A DNA stretch of 41,621 nt. It comes from Candidatus Poseidoniaceae archaeon (GTDB taxonomy: Archaea; Thermoplasmatota; Poseidoniia; Poseidoniales; Poseidoniaceae). Within the stretch, counting starts at the first letter, position 1. Every line of letters begins with the position of its first letter. The stretch spans positions 1 to 41,621 of the forward strand of contig JANXHP010000022.1 of NCBI GenBank assembly GCA_024958795.1, read 5' to 3'. Of this stretch, positions 1 through 41,621 are shown piece after piece. The notes under the pieces were generated by a model. That model was not told the DNA's origin. It was given only the letters and a program-made list of their open reading frames with translations, and searched no databases. The translations under genes and the position numbers were made by a program.

Positions 1-1
1 T

Positions 2-2314
2 GGAGTAGATGCTGATATTGAGGTCAGTGTATTGATTTCTACGCTTGAAGGTATGGAACTTCATAACCAATCAACCAATTATACAATATTGGCTTCGAGC
101 AGTACTCCAATCGATTACTCATTTCCAAACATGCCATATGGTTTTTCAAACCTTGTTGTTACTATGACTGGAGATACTGGCACTGTTGATTCAAATTATG
201 TCACAGAATTTAACAGAACGATTCAACGGCTTCGTCCAGCACAATTATCAATTGAAGAGATAACAGTAATTCCAGTAGATAGTTCAGGAAATCCAACAGG
301 TAATGAGAGTATGAGAGATGGAGATTATGCAATTATTAGCGCATCTGTAGAAAATCTTGGTGACTTACAATGGTCAAGTGATGTTGATGTTTTCATTAGT
401 GGTCAAGATTATCTTGAATCACATATGGCGAGTGCAAGTATTGCTGCCACTTCAACTACAATATTACAATTTTATTCTTCTACGCAGTTTGATGAAACTA
501 ATTCGAATCTTAGTTCTCATTACTCGGTAAATGTTTCAATCACAAGTCCGCCTCCATCTCAAAATGAATTATTCCAAATCACTACTTTTGAGGTTGGACC
601 ACCACCTTTGGCGAGAATTGATATGAATCTATTGCACCTTAATCCAGATGTAAACGCAGGTGGAGTGGCACTGTGGAATTTATCTGTAGAAAACAATGGA
701 GATATTGACTATAATGGAACAATAACTTGCGTATTTAGTGGAGGGGAAGTAGAATATTCTAGTTTGATTGACCTAGCACCTACTAACAATACTACGATTT
801 CAATAAGCGCCTCGGCTCGTCCAGGGGTTCTAACCTGCCAGACCGATGAGCAGAGGATTTGGGATGATTCAACTAGCCCCGTTTATTCGACTCTTTCCAT
901 GACTGCTGCAGCATTTGAAGCTGCTGGATCATCTTTTCCAGCCACATTAGGTGGTCCTTGGCATAAAGGAGATGTAGCAACCTTTTCGATGCTGGTTAGG
1001 AATCATGGTGATAATGACGGAATGGTTCAACTACGTTGTGAAATAAACGGCGTTGTAAGTTTGAGTGAATCGTTAAGTTTAGCCGTTGATGCTGCAGGTG
1101 AAGTCTCCGTAGATATTCAAATGATTACAACAGGTCAAAACCAAGTCAATTGGTCATTGGTTTCTTCTAACGGTGCGATAGATTCGGGGTTGGAAGGAAT
1201 TATCAACATACCTGTGTCTAGCCAGCAAAGTATTACGCCACAAATTAGTACTGTTGAATGGGATTCTACTAATGGTATTACTTTCACATGGGAAGTTGAA
1301 CTTGACACAGGTGTTGAAAGAGAGATTCAATTACGATTAGGATATGATTTAGGCGGTTCAGAAATTTATCCATTTGATTCGATAATCACCGTATATCCTG
1401 GAATGACTACTGGGCAATATGTGATTGGGCATATTGATGCTGAAAAAGTAGCAATACGCGTTAATTCTGTTAATTGGACCTTGGGACCTGGGCCAACATC
1501 TGCAACAAAGTTGGTACCCACGGAACGTCCAGCATATTCTATTCTAATGAATCCACTATCTTCTCCGCGAGATCCAACAGAAGGTGATGAGGTGAGTATT
1601 ACTGTAGATATTTCAAATACCGGTTTGATTGATGGAATTTCTGGCCAACTATTTATTGTTGATTCAAATGGTGTATTGCTGGCTCAAAGTGAGACTGATA
1701 TCCTACTCTCTGGGGAAGAAAAGGAAATTATTCTCAGTGTTGTTTGGCCATCTGGCTCCGATGTTGGTTTGACCGCAAAGTGGAGTATTGGTCAGCAAAT
1801 TATCACTTCAAGTCAAACTTATTCTTCTGGTGTTGCAGTTTCTTCTTCATCCCAGTCATATGAGATTCCGTGGATTGGAATATTATCTGGAATTGCGATT
1901 GCAGGTGCCGTTATCCTTGCAATGAGGCTCATGAATACATCAAAAGAGAGCACTTCTGCAAAACCTCAAAGCAAGAGTAGAACTCCAAAAACCAAGAAAC
2001 CGAATACAAAATCAAAAACCGTCGCTACTAGTAAAGACAGAAAGGTGCAAGTTGGTTGTCCAGAATGTGCAAGACAATTGCGTGTTCCGTCATCATATAC
2101 AGGTAAAGTTAGGTGCCCAGATTGTTCTACACGGTTTGATGTAACATCAAGAGATGAACCTAGTCAAGAAGAGGAAATTGAAGAAATAGTGGAGCAAGAA
2201 AAGAAAGAAATTTCGTGCCCAGATTGTGCACAGTCCTTGAGAGTCCCGACTGATTATACGGGCTCAGTACGTTGTCCTGCTTGTAAAATTGTATTTACAG
2301 CAAATTCTGGATAA
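2..2314 (+). CDS. Exported CARDB-type surface protein with cytosolic twin zinc ribbons (5' end missing)
   Basis: The frame is open to the left edge, so the N-terminus and any signal peptide lie outside the window; the TTG at 32 is only the first possible start inside it. Most of the protein is a chain of beta-rich modules of about 100 residues with patterns such as 'VENLGD', 'VENNGDIDYNG', 'VRNHGDNDG' and 'ISNTGLIDG', typical of CARDB/APHP adhesion-like domains. One hydrophobic segment (nt about 1865-1933) is followed by a basic Lys/Ser/Thr linker, which places the tail in the cytosol. The tail has two near-identical zinc ribbons, each C-x2-C-x15-C-x2-C (nt about 2057-2130 and 2216-2287), resembling the MJ0042 zinc-ribbon family. 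An extracellular binding region is thus joined to two intracellular zinc knuckles, so signalling or assembly roles are conceivable but unproven. The next gene starts 36 bases downstream on the same strand. Confidence 0.85.
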   Translation, partial: GVDADIEVSVLISTLEGMELHNQSTNYTILASSSTPIDYSFPNMPYGFSNLVVTMTGDTGTVDSNYVTEFNRTIQRLRPAQLSIEEITVIPVDSSGNPTGNESMRDGDYAIISASVENLGDLQWSSDVDVFISGQDYLESHMASASIAATSTTILQFYSSTQFDETNSNLSSHYSVNVSITSPPPSQNELFQITTFEVGPPPLARIDMNLLHLNPDVNAGGVALWNLSVENNGDIDYNGTITCVFSGGEVEYSSLIDLAPTNNTTISISASARPGVLTCQTDEQRIWDDSTSPVYSTLSMTAAAFEAAGSSFPATLGGPWHKGDVATFSMLVRNHGDNDGMVQLRCEINGVVSLSESLSLAVDAAGEVSVDIQMITTGQNQVNWSLVSSNGAIDSGLEGIINIPVSSQQSITPQISTVEWDSTNGITFTWEVELDTGVEREIQLRLGYDLGGSEIYPFDSIITVYPGMTTGQYVIGHIDAEKVAIRVNSVNWTLGPGPTSATKLVPTERPAYSILMNPLSSPRDPTEGDEVSITVDISNTGLIDGISGQLFIVDSNGVLLAQSETDILLSGEEKEIILSVVWPSGSDVGLTAKWSIGQQIITSSQTYSSGVAVSSSSQSYEIPWIGILSGIAIAGAVILAMRLMNTSKESTSAKPQSKSRTPKTKKPNTKSKTVATSKDRKVQVGCPECARQLRVPSSYTGKVRCPDCSTRFDVTSRDEPSQEEEIEEIVEQEKKEISCPDCAQSLRVPTDYTGSVRCPACKIVFTANSG

Positions 2315-2350
2315 GCAAGGGTTGATGGGTAAGGATGAACTGGGACTGTT

Positions 2351-3007
2351 ATGAGTGGGCATTTTCAAGAGTTTGAAGATGAATACTTAGAGACGATGTA
2401 TGGGTATTACGAGCATGACCAGGATGCACTGGTTAGAACTGGTGAATTAGCTAACGCCTTGAAAGTCTCACCCGCATCAGCGACGGAAATGGTTCAAAGA
2501 TTAGCATCAAAGGGTCTTTTAGATTACATTCCCTACAAAGGGGCTAGTTTAACAGAATTAGGACTTTCATTGGGGCGGCAGATGAAGAGAAGACATCGAT
2601 TGGCTGAAGTATTATTGGATAAGTTGCCTTTTTATGGTAATATTCATCATACTGCTTGTAGACTTGAGCATGCAATTGATGATGAATTAGAAATTGCCCT
2701 TTCTCTATTGCTAGATCAACCAAATGTTGACCCTTCGGGTAGAGAAATACCTCCTGCTAGAGATGAGATTGCAGCAAAAATAAATGAAATTGCAAGCGGT
2801 TTGCGTCCAATGAGTGCCCTCCCCGATAATAGTGAAGGCGAGATTAGAATGATGGTGTTAAGTGAAACTGGAATAACATCATTATCTGATTTGGGTGTGA
2901 AAATTGGTACACGTGTGAAGAAAAATAAAGGTCGATGGCAAACATCAGAAGGGATTTATATTGAAATGTCAAATAGTATAGCTGAAAAAATATTAGTGAG
3001 TTGCTAA
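2351..3007 (+). CDS. DtxR/MntR-family metal-dependent transcriptional regulator
   Basis: This 218-residue protein is a metal-sensing repressor. Residues 1-70 form a winged helix-turn-helix (residues include 'LKVSPASATEMVQRLASKG' and 'YKGASLTELG'). The following helical dimerisation and metal-binding domain has the family's His/Glu-rich pattern ('RRHRLAEVLL', then 'HHTACRLEHAIDDELE'). The last 60 residues resemble a FeoA/SH3-like domain. In this family Fe(II) or Mn(II) binding promotes operator binding near metal-uptake genes. No metal transporter lies beside it here, so its targets are elsewhere or are the neighbouring envelope genes. The family call is firm; which metal it senses cannot be told. 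Confidence 0.9.
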   Translation: MSGHFQEFEDEYLETMYGYYEHDQDALVRTGELANALKVSPASATEMVQRLASKGLLDYIPYKGASLTELGLSLGRQMKRRHRLAEVLLDKLPFYGNIHHTACRLEHAIDDELEIALSLLLDQPNVDPSGREIPPARDEIAAKINEIASGLRPMSALPDNSEGEIRMMVLSETGITSLSDLGVKIGTRVKKNKGRWQTSEGIYIEMSNSIAEKILVSC

Positions 3008-3074
3008 AATCTGTCAATTATTAGTCAATCATAAAAAGCAACGGCCTTTTTCAATAAATATGGAGGAGGGTGAG

Positions 3075-4628
3075 ATGGTGATTGAAAACCCTCCGAAGTC
3101 GAAGTCTAAAGAAAAAACTGGACTTTTTTCTAAACTATTGGCGGTCTCACCAATTGGTGAAAAGGCAACTGCCAAAGATTGGGAAGCGGTATTTCTCGCA
3201 ATAGATAAGCAAATCATCACTTTTGGTCTTCGAATCATTTTATTTTTGCCAGCATTTGCATTATTCACATACTTCATTGCATGGGCATTCTCTACGGGTT
3301 CCCCAGAGTGGTGGTTGGACAATATTGAGCCAACTATTGGATTGACTTTTTCAATTACATTAGTTGCAATCACATTCGTAATTCTCTTTGGATATATATT
3401 GTCACTCATCGTCCACCGTCATCGTCTTGGGCTTTCAAATCGTGTGTTTAACGATGAAGTAAAACTCTCAAATGCAGCACATAGGCCAGTACAATCATTG
3501 CAAGGATATGATGGGTTAGTTGATAGGATGAACAGAGCCATAAGTAAAACAAATACTAGTTTGCTATTCGCTATAATCAGTGCAGTTCTATTGAGTATTA
3601 TTTTCTATATCGGTTCTGAACATCAATCCGGAATGATACTGTTATTGGGGTCTTTTTCTCTGATGCTGTTATCGATTGGCCAACATTTGGCAACTAGGTC
3701 ACATCAATTTAGCATGGTTGATCGAACTGGGTTGCTTGATGCGTACGACCCTGCGATTCACCCTTCAACAATAAATTCTGTTTTCAATGATTTGTTAATG
3801 ACTCATATGGACCCTTTGATGAGGGCGCAATATGTTGATTTTACAAAAAGTATTGAAGCAAATATTCATGCAAATGTTGACGTTGATTTTGCGAGAGAAA
3901 AAATGTTGATGACATTGTATAGGCACTCATGTGGATTGGATAGAAATACAATGGTTTCTGAATTATCAGAGGTGTTGAATGACAATGGATTGCAATTGAT
4001 TATCTCTCATGAAGTATTCACATTGGAAGTTTGGCTTTCATTAATAGAACATGTCTCAAAGGCCTGTCCAGCATTCTTTAGGATGATAGACCGTTTAGAA
4101 CATGAGATTGAAGTTGGAAATAATCCAGCACTGAAAGACTTAGTATTCGAAGTTGATTTGGAAAATGTCGTTAGCAATAGAGCAAATTTGTTCACAATAA
4201 TTCATAATCTTGGTGAGACTGAAAGGACAGTAGTTTTTAGAGTTCAAACACCAGATTTCCGTCCGAATGATGTGGCATTGACCTACAGGTTAATGCCTGG
4301 GGAAAAATATTGGTGGTCTAATAGAGAACTGCCAAGCCACGCTCAAGGTGACGACGATACTTTGGGTGTAATGAGTGGATTGCTAAGAGATGGAACAGTT
4401 GCTTGGCAGTCACTATTACCAACTACTACAGGAGAAGCAACCGTTTCTATTCGCCTTGAACAACAAAGTGGAGAATTATTGGTCGGTAGGCAAATCAATG
4501 TTAGAGTAAGATCTGAATTTAGAGCAATGGTACGTTCGTCTGGTTCACTCGCTGCTAATTTGACAGGAACTCTTGGATTATTGAGTGCAATCTTCATGCA
4601 AATGTATGCACTATTTGGTCAATATTGA
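3075..4628 (+). CDS. Polytopic membrane protein of unknown function
   Basis: I do not recognise a family. An ATG exists at 3060, but the ATG at 3075 is preceded by GGAGG (3062-3066) at 8-base spacing, so 3075 is the better start (517 residues). There are four hydrophobic segments in the first 200 residues (nt about 3225-3290, 3340-3405, 3550-3615 and 3630-3690), a soluble alpha/beta region of about 280 residues, and a final hydrophobic stretch at the C-terminus ('LTGTLGLLSAIFMQMYALF'). The soluble part ends in a beta-rich stretch (nt about 4200-4530). The gene follows the DtxR-type regulator by 67 bases in the same direction; co-transcription is possible but not shown. Confidence 0.75.
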   Translation: MVIENPPKSKSKEKTGLFSKLLAVSPIGEKATAKDWEAVFLAIDKQIITFGLRIILFLPAFALFTYFIAWAFSTGSPEWWLDNIEPTIGLTFSITLVAITFVILFGYILSLIVHRHRLGLSNRVFNDEVKLSNAAHRPVQSLQGYDGLVDRMNRAISKTNTSLLFAIISAVLLSIIFYIGSEHQSGMILLLGSFSLMLLSIGQHLATRSHQFSMVDRTGLLDAYDPAIHPSTINSVFNDLLMTHMDPLMRAQYVDFTKSIEANIHANVDVDFAREKMLMTLYRHSCGLDRNTMVSELSEVLNDNGLQLIISHEVFTLEVWLSLIEHVSKACPAFFRMIDRLEHEIEVGNNPALKDLVFEVDLENVVSNRANLFTIIHNLGETERTVVFRVQTPDFRPNDVALTYRLMPGEKYWWSNRELPSHAQGDDDTLGVMSGLLRDGTVAWQSLLPTTTGEATVSIRLEQQSGELLVGRQINVRVRSEFRAMVRSSGSLAANLTGTLGLLSAIFMQMYALFGQY

Positions 4629-4688
4629 GGCCAAATAGTCTTGACGCATCATCCATAGCCTTGAAATGGTTAATGCTGTGGAAGATAC

Positions 4689-5696
4689 ATGCGCGGAATG
4701 AAAGACGATGCTGAGGAGAAGCCCGATGCGGAGCTTCGTGAGGAACTTCAGACAATGGAGGCGAAAGTCCGTAAGTTGCGAGAAACACGTAATTCATTCA
4801 GTGATTCTGCTAAGCAGACTGCTGATAAGCGCAATGCGATTCAAGCACAATTCAAGGAACACAGAGAGAAATCCTCTCTAGTTCTTTCAGAAGTAAAAGT
4901 TATCCGTGCTGAGATAAAACTGTTCAAAGAGAAGAGAAATGCAATTCAAGACCAAGTCCGCCAATTAATCTCTCAAGCAAAGGGGCGTCGCGGTGAAAAG
5001 AACGAGAAGCGTTCTGCTACTGCTGAATTTGCCCAACTAAAGCAAGAGGTTGACAATATGGAAAGGACTTTCGAAACTTCAAGTGTTGGTCCAAAGAAGG
5101 AGAAGGAGATGATGGCAAGCCTCAAATTGAAGCACCGTCGTATTGCTGAATTAGAACCAGAGGTTGAGAAATTTGAACTTGTAAGTGTTGATTTGTCTGA
5201 TCTTGATGGCTCAATTAAAATTCTAAAGTCTGAAGCAGATGCTGCACATGCAGCAATGATAGAAGCAGTTGGCCGTGTTACAGAAAAATCAGAAGAATTG
5301 GATGAAGTATTTGCACATCGTGATTTCCTCAAAGCAGAAGGCGATAGGTTTCATGAAGAATATCTAGAGTTTAGAAAGAAAGCTGATGAGATGCATGAAA
5401 AGACGGTTGAGTTGATGAAGGATGTTGACAAAGCACGTGACCAATTAAAACTCGCAAAGAAAGAGAGAGAGTCTTGGATTACCGATCACAATAAATCCGT
5501 CAAAAGTCAAATGTCAACAGGTGCAAGTTCAGAAAAAGTTGCTGACGAATTAGTTAGCGGTTTGATTTCTTCTGGTTCTTTGAGAATGGGTGGAACAAGT
5601 AACAAAGACAGCGGTGGAACATCACGTCTGGCCATAGGAAAGTCCTCCAAAAAAGCGGGAATGCGCCGAATTGACATGCAAAACCGACGCCGATGA
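4689..5696 (+). CDS. Long coiled-coil protein (COG1340-like)
   Basis: This 335-residue protein is almost entirely charged and helical, with heptad-like runs of Glu, Lys, Arg and Leu from residue 10 to about 270, then a Ser/Gly-rich tail and a basic end ('MQNRRR'). It resembles the archaeal coiled-coil proteins grouped in COG1340, which have no settled function; a structural or SMC-like scaffolding role is guesswork. No ATPase motif is visible. The following nucleotidyltransferase starts 10 bases after the stop, and its ribosome-binding site overlaps this stop codon, so the two are probably cotranscribed. Confidence 0.8.
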   Translation: MRGMKDDAEEKPDAELREELQTMEAKVRKLRETRNSFSDSAKQTADKRNAIQAQFKEHREKSSLVLSEVKVIRAEIKLFKEKRNAIQDQVRQLISQAKGRRGEKNEKRSATAEFAQLKQEVDNMERTFETSSVGPKKEKEMMASLKLKHRRIAELEPEVEKFELVSVDLSDLDGSIKILKSEADAAHAAMIEAVGRVTEKSEELDEVFAHRDFLKAEGDRFHEEYLEFRKKADEMHEKTVELMKDVDKARDQLKLAKKERESWITDHNKSVKSQMSTGASSEKVADELVSGLISSGSLRMGGTSNKDSGGTSRLAIGKSSKKAGMRRIDMQNRRR

Positions 5697-5706
5697 GGTG
5701 GAACTG

Positions 5707-6780
5707 ATGTATGGGGTCATCATGGCTGGTGGTCAAGGTACGAGATTGCGTCCTTTGACTTTAACTCGTCCAAAACCGATGGTTGAAGTTTTAGGTCGTC
5801 CAGTTATTGATTTTGTTAAAGATGCAATGTTAGAGGCCGGTATTGACAATGTAATTGTCACTACAGGATACCGAGGAGAACAACTTCAAAAACACATTTC
5901 TACTTGGCCAAAACAGGCATTGAAACACCACTCTAGGGAAATATCTGCACGCATTAATCAAGAAAATACTCCGATGGGTACTGCTGGAAGTGTTCGACTT
6001 CTAGGTGATTTATTAACAGAAACATTTGTTGTTGGTTCAGGTGATTCCGTAGCATCCTTTGATATTTCAGGACTATTACAAGCTCACAAAAAAAGTGGTG
6101 CAAAAGTAACAATGGCACTTTGGGAGGTTGAAGACCCGAGTGATTTTGGTATTGTTGGATTATCAACCTCGCATAATGGAGAATTGGATGGTGAATTACG
6201 CGAGGGATACATTAGAAAATTCAAAGAAAAGCCGAGTCCACAAGAGGCATTTAGTAATGTGATAAATGCTGGATTGTATATTATTGAACCAGAGGTTTTG
6301 GCATTGGTCCCTCTAGGTGAGAAGTTTGATTTCAGTAAGCAATTATTTCCAATGGTACTGGAAAAGAATTGGCCAATGTATGCTAAGACAATAGATGGAG
6401 TTTGGTTTGATGTTGGTAATCCTTTGGAATTGCTGAATGCTCAATCAACTTTAGTAAAGAGAATGAATGAATTACCATTCGCTATACCTGAAGGTTCAAT
6501 CCTTCCCGATGACGGTTTTTGCATGAAAGATTCTGTAATTTTAGGTGATGTTGCCAGTAGTGTAATCTCCTCCAACTGTCTAGTTCAAGAGCAAGTGGAA
6601 ATTTCCGAATCTTTGTTAATGTCTGGCTGTAAAATTGGTAAAAAATCATCTATAACAAATTCCGTACTTGGTCAAGATGTAGTCGTTGAAAGTGGTTGCA
6701 CATTACATAACGCAGTAATAGGTGATGGAGTAGTAATTGCTGCTAATTCAGAAATAATTGACAAACGAATTCCGCAATAA
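5707..6780 (+). CDS. Sugar-1-phosphate nucleotidyltransferase with left-handed beta-helix tail
   Basis: The protein activates a sugar phosphate to an NDP-sugar. The N-terminal half carries the nucleotidyltransferase signature 'GGQGTRLRPLT' followed by 'RPKPM', the family's nucleotide-binding loop and Lys. Later 'GSGDSV' and 'NAGLYII' match the substrate-binding core. The last 90 residues have hexapeptide-like repeats (I/V every six residues), indicating a left-handed beta-helix as in GlmU-like or mannose-1-phosphate guanylyltransferase proteins. An in-frame ATG at 5671 lies inside the previous gene; I chose 5707 because GAGGTG at 5695-5700 sits 6 bases before it. The sugar and the nucleotide cannot be read from sequence alone. 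The product would feed glycan synthesis together with the epimerase and GT2 genes elsewhere in the window. Confidence 0.9.
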   Translation: MYGVIMAGGQGTRLRPLTLTRPKPMVEVLGRPVIDFVKDAMLEAGIDNVIVTTGYRGEQLQKHISTWPKQALKHHSREISARINQENTPMGTAGSVRLLGDLLTETFVVGSGDSVASFDISGLLQAHKKSGAKVTMALWEVEDPSDFGIVGLSTSHNGELDGELREGYIRKFKEKPSPQEAFSNVINAGLYIIEPEVLALVPLGEKFDFSKQLFPMVLEKNWPMYAKTIDGVWFDVGNPLELLNAQSTLVKRMNELPFAIPEGSILPDDGFCMKDSVILGDVASSVISSNCLVQEQVEISESLLMSGCKIGKKSSITNSVLGQDVVVESGCTLHNAVIGDGVVIAANSEIIDKRIPQ

Positions 6781-6803
6781 TGCGAATTGTGCCGGCGTAT
6801 CAC

Positions 6804-6810
6804 TCATATA
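6804..6810 (+). promoter_or_regulatory. Candidate TATA element of a leaderless gene
   Basis: TCATATA is centred about 26 bases before the ATG at 6833, the standard archaeal distance from TATA box to transcription start. The same TCATAT core appears before tRNA-Pro, rps3ae and pdxS in this window. Confidence 0.45.
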
Positions 6811-6832
6811 CCCCTGAATGCCCGAGCAAATT

Positions 6833-7081
6833 ATGACAATGCCTCATAACGGCCAAGAGGTCGTAAGAACCTTCAACAGAACATGGGATGAGATTGAACA
6901 AATGCTTACACTTGCTGAAGCAAAACGTAAGCAGTGGAAGAATTGGTTTGATGATTGCAAGAATTCTGGAGATCGTGAAGGAATGAAGGAAGCCGCAAGA
7001 AATCACAAAGCATTAGATGGAGTAATTAAGACACTTCGCTGGACATTAGGTGAAGTCGGAGTAGAGGATCCACTAGCATAG
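6833..7081 (+). CDS. Small helical protein of unknown function
   Basis: The product is an 82-residue acidic and basic helical protein (motifs 'FNRTWDEIEQML', 'KRKQWKNWFDDCKNSGD'). I recognise no family. In-frame ATGs occur at 6818, 6833 and 6839. A TATA-like element (TCATATA, 6804-6810) would place transcription start near 6833, so the message is probably leaderless and starts at the ATG there; the 6818 start would lie upstream of transcription. It may be a small regulatory or nucleoprotein-associated factor, but nothing proves that. Confidence 0.65.
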   Translation: MTMPHNGQEVVRTFNRTWDEIEQMLTLAEAKRKQWKNWFDDCKNSGDREGMKEAARNHKALDGVIKTLRWTLGEVGVEDPLA

Positions 7082-7083
7082 TA

Positions 7084-7095
7084 ATTCTATAGAAT
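7084..7095. repeat. 12-bp palindrome between convergent genes
   Basis: ATTCTATAGAAT is a perfect palindrome just after the stop of the small helical protein and before the end of pdxS. A run of six T follows at about 7111-7116 on the plus strand, which could terminate the small gene's transcript by the archaeal oligo-U route. Confidence 0.35.
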
Positions 7096-7116
7096 GATAT
7101 TTAGAATGGTATTTTT

Positions 7117-8112
7117 TCAAAGTCCACGCTGATCATATCGGACATCAAGGGTTTCAAGCTCATCACCCTTCATAGCTGCTCCAGCCATCATAGCCATCGC
7201 TTGAGTTACTTTTTCTGCATCATCATAATGCGCAGTTGCAAGGACAATCGCATCTGCCATTGTCTTAGGATCTTCGGACTTAAATATTCCAGAGCCAACG
7301 AAGATACCATCCATTCCTAGACGCATCATATGAGATGCATCTGCAGGTGTTGCAATTCCTCCAGCAGAGAATGTGACTACAGGCAATCGCCCCATCGTTC
7401 TAACTTCATCTAGAATCTCTTTGACTTCCGAATGCATTTTTTGATCGATTGCACCAAAAGGTGTATGTTGATAATTTCCAGGCAATTTTGATTGGTTGGC
7501 TAATACTCTATATCTATCAATAATTATTTCTGCAGTTTCATCAAGCCCAGAATCATCAAGTGATTGCAACTGCTTTATTTCTTGGTCAATTAATCGAGCA
7601 TGTGTGACAGCAGCAACTACATTTCCTGTCCCTGCTTCACCCTTAGTGCGTATCATTGCAGCACCTTCCCATATACGTCGGACAGCTTCTCCCAATTCAG
7701 TTGCTCCACAAACGAATGGAATATCAAAATCTTTCTTTGCAATATGGAAAAATGGGTCAGCAGGGGTTAGCACTTCGCTTTCATCAACCATATCAACTCC
7801 CATTGATTCAAGAATCCGTGCTTCACCTTCATGACCAATTCTTGCCTTTGCCATTACTGGAATTGATGTACAATCAAGAATTCCTTGAATCATATCGGGG
7901 TGACTCATTCGTGCAACTCCACCATCGCGGCGAATATCAGCAGGAACTCTTTCCAATGCCATTACTGCAACAGCTCCTGAATCTTCTGCGATAGCCGCTT
8001 GGTCTGGGTTGACGACATCCATAATGACACCACCTTGTTGCATACGGGCAAATCCACGCTTTAGCAAATCGCTACCCATTCTAAACTTAGTAAAATCAGT
8101 TTGTTTAGCCAT
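7117..8112 (-). CDS. pdxS: Pyridoxal 5'-phosphate synthase, PdxS subunit
   Basis: PdxS makes pyridoxal phosphate from ribose 5-phosphate (or ribulose 5-phosphate), glyceraldehyde 3-phosphate and ammonia. It forms a TIM-barrel dodecamer that normally receives ammonia from the glutaminase PdxT. Family landmarks are clear: '[13 protein letters not shown]', '[10 protein letters not shown]', Lys89 in '[10 protein letters not shown]' (Schiff-base lysine, Lys81 in the Bacillus enzyme), and '[13 protein letters not shown]'. The product is 331 residues, longer than the usual ~295, with extra sequence after the 'GTGNVV' region. A TTG at 8130 would add six residues, but ATG 8112 matches the family start and a TATA-like TCATAT lies just upstream, so 8112 may be leaderless. 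No pdxT is in the window. Confidence 0.97.
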
Positions 8113-8194
8113 TGCAATCAACCTTCCCAAATATGATTACTTCAAGAACATTGGCAATTCCATTGATAGAGAAGGAGAAATAATCCAATTATTT

Positions 8195-8470
8195 TCAATC
8201 TGCAAGAACAGGTGAATCACCTTCGGCAATTTCAGCATCAACAGACTCAACTGCATTGCGTTCTTCCCATGCTTCTTCACCATCAGGTACATCAGTATCT
8301 GCGAAAATCGCATCAACAGGACATTCAGGGATACAAGCGCCACAATCAATGCACTCATCAGGGTCAATGACTAGATATGTGTCGGCTTCTCTAAATGCTT
8401 CAACTGGGCAAACAGCAACGCATTCTTGGTACTTGTGGTCAACGCAAGCGGATGTTACAACATGTGTCAT
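8195..8470 (-). CDS. fdxA: Seven-iron (3Fe-4S/4Fe-4S) ferredoxin
   Basis: This 91-residue electron carrier has the cysteine spacing of 7Fe ferredoxins: C-x7-C-x3-C-P near the N-terminus, where the missing second Cys of the first motif signals a 3Fe-4S cluster, then '[12 protein letters not shown]' (C-x2-C-x2-C-x3-C-P). The start 'MTHVVTSAC' and the order of motifs match bacterial FdxA-type proteins. An acidic tail of about 25 residues follows. GAGGA sits a few bases before the ATG on the minus strand. Its redox partner is not evident from the neighbours (pdxS downstream, the COG1325 protein upstream). Confidence 0.92.
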
Positions 8471-8563
8471 GGGTATTCCTCAAACCTGCTGATAGGGTAG
8501 CCATACATGAACCGTTTGGATAAACAATCTCAATGATTTGTGGAGAAACGGATGGAAAAAACC

Positions 8564-9001
8564 TCAATCTGACAATTCAATGGCATTTTTGATAGTAATT
8601 TGAGCTTCTTCTAATGGGTCTTGCCCAGGATATACTTGGATTTTTGTTTGTCCTTTGACAGTTGCTTGACTACCCGGCTGAGATAGTGTTAGTATTCCAC
8701 TTATCAAATCACTTTGGTCCAATCTAAAGTGGATAACATTTGCCTCATCCAAGCGAGTAATTAATTCGGACAAGATTATTTGCAAATTCTCCTTTCCAAT
8801 ATTCGCAAGAGCCTTTTGTGCAGCACCAGAACGAGTTAATTTTGCAGAGACCATATGGATTGAAGAGCCATAGTATGAGTTGGTGCGTTCAATTTCTATT
8901 GCTTCCTCGTCACCTATTAGGGTAGCCAATGCTTCGGCGAGTACCATTTCATCTTCTATGCCGCTGGCTGTTGCTCTCCATGTGAGTTGGTGAACTGCCA
9001 T
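8564..9001 (-). CDS. COG1325/DUF54-type RNA-binding protein (predicted exosome-associated)
   Basis: The 145-residue sequence fits the archaeal RNA-binding family COG1325 (PF01877), which includes a ribosomal L5-like fold: an N-terminal 'VHQLTWRATASGIED', a central 'GDEEAIEIERTNSYYGSSIHMVSAKL' region in two parts, and 'VIHFRLDQSDLISGIL'. The family has been proposed from gene context to work with the exosome or in RNA processing. It is divergent from rps3ae across a 160-base spacer, consistent with a translation and RNA-processing neighbourhood. The family assignment is good; the biochemical role is not established. Confidence 0.8.
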   Translation of the reverse strand: MAVHQLTWRATASGIEDEMVLAEALATLIGDEEAIEIERTNSYYGSSIHMVSAKLTRSGAAQKALANIGKENLQIILSELITRLDEANVIHFRLDQSDLISGILTLSQPGSQATVKGQTKIQVYPGQDPLEEAQITIKNAIELSD

Positions 9002-9089
9002 GATTGAGGGTGATAGTGAGAGGGATTTGATACTAACTCCGAATATGCGTGCAATCCTTTGGTTTCAAAGTTCAAAATTGAGGGGGCTG

Positions 9090-9097
9090 TTCATATA
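9090..9097 (+). promoter_or_regulatory. Candidate TATA box for rps3ae
   Basis: TTCATATA lies about 70 bases before the ATG at 9163 and predicts transcription start near 9118-9122, giving a leader of about 43 bases. That leader contains a short GGGG-TAG-CCCC hairpin (9125-9135). Confidence 0.45.
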
Positions 9098-9162
9098 GGG
9101 GTGGTTAGTCGGCGGAATGCAAGTGGGGTAGCCCCCGCAAGACAACACCGAGAGTGACTCCA

Positions 9163-10146
9163 ATGGCGAAGAAAGTTAGTGCAAGAGCACGTGCATCAGC
9201 ACGTAAGCAACGTGACAAGTGGAAGATGAAGCGATGGTACACAATCCGTGCCCCTCGTCATCCATGGGATTTCAGACAAATTGGAGAAACAATCGGTGAG
9301 TCCGATGAACACATTATGGGCCGTGTCTATGAAATGACACTGCAAGAATTCAATGGCGATTTTACTAAGATGCATATCATTCTTAGATTCAGAGTTACTG
9401 AAGTAGTTGGCAGAGATGCATTGACTACTTTCATCGGTCACCATCACCAGACAGATCACACACGCCGTCAAATCCGCCGATACCGTGGTAAGGTTGACGA
9501 TGTTGTTGATGTAGTTTCAACAGATGGTTACTTAGTACGTTTGAAGCCGCTGATCATTACTCAAAAGCGCGTTCAGACATCAGTAAAGCAAGCAATGCGT
9601 TCAAAGGCTGCAGAAGTAATTCGTGCATTTGCCTCCAAGAACACTTTCTCTAAAATCCAAGAATCAATTCTTGGTGGTGAATTAGAAGGAGAAATCCTCA
9701 ACGCAGTAAAGCCGATTTATCCAGTCAAGTCAGTGGCAATTCACAAGAGTCAACTATTGCAAGAGGGTGTTGTCAACGAAAAGGGACCAACCTTAGATGA
9801 CATCCATGCAGATGAAGCACGCCAAGAAGCAGAATTGAAAGCCAAGAAGGCTGCAGCAGTTGCAGCAGCAATGGATGGAGAAGAAGCTGAGGAAGAGGAA
9901 GTCGCTGAAGCACCATCTATTCTTGATGCTGCAGAGGCACTAGAGCCAGCGAGTGAGAAATCCGAAGAAACTGTCGAAGAAGCGCCTGCTGAAGAAGCGC
10001 CTGTTGAAGAAGCGCCTGCTGAAGAAGTTGCGGCAAGCGCCGATTATAGTTCAATGACTGTTGCTGAACTCAAGGAACTCTTGAAGGCTGCAGGAAAACC
10101 AGTTTCTGGAAAGAAGGCAGATTTGATTACTCGTCTAAACGAGTGA
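9163..10146 (+). CDS. rps3ae: 30S ribosomal protein S3Ae (eS1) with acidic linker and C-terminal SAP domain
   Basis: The first ~215 residues are archaeal/eukaryotic eS1 (S3Ae) of the small ribosomal subunit, with the family's 'KWYTI'-like start ('KRWYTIRAP'), 'GRVYEMTLQEFNGDF', 'RRQIRRYRGKVDDV' and 'YPVKSVAIHKSQLL'. Typical archaeal S3Ae is about 200-220 residues; this one has about 110 more: an Ala/Glu-rich linker containing three tandem 15-base repeats, then 'MTVAELKELLKAAGKPVSGKKADLI', a SAP nucleic-acid-binding motif, at the C-terminus. A GTG at 9154 would add three residues; I prefer ATG 9163 because the protein then begins 'MAKKVSARARASARKQRDKW' like family members. The SAP tail is unusual for a ribosomal protein. 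Confidence 0.95.
   Translation: MAKKVSARARASARKQRDKWKMKRWYTIRAPRHPWDFRQIGETIGESDEHIMGRVYEMTLQEFNGDFTKMHIILRFRVTEVVGRDALTTFIGHHHQTDHTRRQIRRYRGKVDDVVDVVSTDGYLVRLKPLIITQKRVQTSVKQAMRSKAAEVIRAFASKNTFSKIQESILGGELEGEILNAVKPIYPVKSVAIHKSQLLQEGVVNEKGPTLDDIHADEARQEAELKAKKAAAVAAAMDGEEAEEEEVAEAPSILDAAEALEPASEKSEETVEEAPAEEAPVEEAPAEEVAASADYSSMTVAELKELLKAAGKPVSGKKADLITRLNE
9976..10020 (+). repeat. Three tandem 15-bp repeats encoding EEAPA/V units
   Basis: The unit GAAGAAGCGCCTGCT is repeated three times (the middle copy ends GTT), with a partial fourth copy after it. It encodes the acidic, Ala/Pro-rich linker between the S3Ae core and the SAP domain and is likely to vary in copy number between strains. Confidence 0.9.
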
Positions 10147-10243
10147 GTATTTTGAGACCCAGTTCTCTTTAATGCCAGCGAAAGCAAGGTCCTGGAAGGT
10201 TTGTAGCCGTAGGTTTGACATTGTAGGACGATAGGCGATTATT

Positions 10244-11035
10244 ATGCAGAGGTTAGCAGTTATAGGTGGAACCGGTCTGATTGAAATGACATTTGACCAA
10301 CAATTGGCCGGTGCAGGATTGACATTAGAACGAAGAGATGACCTTGTTGTTGAAACTAATTGGGGTGATGTTCCGCTAACCTGCTTGAGGCTTAGTAGTG
10401 ATGAAGGAGAAAAGGAGTTAATCTTTTTACAACGCCATCACAATCAAGGAACTGCGAGTAAACCACCACACATGATTGAGCATAGAGCAAATATTAGCGC
10501 TTTGGTTAATAGTGGCTGTGATGCGATAATGGCAGTATGCTCAGTTGGTGCAATCTCAGCCGATTTCCCACCTGGAAAAGTTGCGCTGGCCGACCAATAT
10601 ATTGACTTTACAGGAGTTGCAAGTACTTTCCATCATCAAGATGCAACCTTCACATCTGTTACTGAACCATTTAGCAGAGAATTGAATGACAGGTTGCAGA
10701 CCATTCTATGCGAAGCACAATCATTTTCTGAATCTGAAAGATTGAGATATACATATTGGCTAGCCCATGGTCCGCAATTCGAAACTCGCGCAGAAGTAGA
10801 TGCAATAGAGAAATTGGGTGGCAACATGGTTGGCATGACTATGCCGCGTGAAGCAAAATTATGCAGAGAACTTGAAATTCCATATGCAGCAGTCTGCATT
10901 TCATCAAATTGGGCTGCTGGCAGGGAGCCAGGGGATGATTCAGCAGATCTTTCCCATCTCTCAGTATCTGCAGAAGCTAACAAAAGATTGGCACCAGTGT
11001 GGAGATGTGTCATAGAATTGCTGTCGCAAGGTTGA
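10244..11035 (+). CDS. Purine nucleoside / 5'-methylthioadenosine phosphorylase family protein
   Basis: A 263-residue PNP/MTAP-family enzyme that splits a purine nucleoside with phosphate. Landmarks are 'IGGTGL' (phosphate loop), 'LQRHHNQGTASKPPHMIEHRAN' in two parts corresponding to the family's RHG...PPH..NYRANI segment, 'GPQFETRAE' and 'GMTMPREAKLCRELEIPYA'. In archaea these enzymes recycle methylthioadenosine or methylthioinosine, or salvage inosine and guanosine; the base specificity cannot be decided here. 'RHH' in place of the common 'RHG' is a small deviation. The MazG-like gene follows by 27 bases, which suggests a nucleotide-salvage pair. Confidence 0.9.
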   Translation: MQRLAVIGGTGLIEMTFDQQLAGAGLTLERRDDLVVETNWGDVPLTCLRLSSDEGEKELIFLQRHHNQGTASKPPHMIEHRANISALVNSGCDAIMAVCSVGAISADFPPGKVALADQYIDFTGVASTFHHQDATFTSVTEPFSRELNDRLQTILCEAQSFSESERLRYTYWLAHGPQFETRAEVDAIEKLGGNMVGMTMPREAKLCRELEIPYAAVCISSNWAAGREPGDDSADLSHLSVSAEANKRLAPVWRCVIELLSQG

Positions 11036-11062
11036 TGCCCTGTCCATGATAAGGATTGAGCA

Positions 11063-11431
11063 ATGACTGCAGCAAGTGTTGACAAATGGATGAACCATCA
11101 AGCTATTGATGAGTGGGAAATAATGGTTAAGAAGGTCGCTGCTTTCCACCATAAGCATGATTTTGCAAATAAAAATGGACATGATATGGGCTATCGGATT
11201 GCACTAACCGTTGAAGAACTTGGAGAGTTATCCGCAGCAATTACTAAGGGAAAACCAATTGAAGAATGTGCTGAAGAGATGGCAGACATTTTGATTTTGT
11301 TAATGGGTCATTCTATTGCAATGGATATTGATTTAAAATCTGCATTTGAAAAGAAGTATCAAAGGATAATGAAACGCGAGGCATTAACAGGCCGTCTTGG
11401 CGTAAGAGTTACTGAGTATAAAGGAGACTAG
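11063..11431 (+). CDS. MazG-like nucleoside triphosphate pyrophosphohydrolase
   Basis: This 122-residue all-alpha protein has the MazG-family metal-binding pattern: 'EELGEL' (E-E-x-x-E) and, about 24 residues later, 'EEMADILIL' (E-x-x-D). Such proteins hydrolyse NTPs or dNTPs to monophosphates and clean the nucleotide pool. The single-domain length fits the MazG-like class rather than the two-domain MazG. It lies after the phosphorylase and converges on folA-thyA, so the local theme is nucleotide metabolism. The exact substrate is unknown. Confidence 0.85.
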   Translation: MTAASVDKWMNHQAIDEWEIMVKKVAAFHHKHDFANKNGHDMGYRIALTVEELGELSAAITKGKPIEECAEEMADILILLMGHSIAMDIDLKSAFEKKYQRIMKREALTGRLGVRVTEYKGD

Positions 11432-11450
11432 TGTCACAAGTAAGTATTTG

Positions 11451-11921
11451 TTAACAAATCCAGTGCTGAAAAGTCATTGGGTGTTGGTCCTTTGGACCTG
11501 CGGGATGATGCTTCTCTCCAATCAACACATATCCTAGTTGTGAAATATCAGGTGCATGGGTGTCAGCATCTTCAACTTCAGTATGAATAATTGTTCTATG
11601 TATCTCTTTACAATGGTCAATAAATAATGAATAAATCTCACCACCACCGATAATAATTATTTCCTCATTTTGTGACAATTCTAATACTTGCTCAAAATCC
11701 ATAACTTCAACATCCTGGCGCTGAGTTCTTGACATCACAATATTTCTTCGCTTAGGTAATCCTCCAGATGGCAAACTATCCCATGTTTTTCGACCCATTA
11801 CAACCGTTTTTCGGATTGTAATCCTCTTGAAATGCTGTAAATCAGAAGATTGTTTCCATGGTAAATCTCCATCTTTACCAATAGCTCCTTTTAGGTCACA
11901 AGCATAAATCATTGACAGCAT
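11451..11921 (-). CDS. folA: Dihydrofolate reductase
   Basis: FolA reduces dihydrofolate to tetrahydrofolate with NADPH, regenerating the cofactor that ThyA oxidises. The 156-residue protein has Asp27 in 'GDLPWKQSSDLQHFK' (the catalytic acid, same number as in E. coli), 'VMGRKTWDSLP' and 'IIIGGGEIY' for NADPH binding, and a late 'DADTHAP' segment. It is bacterial in type and starts 9 bases after the thyA stop on the same strand, so the two form a thyA-folA operon. Its 3' end is 19 bases from the convergent MazG-like gene. Confidence 0.96.
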   Translation of the reverse strand: MLSMIYACDLKGAIGKDGDLPWKQSSDLQHFKRITIRKTVVMGRKTWDSLPSGGLPKRRNIVMSRTQRQDVEVMDFEQVLELSQNEEIIIIGGGEIYSLFIDHCKEIHRTIIHTEVEDADTHAPDISQLGYVLIGEKHHPAGPKDQHPMTFQHWIC

Positions 11922-11930
11922 TAGAATCCC

Positions 11931-12725
11931 TCAAATAGCGATTGGAGCTTTGATATGTTCATGGTGCTCATATCCAATTATTTCAATATCATCAAAATCA
12001 AATTGGTCAATTTGCATGATTTGTGGATTCAATTTTAGTTGCGGAAGTTGCAAGGGCTTGCGGCTAACTTGCAAATTTGCTTGTTCAAGATGATTATTGT
12101 ATAGGTGGGCATCTCCAAGAGTGTGAACAAATGTCCCTGCTTCAAGACTACATACTTGGGCCATCATATGGGTTAGAAGTGCGTAGGAAGCGATATTGAA
12201 CGGAACTCCAAGAAATACATCTGCACTTCTTTGATAGAGTTGACAATTTAGTTTTCCATTAGCAACATGGAATTGGAAAAATGCATGGCATGGCATCAAA
12301 GCCATCTCATTTAATTCACCAACATTCCATGCAGATACGATAATCCTCCGTGAATTTGGATTATTCTTTATCATTTCAACCGCTTCTGTAACTTGATCTA
12401 TTACACGTCCATCCTTAGCCTCCCATTTACGCCATTGCTTGCCATAAACAGGTCCCAAGTCGCCATTTTCATCTGCCCATTCATTCCAAATACGTACACC
12501 ATTATCTTGTAAATATTTTACATTGGTGTCCCCCTTAAGAAACCACAACAATTCATAGACAATTGATTTCAGGTGCAGTTTTTTTGTCGTTACCATTGGA
12601 AATCCATCGGATAAATCAAATCTCATTTGATGACCGAATACAGATTTTGTTCCAGTACCAGTGCGGTCACCTTTGTCTTCACCCTTATCGAGGATAGTTT
12701 GGATGAGGTCTAGGTAGGTCTGCAT
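11931..12725 (-). CDS. thyA: Thymidylate synthase (ThyA type)
   Basis: ThyA methylates dUMP to dTMP using methylene-tetrahydrofolate and releases dihydrofolate, which FolA recycles. The protein has 264 residues, the same as E. coli ThyA, with 'DRTGTGT' (phosphate-binding Arg), the nucleophile Cys146 in 'MPCHAFFQ', 'QRSADVFLG' and the ending 'HIKAPIAI'. The close likeness to bacterial ThyA, together with the adjacent bacterial-type folA, points to acquisition from bacteria. Many archaea use the unrelated ThyX instead. It is transcribed toward folA and follows the unknown gene at 12775-13497 by 49 bases. Confidence 0.98.
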
Positions 12726-12774
12726 ACTATCACCGTTTCAAAGCCAGCATTGACAGCACTTGAGGATTACCGAT

Positions 12775-13497
12775 TCAAATATTTGGAATTGCAATCATTT
12801 TCTCTAAAAAAATACGGTCTGTTTGCTCAAAAGGGTTTTCAATATAATGGGCAATTTGTTCATCACTACAAGCATTAACATAGGGTCTGATTTGATCAAT
12901 AACATGATTCATTGTCCACATAGAACATACATATTTAAGTCGTGCAATTGCAAATATTGAGGCTAAACCATCTTGTGAATTACCATTCTCAATTTCATAT
13001 ATCGCCTGAAGTAACTGTTTCTTGTTTTCTGTATTGAATGCAAGTCTTATTGATTCTGCTTTACATTCAAGTCCTAAGTGATGATCAATTATTTGCTGTT
13101 CAATAGAGACTTTCTCCATTGTTTTTGGAGTTAATTCCATTGGCCACCTTGCTTCACCCAGAAGTAATAAACTGATTAATGGGTCAATGTAGGCTGTGTT
13201 TGAATTATGCGATTCCAAGACACATACCTTACGGCGATTTATTTTCAATATGAAGTGAAAATTATTAATGAAATAACAGTTTTCAATTGTTTGGAAAGGG
13301 TCCAATACTATTTTCAAATCACCAACGCGGCAGTAAACAGTTGGTCTTTTTGCAATTGCATCATTCAGTTTCCATGATTTTGAAGAATCAATTATTTCCT
13401 TGAATAATTTGATTCCCTTTATCTCCGCATCTACTCTTTCCTGTGGTAATTCCTTCGGCAGGGTCAAGGTGCCAATCGCAGTATCTACTTCTCTCAC
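12775..13497 (-). CDS. Protein of unknown function upstream of thyA
   Basis: I do not recognise this 240-residue protein. It starts with GTG and has no signal peptide or obvious membrane segment. The first half looks alpha/beta, with 'PTVYCRVGDLKIVLDPF' followed by a short hydrophobic strand pair; the second half is helical. There is a 'HHLGLECKAESIRLAF' segment, but I see no clear metal or nucleotide motif. It sits between plsC and thyA on the same strand, with gaps of 85 and 49 bases, and may belong to their transcript. Confidence 0.65.
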   Translation of the reverse strand: MREVDTAIGTLTLPKELPQERVDAEIKGIKLFKEIIDSSKSWKLNDAIAKRPTVYCRVGDLKIVLDPFQTIENCYFINNFHFILKINRRKVCVLESHNSNTAYIDPLISLLLLGEARWPMELTPKTMEKVSIEQQIIDHHLGLECKAESIRLAFNTENKKQLLQAIYEIENGNSQDGLASIFAIARLKYVCSMWTMNHVIDQIRPYVNACSDEQIAHYIENPFEQTDRIFLEKMIAIPNI

Positions 13498-13582
13498 GAA
13501 ATATCAATGACTCTAGGATTTATCAAGTATTGAGCCGTGCAAACTTTTTCGAATAAATAATCAAGAAATCTTCCATATTTAC

Positions 13583-14368
13583 TCATGGTGCCCCAAGTGC
13601 TGCAATTGAACCCATCAACTGGTCAGTGAATTTTCGATATAACTTGGATAATGCTGCTCTAATTTCATGGTCTTCACCTTGTGCGATAGCAGATAGTGAC
13701 TGAGAGTTCATATCACCGCCAGCAGGATCTGCTAACCATTGTAGCCAAGTAATTCCTTCACCAGCATGAAAATTCAATCTCTTCCATAAACGTGGAAATT
13801 TGTGGTACTGAGGTTGCATACATTGGCGGGTTCCAATTAGAGCAATAGGAATGACAACAGAATTTGGATAGGATGCAGCTAGTCTGGCAACACCAGTTTT
13901 TCCTGGAAGTAGGAATGGGGACTCTTTACGTTTTGAGCGAGTTCCTTCTGGAAAGATACCTAGTGCTCTGTTGGCGACTAAAATGTCTGCAGCACTAGCC
14001 AATGCATCATTTGCACCTGCTTCTCGTTGAGTTTCAATTTGTCCGGTGGAGTGCATAACTGTACGCAATAATGGATTATTAAAGTGTCCATCTTTTGCAA
14101 GATAGTGAGTTGTTCTTCTTGAACTAGCGATAACTAATATCGGATCAATATGCGAAAGATGATTCGCAGCAAGGATAGTTGCTCCTTTACGAGGGATATT
14201 GTGAGAGCCACGAATGTTCAATCTGAGTAGGGGGCGAAGTATTGGCGGAATTATATATCTCAAAATACTGTAAGTTGGTGTTGCAGGAATTCCTTTTCCG
14301 GTTGGATTTATTATCCAATGCGGACGCAAACTTTCCCATGCCTGTATTAGATGGGAGTCTGGTTGCAT
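13583..14368 (-). CDS. PlsC-type 1-acylglycerol-3-phosphate acyltransferase family protein
   Basis: A 261-residue member of the lysophosphatidate acyltransferase superfamily. Block I is 'NHLSHID' with catalytic His70 and Asp75 (H-x4-D), and block III is 'FPEGTRS' at residues 139-145, which binds the glycerol phosphate. A weakly hydrophobic stretch near residues 33-50 could associate with the membrane. Such enzymes transfer fatty acyl groups, whereas archaeal membranes are built from isoprenoid ethers, so the real substrate in this organism is an open question. GAGG lies about 10 bases before the ATG. It heads the minus-strand block that runs into thyA and folA. Confidence 0.88.
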   Translation of the reverse strand: MQPDSHLIQAWESLRPHWIINPTGKGIPATPTYSILRYIIPPILRPLLRLNIRGSHNIPRKGATILAANHLSHIDPILVIASSRRTTHYLAKDGHFNNPLLRTVMHSTGQIETQREAGANDALASAADILVANRALGIFPEGTRSKRKESPFLLPGKTGVARLAASYPNSVVIPIALIGTRQCMQPQYHKFPRLWKRLNFHAGEGITWLQWLADPAGGDMNSQSLSAIAQGEDHEIRAALSKLYRKFTDQLMGSIAALGAP

Positions 14369-14503
14369 GGAGTTGCCTCATGCTTTTTGCCTTTGAGTGT
14401 TACCTCTCTTTCATAGCCAGCAACCTCATTTGTTACACATAGGCATAATGTTGAGTGCAAATAATGAAGAAGGGACAGCCTGAGCACTGGGTGAGGGAAT
14501 CTC

Positions 14504-15736
14504 ATGACCAAAGGAACGAGACTCCTAACAATTCTTGTTCTTTGCACAATTATTAGTTTAACTTGGATTCCACCTGCATTGGCTGAGCTTGAATGGGAAA
14601 GTGATGGTTGGCTAACCACTTCACTAGCTACTGATAGATTGGAAAATGGTGATGAATTTGGTTGCTACCAAATGCTACATTTATCCTGGAAATTAGATCC
14701 TGGTGCAATGGCAATAGAATGCAGAGATTATATTGAAAATAATATCAATGCAAGTAAATGGGGGCACAATGTAATGTCTACGTATACACCTTCTAGTTTA
14801 TCAATGACGCAGCATGAAATTATTGCCAAGCAAGGACTGGTTGTTCATGGAGATGAAACTGGGTTAGAAGAAAGTGCTTGGCATGATTCACAAGATGTAC
14901 CTATAGACATTTGGGATTGGTATAATCTTGGGCGACGTGGCGGAAGTTTAGAGCAGATAGTTGGTTCAGTAGATACTGTAAAAAATGCAGTTGAGGAGGG
15001 TGGTTTAGTCAATCTATATTGGATTGGTAGAGTAGATGATGCTAGCATTAGATATGACCGTGACATTGCAAATTATCTCAATGATGATGCCGATGCTTGG
15101 TTAACAACTTGGGGAGAGAGTTGGTCGTATTGGACAGTTGATAGATGTTATGAATTTGTTGATGAATTAATCCAACAAGAGAATGAAACAATTCTATATT
15201 TTGAGTCACTACAGACTGAATCATGTAACTCAGTTGCTCCTGAGGCTTGGAATGTTCCAATCACTTGGAAGATTGATACTGATGGAATAGATATTAGCGA
15301 AATCAGAATAATTAACACGGGATTAGAAGACACTAATCTATCAAATATCGCCGGTTCTAAGAATAGTGTTGAGGGATGGTTTCAGGTTAGTGGAGAATAT
15401 CTTCATCTTTCAGTTCTAAATGGTCACAGAGTCGAGATTCATTTCTCTGAACAAACAAATGAGTACGACATTATTGGTCGCTCTCAATTTTGGAATAACC
15501 ATTCAACTGCAGTAACAATTGCATCACATCACACTTCAGACTTATTCCTGTGGTCAAAGGGATTTACTGATTATAGTTCTATAAAATTCACTTGGCTATT
15601 AGAACCAAGACTATCCGATGGTTATACTGCTTGGCTACCAATTGCGGTTATTGCTATCACTTCCTCTACGATTTTAGGAATGTTGTATCTGCTAAAACGA
15701 GAAGGAATTGGTCCGTTGGCTGGAAAAAAGAGTTAG
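14504..15736 (+). CDS. Exported membrane-anchored protein of unknown function
   Basis: The 410-residue protein starts with a signal peptide (basic 'MTKGTRLL', hydrophobic core, 'PPALAE' cleavage-like end near residue 27) and finishes with a transmembrane helix ('LPIAVIAITSSTILGMLYLL') followed by a short basic tail, so it is anchored with most of its mass outside. The ectodomain is rich in Trp, Asp and Asn and contains several Cys that could form disulphides. No enzyme motif is visible. GGTGAGG about 9 bases upstream of the ATG supports the start. It faces away from plsC across a 135-base spacer. Confidence 0.75.
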   Translation: MTKGTRLLTILVLCTIISLTWIPPALAELEWESDGWLTTSLATDRLENGDEFGCYQMLHLSWKLDPGAMAIECRDYIENNINASKWGHNVMSTYTPSSLSMTQHEIIAKQGLVVHGDETGLEESAWHDSQDVPIDIWDWYNLGRRGGSLEQIVGSVDTVKNAVEEGGLVNLYWIGRVDDASIRYDRDIANYLNDDADAWLTTWGESWSYWTVDRCYEFVDELIQQENETILYFESLQTESCNSVAPEAWNVPITWKIDTDGIDISEIRIINTGLEDTNLSNIAGSKNSVEGWFQVSGEYLHLSVLNGHRVEIHFSEQTNEYDIIGRSQFWNNHSTAVTIASHHTSDLFLWSKGFTDYSSIKFTWLLEPRLSDGYTAWLPIAVIAITSSTILGMLYLLKREGIGPLAGKKS

Positions 15737-15810
15737 AGAAAAGGGCAGATTTTGTCTTTCTCAATGCGAAGCCTTGATGCCTAATTGAAGTCGCCAATGA
15801 ATTAGAGGCA

Positions 15811-17199
15811 ATGAATATGGGTGGCGAAGATTTAGTTATCGACCCATGGGGTAGTGCACAATCTACCGATTATAGCAGGATAATTGAACAATTTGGGTTA
15901 TCCTCCATGAATAATATCCAGATGCCATCCCCTTCACGCTTACATCGAAGAGGAATCGTTTTCGCACACCGTGATTTAGACATGATATTAGATGCTCAAA
16001 GATCGGGTGATCCTTTTGGCGTTTTGACCGGATTGATGCCAAGTGGCCAGATGCACATGGGTCATTCAATGGTTATAGATCAAGTAAAATGGTTTCAGCA
16101 AAATGGAGGCGATGTCACCATTGCAGTTGCCGATTTAGAAAGCCAGGCAACTAGAGGAGTTTCACTTGAAAAAGGCCGAGAGACTGCATTGACAGAATAT
16201 ATTGCTAATTATGCTGCACTTGGCTTGGACCCTGAAAAAACGAATGTATACTTCCAATCATCTCGCCCAATCGTTCAAAGAATGGGTTTCCAATTAGGCA
16301 AGAGAACAAACCTAAATGAATTTGAATCAATTTATGGCTTCAATGGTGAAACTAATCTCGCTCATGTACAAGCTCCCTTGGTACAAGTTGGAGATATTTT
16401 GCACCCTCAAACTGAAGAGTATGGTGGATTACGCCCTATTGTTGTACCAGTTGGTGTTGACCAAGACCCACATCTTCGCTTAACTAGAGGCTTGGCTGCA
16501 AAAACCAATTGGTTTAATGTCAAAGATGCGAAACTTGGAATATTGATAGGTCTTTCTGTACAGGAAGAAAATGCAGCGATACTTGGTCAATTACCAAATG
16601 GAAGAATGGATAAAGAGAGATTACAGCAAATCTTTGATGGAATTGTTGGGTGCCTACAACATCTAGGGTTTTCAGATATTATGTCCAGTCCAAAACAGGG
16701 AACTGTGCATGTTCCAAGTGCGACTCAAAAGGATAAAGGGAAGATTCGCATGGCTTTGCTTCAATATGAACGCTCATTAGGTGGAATGGGATTACTTGCT
16801 CCATCTTCAACTTATCATCACTTTGCCGTAGGATTGACAGGCGACAAAATGAGTAGCAGTCAGCCGAAAACAACTCTGTTTTTGAGAGATGAATTGTCCT
16901 CGGTTGAGAAGAAAATAAAGCGGGCATTTTCCGGTGGGCAATCAACAGTGGAAGAGCATAAAAGACTTGGTGGCAATCCTGATATCGATGTCGCATATCA
17001 GTACATGATGTATTTCTTTGAAGACGATGATTCATACTTGGCAGAAATAAATAGTGCATATCGCTCTGGAAAATTATTGGCTGGAGAAATGAAACAATTG
17101 TGCATTGACAGAGCGTTAGCATGGCTCGGCAATCTCCACGAAATGAGAGATCAGACTGCACATTTAGTCAATGACTTCCTTGCAGTTGATGCTAAATGA
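15811..17199 (+). CDS. trpS: Tryptophanyl-tRNA synthetase
   Basis: This class I synthetase charges tRNA-Trp. The 462-residue protein has the archaeal/eukaryotic N-terminal signature 'DPWGSAQSTDYSRII', the HIGH-type motif 'PSGQMHMGHS' near residue 80 and an exact 'KMSSS' near residue 346. 'DQDPHLRLTRGLA' is the expected tRNA/Trp pocket segment. The length and the N-terminal element fit archaeal TrpRS rather than the shorter bacterial enzyme. The next genes are convergent and end 4 bases after its stop. Confidence 0.96.
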   Translation: MNMGGEDLVIDPWGSAQSTDYSRIIEQFGLSSMNNIQMPSPSRLHRRGIVFAHRDLDMILDAQRSGDPFGVLTGLMPSGQMHMGHSMVIDQVKWFQQNGGDVTIAVADLESQATRGVSLEKGRETALTEYIANYAALGLDPEKTNVYFQSSRPIVQRMGFQLGKRTNLNEFESIYGFNGETNLAHVQAPLVQVGDILHPQTEEYGGLRPIVVPVGVDQDPHLRLTRGLAAKTNWFNVKDAKLGILIGLSVQEENAAILGQLPNGRMDKERLQQIFDGIVGCLQHLGFSDIMSSPKQGTVHVPSATQKDKGKIRMALLQYERSLGGMGLLAPSSTYHHFAVGLTGDKMSSSQPKTTLFLRDELSSVEKKIKRAFSGGQSTVEEHKRLGGNPDIDVAYQYMMYFFEDDDSYLAEINSAYRSGKLLAGEMKQLCIDRALAWLGNLHEMRDQTAHLVNDFLAVDAK

Positions 17200-17203
17200 G
17201 CAT

Positions 17204-17839
17204 CTAATCGTTGGACAATACTGGCGGGTCTGGTCCCACAGGAAGTTCCGCCAATTCATCATCACTCAGTTCCCTTTCAGTAGAATCTTCGTGGATGATC
17301 ATAGAATGGCCATTTGGGTCAAGCAACTCTAACGTGACTGGCTGTGATGAATCTTCCTTCAATGATTCAATTGTTTTCAACATATTTTCTAATCTATCAA
17401 TCGCTTCCATCGTTTTCTCAAGTCCTTCATCAATTTCACCAGCAGCATGCTGTAAAGCCTCATTTTGAATATCTCTTAATACAATATTTATCACATCAAC
17501 AAAACGATTCATTACACCTTCAACATTTGATACATAGCCCGTTGAATTGCCTCCTGGATTGACAACTAAATCCAATTCTTCAACCTTTACAGTACACGAA
17601 GAGGAACGAATAACACGGGCTAATAATTTTTGAGGGCTATCAATAATAAGTTTCCATGCACCAGATTTCTTTCCTTCAGCAGGAATAAAGTCTGTTTGCC
17701 TCCATCCACAAGCATTGCAAAGAACGGTAACTTGTGTGTGCTCTCCGAAGTATGGAATCTCATCAATATGAGTCATCATTTCCACTTCACCTTCTATAGA
17801 ACATATTGGGCAAGGGATGTCAACCTTTTGCGTTTGCAT
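17204..17839 (-). CDS. ZPR1-type zinc finger protein
   Basis: This is an archaeal homologue of the eukaryotic ZPR1 family, one domain of 211 residues. A zinc finger 'CPICS' ... 'LCNACGWRQTDF' (C-x2-C-x~30-C-x2-C) is followed by the family's beta-sandwich region ('KLLARVIRSSSCTVKVEELDLVV', given here in overlapping parts, and 'GYVSNVEGVMNRF'). Eukaryotic ZPR1 binds EF-1A and aids its folding; an equivalent role in archaea is plausible but inferred. The start overlaps the stop of the upstream sepF-like gene as TAATG, indicating translational coupling. Confidence 0.9.
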   Translation of the reverse strand: MQTQKVDIPCPICSIEGEVEMMTHIDEIPYFGEHTQVTVLCNACGWRQTDFIPAEGKKSGAWKLIIDSPQKLLARVIRSSSCTVKVEELDLVVNPGGNSTGYVSNVEGVMNRFVDVINIVLRDIQNEALQHAAGEIDEGLEKTMEAIDRLENMLKTIESLKEDSSQPVTLELLDPNGHSMIIHEDSTERELSDDELAELPVGPDPPVLSND

Positions 17840-18462
17840 TACAAACGCCTCTGTCCAAGGTCGTCAGTATCGGCTGCAAATGCTTCCATATCAACGCCTT
17901 TTACTCCACGGCAACCAGGTGGGAGAAACATCAATCTAGATTCAGTAATTTGTATGATTTGACCCCCCAGATCACCCTCAATGAATTGATTAAGTTGTGC
18001 TAGAGCCGTTGTAAATTCAACCTCTCTTTTCATCAAACGACTCATTTCAATAATTGCTCCATGGTCATCGCTTAACCAATCCATAACTTGTCCAACACCG
18101 GTCAAGTCATGTAAAACTGCTCTATGAATCACCAACCCATTTGCCTCATCTTTCATTGGAGGGTTCGGGTACATCTTTTCCAAGTCGTGAAATATCAATT
18201 TTGTTTTTGGTGTTGTTCTAGCGACACTGGCCTGGGAACTCGGCATATCAAATGAACGAAGAGGATTTAACTCAACAATCGGTGATTCTGTAGTTTCATC
18301 AACACTAGATTCATCCTCTGGGTTGTCACTACTTGATTTCGCCATCGAAGCAAGCACATTTGATTCATTTGAATCTTCGATGTGTTCATCATTTTCTGGA
18401 ACTAAAAAAGCATCGAGAGAGAATTGGTGGACATCCTCCTCCTCCGATTTCTTCCTCGCCAT
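17839..18462 (-). CDS. sepF: Archaeal SepF-like cell division protein
   Basis: The last ~110 residues match the small alpha/beta fold of SepF: a strand ending in 'GAIIEMSRL', a helix 'TTALAQLNQFIEGDLGG', then 'QIIQITESRLMFLPPG', which parallels the family's 'GGDI...I.VTP.GV' pattern. SepF anchors FtsZ to the membrane in most euryarchaea. The first ~90 residues are acidic, low-complexity and probably disordered; I do not see the usual N-terminal amphipathic membrane-targeting helix. In-frame codons extend upstream to 18489, but ATG 18462 ('MARKKSEEED') is the more natural start. It is coupled to zpr1 by a TAATG overlap. Confidence 0.65.
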   Translation of the reverse strand: MARKKSEEEDVHQFSLDAFLVPENDEHIEDSNESNVLASMAKSSSDNPEDESSVDETTESPIVELNPLRSFDMPSSQASVARTTPKTKLIFHDLEKMYPNPPMKDEANGLVIHRAVLHDLTGVGQVMDWLSDDHGAIIEMSRLMKREVEFTTALAQLNQFIEGDLGGQIIQITESRLMFLPPGCRGVKGVDMEAFAADTDDLGQRRL

Positions 18463-18633
18463 ATTTTGATGGGGGTGGCGACGATTCAAGAACCCCTCCC
18501 TATACTACGCTCAAAAAATACTGGTTGAAGACCATTATTCATCATTCAAACTTCTCGCGGGGTTGATAAGGGTCCGCTGACAGGGAGTGATTGCGGCTCA
18601 AAGTTCAATAGGTGTCGCCACCGAGGATGATTG

Positions 18634-19260
18634 ATGATGATGGACACACCACCGAATGTCGTGAAGACAGGTACTAGTACGATTGGGATTACTTTTGATG
18701 GAGGAGTTGTTGTTGGTGCCGACCACAGAGCTACAATGGGCCACTTCATTGCTAACAAGAGTGTACAAAAGTTGTTCAAAATAGGAAATAACCTTGCTTT
18801 GACGACCGCAGGTTTAGTCGGACATGCACAATCGCTTTCCCGAACTCTTTCTGCCGAAGTCTCTCTCTTTGAATTACGTCGCCAGCAGGCGATGACTGTC
18901 AAAGGGGCTGCAACACTAACCGCAAATATCCTAGTCGGCCGCCCACATTGGGTGCAGTTGCTTATCGTAGGTGTGGATGAAGATGGTAGTCATGTTTACT
19001 CAATTGACTCAGCTGGAGGTTCTATTCCAGACGTTTACTGCGCCACTGGCTCAGGTTCTCCATACATGTATGGTGTCTTGGAAGATAATTTCACAGATGG
19101 GATGAGTAGAAGCGAAGCATTGAAACTCGCGGCACGCGCCCTTCATGCATCGGGGCAGCGTGATGCAGCCTCCGGTAACGGCATGGATTTGGCAGTAATT
19201 ACTGCAAAAGACGGCTACCAACAAGTATCTCAACAAGAAATTTCCAAACTTCTAAAGTGA
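18634..19260 (+). CDS. psmB: Proteasome beta subunit
   Basis: This is the catalytic subunit of the archaeal 20S proteasome. A short propeptide of about 13 residues ends in Gly, and self-cleavage exposes Thr1 (codon at 18673) in 'TGTSTIGITF'. Counting from it, Asp17 ('GADHRAT') and Lys33 ('SVQKLF') fall exactly in place, and the late 'SGSPYMYGVLE' and 'SGNGMDLAVIT' segments complete the Ser129/Asp166-type active site. Several tandem ATGs (18634, 18637, 18640) compete; GAGG at 18623-18626 favours one of the first two. It is followed by FttA on the same strand and is divergent from the sepF-like gene. Confidence 0.97.
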   Translation: MMMDTPPNVVKTGTSTIGITFDGGVVVGADHRATMGHFIANKSVQKLFKIGNNLALTTAGLVGHAQSLSRTLSAEVSLFELRRQQAMTVKGAATLTANILVGRPHWVQLLIVGVDEDGSHVYSIDSAGGSIPDVYCATGSGSPYMYGVLEDNFTDGMSRSEALKLAARALHASGQRDAASGNGMDLAVITAKDGYQQVSQQEISKLLK

Positions 19261-19298
19261 GTACATTTAGATTCCCGCAACTCCAAGTTGCAACCATA

Positions 19299-19306
19299 TT
19301 ATATGG
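19299..19306 (+). promoter_or_regulatory. Candidate TATA box for fttA
   Basis: TTATATGG is about 45 bases before the ATG, predicting transcription start near 19327 and a leader of about 20 bases that contains GGTGA at 19339-19343, four bases before the start codon. Confidence 0.45.
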
Positions 19307-19347
19307 GTACTGCCAGTTTATTGGGCGAAGCGGGAGAAGGTGAATAA

Positions 19348-21252
19348 ATGCGCCAAACATTCAAACAAATAAAAGATGAAATAGCCAAGATTATCCCAAA
19401 GTCAGTGGATTATTCGGTGGACTTAGAAGCCGGTGATATTGTTATAGTAACTACAATGTTAGATCGATTCACAGGTTCTGAAGGTTTCTTGGGAAAAATA
19501 TCAAAGACAATCAAAAAGAAAATTATCCTTAGACCGGATGAAAGCATAATGATGTCTGAAGAAGATACTTTGAAAATAATCAAGGAAAATATTTCTGATG
19601 ATGTTGACATCAATCAAATATACTTTGACAAATGTTTACGTGAATTAATAATTCAATGTGATAAACCTGGAAATGCAATTGGAAGAAAAGGTGCGAATTT
19701 AAAAGAAATACGCGACAAAAGTGGTTGGCTTGTGAAAGTTGAAAGAACTCCACCTATTCATTCAAAGACTGTACATGATGTTCGGGGATATAGGCAGGCA
19801 AATCATGAAGAAAGAAGGAAATTATTGAAGGATTTTGGACTTAATATCTATCGCCCAACAAGACCAGGCCAGCAATGGGCTCGATTGACAGCCCTTGGCT
19901 CCTATAGAGAAGTCGGAAGGGCTTGTCATTATGTGACGACAAATGAATCAAGAGTGATGATAGATGTTGGAGTAAATATTGCTAGTGATACAGATCCTAT
20001 GCCATATTTCACTGCACCCGAAGCTCTACCAATAGAAAAGTTGGATGCAGTAGTATTAACCCATTCTCATTTAGATCATGCTGGAATGCTTCCAGTATTG
20101 TTCAAATATGGATATAAAGGTCCAGTTTATTGTACGCCTCCAACACGTGATTTGATGTTGTTATTGCAAACAGATTATCTCAAAGTCAGTGGTGCTGAAG
20201 GAAAAAGATGCCCATATGACATGGAAGATATTCGCACTTGTATGAAGCACGTTGTCGATGTTAATTGGGGCGAAACTACACAAATTACTCCAGACATCAA
20301 ATTGACTTTTTCAAATGCAGGTCACATTTTAGGCTCTTCTGCAGTTCATTTGCACATTGGTGATGGCAAACACAATATCGTGCTATCAGGCGACCAAAAA
20401 TACGAGAAATCGTGGCTATTTGATGCAGCAAACACTAGATTTCCACGCGTTGAAACATTGGTGTTAGAATCAACATATGGTGCATCAGGAGATTATCAAC
20501 CGAGTCGTCAAGAAGCAAATCAAGAATTACAGGATATTGTTTCTAGAACTCTAAGGAGAGGTGGGAAAATGATTTGCCCAGTTTTCGCTGTAGGCAGAAG
20601 TCAAGAAGTGATGATTGCAATTGATGAGTTATTCCGTTCCGGTGCGATAAAACCAGTGCCTGTTTGGCTTGATGGTATGATACAGGAAGCGACAGCGATT
20701 CACGCATCACATCCAGATTACCTTACCAGTAGCCTTCGGAAATCTCTACTACAGGATGATGGTGAAAATCCATTCACAAGTGAATGGTTCAGACCTGTAA
20801 AGGGTAGAGAATTGCGTGATAGCATTATTCATGACACTTCTCCATGCATTGTTCTAGCAACATCTGGAATGATGAGTGGAGGTCCTGTGATGGAATATTT
20901 CAAGCACTGGGCACATGAAGAAAGAAATTCACTTTGTTTCGTTGGCTACCAAGCAGAAGGTACTCTCGGAAGAAGGTTGCAGAAAGGATTTGGAGAAGTT
21001 CCAATGGTCATCAATGGTCAAACTGAAATCGTTAAGGTTGGCTGTGAAATGTTAACTATTGATGGATTTTCAGGCCACTCAGACCGTAGACAATTACTAG
21101 AATTCGTTGACCAAATTAATCCAAAACCTCAGAATATTATTTGCCATCATGGTGATTATTTCAAATGTAACGAACTTGGAAGAACTTTGCGTGATCGTTA
21201 CAAGTGTCGAACATACGCTCCAAAGAATCTAGAAACAGTTCGCTTGATGTAA
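19348..21252 (+). CDS. fttA: FttA/aCPSF1: KH-domain beta-CASP ribonuclease, transcription termination factor
   Basis: This 634-residue protein is the archaeal CPSF73 homologue that cleaves nascent RNA and terminates transcription. N-terminal KH-like domains include a GxxG loop 'GRKG' at residues 112-115. The metallo-beta-lactamase core has 'HSHLDH' at residues 239-244 (zinc ligands), 'NAGHILGSS' and 'LVLESTYG'. The beta-CASP insertion and the closing motifs 'DGFSGHSD' and 'ICHHGD' complete the nuclease site. Length and domain order match the most conserved archaeal beta-CASP group. It ends in a palindrome shared with the convergent gene. Confidence 0.97.
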   Translation: MRQTFKQIKDEIAKIIPKSVDYSVDLEAGDIVIVTTMLDRFTGSEGFLGKISKTIKKKIILRPDESIMMSEEDTLKIIKENISDDVDINQIYFDKCLRELIIQCDKPGNAIGRKGANLKEIRDKSGWLVKVERTPPIHSKTVHDVRGYRQANHEERRKLLKDFGLNIYRPTRPGQQWARLTALGSYREVGRACHYVTTNESRVMIDVGVNIASDTDPMPYFTAPEALPIEKLDAVVLTHSHLDHAGMLPVLFKYGYKGPVYCTPPTRDLMLLLQTDYLKVSGAEGKRCPYDMEDIRTCMKHVVDVNWGETTQITPDIKLTFSNAGHILGSSAVHLHIGDGKHNIVLSGDQKYEKSWLFDAANTRFPRVETLVLESTYGASGDYQPSRQEANQELQDIVSRTLRRGGKMICPVFAVGRSQEVMIAIDELFRSGAIKPVPVWLDGMIQEATAIHASHPDYLTSSLRKSLLQDDGENPFTSEWFRPVKGRELRDSIIHDTSPCIVLATSGMMSGGPVMEYFKHWAHEERNSLCFVGYQAEGTLGRRLQKGFGEVPMVINGQTEIVKVGCEMLTIDGFSGHSDRRQLLEFVDQINPKPQNIICHHGDYFKCNELGRTLRDRYKCRTYAPKNLETVRLM

Positions 21253-21261
21253 TTACATCAA
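21244..21261. repeat. 18-bp perfect palindrome over two convergent stop codons
   Basis: The half-site TTGATGTAA is followed directly by its reverse complement. Read on either strand it encodes Leu-Met-stop, so fttA and the small membrane protein both end in 'LM', with stop codons on adjacent triplets (21250-21252 and 21253-21255). It could form a short hairpin in either transcript. Confidence 0.8.
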
Positions 21262-21555
21262 AGGAATGTCATACCCGGACTGAATTGGGTCTGGAATAGT
21301 TGTTTCAACTTCATCAATAGTATCTGTCTTCTCGCTAACATTGTTTGTTGGAATAGTAATTACTCCCGCTACTGATGATGATTTGTTTTCCTTATTTTCT
21401 GGAATCGTTGAAATTAGCAATAGTATTACCACTAAAAATATCAATGCTGGTAATATCAAATAATAATTATTAGTACTAACAATATATTGAACAAAAACAA
21501 TCAATGAGAAAAGAATGATTGCAAATGTCATCATTCGCTTAGAAAGTAGTTCCAC
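21253..21555 (-). CDS. Small two-helix membrane protein
   Basis: The product has up to 100 residues: two hydrophobic segments ('FAIILFSLIVFVQYIV' and 'LILPALIFLVVILLLIS') separated by a short 'STNNYY' turn, then a Ser/Thr/Asp-rich acidic tail. No family is recognised. It may start at 21555 or at the paired ATGs near 21534; the shorter form is likely because only 24 bases separate 21555 from the first ATG of the divergent gene. It may be an accessory membrane subunit, but there is no evidence for what. Confidence 0.6.
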   Translation of the reverse strand: MELLSKRMMTFAIILFSLIVFVQYIVSTNNYYLILPALIFLVVILLLISTIPENKENKSSSVAGVITIPTNNVSEKTDTIDEVETTIPDPIQSGYDIPLM

Positions 21556-21606
21556 AGTGTTGGTAAGACCACTCTATTCATGAACCTGTTGCACCTCTGC
21601 CACTAC

Positions 21607-22278
21607 ATGTTCTCCCCAGATAACCCTTCACAATCATCCGCCGCTTGCCCAGGGTGGCTGATGACCGCAGTCGCTCCTTGGGGAGAAAATGAGGAAGATG
21701 CGTTTGACCAAGGACTAGTAGAGTTGGGTTTGGGGGATGCACGTTTAATCCAAGTAAAAGGTGCGATGTTGCCTTTAGGTTTTGAAGCGATTGCACCTCA
21801 ATCCTTGCCGATGGGTTCCTTAGTAGAATGCCATTTAGCAACAGCATTTGCTTGGAGTGGAGCTAGTGCTTGCGCTGGAGTCGCATGGGCTTCTTGTCAA
21901 ACTCCAGAGGGAGATGAATGCGCTATAGTAGCAACAATTTCAACCAATTTAGACTATGATGAAACATCACTATTATTGAGAAGAAATTTACAAAGAAGGC
22001 TTGCTAGTAGAGATTTGGAAGTGATTACTTTTGATTTAGCGGTTGATGAAGTAACCGCAGCAGGCGACCATCATGGTGTTGCAATGGCCGCATTGATATT
22101 ACCTGATTCATTATCACTTGGAGCAAATACTGCAACCGGTCCGATTAGAGGTGGATTAACTCGTCAAGCATCAGATTCAGCGATTAACCGAGTCGAGGTA
22201 AAGGCGCCAGCAGCACCTGCAATGAGGCCGGGTGGAAGAAGGTCAAATAATTCTGGAGATACTGATTTTTCACTCTAA
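21607..22278 (+). CDS. Pyruvoyl-dependent arginine decarboxylase-like protein lacking the self-cleaving serine
   Basis: The core aligns by eye with archaeal PvlArgDC (Methanocaldococcus type): 'EDAFDQGLVELGLGDARLI' parallels its 'NAFDGALLNAGIGNVNLI', 'SLPMGSLV' parallels 'KLPMGALV', and the end 'GVAMAALILP' parallels its last strand. In active enzymes a Ser-Ser pair inside 'ISSIMPP' cleaves itself to make the pyruvoyl cofactor; here the same place reads 'VKGAMLP' (nt about 21754-21774), with no Ser or Thr. The catalytic Glu also appears replaced. The protein should therefore remain uncut and inactive as a decarboxylase. A basic, Pro/Gly-rich tail of about 45 residues is added. An ATG at 21580 also exists; 21607 is my preferred start. 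Confidence 0.65.
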   Translation: MFSPDNPSQSSAACPGWLMTAVAPWGENEEDAFDQGLVELGLGDARLIQVKGAMLPLGFEAIAPQSLPMGSLVECHLATAFAWSGASACAGVAWASCQTPEGDECAIVATISTNLDYDETSLLLRRNLQRRLASRDLEVITFDLAVDEVTAAGDHHGVAMAALILPDSLSLGANTATGPIRGGLTRQASDSAINRVEVKAPAAPAMRPGGRRSNNSGDTDFSL

Positions 22279-22309
22279 ATTCATAAAGTCTTGATTAGGG
22301 TTGAGAATA

Positions 22310-22747
22310 ATGGAAGGAAAACAATGGGTTGTCATTCGCTGTCGCGCTTGCAATAATTGCCATGGTTCTAGTGGTAATTACAAAAGATGCCCTCACTGTG
22401 GCAATGCTATTGGTGAAATAGCAGAAATTGTTTCTACCGTTAATTCGGATGCAGAACTGAGAATTGAAGTTGCAATAGCAAATACTCCTGTAGAATTGAG
22501 AGATGCGCTTAGAGGAAAATTAAAATCTACTGATACACTTGTTAAGAATCAAGATCCTCAGGCATTCACTATGGCAAAATGGGTACAGCAATCTGCCGAT
22601 AATAATGGTGAAATAACTTTGCAATCATTATCTACATTAATAGCGTCAAAAAACAGTGATATTACTGCTGAAGATTTGATTTCGATGGCAGAAACACAGG
22701 GTATGTTACTTCGTATTGATGAAAACCGCTGGACTCTTCTTGAGTGA
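22310..22747 (+). CDS. Zinc-ribbon protein with C-terminal winged-helix-like region
   Basis: This 145-residue protein has an N-terminal zinc ribbon, 'CRACNNCHGSSGNYKRCPHCG', with C-x2-C and C-x2-C knuckles 13 residues apart or less. The second half is helical ('FTMAKWVQQSADNNGEITLQ' region and 'LISMAETQGMLLRIDENRW') and looks like a small winged-helix. Such a layout suits a nucleic-acid-binding factor, but I cannot name a family. A TTG at 22301 would add three residues; the ATG at 22310 follows AGGGTTGAG. The gene lies between the PvlArgDC-like gene (31 bases) and tRNA-Pro (34 bases). Confidence 0.7.
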   Translation: MEGKQWVVIRCRACNNCHGSSGNYKRCPHCGNAIGEIAEIVSTVNSDAELRIEVAIANTPVELRDALRGKLKSTDTLVKNQDPQAFTMAKWVQQSADNNGEITLQSLSTLIASKNSDITAEDLISMAETQGMLLRIDENRWTLLE

Positions 22748-22749
22748 AG

Positions 22750-22758
22750 TTCATATGG
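22750..22758 (+). promoter_or_regulatory. TATA element of tRNA-Pro
   Basis: TTCATATGG is centred 27 bases before the first base of the tRNA, exactly where an archaeal TATA box belongs when transcription starts at or next to the mature 5' end. Confidence 0.55.
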
Positions 22759-22781
22759 TAAAGGCCGTGGCAATGAATCAA

Positions 22782-22856
22782 GGGCGTATGGGTTAGTTTG
22801 GCCTATACTCGGGCGTTTGGGACGCTTGGACCCAAGTTCAAATCTTGGTACGCCCA
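22782..22856 (+). tRNA. tRNA-Pro (anticodon TGG)
   Basis: The acceptor stem GGGCGTA pairs with TACGCCC and leaves an unpaired A; the T arm is CCAAG-TTCAAAT-CTTGG. The anticodon stem GGGCG/CGCTT (two G-T pairs) holds the loop TTTGGGA, so the anticodon is TGG and base 37 is the G expected in proline tRNAs. CCA is not encoded, and no intron is seen. Confidence 0.93.
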
Positions 22857-22906
22857 CTTTTCATTTCACTCTGCATAAGCTTGCTCATTATTTGTTACTA
22901 GTGAAA

Positions 22907-23239
22907 TTATTCTTCTGGTAATTTGATTGAGTGTACCCAGATAATGTGAAATCCGAATTGTGTCTTTATGAATCGCTGTGGGACACTTTCTGGCTGCATT
23001 GACCAAACTTCATCTTCAAAGTCTTGAACCATTTGGCCTTCAACAAATTCACCTAAATCTCCTTTCTTTGAACCGCTTGAGCAAGTTGAATATTTCTTAG
23101 CCAATTTTTTGAACTCTTTTAGAGGCTTTTTTGCACTTTGTATTGCTTCCAAACATAATTTTGCATCTGGTTTATTGCCAACTAGAATATGGCGAACATG
23201 AGCATATCTTGGTTTGTTTCTTCTATCATGTCTACGCAT
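22907..23239 (-). CDS. Parvulin-type peptidyl-prolyl cis-trans isomerase
   Basis: A single-domain, 110-residue parvulin that speeds cis-trans isomerisation before proline. It has 'VRHILVGNKPDA', 'FKKLAKKYSTCSSGSKKGDLG', 'FVEGQMVQDFEDEVW' (two parts of one segment) and the closing 'TQFGFHIIWVHSI', all standard PpiC features. There is no signal peptide, so it acts in the cytosol. Its ATG follows a strong AGGAGGTG 8 bases upstream and overlaps the end of the glycosyltransferase gene by 8 bases, so the two are probably one transcript. Confidence 0.93.
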   Translation of the reverse strand: MRRHDRRNKPRYAHVRHILVGNKPDAKLCLEAIQSAKKPLKEFKKLAKKYSTCSSGSKKGDLGEFVEGQMVQDFEDEVWSMQPESVPQRFIKTQFGFHIIWVHSIKLPEE

Positions 23240-24215
23240 TGTTTACACCTCCTACTGGATAATATTCACCATTTCGCTCGGAACTTAACCTCAGTTCCTG
23301 TTTAACGACCACAGCCATCCTATCAAAAAGGTGTGCACAAGACCATGCGAAAATTACGAGAACATATATTGGAATTCCACGTTCTACCAATGTTCTTTCC
23401 AAATCTGTTGAAATTCCTGGAATTAATGCCACCCATCCAATATAATACGAAATAAAAGCGAAAATAGTATGCGGTGAAACCTTACGTGATAAAAGCCAAG
23501 ACATATTCCTATAATGATGCTGAAGAGTCATCATTAATCCGACTTTAAAGAAAAATGAAATGTTGTTTATTCCAGAAGTTTCATCCCCATATATTGCTCG
23601 AACAGGATGATGTCCAATTTTCCATCCATGTCTTGCTAATTGAATAATCCAATAATTTGGATAACCATATCCCTTCCAAGAATTATTCCAATTCCAATTC
23701 CGTAAGACATTGCCACTTGTTGCAGTATATCCACATTGGGGGTCTGAAATTCTTTGACCAGCTGCTAATGTAGTGAAAAATGATAACAATACCGTGGCCA
23801 ATCGTCGTACAAGTGGCATTTTTCTTAATCCATCATTGTGGATAGAACGGTCGCCCTTGATGTGGTCTGCTGTACCAGAAATTATACCACCAACTAACCC
23901 CTCAAGGTCGCTAGGATCCATCTGACCATCTCCTGCCATCACAGCACTCACGAACTTAGAACCTGCAAATATTTCAATCAACTTCTGATGACCAGTATCA
24001 ATTGCATTACCTACGCCAATACCATCTAATTTTATTAGAGTTATTTCTGCAGAACATTCGGTAGAACTTGCAATATTTCCTGTATCATCGTTAGAGCCAT
24101 CGTCAACTACCACCGCATGGTCTACAAAAGGGGGAATTGTGGTGAGGACCTGTCTAATATGCTGTGATTCATTACGAGCAGGTATCACCACACCTATGCT
24201 CCACCCCTGCAACAT
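23232..24215 (-). CDS. Family 2 glycosyltransferase with C-terminal membrane region
   Basis: The N-terminal ~220 residues are a GT2 (GT-A) domain: 'IGVVIPARNESQHI', 'AVVVDDGSNDDTGNIA' for nucleotide-sugar binding and 'MAGDGQMDPSDL' as the metal-binding acidic motif. About 70 hydrophobic residues follow in one or two membrane segments ('IFAFISYYIGWVALIPGI', 'IYVLVIFAWSCAHLF'). The pattern resembles dolichyl-phosphate sugar transferases, which load a lipid carrier for N-glycosylation or glycolipid synthesis. The donor and acceptor are unknown. Confidence 0.9.
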   Translation of the reverse strand: MLQGWSIGVVIPARNESQHIRQVLTTIPPFVDHAVVVDDGSNDDTGNIASSTECSAEITLIKLDGIGVGNAIDTGHQKLIEIFAGSKFVSAVMAGDGQMDPSDLEGLVGGIISGTADHIKGDRSIHNDGLRKMPLVRRLATVLLSFFTTLAAGQRISDPQCGYTATSGNVLRNWNWNNSWKGYGYPNYWIIQLARHGWKIGHHPVRAIYGDETSGINNISFFFKVGLMMTLQHHYRNMSWLLSRKVSPHTIFAFISYYIGWVALIPGISTDLERTLVERGIPIYVLVIFAWSCAHLFDRMAVVVKQELRLSSERNGEYYPVGGVNNA

Positions 24216-24337
24216 GGATTATCGTGTGGCCATTCATTCAATAACTAAACCCATAATTCCATTCAACCGTTCAACAAATTTATGAATAGAATCAACATTG
24301 TGATAAATATTACAAGAGAGAATTGATAGAGGAAGAA

Positions 24338-25183
24338 ATGCGCAGTGGTTTTGTGAGCAATGAATTGCGCGTAATAATAATGGGTCGCGATGTAGAGTTG
24401 CGAATCATTTCACTTATTGTTCGTTGTCGCGCGATTGCCGATGATGTTGTTTTCCTCGATTTGGGCTCAAATGATGAATCAGTTGAATTAGCATCAGAAG
24501 TTAATTGTCCTGTATTAAATTATAATGATGAGATGGAGACCTCAAAAATTGTTAGTTTTTTGCATGGTAGTAAGTTGGATGAAATTGCAACAACCCTACT
24601 GATTCACATTACACCGCAATGGAAACTTCGTGATTTACCTTTGACTGCAAATAGAGCACGTGATAATTGGGATTTGCATATTGCGGTAAGAGGGACTGAT
24701 ATTGATAATACCAATACAGAGGAGATTGTGCTATCAAGTGTTGAATTTAATCACCTAATTATTACACCAAATGGTATGCAGGCAATGGCTAATTTGGGCC
24801 CACTTGCTACCGCAATGGATTTGCCAGAGAATTTGAGAGTAAGAGTTGTTAGTTCAAATTCACAAATCAAAGTTCCACAGCAAGAATCGCTTGCAACTGC
24901 AAGTCGTTTCGCTCAACTATTCTATTGGATGATTGAATCAAAACATCCACTCTTCTTATTCGGAATTCCAGGTGTTGTGTTATTCGTGTTAGGGTACAAA
25001 TTGTCGGGAAATGTTGTCGATACCTTTGATGAATTGAATTCAACATCCATTGGAGTTACATTATCAGTTATTGCGATGACAATGATTGGTTTATTCGCTA
25101 TGATGGTAGCCATCATCCTCTATATTATGGGTAAACAGGCTGAACAGATTCAGTCACAATATGATTGGAGAAATAAGGATTAA
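24338..25183 (+). CDS. Degenerate GT2-like protein with two-helix membrane tail
   Basis: The first ~190 residues keep an eroded GT-A outline: 'DDVVFLDLGSNDESVELASE' corresponds to the family's 'VVVDDGS.D.T...A', but the DxD-type metal motif that should follow is replaced by 'LLIHITPQW', so catalysis is doubtful. The C-terminus has the same layout as the active GT2 at 38726-39703: 'HPLFLFGIPGVVLFVLG' here and 'KPLLVLGIPGMGLLATG' there, each followed by a second membrane helix. A TTG at 24323 would add five residues; ATG 24338 follows GAGGAAG closely. It may act as a non-catalytic partner of a membrane glycosyltransferase. The HAD phosphatase follows by 27 bases. Confidence 0.7.
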   Translation: MRSGFVSNELRVIIMGRDVELRIISLIVRCRAIADDVVFLDLGSNDESVELASEVNCPVLNYNDEMETSKIVSFLHGSKLDEIATTLLIHITPQWKLRDLPLTANRARDNWDLHIAVRGTDIDNTNTEEIVLSSVEFNHLIITPNGMQAMANLGPLATAMDLPENLRVRVVSSNSQIKVPQQESLATASRFAQLFYWMIESKHPLFLFGIPGVVLFVLGYKLSGNVVDTFDELNSTSIGVTLSVIAMTMIGLFAMMVAIILYIMGKQAEQIQSQYDWRNKD

Positions 25184-25210
25184 TTTCATCTTAATAGGAA
25201 TGGTGTCACT

Positions 25211-25975
25211 ATGAATAATTACGCTGGATTAGTTTGTCTTGATATGGATCGAGTATTGGTGGACCATCTATCAACATGGCAATATGTATATGATAAATTA
25301 GGTGTAAATAATGATGAATCATTTGAACTATATAACCAAGGATTACTCGATGAATGGGATTGGATAAAATTAGACATAGCTCTTCTCAAAGGTAGCAGAA
25401 GTGACTCTGAAAATACATTAACAGATTCAGAAATGCGGGGCCATTTATTGGGTGTTCCAATGATGAAAAATTATTATCAATTAATTGCAACATTGATTGA
25501 TAAAGGATTTGCAATTGCAATAGTAAGTGGTGGCTTACAACAATCTGCAAGAGATATTGCCGCCCAATTTCCAAGCGAGAATAGATGGAAAAAACGCTGG
25601 GGTGGAATTGACCGTCATACTAGTGAAAGGCTCAGTGCAGGGTTTGATACAAAACTTCATGTTTTCACCAACGGATGGTTGGTGGGAAAACAGTTACTAA
25701 ATGGTGAGAATGAGTTAGATGATTTTGGTAGATACCAAGTGCAAATGAATGGTAAAGGTGCAATAGTGAAAATGCTACAGAGAAGATTAGGAATCAGTAA
25801 AGAGAGAACGGCGTCAGTCGGAGATTCAGCAGGAGACATTGGAATGTTTGAACAATCAGCAATTGCAATTTGTTTCAATCCTTGGGATGATAAACCAAAG
25901 GAGCATGCAGATGTCATTGTTGAGGAAAAAGACCTATCCATTGTCCTAGAATTAATACTAAATGCAATAAATTAG
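25211..25975 (+). CDS. HAD-superfamily phosphatase
   Basis: The 254-residue protein has the HAD motifs in order: the nucleophile 'LDMDRVLVD' with Asp11 and Asp13, the threonine/serine motif 'IAIVSGG', a conserved Lys in 'GKGAIVKML', and the acidic 'VGDSAGDIGMF'. This arrangement and the helical cap between motifs I and II are like phosphoserine phosphatase relatives, although Arg replaces the Gly usual in 'DMDGVL'. The substrate could be a sugar or amino-acid phosphate; the upstream GT-like gene hints at sugar metabolism but does not prove it. Confidence 0.88.
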   Translation: MNNYAGLVCLDMDRVLVDHLSTWQYVYDKLGVNNDESFELYNQGLLDEWDWIKLDIALLKGSRSDSENTLTDSEMRGHLLGVPMMKNYYQLIATLIDKGFAIAIVSGGLQQSARDIAAQFPSENRWKKRWGGIDRHTSERLSAGFDTKLHVFTNGWLVGKQLLNGENELDDFGRYQVQMNGKGAIVKMLQRRLGISKERTASVGDSAGDIGMFEQSAIAICFNPWDDKPKEHADVIVEEKDLSIVLELILNAIN

Positions 25976-26023
25976 GGATATTTTGGAAAGAATTGATAAC
26001 TTTGTCATATCATAGCAATAGCC

Positions 26024-26137
26024 ATGAACGGTATTGATGACACTTTTATTTCTTCATTCTGTCCACATTGTGGATTCATGTTGGGAGAATTCGTTCCAGG
26101 ATTCCCTTGCCCACACTGTGGAGAACCTCTCATCTAA
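26024..26137 (+). CDS. 37-residue double-knuckle zinc-ribbon microprotein
   Basis: The short frame begins ATG and ends TAA two bases before the end of convergent asnS. It encodes two 'CPHCG' knuckles 12 residues apart (C13/C16 and C29/C32), a complete zinc ribbon and little else. The exact duplicate knuckles and good spacing argue for a real gene although it is tiny. AT-rich, TATA-like sequence lies 15-35 bases upstream, so the message may be leaderless. Similar archaeal miniature zinc ribbons exist, mostly of unknown role; nucleic-acid or protein binding is likely. Confidence 0.65.
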   Translation: MNGIDDTFISSFCPHCGFMLGEFVPGFPCPHCGEPLI

Positions 26138-26139
26138 TT

Positions 26140-27471
26140 TCAAGGGGAAACTCTTCGTGAATCTCTTGGGAATGGAATGACTTCTCTAATGTGATCTGCA
26201 CCAGTTAGCCATGAACATACCCTGTCAACGCCAAGCCCGAAACCACCATGAGGAACACCACCATATGAACGAGTATCAATGTAAAACTGGTATGCAGCCT
26301 TATCAGTTCCTTCTTCATCAAGTCGGGCAAGTAATTCTTCTTCTGACCAAGTCCTCTCCCCTCCTCCGATAATTTCACCATAGCCCTCAGGAGCCAACAA
26401 GTCGTGGCAAAGAACATACTTGTCCTCATCAGGGTCAACTCTGTGGTAGAATGGTTTTGCAATCTTTGGATAGTGTGTAAGGAAGTGAGGAACATCGAAA
26501 TCTTGAGTTAATACCTTCTCCTTTGAATAATCCAGGTCTTGACCCCATTCTATTTCCACTCCCATTCCCTGTAATGTTTCAACTGCTTCATCGTATCTCA
26601 TTCTAGGATATGGGCTATCTGCATATCTTGCTACCAACTCAAGGTCTCTTCCAATACTTTCCAGTTCAGTTGAGCGATGTTCAAGAAGGTCTCCTGCAAT
26701 TTTTCTAACAACACCTTCTCCATGTGCCATTATCTCGTTATTTGTGGCCCAAGCAACTTCCATTTCAGCGTGCCAAAATTCAGTTAAATGTCTCCTAGTA
26801 CGTGATTTTTCTGCACGGAATGATGGTGCTATTGTGTAGAGTCTCTCCAATGCTGGCATCGCTGCTTCTGCGTATAGTTGCCATGATTGTGTTAGGTAAA
26901 CTTTCCTTCCAAAGTATGGTACCTCAAATAATGTTGAACCGCCTTCAACTGCACCTGCAACAAAGTTTGGAGCTTGATATTCAGTAAAATCCAAGTCTCT
27001 AAAATAGTTATGAATTGCACCAAATACAGTACTGCGCATCTGCAACATTGTTGTCATTCTAGATGTTCTAAGATATAGGTGGCGATTGTCTAGTAAAAAC
27101 TCTGTTTCTCCACCATCAGCAGCCTGCATTGCAGACTCAGTAATTGGGAAAGGACGTTCTGGATTTACGCTACCGACAATTTCAACAGAACTTGCGACCA
27201 TTTCATGTCCACCATCTGCTCTTTCATCGACATTTATCATGCCTGTTATTATTATTGATGATTCGATAAGTGCGCCCTTTGCATCCTCAAAAGGGTCATC
27301 TCCAACAGCATCTCTCTTTACAACGCACTGAATGTCACCAGTAGAATCTCGTAATACGATGAAGCGGATTTTGTTGGAACCACGGCTACGCTTTACCCAG
27401 CCCATTAATTCCACTTCTTGTCCGTCATAATTTCCGGCTTGTACATCGCCGATAAAGATGGTCTTCACCAT
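26140..27471 (-). CDS. asnS: Asparaginyl-tRNA synthetase
   Basis: A class IIb synthetase of 443 residues. An N-terminal OB-fold anticodon-binding domain ('VELMGWVKRSRGSNKIRF') is followed by the catalytic core with motif 2 'FRAEKSRTRRHLTEFWHAEME' in two overlapping parts and motif 3 'GFGLGVDRVCSWLTG'. 'GYGEIIGGGER' and the ending 'IREVIPFPRDSRR' match AsnRS better than the closely related AspRS. It is divergent from the carbamate kinase gene across a 141-base spacer that holds a long palindrome. Confidence 0.92.
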   Translation of the reverse strand: MVKTIFIGDVQAGNYDGQEVELMGWVKRSRGSNKIRFIVLRDSTGDIQCVVKRDAVGDDPFEDAKGALIESSIIITGMINVDERADGGHEMVASSVEIVGSVNPERPFPITESAMQAADGGETEFLLDNRHLYLRTSRMTTMLQMRSTVFGAIHNYFRDLDFTEYQAPNFVAGAVEGGSTLFEVPYFGRKVYLTQSWQLYAEAAMPALERLYTIAPSFRAEKSRTRRHLTEFWHAEMEVAWATNNEIMAHGEGVVRKIAGDLLEHRSTELESIGRDLELVARYADSPYPRMRYDEAVETLQGMGVEIEWGQDLDYSKEKVLTQDFDVPHFLTHYPKIAKPFYHRVDPDEDKYVLCHDLLAPEGYGEIIGGGERTWSEEELLARLDEEGTDKAAYQFYIDTRSYGGVPHGGFGLGVDRVCSWLTGADHIREVIPFPRDSRRVSP

Positions 27472-27556
27472 ATTCGCACCGGCTCTTCCTATATCGCATC
27501 GTAATTCAAGTTCACCCTAATACAATCTTCAATGGAAAATGTAAAACAGTGCAAAA

Positions 27557-27577
27557 ATGATGCAATAATTGCATCAT
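27557..27577. promoter_or_regulatory. 21-bp palindrome between asnS and the carbamate kinase gene, candidate operator
   Basis: The arms ATGATGCAA and TTGCATCAT are perfect inverted repeats separated by TAA. The right arm touches a TATA-like CTATAG (27578-27583) that would serve the plus-strand gene at 27613, so a dimeric regulator bound here would cover its BRE region and could also affect asnS. Confidence 0.5.
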
Positions 27578-27583
27578 CTATAG
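27578..27583 (+). promoter_or_regulatory. Candidate TATA box of the carbamate kinase gene
   Basis: CTATAG lies 30-35 bases before the ATG, predicting a leader of only a few bases. No Shine-Dalgarno-like sequence precedes the ATG, which agrees with near-leaderless translation. Confidence 0.35.
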
Positions 27584-27612
27584 CAAAGTGTCAAAGGCGA
27601 GTCTTGTGATTT

Positions 27613-28527
27613 ATGCCCATGCGGCAAATTGCGGTGTATGCTATTGGTGGCAACGCCCTCTCTTCTCCTTCTGGAGAAAATGAACAACAAAGTTCGCAGG
27701 TTCTTGCTAGAGTAATGAGTGATGTCGTCGATCTATTAGAGGGTGGATGGGGTGTAATTCTAACCCATGGTAACGGTCCACAAGTAGGTCATTTGCTGGC
27801 AATGGATGAAAAGCAAAGCCATGCGATGGATAGTTGGGTAGCAGCTACACAAGGAATGATAGGACATTCATTATCAATTAATTTGGACTCAATTCTAATG
27901 AGGAGAAGAAGGCCTGAAAGAACAGCAGTTGTATTGACAAGGGTCGAGGTCAACGGTGGCGATAAAGGATTTCAATATCCTACAAAACCAGTGGGTCCAA
28001 TCTTATCCAGTGATGTAGTGATGGCTGCTGACTGGGATATTGCTGAGACAATTGAGGGTCCGAGAAGAGTTGTTGCCAGTCCTCTTCCAATGAGAGTTCT
28101 AGACCTTCAAGTAATACAAAAATTGGTTGAGTTAAAAGCGGTTGTTATTTGTGGCGGCGGTGGAGGTATTCCCTTGGTAAAGAAAAAAAATCACTATGTT
28201 GGGGTACCCGCAGTTATTGACAAAGACCGACTTTCATCATTATTGGCAATTGAATTACAAGCAGATGCTCTAATTATTTCCACAGCGATTGACAGTGTGA
28301 AAACAGGTTTCGGTAGTGCAAATGAAATCAGTCATAATGTACTAACCATCGACCAGTGTGAACAATTCATTGCAGAGGATCAATTTCCAGCAGGTTCGAT
28401 GGGTCCAAAAATTGGAAGCTTGATGGAAGCAGCATTGCACAATCCAAAATGTAAAGCGATATTGTGTCAACCTGGCGATGCAATGAAGGCACTACGTGGA
28501 GAAGCCGGTACTACAATTCGTCAATAA
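27613..28527 (+). CDS. arcC: Carbamate kinase family protein
   Basis: The family interconverts carbamoyl phosphate plus ADP with carbamate plus ATP. The 304-residue protein shows the amino-acid-kinase motifs of ArcC: 'AIGGNAL', 'LTHGNGPQVG', 'AATQGMIGHSLS', 'FQYPTKPVGPI', 'VICGGGGGIPLV' and 'GSMGPKIGSLMEAA'. All are well kept, so it is probably active. No arginine deiminase or ornithine transcarbamoylase lies nearby, so its pathway, whether catabolic ATP production or carbamoyl phosphate supply, is unclear. A second ATG at 27619 is possible. Confidence 0.93.
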   Translation: MPMRQIAVYAIGGNALSSPSGENEQQSSQVLARVMSDVVDLLEGGWGVILTHGNGPQVGHLLAMDEKQSHAMDSWVAATQGMIGHSLSINLDSILMRRRRPERTAVVLTRVEVNGGDKGFQYPTKPVGPILSSDVVMAADWDIAETIEGPRRVVASPLPMRVLDLQVIQKLVELKAVVICGGGGGIPLVKKKNHYVGVPAVIDKDRLSSLLAIELQADALIISTAIDSVKTGFGSANEISHNVLTIDQCEQFIAEDQFPAGSMGPKIGSLMEAALHNPKCKAILCQPGDAMKALRGEAGTTIRQ

Positions 28528-28598
28528 TGCATTAATTATTTTTCCAAAATGCAAAACTCTGCAAGCACATCTTCAATAAGCGAATCGTTTTAGGCCAA

Positions 28599-29051
28599 AT
28601 GATGACTAACGAGTTGACAACAATCGAAGCCGAAGCACATTGTGATGGACCATGTGGTGTATATGATCCCGCTAGTGCAAGAATTGCTGCTGAAGCAGTA
28701 CAATCGATGACAAATAAAATGCTTACTTTAGAATGCCCTGACACTTCCAATGGACCTGCAATGGCCGCTTATCTAAACACGATGAGCCGCTATGCTGCTA
28801 TCAAAGAAGAAGAGGGTCACAAGTGCAAATCTGAATTGCTCGTCTTATGGACAGATTTCTTCAAACCTATTCACCTAGAAGCAAACCCAAATTTACATGA
28901 CACCTTTTGGAAAGCTGCAAAGTTATGCTCTGCTTGTAAAGTAGAAGTTTCTGCAGTACATGCACAAGAACTGATGGATGCAATCGAAGAAATCCATCAT
29001 ATGTTTTGGGCTGTAAAAGGAAGAGAAGTCGCTTGGGTTCGTGCATCTTGA
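28599..29051 (+). CDS. sodN: Nickel superoxide dismutase precursor
   Basis: Ni-SOD converts superoxide to oxygen and peroxide. After a propeptide of 13 residues the sequence reads 'HCDGPCGVYDPASARIAAEA', the nickel hook: His1, Cys2 and Cys6 of the mature enzyme bind nickel once the propeptide is removed. The rest fits the four-helix bundle, with 'YAAIKEEEGHKCKSELLVLW', 'KLCSACKVEVSA' and 'IHHMFWAVKGR'. It is strikingly similar, as I recall them, to Ni-SODs of marine cyanobacteria. The propeptide must be cut exactly before His1, presumably by the peptidase encoded next (start 20 bases downstream). The pair forms an operon. Confidence 0.97.
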   Translation: MMTNELTTIEAEAHCDGPCGVYDPASARIAAEAVQSMTNKMLTLECPDTSNGPAMAAYLNTMSRYAAIKEEEGHKCKSELLVLWTDFFKPIHLEANPNLHDTFWKAAKLCSACKVEVSAVHAQELMDAIEEIHHMFWAVKGREVAWVRAS

Positions 29052-29070
29052 ATCAGCAAGGGGATTTTCC

Positions 29071-29361
29071 ATGTCCGATTTCCACGTAATTATTCGTGGT
29101 GATTCAATGTGGCCAACATTTAGTGATGGTGAAAAAATAACGGCCAGTAAAGTAAGTAAGAAGAATTTTACAATAGGAACTATCGTCGTTTCAAAGCATC
29201 CGTTAAAATCTGAAGTCATCATTGTTAAGAGGATAAAGGATATTCTTACAGATAATCAATTATTTCTCCAAGGAGACAATCCCGACCCATTGGCTAGTGA
29301 AGATTCACATAATTTCGGACCAGTCAATATTGAATTGGTCGTTGGAATAATCAAAACTTGA
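29071..29361 (+). CDS. sodX: Nickel-SOD maturation peptidase (S26-like, SodX)
   Basis: This 96-residue signal-peptidase-like serine protease has catalytic Ser12 in 'RGDSMWPTF' and general-base Lys53 in 'IIVKRI', with 'LQGDNPDPLASEDSHNFG' as the conserved box after the Lys. Unlike ordinary signal peptidase I it has no transmembrane helix, as expected for the cytosolic enzyme that trims the SodN propeptide. An open frame extends to 29041, overlapping sodN, but ATG 29071 with AGGGG upstream is the better start. Adjacent placement after sodN is the common arrangement in bacteria. Confidence 0.92.
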   Translation: MSDFHVIIRGDSMWPTFSDGEKITASKVSKKNFTIGTIVVSKHPLKSEVIIVKRIKDILTDNQLFLQGDNPDPLASEDSHNFGPVNIELVVGIIKT

Positions 29362-29393
29362 GAATAATGATGAACTTTTTGCTGTTAATGAGG

Positions 29394-29467
29394 CGGGCCT
29401 GACGGGGTTCGAACCCGCGACCGATGGATTAAGAGTCCATCGCTCTACCTGACTAAGCTACAGGCCC
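29394..29467 (-). tRNA. tRNA-Lys (anticodon CTT)
   Basis: On the minus strand the acceptor GGGCCTG pairs with CAGGCCC, with G as the next base; the anticodon arm is ATGGA-CTCTTAA-TCCAT, giving anticodon CTT; the T arm has GCGGG-TTCGAAC-CCCGT. CCA is not encoded. There is no intron. Confidence 0.95.
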
Positions 29468-29486
29468 ATCCCGCCCTCTTGCAACC

Positions 29487-29497
29487 CGTATTTAACC
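29487..29497 (-). promoter_or_regulatory. TATA box of tRNA-Lys
   Basis: On the minus strand the sequence reads GGTTAAATACG, centred about 26 bases before the tRNA 5' end at 29467, an ideal archaeal position. Confidence 0.55.
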
Positions 29498-29536
29498 ATT
29501 GACGGTGTAATTTGCTTAGTAGTGAAGGGAGTTGAA

Positions 29537-30241
29537 TTAAGCAAGTCTACCGACTTGATTGATATGAGTTTCAACACCATTTGCACCTGCTAATACAACA
29601 GCATCACAAACGTTGTTGAACAATCCAACTTGAACAACTCCCGCAATGTGCAATATTTCCGCCTCCATCTTCACTGGATTAGTAATGGTCGGTCCACAAT
29701 GCGCATCTGCGATTAGATTTCCATTATCGGTGACAACAGCATTATCTCCTGCCATTCTGCAATTAACTCTACAATCTAATAATCGAGATAAAGCACGAAT
29801 TGTTGCACTACTAGAAAATGGAGTTATCTCAATCGGAAGAGGAAAGGCGCCAAGAACAGCAACTCTCTTTCTATCATCTGCAACTACAACCATGGCTGAA
29901 GATTCTTGCACCACTATTTTTTCTCGTAATAATGCAGCACCTCCGCCCTTAATTAGTTGGAAATTTGAGTCATATTCATCAGCACCATCAATTACAATAT
30001 CCAATCCATCAATACTAGATAAATCAACAAGTGGAATCCCAACTTCCAAAGCAAGTTTTTCAGTTGCAAGCGAGGTTGGAACACCAACGATTTCCAAACC
30101 CTCTTCAGAGATCATTCGCCCTAATTCAATGACAGTATGTTTTACAGTTGAGCCAGTTCCAAGACCAACTTTCATCCCAGTTCTTACGAATGAGCATGCT
30201 GCAATTCCAGCCTCTTTCTTCAGTTGCTCAACATCGGCCAT
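29537..30241 (-). CDS. rpiA: Ribose 5-phosphate isomerase A
   Basis: RpiA interconverts ribose 5-phosphate and ribulose 5-phosphate. The protein has 'GLGTGSTV' (phosphate loop), 'VPTSLATEKLA', 'DIVIDGADEYD' with the catalytic Asp pair, 'IKGGGAALLREKIV' with the catalytic Glu and Lys, and ends with 'VGLFNNVCDAVVLAGANGVE' in the usual place. The frame is open to 30301, but 'MADVEQLKKEAG' at 30241 is where RpiA proteins normally start (234 residues). Its substrate also feeds PdxS. Confidence 0.96.
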   Translation of the reverse strand: MADVEQLKKEAGIAACSFVRTGMKVGLGTGSTVKHTVIELGRMISEEGLEIVGVPTSLATEKLALEVGIPLVDLSSIDGLDIVIDGADEYDSNFQLIKGGGAALLREKIVVQESSAMVVVADDRKRVAVLGAFPLPIEITPFSSSATIRALSRLLDCRVNCRMAGDNAVVTDNGNLIADAHCGPTITNPVKMEAEILHIAGVVQVGLFNNVCDAVVLAGANGVETHINQVGRLA

Positions 30242-30349
30242 GAGCAGTGGGTATTGGATATAGTTCATGATGCTTTTCTCAAAGCCAATGCGATAAAGCA
30301 CTGTGTGATGTCAAAAGTCTTTTCAGTCTAGCATTGATGTATAGGGGAT

Positions 30350-33300
30350 ATGGGAGCAGATACTAGTTGTAGGTCTGCGGCGATTGCCTTAGTTTTCATT
30401 TTCTTAGTTTCCTCATTTGCGGGTCTTATTTCTAATCAAGAAAATGATATTTTGGAATACCAATCAATTCAATCTGCATCAACTCCGATTGGACAAAGTA
30501 GTTTGCTAACTGTTGGTTCCTTTCCAGATGGTTCAAACCAAAAAGTGAGTATTTCTGTTCCAGATGGAGAAGCAATTCAAACATTAGATTTGAATGTTGA
30601 AGCTGCAACATTGACAACATCCACTGCCTTTTCATGGGATGAATCAACTGATTATGCAACTGGAACTGTATATGATGGAATGGATGTTAATGGTACATCA
30701 TTGACAATATTGCCGCAAGGAATTGAATGGGATTTTGAAGGAAGTCAACAAGGTTGGACCTTTGGGACGGGATGGATGCATGGTGCTGATACAGGTCTCA
30801 GTGCGCCAAAGGTACATAGTGGCGTAGATGGAATTTACACATATAATGGAAATTACCCTAACAATATTGGTACCACTTATTGGGCAACTTCTCCTGCCTT
30901 TGATTGTTCAGGGTGCAGTGGCGCTTGGCAGTTGAAATATTGGAAGAGATTAGGAGTTGAGTCGAATTCTTGGGATCACGCTTATGTTGCAGTTACAAAT
31001 ACAAATGGTGGATGGCAAACAATTTATTCAAGCTCATACGTAAATGATAATCAATTCTATCAAGTGACAAATACGATTAGTAATTATATTAACGGCAATT
31101 CCAATTTCAAGGTTAGATTTGGGATTGGAACAACTGATTCTAGCGTCACATATACTGGATGGAATGTCGATGATGTTGTTATCGAACCAGTTGGTGGTGT
31201 TTCGGCGGGTGAAGGAAATTGGACGTCACAACCTTTCAGCCCCCTCTCTTTAGGAATGGGCGAGGATAGGGCGTTTGGAATGATGTATATGGATGCAGTC
31301 GTTCCTGCAGGTTCAATGTTCGATTGGAGTTTGATGGATGCCTCTACAGGCCAACTAATACCGCAATATTCCAATTTTGAAACAACAAGTATGGATTTAG
31401 GAATGGTAGACTGGCAAAAGTACCCGTCGGTTAGAATCAAAATCCATATGGGAACAGGTCAAGGGAATAGTGCACCAATAATCAATGGATTTCATTTTGA
31501 AGGAAAAATCTTTGAAGATTTCAAAGATGATCCGATAAGAATTGGTTGGCAATTACAGGGTTCTGCTTGGACAACTGGTACAATTAGTGGTACATCAGAT
31601 GTATTGTCTCCAATCTATAGAATGAGGTCTGGATTCGGTGCTATAGTCAGCCATTCAGTAATCAATGCAGGTTGCGAACTGCAATATACGTTAGATAGTG
31701 GCCAGTCATGGACAACACTTCCTAGTGATACGATGGAGTCGTTAAATTCACCAGAATTCATGATCCAATTCAGATTCACATCTACAGGTACTTGTAGTAT
31801 TGACACTTTTGATGTAGAATTAGTACATACTTCCGTTCCGGATGGACTTAGAATTGATGTGGGATTAGACGGCATTCCTGATTGGTCCTTGAATAACCCC
31901 GGAGATGGTCGTTTTGGAATACAGGATGAACATAGATTTGGTTCAGAATGGAAGAGTTCTAATTCAATACCAACAGCACCATCTTTCTTTGAATTATTAT
32001 TACCCGTTTCAGGAGTATCCGATTTTTCCTTTGCTCTGGCTAGTGATGTTGAAATGAAAAATCCATATACGACAATTTCAGTAGAGGGGACCTCAATTAT
32101 CAACAAACCATTATCTGACCTGCTGAATTGTAGGCAAATTAGTCTAACCTCTAGTGAACTTACATCTTTGAATAATGCACTAGGTGGAAGTAGTGACTTT
32201 TCGATGAAAGTAATCACTATCAGAGTTGGCTCTTCGGACTCTCCAGCTGAAGTGATGTTGGGTGGAATATTCGCACCATGGGATACCAACATCAACTTAT
32301 CATTTTCAGCAACAGATGCATTAGTATTAGCGCTAAATAGTGAACTTACATCAATAATTCCGACTGTTGGTGTTAAGGAAGTAAAATTGCCTGTTAGGAT
32401 GGGTAGCACGGGAGCGATTAGATTAACAGTAAACGGAGTTACTTCACAATCATCAGTAACTCCAGTTTCGCTTTCTGTTAGCAATGTAGTGGACACATTT
32501 ACTCCTAGTGTGGAATGGTATGAAGTTGAAAGTGTATTTGATTTCTCTAATTTAGGTGTCTCAAATGCATTATCTCATGCTAAGTCAAATGGCTGGTCTG
32601 TAGAGATGAAATTGGATGGACAGAATCAATTTTCTTCAATTAGATGCCCATTGACTTCACTGAATCTAACAGGTTCTAGTATCTCGGGTTGCACACTTTC
32701 TGGTGTTAATTTATTATGGACAAATGCTGGTGCAGATGGAAGAATTTCAGTAATTGATGCGGGTCAATATATGCAGGTAGAGCATCAATTCAAGTTCCCA
32801 GAATCTTGGAATGATGAACCTTCATTATCATTATCAGTATTTTTGATTGCACCAACAGGTCCGATGATTCCAGTAAACATGGATTTCGGTCTTGGAAATT
32901 CAGCAGGCGTTGAAAATGATGTAACACTCAAATCGTGGTCTGTAGTTACATCTGAAGGAGTACATTCGGTAGAATCTTCTCCATATCTCAATCCAGGCCA
33001 ACAAGTTACTGTTGAAGCAGTATTAGGCTTTGAAGAAGTATTTTTGAGCCCATCACCTCGCTCAGGACAAACGTTGGTTAGATTACTTGAAGATGGCGTG
33101 GAAGTAACTTCCTCATCTTTGGTAGTCAATGGTATTGTATCGTTACCCTATACAATTCCAACTGGAGTAAGTTCAGTTGATTTAGAAATTATCCTAGAAC
33201 CCCTAAAGGGGCAAGGAATAGGTTATGAAAGTGTGAGTAATTTGACATTTGAGTTTGATACTATTGCGCCAGCAATACTCTCAATGGATGTTGAACAATT

Positions 33301-35404
33301 CGATCATCGTGATATATCTCCAAGAAACGAGTTTAATTTCCAAATTGCAGACAGGCCGGTATTACCGAGCCATGCGAAGGCCTACCTGTGGAAGTCTTGG
33401 GCAGACGATCTTAACATGGATGGTGAAATGGATGAAAACGAGGTAGTAATCAAAGATTTAATCTTACCAGATAATTTATCACATCTGCAAGCAGAATACA
33501 CATTGGAAATGGATACTTCGCTTGCACCAGATGGTTCATTTTTCTCTGCATGGCTTGAAATTGCTGACCCTGCAGGTAATGTTTTAGCAAATTCAGGAAC
33601 ATTTCAAGAACCGTTATTCAATGTACAGTTGCGAAGCGATGGTGCACCAAGTCTAGGTTCAAGTTCAAACGATTGGGGATTGGGTGAAAATGTTTGGATT
33701 CACCCAGGAGAATCAAATATTGTTGAAGTTTCTATCTGGGATAGTAATGGGATAAGTGATATTGAAGAGATAAATTTAGCACTATCTGGCAATACCTTTG
33801 ACCGTGTTGAAATAATTTGGTCTGGAATAGATCAAACTTGTTACTCAACAGAAATATATCTTAATATTGAATCCTGTGAGATAATTCCGCTTGAACCTTC
33901 TGAGGTGTTTTCCCTAGAAGGCCTCTTCGTTGTAAATTTCTCCTTTGAATGGGGATTCAACCCCGATGTTAGTCTATTGCGGAGACCACACTTGATGCTT
34001 AGCGATTTTCAAGGTCAGTCAAATAATTTTGATTTATCAAGTTTAGAATGGAAATTCTCTGGCGAATTGCTTATTGATAGAGATGAAATCTCTCTCTCAA
34101 CAAGTGATGAAGAGATTGATGGATTAGCTGAATGGATTACCCCAAGAACGGACATTGATATTTCTGGTGGAATTGATTGGTATAGAAGTGGTAGGGATGT
34201 AAACCAACCACTTGAATTAATGTTTTCAATATCCGATACTGATGTTGAACTTGATTATCTAGATGGTGAATTTTATGGAAGTATATTATCTCCTTTAGAA
34301 CCGGGGACTTATACACTGACTGGTACGTTATTTGATCCACCTAATGGGGCGATTGATAAAGGCCCTCAGACACCGTTTGCATGGTTTATAGTCGATGAAA
34401 TCTCTCCAACAATTGTAAGTGTTAACAGTCCAGTTCATAATTCTGTATTATATGAAAAAGATTGGAGCGACCTATCGATAGAAGTAACATTGTCAGAAGA
34501 AGAACAATTGAATGCAGAATCGCTATTGTTAAACTGGGCAATATATCCTGCTGGACTTGGATTGAATGTTGAGTCAGTAATAAATGGAACGCGTCCATTA
34601 TCTGTATTAGGTGGAAAATTAGTTGGCGACTCAATCCCGTGTAAGGCTATACTAGATTTAAGTGCAGAACTGAGTCAAGAATTACGTTCACAGAATTTAG
34701 AATTAAGAATTTGGATTACAGGTGAGGATAAAGCCGGACATGAGATATCAAAGACATTCAATGATATTGATGCCCCTCTCTCTATATGGGTCATTGAACA
34801 AAGAATTGCAGAATTTTCATTCGCAACACCGCAAATGGAGCCTAGTAAGGGATTACATGTCAATGAACAAGTAGATTTGGCGGTATTGATTAGCAATGAG
34901 GGTAGAGCAGCAGGTAGTGCTCAATTAGTACTAGAATTGGTTGAGAGTAATGGAGCAAGAACACGTTTAGATGCTAAAGAAATTTATCTTGAAGCAGGAG
35001 AAAATGTAGCATATACTCATCCGTGGACACCAGACAGAGTCGGAACAATGTGGCTTGAATTCCATATCATTAATGGCCCTAGTACACAAACTGCAACCGT
35101 ACATATTGATGAAACGAAATCTGATGGTATTGTTGCTAGTTTTGGTGAAATAAATCCAACATTACTAGTGATTATAATATTGCTATCGGTGACATTACTA
35201 GGATTGATCACATACGGTTTGAAAGGGAATGATATGTCCGAACGCAAGTTCAATCCTGCAAAACAAAATCGCGCATCAAAATCATTACCAAGCATAGAGG
35301 ATTTTGCTAAGTCTAAGAAACAAAACGAGGAAGAAGTCTTGGCACAAGAAGCATATTCCGGTTTGCATGATAGCAGTTCACCTGGTCAAAATCCGTATGA
35401 TTGA
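30350..35404 (+). CDS. Giant exported surface protein with C-terminal membrane anchor
   Basis: This 1684-residue protein starts with a signal peptide ('SAAIALVFIFLVSSFAGLIS') and ends with one transmembrane helix (nt about 35156-35217) plus a cytosolic tail of about 65 hydrophilic residues. Outside, residues ~120-290 form a jelly-roll-like domain with 'WDFEGSQQGWTFGTGW', 'SPAFDCSGCSGAWQLKYWKR' and 'GWNVDDVVIEP', similar to MAM-like domains of secreted peptidases. Many beta-sandwich repeats follow; 'WADDLNMDGEMDENEV' (nt about 33399-33446) is an EF-hand or dockerin-like calcium loop. A CARDB-like module precedes the anchor. It is probably an adhesin or binding protein; no catalytic motif was found. 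Confidence 0.88.
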   Translation: MGADTSCRSAAIALVFIFLVSSFAGLISNQENDILEYQSIQSASTPIGQSSLLTVGSFPDGSNQKVSISVPDGEAIQTLDLNVEAATLTTSTAFSWDESTDYATGTVYDGMDVNGTSLTILPQGIEWDFEGSQQGWTFGTGWMHGADTGLSAPKVHSGVDGIYTYNGNYPNNIGTTYWATSPAFDCSGCSGAWQLKYWKRLGVESNSWDHAYVAVTNTNGGWQTIYSSSYVNDNQFYQVTNTISNYINGNSNFKVRFGIGTTDSSVTYTGWNVDDVVIEPVGGVSAGEGNWTSQPFSPLSLGMGEDRAFGMMYMDAVVPAGSMFDWSLMDASTGQLIPQYSNFETTSMDLGMVDWQKYPSVRIKIHMGTGQGNSAPIINGFHFEGKIFEDFKDDPIRIGWQLQGSAWTTGTISGTSDVLSPIYRMRSGFGAIVSHSVINAGCELQYTLDSGQSWTTLPSDTMESLNSPEFMIQFRFTSTGTCSIDTFDVELVHTSVPDGLRIDVGLDGIPDWSLNNPGDGRFGIQDEHRFGSEWKSSNSIPTAPSFFELLLPVSGVSDFSFALASDVEMKNPYTTISVEGTSIINKPLSDLLNCRQISLTSSELTSLNNALGGSSDFSMKVITIRVGSSDSPAEVMLGGIFAPWDTNINLSFSATDALVLALNSELTSIIPTVGVKEVKLPVRMGSTGAIRLTVNGVTSQSSVTPVSLSVSNVVDTFTPSVEWYEVESVFDFSNLGVSNALSHAKSNGWSVEMKLDGQNQFSSIRCPLTSLNLTGSSISGCTLSGVNLLWTNAGADGRISVIDAGQYMQVEHQFKFPESWNDEPSLSLSVFLIAPTGPMIPVNMDFGLGNSAGVENDVTLKSWSVVTSEGVHSVESSPYLNPGQQVTVEAVLGFEEVFLSPSPRSGQTLVRLLEDGVEVTSSSLVVNGIVSLPYTIPTGVSSVDLEIILEPLKGQGIGYESVSNLTFEFDTIAPAILSMDVEQFDHRDISPRNEFNFQIADRPVLPSHAKAYLWKSWADDLNMDGEMDENEVVIKDLILPDNLSHLQAEYTLEMDTSLAPDGSFFSAWLEIADPAGNVLANSGTFQEPLFNVQLRSDGAPSLGSSSNDWGLGENVWIHPGESNIVEVSIWDSNGISDIEEINLALSGNTFDRVEIIWSGIDQTCYSTEIYLNIESCEIIPLEPSEVFSLEGLFVVNFSFEWGFNPDVSLLRRPHLMLSDFQGQSNNFDLSSLEWKFSGELLIDRDEISLSTSDEEIDGLAEWITPRTDIDISGGIDWYRSGRDVNQPLELMFSISDTDVELDYLDGEFYGSILSPLEPGTYTLTGTLFDPPNGAIDKGPQTPFAWFIVDEISPTIVSVNSPVHNSVLYEKDWSDLSIEVTLSEEEQLNAESLLLNWAIYPAGLGLNVESVINGTRPLSVLGGKLVGDSIPCKAILDLSAELSQELRSQNLELRIWITGEDKAGHEISKTFNDIDAPLSIWVIEQRIAEFSFATPQMEPSKGLHVNEQVDLAVLISNEGRAAGSAQLVLELVESNGARTRLDAKEIYLEAGENVAYTHPWTPDRVGTMWLEFHIINGPSTQTATVHIDETKSDGIVASFGEINPTLLVIIILLSVTLLGLITYGLKGNDMSERKFNPAKQNRASKSLPSIEDFAKSKKQNEEEVLAQEAYSGLHDSSSPGQNPYD

Positions 35405-35478
35405 GCAATTATCTGCCAACAAAGATTCACTTTGCTATTTGCGAGAAGTTGAAATGAGTGATGCTAAACCCTTTGTTT

Positions 35479-35782
35479 GGAGGGAGAAGGAGGACCGCTG
35501 ACAGAGTTCGACTCTGAGGAAAGTCCCCTCTCCATAGTGCAAGTGGTTCGCAGAAGTGAAAAAACAGAGATGTTTAGGTTAATGCTGCAGAAACGATACG
35601 ATACAGGGTGAGTACAATGATGTTGCAAGACAGAGATTGCTTTGTTGTCGATGAGACGAGCAACCCCACTGGAGCAAGTCCAAATCGCTACCATAGAGCT
35701 GCACGCTCTGTAGCAGGTAGGACGCTTAGTTGAATGTGGTCGCCGAAAGGTAACAGAAAGGGGCTTACTCCCTTCTCCCTCC
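35479..35782 (+). ncRNA. rnpB: RNase P RNA
   Basis: This RNA is the catalytic part of RNase P, which trims tRNA 5' leaders. The 5' GGAGGGAGAAGG (35479-35490) pairs perfectly with 3' CCTTCTCCCTCC (35771-35782), a 12-bp P1. Conserved region I is GAGGAAAGTCC (35516-35526), and conserved region V near the 3' end is AACAGAAAGGGGCTTAC (35752-35768), with the spacing of a type A molecule. Length is about 304 bases. No clear TATA box lies 26 bases upstream. Its 3' end is 4 bases from the stop of the convergent transporter gene. Confidence 0.95.
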
Positions 35783-35786
35783 CCTT

Positions 35787-38669
35787 TCAATCTTCTAATA
35801 CGGCATCAAGAGGATTCATTGATAGTTCACTTGCAAGAGAAATCCCTTCTCCAAAATCAATCCAACTTTCTTCGCCACGTATTTTGGCTCTAATAGAATG
35901 CTCTAATGTGAATATTGAAGGGAGCAAAAATGTGCTGGTAAGGAAGGCGAAAATAATCAACATACACATTATCATAAAGAAATTTTCAAGACCAGGGAAG
36001 GCTGCTAAAAATCCTGCAGAAATTCCTGCTACAGTAGTAAATGTAGTCTCAAAGATGGTCTGCCCAGTTTCTTCTATAGAAGTTGCAATACCATTTGGAG
36101 TCTCTCCTTCTTCCTGTATTCTATGCATTACGTGAATAGAATCATCAACACCTATTCCGAACACAATCGTTCCTATCATTACAGTAAAAATATTAACGCT
36201 AACATCAGGACTTTGCATCATCAATGGTTGCCATAAAATAACCACAGCAACAGGAATCATTGAATAGAGGCCTAGTCTAATTGATTTGAATACAAAGCAC
36301 AATACGATTGTGAGAATAATCAATGTGATGATAGTAGTCTGACTTTGAGTATCGTGTATGCCTTCATTGATATCAAGGGAAACAGGTAGTCCACCTGTTA
36401 GTAATGATGTTCGCGTTCCTTCTAAGGCCTGCTCCTCAGATAACATTTCATCAATTTGATCTCTTAGTTCACCAGCAACGTTTAGATTCATGTATGGTTG
36501 TGTAACATATACGATAGCCTTAGTACCCGCTTCATTTAGCAACATTGACTTTACCTCATCTGTTAATGTATCAAATACTACATTTACCATATCCTTTCTC
36601 AAACCCTTACGACCATCAGGACCAGTTAATTCTAATCCTAACCAAACATGGCATTCTATCGGATCATTACTTTCCCAGCAAGGTTCGTGAAGCAAATCCC
36701 AAAGGCTTCCTTCATACAAGGTAACACCATCGGTTAGAGTGATTGTTGCAGGTATTGTTCTCAAGAATGTGATAATACTGGTTGTGTTAGTGGAATCAAT
36801 ATCATCTATACGATTTTCAAGTAAATCTATCGAGTCTAATACAGGCAAATCTCTTATTTGATCAGTATTATTGTCATTTGGTCTATCTTCAGCATGATAG
36901 ATGAATAGCGAGGTTTGACCGCTACCAAATTGCCTTGAATATTCGGCTAATGAATTTAGTGAATCGATCCCATCGGGTGCTTCTGATGATCCCGTAATCG
37001 GTTCATTCATCTCATCCAATGAAAGTATTCCAAGAGTGGTAACTGCTCCTGAAAATAATATGATAACTAGGAATCCCTTAATCGGAATTTTACTAATTCC
37101 TCCCCACATTTGAGGATTTGTTCGTTTATTGAATTTTGTTAGCCAAGATAATGTTGGAACTAAAATGATTGAAAAAATCAAAGTTGAAAATATTCCTATT
37201 ACCAATGTCACACCGACAGACCTAATCGGTGTAATTGGTACGATTGCGGGGGCAATCAATACAGAGAAGCCGATGATTGTAGTCATAGCAGAAAGGAAAA
37301 CAGCGACACCAGTTGAGGATGTCATTTCCAAGATACATTCCTTGTAAAATGAAGCATCCCATATATCTGGGACTTCTTCAGGTGGCTTTCCTTGCCTTCT
37401 CCTTCTTTCATTTTCGTCATTATATTTGTCAATCTTTTTACGCCGCACTTCCTCAATTCTATTTACCATATGTAAGGCATAATCAACTCCGAGACCAATT
37501 AATATCGGGAATGTTGCAACAATCATTGGTGTTAGATGGACATCCATTATTACCGAAATACCAAATGTTACAGCAAGAGCCATCATAATTGGTGTTCCAG
37601 TAATGACAATAACTTTCAATGAACGATGAATTGCAGCTATGAAAAATATAGTAAAAAATACAGACCAAGGTAAAATCATCAACAAGTCTTTGTAAATTTC
37701 ATCAGAAATATCTTGCAATACTTTTGTAAGACCAGTTACGGTCATATCAGTGTTTTCCATACCATTTGGTCTAGCATCAATTACATCTTGGAAATGAGCA
37801 TGTAATTCATCGAAGTTTTTGTAATCTCCAGTAATTTCAGGGCTGGAATGCATTCCAATAACAATGGCTGCAGTATCCCATATTCCATCACCATCTTGGT
37901 CATTAGTATAATTTCCATCACCATCGGAATCAACAGTTGGATCCATATCGTTAGTATCTTTGAATAGTGCATCAAATCCACCTTCAGATTCTTCAATAAT
38001 CTGGTCAATTCTTCTTTGGTCTGGTATTGCATAATCTCCACCACCTGGAAGATTGCAATCAATTTGAATTGGTATTCTAGTATTGATTCCATGTTCACAC
38101 ATTGAATTGTTGAAGCGACCATCAGCTGAATTGATTTCTTTGATTACCTGAGCCGGTGAAATAATCCACAATACACCATCATTTTCTCCGTGGTCATTTT
38201 TGTCATAATCGATACCTCTGCCAGTAGAATCGCCACCTATGTTATGATCATCACCTTCAACCCAACTTATTTCTCGCAAATAATCTTCAGAAGTGATATT
38301 TACTTCATCATAAGGAACATTCATCCACGGTTTAGTATAATGAGCGTTTGCAGTCTGCACATAAATTATCGCAATATCAGTAGACCATTCCTTTTCAACT
38401 TCTAATAGCAATTTTGTAGAAGGTGCACCATCTGGTAAAAAGATTTCAACATCATCATCTATTTGGTCTTGAAATGATAACCCTTGTTGTGTAAAAAATG
38501 CAGTAATAATCAGTAATAGGACAAGGATGGTCGTGGGGCTTGCAAGAACAGTTGTGTACAAATTATCAAGTCTACGTCTTGTTCCATTTGCAAGAGCTTC
38601 TTGTACCCGCTCAATAGGAGATAATTCGGGGACATTATCTCCTCGTTCATCATCAGAGAAGGTGCCCAT
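35787..38669 (-). CDS. RND/MMPL-superfamily membrane transporter
   Basis: A large transporter of about 960 residues with two repeated halves, each a membrane helix, a big external loop and a five-helix bundle related to sterol-sensing domains. Duplicate core motifs 'GLGVDYALHMVNRI' and 'GIGVDDSIHVMHRI' mark equivalent helices, as in MmpL/HpnN-type exporters of lipids or hopanoids. The first external loop contains 'DSDGDGNYTNDQDGDGIWD', a pair of Asp-rich calcium-binding loops like those of thrombospondin type 3 repeats. The frame is open to 38696; 'MGTFSDDERG' at 38669 is a sensible start. The cargo is unknown; a polar lipid is a fair guess. Confidence 0.9.
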   Translation of the reverse strand: MGTFSDDERGDNVPELSPIERVQEALANGTRRRLDNLYTTVLASPTTILVLLLIITAFFTQQGLSFQDQIDDDVEIFLPDGAPSTKLLLEVEKEWSTDIAIIYVQTANAHYTKPWMNVPYDEVNITSEDYLREISWVEGDDHNIGGDSTGRGIDYDKNDHGENDGVLWIISPAQVIKEINSADGRFNNSMCEHGINTRIPIQIDCNLPGGGDYAIPDQRRIDQIIEESEGGFDALFKDTNDMDPTVDSDGDGNYTNDQDGDGIWDTAAIVIGMHSSPEITGDYKNFDELHAHFQDVIDARPNGMENTDMTVTGLTKVLQDISDEIYKDLLMILPWSVFFTIFFIAAIHRSLKVIVITGTPIMMALAVTFGISVIMDVHLTPMIVATFPILIGLGVDYALHMVNRIEEVRRKKIDKYNDENERRRRQGKPPEEVPDIWDASFYKECILEMTSSTGVAVFLSAMTTIIGFSVLIAPAIVPITPIRSVGVTLVIGIFSTLIFSIILVPTLSWLTKFNKRTNPQMWGGISKIPIKGFLVIILFSGAVTTLGILSLDEMNEPITGSSEAPDGIDSLNSLAEYSRQFGSGQTSLFIYHAEDRPNDNNTDQIRDLPVLDSIDLLENRIDDIDSTNTTSIITFLRTIPATITLTDGVTLYEGSLWDLLHEPCWESNDPIECHVWLGLELTGPDGRKGLRKDMVNVVFDTLTDEVKSMLLNEAGTKAIVYVTQPYMNLNVAGELRDQIDEMLSEEQALEGTRTSLLTGGLPVSLDINEGIHDTQSQTTIITLIILTIVLCFVFKSIRLGLYSMIPVAVVILWQPLMMQSPDVSVNIFTVMIGTIVFGIGVDDSIHVMHRIQEEGETPNGIATSIEETGQTIFETTFTTVAGISAGFLAAFPGLENFFMIMCMLIIFAFLTSTFLLPSIFTLEHSIRAKIRGEESWIDFGEGISLASELSMNPLDAVLED

Positions 38670-38725
38670 AGATAATGCGAAGCACAAACCGCTCATGAAC
38701 CATTCTCAAAAATAATGAGAAATAA

Positions 38726-39703
38726 TCAATCTAATCCAAATTCGCGTACGAGCAAATGTCGTAAGAATCCACGCGCACTTTGCAGTACAAGACCAGTCGC
38801 CATTAATGACAATCCCAAAACACCAATCCAAATAGCGGAAAGTCCAGGTCCAATAATACTGTCAAATTGTGTAGAAAAACCCTGAGCAGTGTTTAGCCCC
38901 ATCGCTGCACCAGTTGCAAGCAACCCCATTCCAGGGATTCCAAGAACTAGGAGTGGTTTCTTTTGAGAAAGTGATAGCATTGCCCAACTAAGTACAGTAA
39001 ATCCATGAGAGACAGCAGTGAAGTTACTTCCCTTTGGTACATCATATCTAATAACAGTTGGAATTTCTTTGATCAATAATTTCTTGTCATGCGCATCTTC
39101 TAACATTTCAAGTGATAATTCCATTCCTTCCGAATCAAATCTTAATCTATCAAGTGCAGTTTTTGAAAATGCCCTAAATCCAGATTGAGTATCCTTAATT
39201 CCCAAATCACTGGATAGATTTGAAGCGGCGGTAATCACCTTTATTCCTAATCTACGGTATGCTGGCATATCGGTTCCACCGCCACCAGCAACGAATCTAG
39301 AACCAATTGCGAAATCAACATTTCCTTCCAGTATTGGTTTCAACAATTTGGGAATATCTGCTGGTTCGTGTTGGCCATCGGAATCCAATACAACCAATGC
39401 ATCAGCATCCATTGCTTTTGCTTTTTTAAACAGGGTCTTCAATGCGCCACCATATCCTCGATTTACTCTATGACGGTGGACGATTGCCCCACACGCTTCA
39501 GCAATTCTCGCACTAGAATCAGAAGAACCATCATCAACACAAATCACAGCATCTACATGCCTTAGAGCCATTGTCACTACTGTTCCAATAGTCTCTTCTT
39601 CATTGTACATTGGCATGCCTGCAACTATGAATGGTTTTGTCTCGGCAGGAGCGGAAGACATAGTATTCACTAATTCAACCTGATTTTTGCCCATATTTAG
39701 CAC
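38726..39703 (-). CDS. Family 2 glycosyltransferase (dolichyl-phosphate sugar synthase-like)
   Basis: The GT-A domain has 'VAGMPMYNEEETIG', 'AVICVDDGSSDSSARIAEA', 'NRGYGGALKTLF', 'VVLDSDGQHEPADIP' (metal-binding acidic motif) and 'AIGSRFVAGGG', all expected in an active dolichyl-phosphate mannose or glucose synthase. Two C-terminal membrane helices ('KPLLVLGIPGMGLLATGAAM' and 'LSAIWIGVLGLSLMATGLVL') anchor it. The start is uncertain among ATGs at 39703, 39694 and 39661. It probably loads a sugar onto a polyprenyl phosphate for glycan assembly, perhaps using nucleotide sugars made by the nucleotidyltransferase and epimerase in this window. Confidence 0.92.
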   Translation of the reverse strand: MLNMGKNQVELVNTMSSAPAETKPFIVAGMPMYNEEETIGTVVTMALRHVDAVICVDDGSSDSSARIAEACGAIVHRHRVNRGYGGALKTLFKKAKAMDADALVVLDSDGQHEPADIPKLLKPILEGNVDFAIGSRFVAGGGGTDMPAYRRLGIKVITAASNLSSDLGIKDTQSGFRAFSKTALDRLRFDSEGMELSLEMLEDAHDKKLLIKEIPTVIRYDVPKGSNFTAVSHGFTVLSWAMLSLSQKKPLLVLGIPGMGLLATGAAMGLNTAQGFSTQFDSIIGPGLSAIWIGVLGLSLMATGLVLQSARGFLRHLLVREFGLD

Positions 39704-39840
39704 TATTTGAAAAAAACCACCTCATATATTAGATTATTAATGCATAAAATATTGTAAAAATGCTAGAAATAACGATGATAGAATAATATTGGCCCATAAT
39801 AATTCCTCAGAAAAATGCTGGGCGAAACCTTTGCAGGTAA

Positions 39841-39858
39841 GTTTCAACGCATTGAAAC
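39841..39858. repeat. Hairpin with 7-bp stem in an AT-rich spacer
   Basis: GTTTCAA and TTGAAAC flank CGCA. The element lies in the 195-base spacer 39704-39898, between the end of one minus-strand gene and the start of the next. It may stop transcription or bind a protein. Only one copy was seen, so it is not a CRISPR repeat. The rest of the spacer is very AT-rich and holds no gene that I can support. Confidence 0.5.
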
Positions 39859-39898
39859 CAATCTTGAATATTTTCAATAATGAATAATTATCCTAACC

Positions 39899-40162
39899 TT
39901 AGTCTTGGAATTGGGAAACAGTTGTTACAGCTCTTTCTCCACTCAATACTTTGTTTAGGGCATTCAAGGAAATGATCAGAGGCACATAGGCCTGACCATC
40001 GCTTGTCACATATGTTGAGCAATCAGCAAATGCATTAGTATTGATGCTCAGTTTCAAAGCACCACCAGCATTGCTACGCCTAACGTATCCAATCAATACA
40101 CTGTTTCCAGCATTTTCTTCGTTCTCAGTTTCAGTCTTCTTTGTTTCAGTTTTTTTTGCCAT
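39899..40162 (-). CDS. Small protein of unknown function
   Basis: The product has 87 residues: a Lys/Thr/Glu-rich N-terminal arm ('MAKKTETKKTETENEE') and a compact alpha/beta part ('VLIGYVRRSNAGGALKLSI', 'DGQAYVPLIISLNALNKVL'). The gene is open to 40186, but 40162 gives a normal start. The arm is probably flexible, and the folded part with paired Arg might bind DNA, RNA or a partner protein. I recognise no family. It is divergent from the epimerase gene across about 144 bases. Confidence 0.7.
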   Translation of the reverse strand: MAKKTETKKTETENEENAGNSVLIGYVRRSNAGGALKLSINTNAFADCSTYVTSDGQAYVPLIISLNALNKVLSGERAVTTVSQFQD

Positions 40163-40306
40163 GTTATACACATCCACTATGCCCATTTCTGCTGCACAGT
40201 AACTTCAACGAATCACTTCAATGCACATAATAGTCTCTATTTTATTGTTGATTTATTCTGGACATCATTTGAAAACACTCATACATAGGGGGTGTGAGGA
40301 AGAACC

Positions 40307-41251
40307 ATGCGAGCATTAGTCACCGGTGGGGCAGGATTCATCGGTTCTCACTTAATTGATAGATTAGTTTCTAGAGGTGACACCGTTGTTGTAATCGATA
40401 ACCTCTCAAGTGGAAACCTTGATTTTATTCAAAATCACATTGATTCTGGTAAGGTTTCATTGGTTAGGGGAGACATTACAAATTACCAAGATGTCCTTTC
40501 TGCAATGAGTGGTATTGAATGTGTTTTCCATTTAGCAGCAAATCCGGACATTAGATTAGGAACAAAAATTACTGATACTGATTTACAGCAAGGAACTATT
40601 GCTACATACAACATTGTTGAAGCAATGCGGGTTGAAGGAGTCAATAAAATTGCTTTTGCATCATCTTCTGTAGTATATGGTGAAGATGCACCAATGCCAA
40701 CACCTGAAAACCATGGACCATGTCTGCCAATTTCACTATATGGTGCAAGTAAGCAAGCAGGTGAAGGATTGATTTCAAGTTGGGTCGGAACTTTTGGATT
40801 ACAGGCTTGGATTTTCCGTTTCGCAAATATTATCGGAACTAGAGGTACACATGGTGTGATTTTTGATTTCATTCACAAATTAAAAGCAGATCCAAGTCGT
40901 CTGGAAGTTCTAGGTAATGGATTACAGGAAAAGTCCTACATGGAAGTTGGTGATTGTGTTGATGGAATCTTGCATGTGATGGCAAATTCAAACGAGAGTG
41001 TTAATTTATTCAACCTAGGAAGCCATGATACAGCATCTGTAAGACGAATTGCAGAGATAGTTGTTGAAGAGACTGGTTGTACAGGGGCTTCTATAGAATA
41101 CACTGGTGGAGATAGAGGTTGGGCTGGAGATATTCCTAGAGCAATGTTGGCTATTGATAAAATGCTGGAAATTGGCTTTGATGTCAATTATAATTCCGAA
41201 GATGCGATAAGGCATACTGCACGTGCGCTAATTGAAGAAATTGGTTTGTAA
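40307..41251 (+). CDS. NAD-dependent sugar epimerase/dehydratase (GalE type)
   Basis: An extended short-chain dehydrogenase of 314 residues. The Rossmann motif 'VTGGAGFIGSHL' binds NAD; 'FHLAANPDI' and 'ASSSVVYG' lead to the catalytic Tyr145 and Lys149 in 'YGASK'. Overall it resembles UDP-glucose 4-epimerases of archaea, but related dehydratases cannot be excluded. GAGG at 40296-40299 lies 7 bases before the ATG. A redoxin-like gene follows by 19 bases, apparently in the same transcript. Confidence 0.92.
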   Translation: MRALVTGGAGFIGSHLIDRLVSRGDTVVVIDNLSSGNLDFIQNHIDSGKVSLVRGDITNYQDVLSAMSGIECVFHLAANPDIRLGTKITDTDLQQGTIATYNIVEAMRVEGVNKIAFASSSVVYGEDAPMPTPENHGPCLPISLYGASKQAGEGLISSWVGTFGLQAWIFRFANIIGTRGTHGVIFDFIHKLKADPSRLEVLGNGLQEKSYMEVGDCVDGILHVMANSNESVNLFNLGSHDTASVRRIAEIVVEETGCTGASIEYTGGDRGWAGDIPRAMLAIDKMLEIGFDVNYNSEDAIRHTARALIEEIGL

Positions 41252-41270
41252 TAAAGAGAAGGTGGAAAAA

Positions 41271-41621
41271 ATGAAGATAAAATATGATGAAAATGGCGAT
41301 GCAAGAATGGATGCAGCACTTACTGCAACAGCATTATTCCTAGCTGCAATGATGGTTATTGGATTTACATCAAGTCCTGTTACTACTGGAACAAAAGAGG
41401 GAGAAAGAGCGCCTAATATCGTTGGTAAAGCATACAATGGTTCAGGATGGCAAGACTTTGACTTACAATCCTATTACAATTATGAGTGGGAAATAGGTGA
41501 CAATGATACTAAAGATAGTCAATGGGTAATGATTGAATTTATGGATACTGATTGCCCATATTGTTTTAATTCAGCAAGAGAATATCAAGAAGGTTCAAAC
41601 TACTTTGTTCCTGAAAATCCA
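41271..41621 (+). CDS. Membrane-anchored thioredoxin-fold protein (3' end missing)
   Basis: The first 117 codons are present; the frame runs off the right edge. A hydrophobic helix ('ALTATALFLAAMMVIGF') near residues 15-32 serves as a signal anchor. 'GERAPNIVGKAYNGSGWQDF' is typical of the start of AhpC/TlpA-like redoxins, and 'MIEFMDTDCPYCFNSAREY' carries the redox CPYC site at the right distance. It likely handles disulphides outside the membrane. AGGTGG about 6 bases before the ATG supports the start. Confidence 0.8.
   Translation, partial: MKIKYDENGDARMDAALTATALFLAAMMVIGFTSSPVTTGTKEGERAPNIVGKAYNGSGWQDFDLQSYYNYEWEIGDNDTKDSQWVMIEFMDTDCPYCFNSAREYQEGSNYFVPENP

Follow-up and report, generated by a model that had tools for sequence, protein, structure and literature searches.

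The window analysed here, 41,621 nucleotides of a Candidatus Poseidoniaceae archaeon, opens with a gene whose product looks like an uncharacterised envelope tether and not a proven metal sensor. This product, hereafter the ribbon protein, is predicted from its sequence to be a secreted, single-pass envelope protein of the Candidatus (Ca.) Poseidoniales (Marine Group II), and the predicted layout recurs throughout that order.

Marine Group II organisms are described, in the sections of PMC6461757 drawn on here, as the planktonic archaea that are most abundant in the surface ocean and as having no cultured representatives; as adhesion candidates, these sections name flagella, thrombospondin, and flotillin, and not the ribbon protein. 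The words CARDB, DtxR, and S-layer are absent from PMC6461757 and PMC6336850. Within the open-licence literature, no published description of the ribbon protein was found by title or abstract start, and Poseidoniales papers with CARDB or DtxR numbered zero. An order-wide surface protein with a constrained, predicted cytosolic tail, encoded in a cluster with a possible main metal regulator, is a target for studying surface organisation. It is also a way into asking whether the Marine Group II surface is tied to metal supply.

The ribbon-protein ORF (2..2314, + strand, 770 amino acids) has no 5′ end in the window, as the contig begins there. In the draft genome G000 (1.88 Mb), the window makes up contig C135. 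The missing end, which the first-pass annotation had wished to see recovered, was found in the same genome: the first 117 bases of contig C132 are identical throughout to window positions 1–117 in reverse. Joined in translation, C132 adds 77 residues that include a hydrophobic signal peptide, and the ribbon protein becomes 847 residues long from a GTG start. This GTG lies inside a conserved upstream element (discussed below), and so the true start may instead be the ATG found 36 nt further on. The parts of the joined protein are, in order, a signal peptide, Ig-like beads, one of which is a CARDB domain, one membrane helix, a K/R-rich linker, and two MJ0042-like ribbons. The ORF and the layout first reported for it, an ectodomain with a CARDB domain, one helix, and two C-x2-C-x15-C-x2-C ribbons, are real, with CARDB scoring over its cut-off (Table 1). 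Hydropathy finds one strongly hydrophobic segment close to the C-terminus.

Table 1. Features of the ribbon protein and of the three genes that follow it, in window coordinates.
Feature	Position	Strand	Basis
Ectodomain, about six Ig-like beta-sandwich beads (count from strands)	2..1834	+	AlphaFold2 model, nearly all beta at residues 4–608; N-terminal 77 residues on C132
CARDB domain, residues 520–593	1559..1780	+	Pfam PF07705, 30.5 bits vs. cut-off 22.7
Single membrane helix, residues 622–640 (model helix 624–644)	1865..1921	+	Hydropathy 2.18 over 19 residues; model pLDDT 47–59
K/R-rich juxtamembrane linker, probably disordered	1922..2050	+	Family mean (23 rows of alignment A1) 10.7 K/R vs. 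5.4 D/E; pLDDT < 50 at 644–678
First MJ0042-like zinc ribbon (putative), C686-x2-C689-x15-C705-x2-C708	2051..2143	+	TIGR02098 at cut-off; pLDDT 86–88 over most
Acidic inter-ribbon linker	2144..2206	+	D/E mean 11.4 vs. K/R 3.2, 23 rows
Second MJ0042-like zinc ribbon (putative), C739-x2-C742-x15-C758-x2-C761	2207..2305	+	Zn_ribbon_5 25.0 bits, below cut-off
DtxR-family metalloregulator, next gene	2351..3007	+	PF01325 and PF02742 over cut-off; Cys103, Glu106, His107 invariant 22/22
TM522, five predicted membrane helices and an Ig-like domain (residues 355–486) predicted cytosolic	3060..4628	+	Model, fold matches, charge topology, order-only matches
CC335, coiled-coil protein (DUF7121-like), phylum-wide	4689..5696	+	PF23435 18.5 bits < cut-off 29; outgroup homologue 53.4; 223/292 genomes

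The AlphaFold2 model (42 rows, mean pLDDT 84, pTM 0.46) has beads up to residue 608, the helix at low confidence, a low-confidence linker, and two small beta folds at residues 681–714 and 734–766. The pTM is low, and the arrangement of the beads in the model is therefore not to be trusted. The best 50 Foldseek matches to the model are long multi-domain proteins (complement, alpha-2-macroglobulin, ciliary, and mastigoneme proteins) with low TM-scores, which are uninformative about function, and the Ig part has no PDB relative better than E 0.02.

The ribbons are on the edge of a known family. Ribbon 1 passes NCBIfam TIGR02098 (MJ0042-type zinc finger) at the borderline, its 20.9 bits equalling the cut-off of 20.9 exactly, whereas the Pfam scores fall short (Zn_ribbon_5, 25.0 bits against a cut-off of 29.3; Zn_ribbon_4, 23.3 against 30.3). 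A genome search with Zn_ribbon_5 gave matches in 4 of 7 genomes, with 0 of 7 over the cut-off. Thus, MJ0042-like, the label originally given, is the right wording, and Pfam membership is not claimed. The spacing of 15 residues between CxxC knuckles, the CP-x-C form of the knuckles, the L-x-V/I-P core, and a conserved F after the last Cys all resemble what we take to be the motif of the MJ0042 family. Bacterial MJ0042-type relatives often carry the ribbon at the N-terminus. Here, in contrast, two copies scoring below the Pfam gathering thresholds form the C-terminal end of a single-pass protein that has an Ig ectodomain. Zinc binding is predicted from the cysteine pattern. No solved close relative of the tail was found in the PDB, the best match being LysW at E 0.008, and the top hits of the profile are short C2H2-finger stretches.

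Charge on the two sides of the helix suggests the orientation. In the 23 rows of alignment A1, the segment before the helix averages 0.8 K/R against 4.1 D/E, and the excess is reversed after it (Table 1); K/R outnumber D/E just after the helix in 22 of the 23 rows and just before it in none of the 23. The signal peptide and the positive-inside charge together place the ribbons, by prediction, in the cytosol and the beads outside, as first supposed; the opposite orientation, with the ribbons outside, is not what the charges indicate. The basis of this prediction is a hydropathy window and charge counts, the modelled helix having a pLDDT of only 47–59.

At E ≤ 1e-3, the ribbon protein has matches in 143 of the 145 family genomes and 192 of the 193 order genomes, counts that include weak or partial matches which are not secure orthologues (e.g., G107, G172, and G224). 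This occurrence is far beyond chance. At the same threshold, a profile built from 23 orthologues matches 146 of 292 phylum genomes, including 81 of 81 sampled order genomes. The remaining 65 of these genomes, out of 211 lying outside the order, give no E-value better than 2e-16, and among the matches listed, all are partial, covering the Ig region or the tail. Since the outside matches are weaker, and partial among those listed, full-length relatives outside the order were rejected, and within this sample the full architecture is treated as restricted to the order.

The standard spacing is kept in both ribbons by 64 of the 67 distinct orthologues. The other three (L065, L066, and L070, all of one genus) retain all eight cysteines but close ribbon 1 with C-x3-C, one residue more than usual. 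In many genera, the second ribbon has one additional residue. All four cysteines of each ribbon are invariant in the 23 rows of A1. In the same rows, mean pairwise identity is 52% for each ribbon, compared with 32% in the helix, 27–28% in the Ig region, and 13% and 17% in the linkers; by this alignment measure, the ribbons are the best-conserved segments. The length of the protein ranges from 488 to 947 residues across orthologues (one over-long ORF of 1064 being ignored), with the tail persisting throughout. The N-terminus includes a hydrophobic stretch in 65 of the 67 orthologues, and CARDB is detected at E ≤ 1e-3 in 19 of the 42 members of alignment A6, the window's own protein included.

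The first-pass annotation read the protein as a receptor or a trans-envelope tether. Of these, the tether fits best, and the dedicated link to DtxR that accompanied the reading fits less well. We tentatively propose, as the most likely role, a tether across the envelope in which the ribbons would dock a partner inside the cell, as follows. The signal peptide would export the chain of Ig beads, and the helix and basic linker would anchor the protein. The two ribbons, joined by the acidic linker and presumed to bind zinc, would face the cytosol. The variable Ig chain would contact the surface layer or neighbouring structures, and the constrained ribbons would dock an intracellular or membrane partner, plausibly one encoded in the same cluster (CC335, or TM522 where present). 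A works-like model is offered by Myxococcus GltJ/AgmX, a component of a trans-envelope gliding complex with a cytosolic zinc ribbon and a GTPase partner. The likeness is one of working model, i.e., a membrane-anchored ribbon docking a cytosolic protein. In the sections of PMC3169522 drawn on here, AgmX is called a potential integral membrane protein and zinc goes unmentioned.

A possible but rather doubtful alternative is that the ribbon protein is an adhesin or S-layer-like surface protein, in which the ribbons have no specific partner and act simply as a folded domain that forms a cytosolic stop or confers stability. Archaea commonly encode CARDB proteins (914 non-redundant ones are counted in the relevant sections of PMC8416519), and similar ribbons are found on other small membrane proteins of these genomes. 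However, a passive module would not need sequence constraint, and the ribbons are the most constrained part of the protein. The same sections describe the VARTIG modules of Thermococcales, in which a large Ig protein with a CARDB homologue heads a putative operon of mostly membrane proteins. VARTIG modules differ from the present cluster: they are hypervariable and island-borne, whereas the ribbon gene is order-wide, with a conserved position and C-terminus. The ribbon protein thus lacks the hypervariable C-terminus and the mobile island that define VARTIG, its ribbons being the best-conserved part and its position being conserved.

The usual order in 40 representative regions is u2 (nucleotidyltransferase-like) and u1, which are divergent, followed by the genes for the ribbon protein, DtxR, TM522, and CC335. 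Adjacency, scored by script as a gap of −320 to 250 nt, holds for u2–u1 in 35 of 36 cases, u1–ribbon gene in 35 of 37, DtxR–TM522 in 32 of 35, and TM522–CC335 in 34 of 34. DtxR lies directly 3′ of the ribbon gene in 38 of the 40 representative loci (37 by script, and L039 by hand, where the DtxR match begins at the end of the ribbon gene). DtxR likewise follows in every one of the 76 genome_contigs loci that extend far enough (70 scored by script, 6 with over-long ORF starts; the remaining 3 of 79 end too soon), a set that shares species with the 40. Conservation of the linkage with DtxR, which the first-pass annotation had asked to be checked, is borne out. The spacing of the four cluster genes is operon-like, with overlaps or gaps of up to about 70 nt in most cases, and the order ribbon protein–DtxR–TM522–CC335 is kept in both families with few lineage losses. 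The downstream junction differs by lineage, being CC335–NDP-sugar transferase in 15 of 37 regions and CC335–pdxS in 13 of 37. Other nearby pairs are stable too (S3Ae–MTAP, 19/19; NDP-sugar transferase–d6818, 14/14). Because the whole neighbourhood is conserved, the cluster is not unique in this respect, and adjacency of the ribbon gene to DtxR is weak evidence for a functional link.

CC335 appears to predate the cluster. Three genes on either side of CC335 were inspected at ten outgroup loci, and none matches the ribbon protein, DtxR, or TM522. At two of these loci, L234 and L235, a large ORF four genes from CC335 has a weak match to the ribbon-protein profile (E 5e-4 and 9e-4), which we read as a generic Ig match. 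In four of the ten (L233, L234, L235, and L236), CC335 adjoins a homologue of the window's NDP-sugar transferase, and this pair may therefore be older than the cluster; outgroup neighbours also include purine-synthesis enzymes. Since CC335 is phylum-wide and its outgroup copies lack the other three families nearby, the cluster appears to have come together within the Poseidoniales, with the older CC335 gene as its nucleus.

TM522 matches occur in 77 of 292 genomes, all in the order; in G002 and G172 the only match is to a divergent second relative. No match was found in the four of four sampled genomes of genera g17 and g22 (drafts, 85–88% complete), in which the ribbon protein is kept. The TM522 model consists of four membrane helices, a helical part, an Ig-like domain, and a C-terminal helix. 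The charges of the loops next to its helices, counted as K/R versus D/E, average 0.6 versus 2.9 in loop 1, 6.6 versus 4.0 in loop 2, and 3.8 versus 0.9 before helix five. These values predict that the Ig-like domain is inside, even though the large domains are net acidic overall. The Ig-like domain has many Ig-like fold matches, with Z 6 to 7 in most rows, and no function is drawn for it because such Z values are common. The first row, with Z 9.9 and an rmsd of 17.9, is not credible. Foldseek lists the CARDB domain of PF1109 for this domain at E 0.006. The second, divergent TM522 relative is found in many order genomes (G000:C58:19581-20669 and equivalents).

None of the candidate partners in the cluster combines specificity with inseparability: TM522 gives no match in the sampled drafts of g17 and g22, DtxR lies elsewhere in g5, and CC335 is older. 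A broader proposal is that the cluster encodes a new archaeal trans-envelope complex, in which an Ig-bead protein would relay the state of the surface through paired cytosolic zinc ribbons to a cluster-encoded membrane/coiled-coil assembly, and possibly to the sole DtxR as well. Such a complex would have its own upstream element in part of the group and would be near-universal in Ca. Poseidoniales. We consider this proposal speculative and unlikely as it stands.

The gene next to that of the ribbon protein was first identified as a DtxR-type regulator, and both DtxR domains score well over cut-off (PF01325, 59.9 against 26 bits; PF02742, 61.3 against 27 bits). The invariant Cys, Glu, and His (Table 1), which we take to be the primary-site ligands of DtxR, are all present, and metal-dependent DNA binding is predicted from them. 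By the DtxR numbering that we assume, 12 of the 22 rows have Glu at the Met10 equivalent and the other 10 have Met, and the equivalents of His79 and His98 are non-His in 10 and 9 rows, respectively. This protein family shares with the DtxR/IdeR/MntR regulators (PDB 8pvt, 3hrs, 1bi0, and others) the DNA-binding and metal/dimerisation domains and the Cys/Glu/His positions, and differs from them at the Met10 and His79 equivalents.

It is this neighbour that invites the reading of the ribbon protein as a receptor for metal or envelope state, in which the Ig ectodomain senses the outside and the ribbons signal to DtxR next door. The adjacency of the two genes in both families and the invariant ligand positions of DtxR speak for this reading. 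Against the receptor is the finding that a DtxR-family match is unique in 12 of 13 genomes (G160 has two), which makes this DtxR probably a general metal regulator. Furthermore, in genus g5 (two genomes; L043 and L044), the DtxR slot is empty while the ribbon protein is in place, and a DtxR 40–41% identical to the window's is encoded elsewhere. An unrelated replacement was rejected, given this identity and the lack of any other DtxR in those genomes; on the same grounds, a relocated orthologue is likelier, and horizontal replacement by a close relative is possible and less likely. Finally, Pfam and NCBIfam domain searches of the tail identify no kinase, phosphatase, or recognised DNA-binding domain. 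A receptor is thus quite improbable, and the dedicated link between surface, metal, and transcription that was first conjectured loses ground to the tether.

An 18-nt element, GTGAAGGTGAAGAACCCC, lies at G000:C132:330-347 on the minus strand (L002 330-347), about 35 nt upstream of the ribbon-protein ATG. With up to 3 mismatches, it is found near the gene start in 9 of 20 representative Poseidoniaceae loci (g1, g3, g10, and part of g11) and in 60 of 79 genome_contigs loci; in the second family the count is 0 of 20. It is conserved between genera whose proteins are about 28–39% identical to the window's. In 15 genomes searched with up to 2 mismatches, an exact copy is present in 8, each at the ribbon locus, and 12 have a copy at the locus. 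The 12 further copies elsewhere all have 2 mismatches, versus 2 hits for a reversed control pattern. An A/T-rich, TATA-like stretch is found 29–33 nt upstream of the element in 68 of 69 loci, by a pattern chosen after viewing the sequences. The element starts 35, 36, or 37 nt ahead of the following ATG in 58 of the 69 loci, a spacing that is not bound to the frame; a coding role was therefore rejected. A role as DtxR operator is unsupported, as g2, g6, g7, and g9, with DtxR in place, lack the element. The element may mark the mRNA 5′ end or a site near the transcription start. In one group (L053, L117, L129, L145, L153, and others), a CCCACCC-N4-GGGTGGG palindrome, a possible operator, is found between the TATA-like stretch and the element.

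A co-translational or mRNA role, in which the ribbons would bind the ribosome or nucleic acid (possibly their own leader) at the membrane, is very unlikely. The upstream element would suit such a role, as would the matches to the zinc ribbons of anti-TRAP, RNA polymerase Rpo12, and ribosomal proteins. However, these matches are weak and of the kind generally given by small CxxC ribbons, and the second family lacks the element while keeping the ribbons.

Four small membrane proteins of these genomes (L187, at G000:C120, L188, L193, and L191) have a putative SAP-like start and one MJ0042-like ribbon each. A small tandem-ribbon protein (131–152 aa frames; L192 and L194; G000:C9:11276-11500) has two matched ribbons per frame in 7 of 11 genomes and one in the other 4. 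Within the window, the ORF at 30350-35404 encodes 1684 residues, is hydrophobic over a stretch at its C-terminal end, lacks any Pfam match at E ≤ 1, and on visual inspection looks like a large surface protein.
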